Shown here in pieces: positions 1 to 15,939 of a stretch of 15,939 nt of DNA (position 1 is the first letter of the stretch; every line of letters starts with the position of its first letter). The position numbers and the translations under genes are program-made. A model generated the notes under the pieces. It was given only the letters and a program-made list of their open reading frames with translations, had not been told where the DNA came from and did no database searches. Origin of the DNA: Bacteroides sp. (GTDB lineage Bacteria; Bacteroidota; Bacteroidia; Bacteroidales; Bacteroidaceae); assembly GCA_021204375.1 (NCBI GenBank), contig JAJPZL010000018.1, forward strand, positions 1 through 15,939. Direction: 5' to 3'.

Positions 1-1
1 G

Positions 2-1048
2 GCACTGGTCAACCTTATGTCTCCCATGGCACTACCGAAAATATATCCCGATTTTACCCCCCCCCCGTAAACTCTCCATTCTGATACCGGCCCGGAACGA
101 AGAGAAAAATATCGGTAACCTGCTTCACGACCTCGGCTCACTCTACTATCCACATATAGAGATCATAGTATACGATGATGAATCCACAGACCGTACGGTA
201 GAGATCGCTTCCTCCTACCTCCCGTCACTTCCGGAACTGCGCATTATACGAGGGACACCTCCCCCTCCCGGATGGCTTGGCAAGAATTACGCCTGTTACC
301 AACTGGCAAAAGAGGCCCGGGGAGGAAAGTTACTTTTTTTAGATGCCGATGTACGGGTAGACAAACATTTCCTGGAACGGGTACTGGCCTGTTCCGGGCA
401 GTACCAGACAGCCTTACTCTCTATCTTTCCCCAGCAACTCATGCCCGACTAGGGCAGCCGCCTCGTAGTACCCGTTATGAACTGGATATTGCTGAGCCTC
501 TTACCCCTTATCTTAGTAAGAATATCGCCCCTGGCATCACTGACGGCAGTCAATGGCCAATTTATGCTTTTTGAAGCAAGAGCTTACCTGGAGACAGAAC
601 CTCACCGGACCTGCCGGGATAAAGCAGTAGAGGACATGGCCATTATGAAACTTTTTAAAAAGAAGAATCTGCGAGTAGCCACTCTTCTGGGTACCGGAAA
701 CATATATTGCCACATGTACCGGGGATTGCAGGAAGGAATCAACGGTTTTACCAAAAACATCGTAGAAATACTGGGAGGTATTCCACTTCTGGCTCTGCTC
801 TTTGTTATAGCTATTACCGTAGCTCCGGTATGGATATGGTTTTACCTCTCTCCTGCCTTGTCGCTCATTTATATGGGGTTAATGGTGCTGGTACATATAT
901 CTATATCAATAAAAAGCCGGCAGCCAACAGGGCTGAACCTGTTATTGCTCCTGCCGCAACTACTTATAATATGGATCATTCTACTCAAAGCTTTAGCCGG
1001 GCGGAAAAAACGAAAATTATATGGAAAGAAAGAAATATCTACTCCTGA
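2..1048 (+). pseudogene. Family 2 membrane glycosyltransferase, 5' partial, broken
   Basis: This is a GT-A fold, CrtQ/CruC-like family 2 glycosyltransferase that would move a sugar from a nucleotide donor to a membrane acceptor; the acceptor is unknown. Visible are the nucleotide-binding start SILIPARNEE (from about 75), YDDESTDRT, the DxD metal site FLDADV, an acidic EDMAI motif, and three C-terminal membrane segments from about 750 to 1000. The N-terminus lies outside the window; residues ALVNLMSPMALPKIYPDF lead in from base 2. Three lesions: a C10 run at 57-66 puts the entry one base out of frame (C9 would restore it); TAG at 450-452 follows MPD, probably ancestral Trp; an A6 run at 1005-1010 lacks one base, since the expected ending KIIWKERNIYS lies in the next frame and stops at 1048. 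The gene overlaps the start of the TPR gene by 28 bases, suggesting one operon. Family assignment is firm; substrate is not known. Confidence 0.82.
57..66 (+). repeat. Poly-C tract, C10, inside the glycosyltransferase gene
   Basis: Ten consecutive C residues near the 5' end of the glycosyltransferase. The reading frame before it (ending YPDFT) and after it (RKLSILIP) are joined only if the run is nine bases long. It is the longest homopolymer I see in the window. Long C runs slip easily, both in replication and in sequencing. Confidence 0.9.
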
Positions 1049-1761
1049 TCTTACTGCTGTCCGTTTTGGAGATCAGTGCCGTATATGCCCGTACCTCCTA
1101 CCGGGAGCAGATCTACCAGGCTTACATCACCGGTGATATGGAGCATTGGAAACAGGTGCTGGACGAAATGGAGATACTCACCTTCAGCTCTGCCGACCAG
1201 CAACTGGAACTTATTCATTACTATTACGGTTATATTGCTTTCCTGCTAAACCAAGAGCGCACCAAAGAGGCAAAAACCTATATTGAAAAAGGAGAAAAGC
1301 TGATCAGAGAGGTATTAAAAGAACAACCGGAGAGTGGAGAGGCACATGCCTTTAAAGGATCGTATGGTAGCTTTAAAATCGCCATTAACAAAATAAAGGC
1401 CGTTACACTGGGACCGGAAAGTATGAAGCAGATCAACAAAGCTTACAAGCTGGACCCAACCAATGTACAGGTAGTAGCCGATAAAGCAAACCTACTTTAC
1501 TACACTCCGGGCATTATCGGAGGAAACAAAAAAGAGGCGATAAACCTCTATAAACGCGCCATCTCCCTGATGAAAGAGAAAAACGAGACAGAAAAGAACT
1601 GGTTTTACCTCAATCTGCTGACACTGCTGGGACAACACGCAGAGGCTGATAATGATCTTACCGGGGCAGCAGAGTATTACCGGAAAGCGCTGAGTAAAGA
1701 GCCCGGTTTTAAGTGGGTAAAAGAGGATCTTCATCCGGATCTGCTCAGAAAACTACACTAA
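1021..1761 (+). CDS. Secreted tetratricopeptide-repeat protein
   Basis: An intact 246-residue protein with a Sec-type signal peptide: MERKK, a Leu/Ile-rich core and a likely cut after AVYA near residue 23. The rest is helical and TPR-like. Recognisable repeat pieces are AKTYIEKGEKLIREVL (about 80-97), a central MKQINKAYKLDPTNVQVV unit (about 138-155), EAINLYKRAISLMKE, and a C-terminal AAEYYRKALSKEPGF unit. TPR proteins act as binding scaffolds, so it probably works in the periplasm or at the outer membrane; no enzymatic motif is visible. Its ATG lies inside the last 28 bases of the glycosyltransferase, pointing to translational coupling. It is one of only three intact genes here although its operon partner is dead. 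The partner protein is unknown. Confidence 0.82.
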   Translation: MERKKYLLLILLLSVLEISAVYARTSYREQIYQAYITGDMEHWKQVLDEMEILTFSSADQQLELIHYYYGYIAFLLNQERTKEAKTYIEKGEKLIREVLKEQPESGEAHAFKGSYGSFKIAINKIKAVTLGPESMKQINKAYKLDPTNVQVVADKANLLYYTPGIIGGNKKEAINLYKRAISLMKEKNETEKNWFYLNLLTLLGQHAEADNDLTGAAEYYRKALSKEPGFKWVKEDLHPDLLRKLH

Positions 1762-1950
1762 CATTTCTATCCCGATGGTTACCGGACCACCCTCTCCCCA
1801 CATTATACCGATCAGATATACCCAAAAAACAACGCACAAACCCTTAAAAGTATCTCATCTTCCTATAATCCCAGCCTAAGTTTTTATAACTTTGCCACCA
1901 GTTTAAAACAGGAGAAAATAACTTTAACCACAAACAGACAAATATAAGCC
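1762..1950 (+). other. Intergenic region upstream of rpiB
   Basis: A 189-base AT-rich gap without a credible coding frame. Apart from the -7-like promoter motif at 1887-1894, I see no clear terminator hairpin for the TPR gene and no repeat. Confidence 0.5.
1887..1894 (+). promoter_or_regulatory. Bacteroidota -7 promoter element (TAACTTTG)
   Basis: TAACTTTG matches the Bacteroidota sigma-ABfr -7 consensus TAnnTTTG. It would place a transcript start near 1900 and leave a leader of about 50 bases before rpiB. I do not see a convincing TTG/TTTG -33 element at the usual distance, so this rests on one box. Confidence 0.4.
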
Positions 1951-2385
1951 ATGATTGGATTAGCATCAGACCATGCAGGGTATGAGTTAAAAGAAAAACT
2001 CAAAACACTTCTGCAACAAAGAGGACTATTATTTGAAGATTACGGAACCCACAGTGCAGCAAGCTGCGATTACCCCGATTATGCCCACAAACTTGTAAAA
2101 GCCATTGAAGAGGGCGTTTGTCAGCGGGGAGTAGCCGTTTGCGGAAGTGGTACCGGCATCAATATTACCCTGAACAAACACAGTAAAATACGGGCTGCCC
2201 TTTCGTGGATACCAGAGATCGCAGCCCTTTCCAGAAGCCACAACGATGCCAACGTACTGGTACTACCCGGCCGTTTTATCCAGGTAGAGCTGGCAGAAAA
2301 GATCCTGGGTGCTTTCCTGGCCACTCCTTTTGAAGGCGGCAGACACCAGCAGCGAGTAGATAAAATTCCCACCACACAACTCTAA
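1951..2385 (+). CDS. rpiB: Ribose-5-phosphate isomerase B
   Basis: Intact, 144 residues, the usual length of RpiB. It interconverts ribose 5-phosphate and ribulose 5-phosphate in the cytoplasmic pentose phosphate pathway. The catalytic set is complete: Asp7-His8 in SDHAG, the base Cys64 and Thr68 in VCGSGTGIN, His97 in SRSHNDANV, and Arg131/Arg135 in RHQQRVDKI. These match the E. coli RpiB residues with a constant offset of two. The ATG start gives the family N-terminus MIGLASDHAG directly. It ends 15 bases before ribB and probably shares its transcript; ribulose 5-phosphate made here is the substrate of RibB, so the pairing makes metabolic sense. There is no sign of decay. Confidence 0.96.
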   Translation: MIGLASDHAGYELKEKLKTLLQQRGLLFEDYGTHSAASCDYPDYAHKLVKAIEEGVCQRGVAVCGSGTGINITLNKHSKIRAALSWIPEIAALSRSHNDANVLVLPGRFIQVELAEKILGAFLATPFEGGRHQQRVDKIPTTQL

Positions 2386-2400
2386 ATCCCCAAAGAACGA

Positions 2401-3012
2401 ATGAATAGTATAGAAGAGGCCATTGAGGAGATAAAAAAGGGGAAATTAGTTATTGTAACAGATGATGAAGCACGTGAGAACGAAGGAGATCTTGTGGTCG
2501 CCGCAGAACTCATTACTCCTGAAACAGTAAACTTTATGCTGACGCAAGGACGGGGCATCTTGTGTGTATCGCTTACAGAAGAGCGATGCGAAGAGTTATG
2601 CCTGCCGATGATGGAACCGGATAACATCTCTCTCTGTGGTACCCTCTTTACCGTATCGGTAGATCTGCTGGGACCGGGAATGAGTACCGGAGTAGCTGCA
2701 AAAGAGCGTACCGCTACTATCTGCGCACTGGTAGATAACCGGTTCAACGCTGCTGACTTTGGCCGTCCCGGACATATTTTTCCCCTGAAAGCCCGGAAAG
2801 AGGGCGTACTCATACGTCCCGGCCATACAGAGGCAGCGGCAGATCTTGCCCGGCTGGCTGGTTTAAAGCCGGCAGGAGCCATTATCGAAGTGATGAATGA
2901 AGACGGAACCATGGCACGGTTGCCTCAACTTAAAGAGTTAGCTGCCTGGTTTGATTTAAAATTAGTCTCCATTGCAGATTTAATCGATTACCGGAGAAGC
3001 AGATCCTGCTGA
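2401..3012 (+). CDS. ribB: 3,4-dihydroxy-2-butanone-4-phosphate synthase
   Basis: Intact, 203 residues. It converts ribulose 5-phosphate to 3,4-dihydroxy-2-butanone 4-phosphate plus formate, supplying the xylene ring of riboflavin. Family motifs are all present: the metal/substrate acidic loop [11 protein letters not shown] (21-31), [37 protein letters not shown] with the metal-ligand His142, and Glu163 in [10 protein letters not shown]. Many Bacteroidota carry a RibBA fusion of about 400 residues; this protein stops right after the RibB domain (IDYRRSRSC), close to where E. coli RibB ends. It is therefore a stand-alone RibB or a fusion that lost its GTP cyclohydrolase II half. The next 108 bases show no RibA similarity. 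It sits just after rpiB, whose product it consumes. Confidence 0.93.
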
Positions 3013-3042
3013 AAAGGCACAATTTCCGTAAGAACTGTTTTT

Positions 3043-3087
3043 TGCTCCTGAAAGGGGAAATTTCACTCAGTCCGGAGCAGGGAGCAG
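3043..3087 (+). repeat. Inverted repeat plus 2x7 tandem repeat between ribB and the response regulator
   Basis: TGCTCC at 3043-3048 can pair with GGAGCA at 3074-3079. GGAGCAG is itself doubled in tandem at 3074-3080 and 3081-3087, giving two alternative pairing partners. A T5 stretch follows about ten bases later. It could be a weak attenuator or terminator, but the stem is short. Confidence 0.25.
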
Positions 3088-3121
3088 TATCCTTTTTCTC
3101 AGATAAACAGGTATACATTAT

Positions 3122-3806
3122 ATGAATATACTCATTGTAGAAGACAACAGCCGCATCAGCGAATTTGTAGTAAAAGGACTGGAAGAAAATGAGTTCTCTG
3201 TAGTACTGGCAGAGAACGGAACAGATGCGCGCTGGCTCATCGGAGAGAGAGTGGGATCTGATACTCCTTGATATTATGTTACCGGATATAGACGGGATAG
3301 AGCTGTTACAATTCACCCGGTATAAAAAGATCAATACTCCGGTATTGGTCATCAGCGCCCTGAGTGATGCAGAAGATAAGATCAAAGCACTGGATTACGG
3401 AGCAGACGCATACCTGACCAAACCCTTCCTTTTCAGGGAATTACTCGCTTACGTAAATGTACTTACAAGACGGGCTAAGATCTCCTCCTATACAGAACCC
3501 TCAGAAATTCTCCGTTGCGATGACCTGACCCTCGATGTAGGGAAACACCTTGTAAAAAGAGGAGAACAGGAAATAAGCCTGACCATACAGGAGTTCAAAT
3601 TACTCAGGATCTTACTGGAGAACACAGACAAAGTGATGTCGCACGCACAACTACTCAGTGATATCTGGGGAGTGAACTACGACCCGAATACAAATATTAT
3701 AGATGTCTATATTTCCTACCTGCGTAATAAGATAGATATGGAAGAACACCACAAGCTGATAAAAACAATTAAAGGACGTGGGTATATGATACAAACCCCA
3801 GAATAA
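3122..3806 (+). pseudogene. OmpR/CusR-family response regulator, frameshifted
   Basis: A phosphoreceiver plus winged-helix DNA-binding regulator, 228 residues once repaired. The N-terminus MNILIVEDNSRISEF starts at 3122 with the acidic pair in VEDN; the phosphoacceptor is Asp51 of the repaired protein in LILLDIMLPDIDG; the conserved Lys is in YLTKPF; the output domain runs from about residue 125 to the terminal GRGYMIQTPE. The first 43 residues and the rest are in different frames. The switch falls in the GAGAGAGAG stretch at 3243-3251, where one GA unit is missing: with it restored, GEREWDLILLD reads straight through. This cuts the protein before the phosphorylation site, so no working regulator is expected. 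It is followed by, and was probably coupled to, the sensor kinase. Regulation of the nearby metal efflux operon is a context guess. Confidence 0.85.
3243..3251 (+). repeat. GA dinucleotide tract with a missing unit
   Basis: GAGAGAGAG in the receiver domain of the response regulator. Loss of one two-base unit explains the frame switch exactly, as expected from slippage in a dinucleotide repeat. Confidence 0.7.
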
Positions 3807-5168
3807 CCAGGCGCCCAACAATAAAAGTAAAAACCCGCTTAAGCCTCTATTGCTCCCTGATCTTCGGGATCATTTTTGCCCTGGTCTCTATCTCTGTATA
3901 CCATCTATATTCCCATACGGTACAGCGGTCCATTTATAATAACCTCCGGAAAATAGCCTGGATAGCAGCCTGGTTCTACCTCGAAGAGGATGAACTTACC
4001 GAAAAAGAGTTTGAAAAAGTAAGACAACAGTTTGAAGAGGTAGATCCGGGAGTAGTCTACCAGTTATACAATGTACACAATACTATTGTCTTCGGAGAAC
4101 CTTCTCACCCTGTTCCCGGATATTTTGTAGAGAAGATCCGCTCTGTGAAACAGATGACCTTTAAGACAGAAAATGATTTTTGTTACGGTATGTTCTATAC
4201 AGATAACCAGGGAGACTTCGTGATCATTGCCAAAGAAGACCGGTCCGCCCTGGGAAACCAGGTACAACTCCTGTTATGAATCCTTATTCCGGCTTTTTTA
4301 TCGGTATGCTCGCTATTGTCCTGTTAAACCGTTTGGTAGCCCGCCTGGCCTATCTTCCTTTCAGCGAAGTAACCCGGCAGGTAAACAGTATCTCCACGCA
4401 CGACCTCAATGTTCATATACAGTCGCCCGGCACCAAAGACGAATTACACGAGCTGGTAGATACCTTTAATCATCTGCTCAGCAAATATCAGACACATGGA
4501 TCATTCAGAAAAACTTTGTAAAGTATGTTTCGCACGAGTTTAAAACACCCTTAGCCTCTATGCTGGGAAATATAGACCTCTTTTCCACACGGGACCGCAC
4601 TCCGCAGGAGTACCGTGTCCTGGCAGAGAAACTCACCGGGCAGATCGCACAGATGGAAAAGATACTGGAGACCCTCATTATCATCTCCGACCTTAAAGAA
4701 GAAAGAGAAGCAGTTAACTCTTCCCGCATTGACGAAGTGATCTGGGAGATCATCAGCAAGATGAAAGATATTTATCCGCAATCGAAAGTAAGGGTAAATA
4801 TGAACATATCACCACGGGACGAAGCATTGCTCTCTGTCAGGAAAGACCCCACCCAACTCTGGATTGCCCTCTTTAACCTGATAGATAACGCCATTAAATA
4901 TTCCCGGGGAGAGAGTGTCATCCTGGATCTTTATAAGAATGAAAAAGGGATCTGCCTGGATATTACCGATAAAGGGATCGGGATCCCGGCAGATCAATTA
5001 GAGAAGATCAGTAAACCTTTCCACCGGGCAGACAATGCCGGCGAAGTACGGGGAAGCGGGATCGGTTTATCACTGGCACTGCGCATCTTCCACAAAAACG
5101 GGATTGACTACTTCCTACATTCGGAGATCAACGTAGAAACACGGATCACCCTCTGTTTTCCCGGTTAA
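3803..5168 (+). pseudogene. Two-component sensor histidine kinase, multiply broken
   Basis: An inner-membrane sensor kinase, 455 residues when repaired, partner of the preceding regulator. In order: a first membrane helix (SLIFGIIFALVSISVYHL), a periplasmic region of about 120 residues, a second helix (FFIGMLAIVLLNRL), HAMP, the HisKA box YVSHEFKTPLASML with its His codon at 4533-4535, the N box NLIDNAIKYS, and G boxes DKGIGIPADQL and GSGIGLSLAL. Four lesions: no ATG, but ATA at 3803-3805 sits where an ATGA overlap with the regulator's stop would be; TGA at 4277-4279 in the second helix, probably Trp; a T6 run at 4294-4299 lacking one base; AAA at 4483-4485 lacking one base. The stop and T-run lesions are 15 bases apart, and a single different indel is possible but gives a less hydrophobic helix. 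Not functional as read. Confidence 0.82.
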
Positions 5169-5236
5169 GAACAGGCTCTCCTTTCAGGTTACAGTCACTC
5201 TTTCCTCTCCGGCTTTCAGGAAAGAAAATTAAACAT

Positions 5237-5263
5237 TCTCAGGGAAACAAATGTTACCTGAGA
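5237..5263 (+). promoter_or_regulatory. Hairpin immediately before the outer membrane protein start codon
   Basis: TCTCAGG at 5237-5243 is the exact reverse complement of CCTGAGA at 5257-5263, with a 13-base loop, ending one base before the ATG at 5265. As RNA it could hide the start; as DNA it could be a dimeric operator. The octamer CTTTCAGG also occurs twice in the same 96-base gap, near 5182 and 5212. Confidence 0.35.
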
Positions 5264-5264
5264 G

Positions 5265-6444
5265 ATGAAAACCCAAACTAACTTTGCCGCACTGCTTGTA
5301 CTCCTTTTACTCTTCTGCACCCTTCCTGTATATACCCAGGAACGTGTAGAATTACCTCTTCTCTCCCCGTCCGATGCGGTCGATCCACCCACATCCGGAA
5401 AAAAGCAGGATACTTCCGAAAGCTCTTTACGGGAAGCGAAGACCGGACTTTCGAAAAAAGGTTCGATATGAGCTTTGCACTCGCCCCCTCCTACAGCCGG
5501 GAAGCCAGTTTCGGGATTGAAGGCATATTAACCTGACTCTACCGGCTCGACCGCACAGATTCCATCATGCCTCCCTCAGACATCACCCTCACAGCCAATG
5601 TATCCATCTGGGGCGTTTACAGCATCCGGGCGGCAGGAAACAACTACTTCAAAGGCAACCGTTCCCGGCTTAATTACGAACTCTTTTTCTTTAACGAACC
5701 TCTTTTCCTCTGGGGGATCCGCTACCAGACTACCTCCGTAAATCCCTCTACCCACTATACCCGCCAGGATGTCCGGGTTAATACCCAGTATATATACTGG
5801 ATGACAGGGAATTTCTATATAGGGGGTATATTCGACTTTACTTATAAACACATCCGGAAAATAGATGATATCTCCTACTTAGATGGACAATTCCTCTCCT
5901 ACCTCAACACCGGATTGGGATTTTCCGTGCAGTACGATACCCGCGACTTTATTCCCAATCCCGGCCAGGGGATGTACCTGCTGTTCCAGGAGGTAGTCTA
6001 CCCACAGGCAACCGGTAACTATCATCGTACTCTTTTCCGTACCACACTGATTGCCGATCTTTACCGCAAAGTATGGACAGGCGGATTGATAGCCCTCGAC
6101 CTTTATTGACGCTTCAACCCCAAAGATGCCCCTGGACCCTCCGGGAAGAGTTGGGTGGCAGCCGGCGAATGAGGGGCTACTATTCAGGAAGATACATGGA
6201 TAGTAATATCGTAAGCGGACAGGTAGAACTCCGGCAACACATCTGGAAACGGCTCGGTTGTGTATTTTTTGCAGGAGGAGGCATAGTAGCCCCCTCCCTC
6301 CGGGAGTTCCGGATCTCCAACCTGTTACCCTCGTATGGTACCGGGATCCGCTAGGAATTTAAGAACAACCTGAACCTGCGGGTCGATTTCGGCATAGGTA
6401 AACACACCAGCGGATTTGCCGTAAATATCGGCGAAGCTTTTTAG
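5265..6444 (+). pseudogene. BamA/D15-family outer membrane protein, multiply broken
   Basis: An outer-membrane beta-barrel of the surface antigen (D15/OMA87) family, 393 residues when repaired, too short for the POTRA domains of true BamA. It begins with a signal peptide (MKTQTNFAALLVLLLLFCTL, cut near VYTQ) and ends in the barrel signature GKHTSGFAVNIGEAF with C-terminal Phe. Barrel motifs include DTRDFIPNPGQG, LGGSRRMRGYYSGRYMD and VELRQHIWKRLG. Five lesions, the densest in the window: one base missing near TTT 5449-5451; TGA 5534-5536 (before LYRLDRTD, family residue often Gly); TGA 6107-6109 after LDLY; one C missing in CCCC 6129-6132; TAG 6352-6354 replacing a Trp before EFKNNLN. It is convergent with the efflux pump gene, 16 bases apart. 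Its cargo or role is unknown; members of this short group are often annotated only as outer membrane proteins. Confidence 0.82.
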
Positions 6445-6460
6445 AAACCTGCTTATTTTC

Positions 6461-9400
6461 TTAAATGCTTCTCCCTGCGGTAAGTAAAATAAACACCTGG
6501 GGAAGCACAGTAAAAGAAAGAAGCATACAGGTAACGATACCACCTACGATCATAATAGCAAGAGGTTTCTGTACCTCCGACCCCATACCGTTGGAAAGAG
6601 CGGTAGGCAGGAGGCCCATAGAACCCATCAGCACGATCATCAGTACGGGGCGAACACGCTGGTGAATCGCTTCATCGATCCCTATACGCAGGTTACGGGT
6701 CTGCTGCATCTTCCTTTTCATCAGGCTGGTAAGCAGGATACTGTCAATTGAGACAATACCGAAAAGGATGATAAAACCGATGCCGGCAGAGATACCAAAG
6801 ACCGTACCGGTGGCCCAGAGAGAGAGGAAACCTCCGATAAAGGCATACGGCATGGCACTGGCGGCGATCAGGGTATCTTTTACGGTACGGAAATTCATAT
6901 AGAGCAGGAAGAGGATAAGCAGCAGGGCAGCGGGGACGATCACCATCAGGCGGGCAGTAGCCCGTTGCTGGCTCTCGAACTCTCCCGCCAATACCATCTT
7001 ATTCCCGTCGGGCAGGTCTACCTGCTCTGATACTTTTTCCCGGGCCTCAGCAATGGCAGAACCCAGGTCACGATCGCGGATACTGAATCCGACACCGATA
7101 TAGCGGCTGCTTCCTTCTCGATAGATAAAAGCAGGCCCGGTAATAAAGGTGATATCGGCAATCTCTTTCAGGGGTACCTGTTTACCATCCATAGTAGGAA
7201 TAAGGATATTACCTATTTTATCTTCGTTATCCCGGAACTCTTGCTGGAAACGTACCATAATATCGAAGGTACGCTCCTCTTCGTAAAAGGTACTGGCGGC
7301 TTTTCCGCCGATAGCCATCTCTACCACAGCCTGGGCATCGGCCATGGAGACGGAGTAACCGGCCATGCGGGACTCTTCCAGACGGATCTGGAGTTCGGGC
7401 AACCCGATACTACGGAAAACATTCACATCTTCGATCCCCTCTATATCCCGAATGGCACCGGCAGTACGGTCGGCCAGCTCTTCCAGCTGGTGCAGGTCAT
7501 GCCTAAATATCTTAATGACTAAAGCACTCTTCACACCGGCTACATACTCTTCCACATTGTCCTGGATAGGCTAGCTGAAAGCAAAGATAATCCCGGGATA
7601 GACGCTCAGGGTATCCTGCATCTGTTTGATAAGTTCCTCTTTGGATATCTTTCGTTCCCACTGCTTTTCGGGCTTGAGCTCCGTATGAAATTCGATGTTA
7701 AAGAAACCGGTAGCATCTGTCCCGTCGTTGGGGCGTCCGGTCTGGGTAAGGACAAATTCCACTTCATCGAACCGACGGAGCTTCTCTTTCATCTCTTTGG
7801 TGATGCGGACAGACTCCTCCAGGTTAACACTGTTAGGAAGGGTGGCCCGTACATAGATGGCCTCTTCGTTCATATTGGGAATAAATTCAGTACCCCAGAA
7901 ACTAAACCGTATCCCGCAAAGGATAAGAAGAGCTATAAAAGCAAAGATGGTGGCTTTACGGTGCCGGCAACTCAACTGATAAAAGCGGTAGAGATTGGTG
8001 GTAAAAAAACGGCTGATGGCATTACTCTTTTCTTTGACGGGTTTATTAAGCAACACTTTACACATCACAGGCACATAGGTAAGCGAAAGGATGAGTGAAC
8101 CTAACAGCGCATGCCCCAGGGTAAAGGCTAAGGGAGAGAATATTTTTCCCTCTACCTTCTGAAAAGAGAAGATCGGGAAAAGAGCCACTACCAGAATGAT
8201 CTGTGCAAAGAAAATGTGAGAAGCTACGCTACCGGCACTTTTACGGATCATCCCCCCTTTAAGAGTACCCTGGAATCGCTCTCCCAGGGCCTGGGATCGT
8301 TGTTCCATAGCGACAAAGACAATCTCGACAATGACTAAGGTGCCTTCCAGAAGTAATCCGAAATCCAGGGCTCCCATAGAGATCAGGTTGGCCGGAAGCC
8401 CCTGTATGCGAAGCATAATAATAGCAAAGAGGAACGATAACGAGATCACAGTCGCTACAATCAAAGTAGTACACCAGCTAAAGAGGAAATAAATACGATC
8501 AGGAAGACAAGAAGTATACCCTCGACCATATTTTTAAGCACGGTACTTACTGTCGCATCCACCAATTTGGTCCGGTCCATAAAGGGCACGATCCGTACTC
8601 CCGGGGGTAGGATACGGGTATTCAGTTCATCGATCTTCTCTTTGAGATGGGCAATCACCTCACCGGGATTCTGCCCGCGAAGCATGATCACAATTCCCTG
8701 GATAACATCATCCTGGTCATTGAGTCCTACCTGTCCGAGACGGGGTTTGGAAGAGACACTCACAGTGGCTACCTGCCTGACACGGATCGGGTTCTCTCAC
8801 TTTACTTCAATCAGAATATTTTCAATGTCTTCAATTGTTTCGAGCAGGCCGATCCCACGTACTACGTAAGCCTGTTTTCCTTTCTGGATAATATCTCCTC
8901 CTACGTTGATGTTGCTGCCGGCTACGGCTTCATAGACCTGGAGGGGAGAAAGATCGTAGTTATTGAGTTCTGCGTGATTCACCTTGATCTCGAACATCTT
9001 CTCTTCTCCTCCGAAGCTGGCAATGGTAGCTACGCCGGGAACCGAAAGAAGTTCACGTTCGATCACCCACTTCTGAATGGCAGAGACTTCGCGGATAGGA
9101 AGATCGCTCTCAATGATATAACGGAAGATCTCACCGGTCGCTCCCGAAGGGGGTTCAATGGAGAGATCGACTCCCTCCGGCAGGTCGATGTCCTGTATCC
9201 GGTTAGAGGCATACTGTTGAGCAAAGAAATCGTCTACCCCATCTTCAAAAAGAACAGTTACTACCGAAAGCCCGAAAAGGGAGGTAGAACGTACATCAGT
9301 TTTGCGGGGAATGGTATTAAGTTGCTGCATCACAGGCAAAGTGACAAACTTCTCTACATCTTCGGCACTTCGTCCCGGCCACTGTGCAATGATCTGGACC

Positions 9401-9546
9401 CGGGTATTAGTTACATCAAGATAGGCTTCAATGGGAGTACTTTTGTAACAGATCACGCCCACTACCAACAGAATGGTAGTAAAGAAAAGAACCAGTATAT
9501 GGTTACGCAGGGCAAAGGCTATAATGTTTTCGACAAATTTATGTAT
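6461..9546 (-). pseudogene. CusA/CzcA-type heavy-metal efflux RND pump, broken
   Basis: The inner-membrane, proton-driven pump of a tripartite metal exporter, 1028 residues when repaired, normal for the HME-RND family. Seen in order from 9546: TM1 (NHILVLFFTTILLVVGVI), periplasmic porter motifs (AQWPGRSAEDVEKFVTLP, GVATIASFGGEEKMFEIKV), the TM4 region DFGLLLEGTLVIVE carrying the proton-relay acids, the second periplasmic half (NSVNLEESVRITKEMKEKL), and terminal helices ending LLTAGRSI. Four lesions on the coding strand: ATA at 9546-9544 in place of the start, three bases after the adaptor's stop; TGA at 8799-8797 (ancestral Trp or Arg); one base missing where plus-strand GG lies at 8485-8486, separating VFLIVFIS from WCTTLIVATVIS; TAG at 7573-7571 between AFS and PIQDNVEEY, clearly an ancestral Gln. 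Substrate (Cu/Ag versus Co/Zn/Cd) cannot be told from what I can see. Confidence 0.88.
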
Positions 9547-9549
9547 TCC

Positions 9550-10639
9550 TTATTTTCCTTTTAGTTCTGAATAAATAAGCAGAGGATTGGTGGCCACTAC
9601 GTCTTCACATGCGGAGAGTCCGGAGGCAAGAAAAGCAGCACTACCGCTATGACCGGCAGGCACTACCTGGCGAATGGTAAATTGATCATCTACCTCCCGG
9701 ACCACTACATAGTAGGCATCATTATCGAAAATAATCACATCGGAAGGTACGGTAACTTTGTGGTCGGTATATTTCTCTTTCAGGGTGATCGCCACAGACA
9801 TTTCGGGTTTCAGCCTGAGCCCGGGATTCTCCATAACAATACGGGCTTTCAGGGCTTTATCCTCAGGATCAAAGACCTGTGACAGGGTGGTAATGGTACC
9901 AGGGAACTCTTCGCCGGGATAAGAGAGGGTGGTAATGATGGCTTCCATCCCCTCACGTACAAAAGAGAGATTACTGGCATATACATTGGCAATGATCCAT
10001 ACGGTGCTCAGATCAGCTATGGCAAAGGCAGGCTCTCCTTCCGCCGATACGGTACTTCCGGTAGCGACGGATTTATCAATAATATATCCGTTGATCGGGC
10101 TGCTTACAGTAAAGAGTCCGTTCCCGCGGCTGGAACCAAAGACAGAGATATCGGCTTTGAGTTTATTAGTAAGGGCTTCAGCCTGTTTAAGCCTTGCTTC
10201 GGCTTCCAGTAATTCCCGCTGGGAGAGTATTCCGTCGGCATGCATAGAACGTGCCCTCTCTGCTTCCCGGTGAACTACGGCAGCATCTGCCTCGGCTCCT
10301 ATAAGATCAGCTTCGAGGGCACTCAGGTCGGTACTGCGTATATCCATTAGTTTCTCCCCTTTTTTAACCCGTTCTCCCAACGAGAACCAGGTACGCTCTA
10401 TCACTCCACTGACCAGTGGCACATAGTGGATGGTTTTATCGGGATCACTGATCACTTTTCCAGTAAGTGTCATATCAGTTTCCTCCCTGGAAAGGATAGC
10501 CTTTACGGTTTGTACCCGGGTAAGGAAACCGGAATGAATGGTACCTGCTGTGCTGTTCTCCTCTTTGTTGCTGCCTGAACAGGCGGTAAGGAGAGAGGCA
10601 TACCAAAGAAAAAAGAATAGGGTAATTTTTTGGGATCAT
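9550..10639 (-). pseudogene. CusB-type RND periplasmic adaptor lipoprotein, frameshifted in signal peptide
   Basis: The membrane-fusion protein linking pump and outer-membrane channel, 362 residues when repaired. A lipobox LTAC follows a hydrophobic stretch (LFFFLWYASL), predicting a lipoprotein. Further on are the biotinyl-lipoyl-like half motif VSGVIERTWFSLGERVKKGEKL, a coiled-coil hairpin (ALEADLIGAEADAAVVHREA), the second half SSPINGYIIDKSVATGSTV, and beta-barrel and proximal domains to EDVVATNPLLIYSELKGK. The natural ATG at 10639-10637, six bases after the channel gene's stop, is out of frame with the mature protein; removing one base from the A6 run (plus-strand T6 at 10626-10631) joins them. 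Everything after the signal peptide is open, so this is the least damaged broken gene; a single homopolymer error in the assembly would make it intact. A rare in-frame ATT start is a weak alternative. Confidence 0.85.
10626..10631 (-). repeat. A6 run disrupting the adaptor signal peptide
   Basis: Six A residues on the coding strand; five would give the continuous signal peptide MIPKITLFFFLWYASLLTAC. It parallels the A6 run at 11291-11296 in the next gene upstream, which is also one base too long. Confidence 0.6.
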
Positions 10640-10645
10640 CTTCTT

Positions 10646-11932
10646 TTATTTTATATCTGTTCCTATTGTATATTGTAATTCCTGCAATCCTCCGGAAAGT
10701 TTTTTCCGGGCGCTGAGCAGAATCTCTTTATTGCTTTTGTATGTCTCTGTAAAGTCGATATACTCCAGCATACTGATGTTTCTTTCTAATAGATTGCGGG
10801 TATAGATGTTCAGCATTTCATCCAGCTGGTCAAACAGAGAAGTGCCGGCAATACGGTGGTAAAAGTCATAGGCAAGGGTATAATCACTCAGGGCCCGGGC
10901 TGCTTCGTTCCGGACGATCTTTTCATACCTGTCGTTTTCAAAACGACTCTGCTCGATCTGGATCCGGGATGCTTTGACAGCACCCTGGTTACGATTGAAT
11001 ACGGGCAGATCTACACTTACTCCAAAACCAATAAAGTCTTTCCAGACACCTCCGTAGCGATCGTATCCGGCACTCATGGTAATATCAGGGATACGTTGTG
11101 TACGTTCAAAGGCAAGAGATCTTTCCATGTAACTGATCTGCAATCCTGCCATCCTGAGATCCGCTCTGTGGCTGAGAGCCAGGTCGATGAGTTCTGAAAG
11201 GATAAGTGTTTCAGGAGCTCTGTACTCTTTATCCTCTTCTGTAATAGTAATGACAACATCGGGAAAGAAATTCAGCAATATACGCATCTCTTTTTTGCAA
11301 AGCATTCCACGAGGTCTCCACTTCTATCCATTCATTTTCAGCCTCAAACAGAGCATATTGCAGACGTAACAATTCACTCTTTGCCAGATTTCCCTGCTCT
11401 ACCTGCCGGGTATAGGCCTGGGTAAGATGCGTCAGAGAACGGATCTGTCCGGAAACCACCTCACGGTAATCCTGTATATAGAGCATTTCATCGATGGTAT
11501 GATGGAGTTCTGCTTTAAGTCCACGCAGGGTCTCTTCAAACTCAGCTAAAGCGATCTCCCGGGAGACCTTTTCCATACGTACCAGCTTTCCTCTCTTATT
11601 GGCGGTTTGTATCAGCTGGCTGAGTTCTACACTAAACTCTGTGTTTTTGCCAAAGGAGCCGAAAAGAGGAGGAATAGCAGCTTCCCGGCGTCCCGAACGG
11701 GTACTCCACAGGTTTACTTCACTCAGGGAAAGTTCCGGATTTTCCAACAACCGTGCCTGTACTATAGCGGCATCTGCTATGGCTACATTCATCTCCCCGG
11801 CAATTAACTCCAGGTTGTGTTACAGAAAATAGTATTCAATCTCTGCCCGGGTCAACAAAAGAGTGGTACCTTCACGGGCAAAGGTCCGGTTAAATAGAGA
11901 CAGAAAATAAGGAACAGGTAATATCGCTTCAT
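10646..11932 (-). pseudogene. CusC/TolC-type outer membrane efflux channel, multiply broken
   Basis: The outer-membrane exit duct of the metal efflux operon, 428 residues when repaired, and its first gene. The start at 11932 opens a signal peptide MKRYYLFLIFCLYLTG; an ATG at 11941 is in the same frame and could be used instead. Mature motifs are typical of outer membrane efflux proteins: LTRAEIEYYFL, NVAIADAAIVQARLLENPEL, a periplasmic coiled coil through KAELHHTIDEMLYIQDYREV, then the second half RADLRMAGLQISYMERSLA and ending GTDIK. Three lesions: one base missing near plus-strand CC 11886-11887, between LTG and TFAREG; TAA at 11822-11820 after YYFL, an ancestral Gln; an A6 run (plus T6 at 11291-11296) with one base too many, splitting NALQK from EMRILLNFFPD. 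Channel, adaptor and pump genes are 6 and 3 bases apart, so they were a single transcript. Confidence 0.86.
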
Positions 11933-11966
11933 ATAGGTCATGGGTATATACTGATTGGTTCGATTG

Positions 11967-11974
11967 CAAAGATA
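11967..11974 (-). promoter_or_regulatory. -7 promoter element (TATCTTTG) for the efflux operon
   Basis: On the minus strand TATCTTTG matches TAnnTTTG. It would start transcription near 11960, leaving 20 to 30 bases before the channel gene's ATG at 11941 or 11932. No good -33 box is visible at 19-21 bases upstream, which would fit an activator-dependent promoter. Confidence 0.45.
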
Positions 11975-12025
11975 TTTCTCCTGCACAGAACTATCCAGTA
12001 AACAGGGTTAGACCTTCATTAAAGG

Positions 12026-12043
12026 TAGATTAGAAATAGATTA
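12026..12043. promoter_or_regulatory. Candidate response-regulator site: TAGATTA direct repeat, 11-bp pitch
   Basis: TAGATTA occurs at 12026-12032 and 12037-12043, four bases apart, so the copies start 11 bases, about one helical turn, from each other. OmpR-family regulators bind such tandem half-sites. It lies in the divergent 190-base gap, roughly 65-85 bases upstream of the inferred efflux transcript start and about 90 bases from the beta-glucosidase ATG. The regulator would plausibly be the one at 3122, but this is inference. Confidence 0.35.
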
Positions 12044-12131
12044 AAAAGTTAAAGAACGGGATATTCAGGAAAGGAACCGGTAGGCATCAGAATAGCTCGA
12101 ACAAGAAAAAAGAGAGGTTGTTATACCTGTA

Positions 12132-14410
12132 ATGGAAAAGACGATCAACATACAGACAACTACAGTCCCTCAGCTCGGAAAGGCTTCTGTTGAGGAACTT
12201 ATAAAAGCGATGACTCTGGAAGAGAAGGTATCCTTGCTGGTGGGCACCGGCATGGAGGGCTTTGGGGGAGATACCGCTGTAGTGGGAGAAACAGACCTCA
12301 TTGTTCCGGGAGCAGCCGGGACTACCTCTCCTGTTCCCCGGCTGGGTATCCCGGCTATTGTACTGGCAGACGGTCTTGTAGGGGTAAGGATTTCTCCTAT
12401 CCGTAAAAATAGCCCCGGAACCTTCTACTGTACTGCTTTTCCGGTAGGAACACTCATAGCCTCTACCTGAAACCAGGCATTGGTAAGAGAAGTCGGTGAG
12501 GCGATAGGTGAAGAGGCACTCGAATATGGAATAGATATACTACTGGCCCCCGCCCTGAATATACAACGCAACCCGCTATGCGGGCGTAACTTTGAGTACT
12601 ACTCAGAAGATCCTTTGCTATCCGGTAAGATAGCAACTGCTATGGTGAAGGGGATCCAGGCAAAAGGGGTAGGAACCTCCGTGAAACATTTTGTGGCCAA
12701 TAACCAGGAGACCAACCGCATGGGGAACGACTCACAGGTATCTGCAAGGGCACTCCGGGAGATCTACCTGAAAGGGTTTGAAATAGTAGTGAAAGAGGGG
12801 GCTCCCTGGACAGTGATGTCCTCTTACAACTACCTCAACGGAACTTATACTTCAGAAAGCCGCTCCCTGCTTACCAGTATCCTGCGCAAAGAGTGGAAAT
12901 TCCGGGGAACAGTAATGACAGACTGGTTCGGGGGAAAAATACCCCGACACAGGTACATGCAGGAAATGACCTGCTTATGCCGGGCAGCCGGGAACAGGCG
13001 GATACTATTATAGAAGCTGTAAAAAGAGGAAAGCTGACTATAAAAGACATAAACAAAAATATAGAGCGTATTCTGTACCTCATCCTGGAGACACCCCGTT
13101 TCAAAGGGTATAAATACTCGGATAAACCGGATTTAGAAGGATATGCACGAACAGCCCGCAAAACAGCCGGCGAAGGGATGGTCCTGCTGAAGAATGAGAA
13201 CGAAACTCTTCCTTTTAAGAAAAAGATAAAAAAGATCGCTGCTTTTGGAATCACCTCTTACGATTCTATTACAGGAGGGACAGGTAGTGGGGATGTGAAT
13301 AAAGCTTATACGGTATCCGTGACAGAGGGATTAAAGAATGCAGGTTATACAATAGACAGAGAGTTGCAGGAGTTGTATGAAGATTACGGAAAGACAGAAA
13401 AAGCAAAACTATCCGAAAGTAAAGATCTGTTCATGCAGTTCCTCCCACAACAGCGCATACCGGAATGGATCCCGGAGTTTGACCTCATACACCAGAAAGC
13501 AAAAGAGACGGATATAGCCCTGATCACTATCGGACGTAATTCGGGTGAATTCATAGACCGGCGGCTGGAGGGAGATTTCCTGCTTACCCCGGAAGAGAAA
13601 AAGATGATCCAGGCAGTAACAGAAGTTTTCCGGAAAGAGGGAAAGAGAACGGTGGTGATCCTTAACGTAGGCGGAGTGATTGAAACAGCTTCCTGGAAAG
13701 AGCTACCGGATGCGATCCTGCTGGCCTAGCAGGAGGGACAGGAAGGAGGCAATACAGTAGCAGATATCCTGAGCGGAGCGGTTAACCCATCGGGAAAACT
13801 CACTATGACTTTTCCGGTCCACTATATGGATGTACCTTCGGCCCGGAACTTTCCATACGATTACGACGCAGATCCGGAGTCTGTTATCCAGAATCTGACC
13901 CATGCGAATTCCCAAAAAGGGAACGAACGAAATGTAGACTATGCCCTGTACGAAGAGAATATTTTTGTGGGTTACCGCTACTGCGAGATCAACCAAAAGA
14001 AAGTTTCTTATCCGTTCGGGTATGGATTATCTTATACAAAGTTCTGCTACCTTGATAAAGAGCTCACCGAAGAAGATAGCATGTACAAAGTATGCGTGAC
14101 TGTACGGAACGATGGAAGAAGAAGTGATAAAGAGGTGGTACAGGTATATGTGGCAGCTCAGCATACGGAGGGGATACCTAAACCCGCAAAAGAGCTGAAA
14201 GCTTTTACCAAGACCCGGGAGCTACATCCGGGAGAATCAGAAACCCTACACCTGGATATCCCGGTACACTGCATGGCCTCTTTTCACGAGAAAGAGAATG
14301 CATGGGTAGTAGATGCAGGAAAATACAAAGTACTGGTGGGAAGTTCTTCGACCGATATCCGGAAAGAGTTATCGTTCCGGGTCGGGCATGATCTGTTGCA
14401 GAAAAAATAG
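12132..14410 (+). pseudogene. Glycoside hydrolase family 3 beta-glucosidase, broken
   Basis: A retaining exo-beta-glycosidase, 759 residues when repaired, full GH3 length. Domain 1 (TIM barrel) shows [53 protein letters not shown] and the nucleophile Asp264 in [10 protein letters not shown]. Domain 2 begins near EGMVLLKNENETLPF. The C-terminal fibronectin III-like domain includes YPFGYGLSYTKF and VRNDGRRSDKEVVQVYV. No signal peptide is visible at MEKTINIQTTT, so it probably acted in the cytoplasm on imported glycosides. Three lesions: TGA at 12468-12470 replacing the conserved Trp of ASTWN; one A missing in the A5 run 12935-12939, just after the nucleophile; TAG at 13727-13729 replacing the Trp before QEGQEGG. 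Substrate preference cannot be read from sequence. It converges on a tannase, suggesting shared use of plant phenolic glycosides. Confidence 0.9.
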
Positions 14411-14447
14411 AAGCGGTATAATTCCTGTACCGCCTTTGTTCGCTTCT
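14409..14447. terminator. Bidirectional terminator-like overlapping hairpins
   Basis: GCGGTA (14413-14418) pairs with TACCGC (14428-14433), followed by T-rich CTTTGTT. AGAAGCG (14409-14415) also pairs exactly with CGCTTCT (14441-14447), enclosing the first. The two stems share bases and so compete. Placement between two convergent genes fits a shared terminator. Confidence 0.5.
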
Positions 14448-14456
14448 TGCTGATCT

Positions 14457-15881
14457 TTATTCTGCCTGCTGAACGATCTTATCGATCCAGTCAAAAAGTT
14501 CATCCAGGTCATAATCCCCTGTATGCCCTTTATCCCAGGCCAGTTCATAATTCACATCGTAACCCCGGTTGATAAGTTTGGTATAAAGATTAACCGATAC
14601 ATGAAATCCGGTGTCCCGGTCAGCAGCACCGTGGCGGATATACCAGTGGGAGGTCTTTGTAGCCTGAGGATCGTCGATAAAATTCATGGGGTTCATCATC
14701 CGGACCATCTCCCTGAGCTTATCATCGATCATGGCCGTAGCATCCTCCGTTCGCTTTTGCAGGCTGTAATCCGTAAAGTTCACTGCATTTCCTGTTTCAT
14801 CACCGAACAGACTGTTCTCCGGCGAAGGACGGGAGGTAAGTACCCCAAAGGAGTCAAAAGCCGGAGGAGCCTTTAATTTTTGTCTTCCGGCCACATACGC
14901 CAGGTAACGATCTATCTCTATATCCAACACCAGGTCTCCCCTTTCATTGAAGAGTAGAGAGGCGTTCGTCGGCATCTCCATACCCGCATCCAACCCTTTC
15001 TGTGCAGAGTCGATCAGAAATCCGGTCACATAATCCAGGTAATTTTTATCCGTAAGCAGGGTTCCATCCGGTTTTTCCAGTTCAAGACCATTCAGATAGA
15101 ACGGATACAGGGCTGCCAGTTGATCCGAGACAGCCATCTCATCGGCAGTTAAATCTCTCACTCCCCGGTTGGTACGGTTATAAAGCCACTCATAGGCCAT
15201 ATTCGCATAATCCAGATCCGTGATCGGGCAAAAACATACGGCAGCAAAAATATCATCCCGTTCCGGTGTAGCACCCAGTTCCCGGAGATAAGGCTCATAC
15301 ACCGGATGATTGCCTGTAGACCCCAGCAAAGCAGACATGGCTCCTCCAGCACTGGTACCATCCGTAATGATCCGCTCTATATTACCGGGAAGCACCTCTG
15401 CGTTGTGACGTAGGTAACGGATAGCCGCTTTCAGGTCCACCAGACCGGCAGGAGCACGCCCGGTATAGATCTCTCCGGAAGGAGTTGTTACTTTAGAGTC
15501 CGAACCCCGTGATCCGGCCACGACCACCACATATCCCTGTTGCAGGGCAAAACCGGTAGCATCTCTTACTGAAGGCTGGTTCACCTTTCCGGCTCTGTAT
15601 CCACCCACATTGGTTTTCAGAAATACAGGTCTACTCCCGTTATCCTCATAAGCTGCTTCCGGAACATAGAGATTCAGATACTAGTAAGCAGAATCTACCA
15701 CAGATGTTACATAGTAAAGACCTTTATACGCACGGTAACGAACAGAAGTTCCATCTGAAAACTCCAGGGTTCTTTCCGGTAGGTTCTCACCGGGAACAAA
15801 CCTCCAATCATTCTCACCGGCAGCAATTCCCGATAGGGCCATAACCAAACCTCCTATACCGCATACAATTTTCTTTTTCAT
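14457..15881 (-). pseudogene. Secreted alpha/beta-hydrolase, subtype-B tannase-like, one nonsense codon
   Basis: A probable tannin/gallate or feruloyl esterase, 474 residues, near the roughly 470 of the Lactiplantibacillus TanB enzyme. The signal peptide is MKKKIVCGIGGLVMALSG, cut near IAAG. The nucleophile elbow is GTSAGG with Ser177; the acid pair DRD (Asp421, Asp423) and catalytic His453 in DKGHTGDYD follow. As I recall TanB uses Ser163, Asp419, Asp421 and His451, so the DxD and 32-residue Asp-His spacing fit well. Strand motifs PVFLKTNVGGYR and VVVVAGSRGSD form the oxyanion side. The only lesion is TAG at 15683-15681, codon 67, between VDSAY and YLNLYVPE, most likely an ancestral Gln. Everything needed for catalysis is otherwise present, which suggests recent loss. 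Ferulate, gallate and other aryl esters cannot be told apart here. Confidence 0.8.
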
Positions 15882-15939
15882 AACAATTAAATTAAATGAT
15901 TATCCGCATAATGTCCTATTATAAATTCTGGATTTGAAG
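15882..15939 (-). other. Upstream leader of the tannase gene
   Basis: A 58-base AT-rich stretch containing the presumed leader of the tannase gene. I see no TAnnTTTG element, operator-like repeat or other gene in it; the promoter may lie beyond the window. Confidence 0.4.

Follow-up and report, generated by a model that had tools for sequence, protein, structure and literature searches.

The window analysed here, a stretch of 15,939 nt from the Bacteroides-like MAG G000, carries 12 genes and the end of an IS-like element, and many of the genes look interrupted. Do these interruptions record the early stage of genome erosion, as an earlier note on this DNA proposed, or are they false stops and indels in genes that are intact in the cell? 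We find early-stage erosion to be the best supported reading of this genome, and a probable one, albeit with two corrections to the way in which it was first described.

Lesions in the window

Comparison with relatives locates 11 internal stops in the window, and comparison with intact homologues or with the sister species G118, which has the same gene order at 89% identity, gives 12 frameshift sites plus a doubtful thirteenth (Table 1). The start codon is lost in the kinase and in the pump; the sister has one at both positions. These counts agree with the 11 stops, two lost ATG starts and 12 small indels reported in the earlier note. It should be noted that all lesions are consensus calls from fragmented MAGs, and that for the Omp85-like protein the sister is the sole comparison, with some of the indels possibly belonging to the sister.

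Table 1. Features of the window, with in-frame stops and approximate frame changes in G000.
Feature	Positions	Strand	Pfam	Stops	Frame changes	Remarks
Family 2 glycosyltransferase	2..1019	+	PF00535	450 TAG		5' end missing at contig edge; same frame open in sister (G118:C169)
TPR protein	1021..1761	+	TPR models			Intact; sister frame interrupted
RpiB-family isomerase	1951..2385	+	PF02502			Intact
RibB, single-domain	2401..3012	+	PF00926			Intact
Response regulator	3121..3806	+	PF00072, PF00486		3242	Two frames vs intact homologues; sister frame open
Sensor histidine kinase	3821..5168	+	PF00672, PF02518	4277 TGA	4291-4300, 4485	Start lost; frameshift at 4291-4300 also in sister
Omp85-like outer membrane protein	5265..6444	+	PF01103	5534 TGA, 6107 TGA, 6352 TAG	5397, 5454, 5573, 5688, 6129, 6290	Small indels relative to sister
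RND efflux pump	6461..9546	-	PF00873 (pieces searched separately)	7573 TAG, 8799 TGA	8486	Start lost; sister pump also broken, at other places
Membrane-fusion protein of RND pump	9553..10639	-	PF16576		10598-10606 (doubtful)	Main reading frame open; beginning (start or first codons) uncertain
Outer membrane efflux protein	10646..11950	-	PF02321 (two pieces)	11822 TAA	11291	Sister frame open
GH3 glycoside hydrolase	12132..14410	+	PF00933, PF01915, PF14310	12468 TGA, 13727 TAG	12935	Sister frame open, 788 aa
BD-FAE / subtype B tannase-like esterase	14457..15881	-	PF20434	15683 TAG		Relative P0069 open across this site
End of multicopy IS-like element	15896..15939					18-base end in many G000 copies; contig stops within element

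Judged from these alignments, eight of the 12 genes are clearly broken. The ninth gene that had been counted as disabled, the membrane-fusion protein, is only probably so: no matching start is present, and the frame of the nearest upstream ATG measures 54 codons in G000 and 42 in the sister, a pattern that would fit a break common to both species or, alternatively, a start that has been misread.

As a separate observation, the RibB position holds a frame of about 400 aa in most relatives. Deletion of a RibA half from a RibBA protein is not supported, because the sister frame is likewise short (208 aa) and G004 has both 211-aa and 421-aa forms.

The last 45 bases or so of the window run counter to the claim that the damage came without insertion sequences. 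The 18-base end of the IS-like element, which has two end types, occurs in 44 copies in G000 (allowing at most one mismatch) and in none of seven other genomes, all relatives. No transposase or element interior was seen, hence the term IS-like only, and a search for the element's identity among viral contigs and plasmids gave no match.

Lesion load across the genome and in the sister species

Lesion load was measured in events/kb with a frameshift-tolerant coding scan. The window has 14 events in 15.9 kb (0.88/kb), one of which, near 9550, is false in that it fuses two adjacent genes, compared with 17 in 200 kb of the single-contig control genome G176. The G000 sample comprised 33 other contigs (385 kb, 12% of the genome), with contigs below 3 kb outside it; the G118 scan rate comes from 21 sister loci and its segment counts from 30. 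Five own contigs that read as N, two own contigs below 3 kb, 11 small sister contigs (N filter) and overlapping alignments were left out. In this 12% sample, the excess of pseudogenes over relatives that the earlier note had proposed to look for is confirmed: the other G000 contigs average 0.41 events/kb, versus 0.11 in G032 and 0.085 in G176, the latter being the false-positive floor in the control, and the sister reaches 0.34. Likewise, at least one event is found in 107 of 270 coding segments of the other G000 contigs and in 76 of 193 of G118, with 25 of 153 in G176 and 22 of 127 in G032. The window, at about twice the mean of the sampled G000 contigs, is the bad tail of a distribution, and the lesions are not local.

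The lesions spare the core loci tested. The core set was chosen by family before lesions were counted, and prfC, although retrieved by the same query, was placed with the other loci. The four core loci have no event in 17,952 bases, while thirteen other loci (window excluded) have 38 in 57,572 bases; at that rate, 11.8 events would be expected in the 18.0 kb of core loci (P = 7e-6). Because the comparison set was fetched by family and is rich in pump loci, the expectation at the rate of unselected contigs is lower, at about 7.4 (P about 6e-4). Adding prfC (locus L051, with a single scan event) brings the core set to one event in 21.1 kb. Furthermore, rpoB in G000 is full length and stop-free; the ten G000 matches to the translation-GTPase family are all free of stops within the matched region, and prfC is split. 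The alignment of the IF2 locus (L242) has eight gaps not divisible by three, which cancel within a few bases. Four of the 33 other contigs are without a scan event (L053, L066, L167 and L169); ten frames each were annotated on L167 and L066. L167 carries several housekeeping genes, as expected if essential genes are spared. Against erosion, however, the lesion-free L066 is mainly a transport cluster, and open housekeeping frames are present on the lesion-rich contigs L162 and L065 too.

In the sister, lesions lie mostly at sites other than those of G000. Over 27,222 codons, 35 stops are found only in G000 and six only in the sister, as would be expected of lesions arising independently in the two lineages, and the two have in common one kinase frameshift and one stop position in L109. 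Given that this kinase frameshift is common to both and most lesions are not, the losses must be spread over time, and the earlier description of them as simultaneous does not hold. They are recent, as dN/dS is low (0.058-0.176 in 11 genes) in broken and intact genes alike.

Missense changes fit erosion less well. Own-branch versus sister-branch counts are 225 vs 156 outside the core loci and window, 92 vs 73 in the window (91 vs 71 over seven window genes), 29 vs 12 in the pump and 72 vs 52 in the core loci (p = 0.09). The own-branch stops come without the missense excess that neutral decay would predict, which counts against erosion, as does the excess in the core loci, which is what uniform base errors would give.

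Mutator, artefact and decoding alternatives

Loss of mismatch repair through MutS and MutL may drive the lesions; this account overlaps with erosion and would supply it with a named cause. We regard it as possible but tentative, and as a cause it is only suggested. An in-frame TAA interrupts the sister mutS1 at a position where 14 of 14 matching relatives agree on an amino acid, and an in-frame TAG interrupts the sister mutL; neither gene is found in the G000 assembly, although with 79% completeness the chance absence of both is about 4% if independent, and the mutS1 region is unassembled. Transitions make up 19 of 30 single-step stops against 33% expected, a ratio of 19:11 that lies above expectation and far from dominance. 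Among 38 isolated coding frameshifts 34 are of one base; 16 of these 34 lie in runs of at least four, which hold 7% of bases, but another 16 lie in runs of one or two (and two in runs of three). PMC5854121 describes transitions and 1-base homopolymer indels in delta-mutS Vibrio lines, which resemble the present case in the transition excess among stops, the homopolymer-enriched 1-base indels and the interrupted mutS and mutL of the sister. They differ in that the fourfold sites here are not mutator-like (1639 transitions to 1251 transversions), which speaks against a long-standing mutator, and in that mutS and mutL are not found in G000. A genus-wide rule that mutS loss gives lesion load is rejected, since G032 and G117 have an interrupted mutS1 and yet a background load.

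The chief rival to a biological origin is that assembly or DNA damage introduced false stops and indels into intact genes of both MAGs. The G000 assembly is fragmented (506 contigs, 79% complete), and low coverage is known to inflate spurious stops and frameshifts in assemblies, as PMC11017572 reports; internal stops, frameshifts and fragmentation are shared with those assemblies, and the core-locus missense excess given above points the same way. However, errors of this kind would fall independently of gene importance. The sparing of core loci and the mostly different lesions of a sister with the same gene order argue against a blind artefact, and both features set the present case apart from the spurious pseudogenes of PMC11017572. 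Moreover, frameshifts far outnumber stops in the sister (63 to 15 over 232 kb), one kinase frameshift is present in both MAGs, and G032, itself a MAG, has a scan load resembling that of the single-contig G176. We thus consider an artefact unlikely; pure deamination damage is rejected, as 11 of the 30 single-step stops are transversions and the core loci are clean.

Stops might also be read through or partly recoded, such that many broken genes still work. Low dN/dS in broken genes, the kinase frameshift of both species alongside a dN/dS of 0.07, and own-branch stops without a matching missense excess are in keeping with this, as are the broken prfC (release factor 3) and the seven GGA-to-TGA changes among 11 transversion stops (p = 2e-5; p = 0.03 versus other GGN-to-TGN changes). 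For residues at stops, only single named sites were used, as the underlying table still has antisense rows. Nevertheless, of 40 positions with a stop in both species, 24 are TAA, ten TGA and three TAG in both (at least one of the 40 being an internal shared site), and the 15 tRNAs found in G000, an incomplete set, include no tRNA with a stop anticodon. Full stop-codon reassignment is rejected on these grounds, all three stops closing frames in both species. Given also that the core loci lack internal stops and that frameshifts are left unexplained, read-through is very unlikely. A related and very improbable variant is that loss of release factor 3, perhaps with UGA/UAG suppression, has loosened decoding, making stops akin to mild missense changes and leaving many pseudogenes partly expressed. 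If true, it would account for the low dN/dS beside heavy lesions, the constrained shared kinase frameshift and the excess of glycine-codon-to-TGA changes.

Likeness to known cases of early erosion

Early genome erosion is best known from intracellular insect symbionts and host-restricted pathogens. Under early-stage erosion, stops and small, mostly single-base indels would recently have disrupted a considerable fraction of the dispensable genes (for efflux, for sensing and for breaking down polysaccharides) while selection keeps the core genes, and the IS-like element would have spread to roughly twenty sites. The cause may be weak selection in a small and perhaps host-bound population, possibly combined with mismatch-repair loss.

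Taken together, the genome-wide lesion excess, the spared core, the sister's own lesions, the low dN/dS and the putative IS-like expansion support erosion as proposed, minus simultaneity and the absence of insertion sequences. In PMC3499248, many small nonsense and frameshift lesions are described for Sodalis glossinidius and SOPE, two insect symbionts of recent origin, on comparison with strain HS. As here, orthologues are broken differently in sister lineages, and the many IS elements of SOPE may be likened to the IS-like ends of G000; unlike them, the present genome is Bacteroides-like, and its dN/dS is not visibly raised. Among the matches listed in a literature search, some being the best part of the matches, no title concerned a decaying or mutator Bacteroides lineage.

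If erosion is indeed the explanation, this Bacteroides-like species pair is still at an early stage of it, one species showing a putative element burst and the other having its repair genes interrupted. Such a pair would allow the order of events to be tested, that is, whether repair loss or weak selection came first. It also carries a warning that gene absence inferred from such MAGs may reflect recent decay.

Lesions in the window and across the genome

The window is the whole of contig C453, from a metagenome-assembled genome (G000) of 3.30 Mb in 506 contigs that is 79% complete. The closest rpoB relatives are at 91% identity; the first with a name is an uncultured Bacteroides at 89%, the remaining named ones among the matches listed are Phocaeicola or Bacteroidaceae, and the closest named relatives of the esterase are Tannerellaceae. 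We infer a Bacteroides-like lineage.

Lesions were counted by searching gene pieces separately against Pfam and by comparison with intact homologues and with the sister species G118, whose gene order matches the window over positions 1-14409 at 89% identity. The 11 internal stops and 2 lost starts of the earlier note were all recovered, and its 12 indels correspond to 12-13 small frameshift sites. Its claim that nine of the twelve genes are disabled holds for eight, which are clearly broken; the case of the ninth, the membrane-fusion protein, is doubtful. Three genes, those of the TPR protein, RpiB and RibB, are intact. The sister has open frames for the glycosyltransferase, response regulator, outer membrane efflux protein and GH3, and broken ones for the TPR protein, kinase and pump, mostly at other positions. 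One kinase frameshift is common to both species despite a dN/dS of 0.07 for the gene, and represents either recurrence at the same site or a tolerated shift.

A purpose-written, frameshift-tolerant coding model was used to scan for events (frameshifts or stops), segment counts being limited to coding segments of at least 80 aa. The lesion state is genome-wide, and the window is its bad tail. When a single pooled model was applied to a larger set of loci, events per kb were 0.44 in G000, 0.30 in the sister, 0.30 in G119 (from 20 kb only), 0.25 in G116 (40 kb, mostly pump- or mutS-fetched loci), 0.12 in G096, 0.11 in G032 and G117, 0.10 in G176 and 0.06 in G090.

Scan events by genome
Sequence	Scanned	Frameshifts per kb	Stops per kb	Segments with event
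Window		0.38	0.50	8/12
Other G000 contigs	33 contigs, 385 kb (12% of MAG)	0.19	0.22	107/270
Sister, G118	232 kb	0.27	0.07	76/193
Relative, G032	197 kb	0.09	0.02	22/127
Single-contig control, G176	200 kb	0.07	0.02	25/153

Kinds of mutation and mismatch repair

Across 18 aligned own/sister locus pairs (27,222 codons), 35 stops are confined to the own branch and 6 to the sister's. Thirty of the 35 are single-step: 19 transitions, where the fourfold-site ratio predicts 33% (p 6e-4), and 11 transversions, seven of them GGA to TGA (p 2e-5, or p 0.03 when compared with other GGN-to-TGN changes, of which there are 2 in 1,144). CAG codons became stops by C-to-T in 11 of 738 cases, a frequency about equal to or below that of C-to-T missense at comparable codons. 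Single-base changes account for 34 of the 38 isolated coding frameshifts; of the 34, 16 fall in runs of four or more, which hold 7% of bases, and 16 in runs of one or two. At one position that is conserved among relatives (L109 about 2964, and L127), both species carry a stop, by differing stop codons.

Loss of mismatch repair is a possible though rather unlikely cause, and overlaps with the best explanation. The mutS1 model matches 157 of 158 genomes from the genus (145 above cut-off); the gene is interrupted in the sister and in at least four further species, and the sister's mutL also carries a stop. Uninterrupted mutL was found in G032, G116, G117, G119, G096 and G176. Neither gene was found in the 79%-complete G000 assembly, but its contig matching the sister's mutS1 region starts 3 kb beyond that gene, so absence is indistinguishable from incompleteness. 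G032 and G117 combine an interrupted mutS1 with a background lesion load; loss of mutS is thus by itself no predictor of decay.

Coordinates of features
Feature	Genome or contig	Locus	Position	State
Shared kinase frameshift	C453		4291-4300	Frameshift
Element end	C453		15896-15939	
prfC-like gene	G000:C150	L234/L051		Stop and frameshift
mutS1	G118:C71	L171	about 71-2650	One in-frame stop
Presumed DNA polymerase I N-terminus-like frame	G118	L171	about 9026	In-frame TAA close to start
mutL	G118:C161	L249		One in-frame stop
mutS1	G032:C19			Frameshifted
mutS1	G116:C1			Two frameshifts, one stop
mutS1	G119:C104			Match interrupted, with stop
mutS1	G117:C19			Match interrupted, with stop
rpoB	G096:C93	L148, L149		In two frames
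Stop in both species		L109 and L127	about 2964 (L109)	Codons differ

Core genes and possible assembly artefact

The chief alternative, that an assembly artefact made the lesions, is improbable. The loci of rpoB and of what we take to be EF-G, LepA and IF2 (named by family match and length) have no own-lineage event in 17,952 bases. In thirteen other loci, window excluded, 57,572 bases contain 23 stops and 15 frameshifts, giving an expectation of 11.8 events for the core loci (P(0) 7e-6); six of the thirteen are pump loci, and the rate of unselected contigs gives about 7.4 (P about 6e-4). This counts against blind error, which would ignore gene importance. A release-factor-3-like gene, presumably prfC, is broken in G000 but has an open frame in the sister; it came from the core loci's family query and was counted with the non-core loci. 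Full-length rpoB without stops is present in G000, G118 and G032; the rpoB search found none in G116. The split rpoB of G096 is a sequence error or a natural split, so that genome may carry sequence errors.

Two event-free contigs, picked regardless of content, were annotated as a check. L167 holds, above cut-offs, BamA, Ddl, glutamate racemase, ProA, ProB and an RluA-family enzyme, as would be expected of a core-gene contig. L066, mainly a vitamin B12/iron transport cluster plus repair-like genes, is neutral. The lesion-rich L162 and L065, where the scan covered open frames only, have open housekeeping frames too (e.g. acetate kinase, Mur ligase).

Timing, selection and a putative mobile element

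Window-sister dN/dS is 0.058-0.176 across the eleven genes compared, broken and intact alike; selection therefore acted on these genes during almost the whole time since the split. Missense changes, polarised with outgroups, are only slightly commoner on the own branch (91 versus 71 in seven window genes; with more outgroups, 225/156 in other loci, 92/73 in the window and 72/52 in core loci), and fall below what the stop count predicts by simple proportion. For the pump, the first outgroup set gives 29 versus 12. The missense shortfall fits very recent losses or, more speculatively, stops that are tolerated, an alternative that we regard as remote.

The window's final ~45 bases recur elsewhere in G000. 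Allowing at most one mismatch, there are 44 copies of their 18-base end, which fall into two main versions, apparently the two termini of a single element whose inverted repeats are imperfect. All 23 reverse matches are found within the first 61 bases of a contig, and the six of 21 forward matches with a known contig end are within 30 bases of it. None was found in G118, G032, G116, G096, G004, G090 or G176 (eight genomes searched, including G000). We read this as recent, lineage-specific spread of an IS-like element, known from its ends alone, to about twenty sites, masked by assembly breaks.

Taken together, these results are best read as early-stage genome erosion in a Bacteroides-like lineage, and this reading is probably correct. 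Although this lineage has no known host and selection is not visibly relaxed, decay would work in it much as in the nascent decay described for Sodalis and SOPE (PMC3499248).
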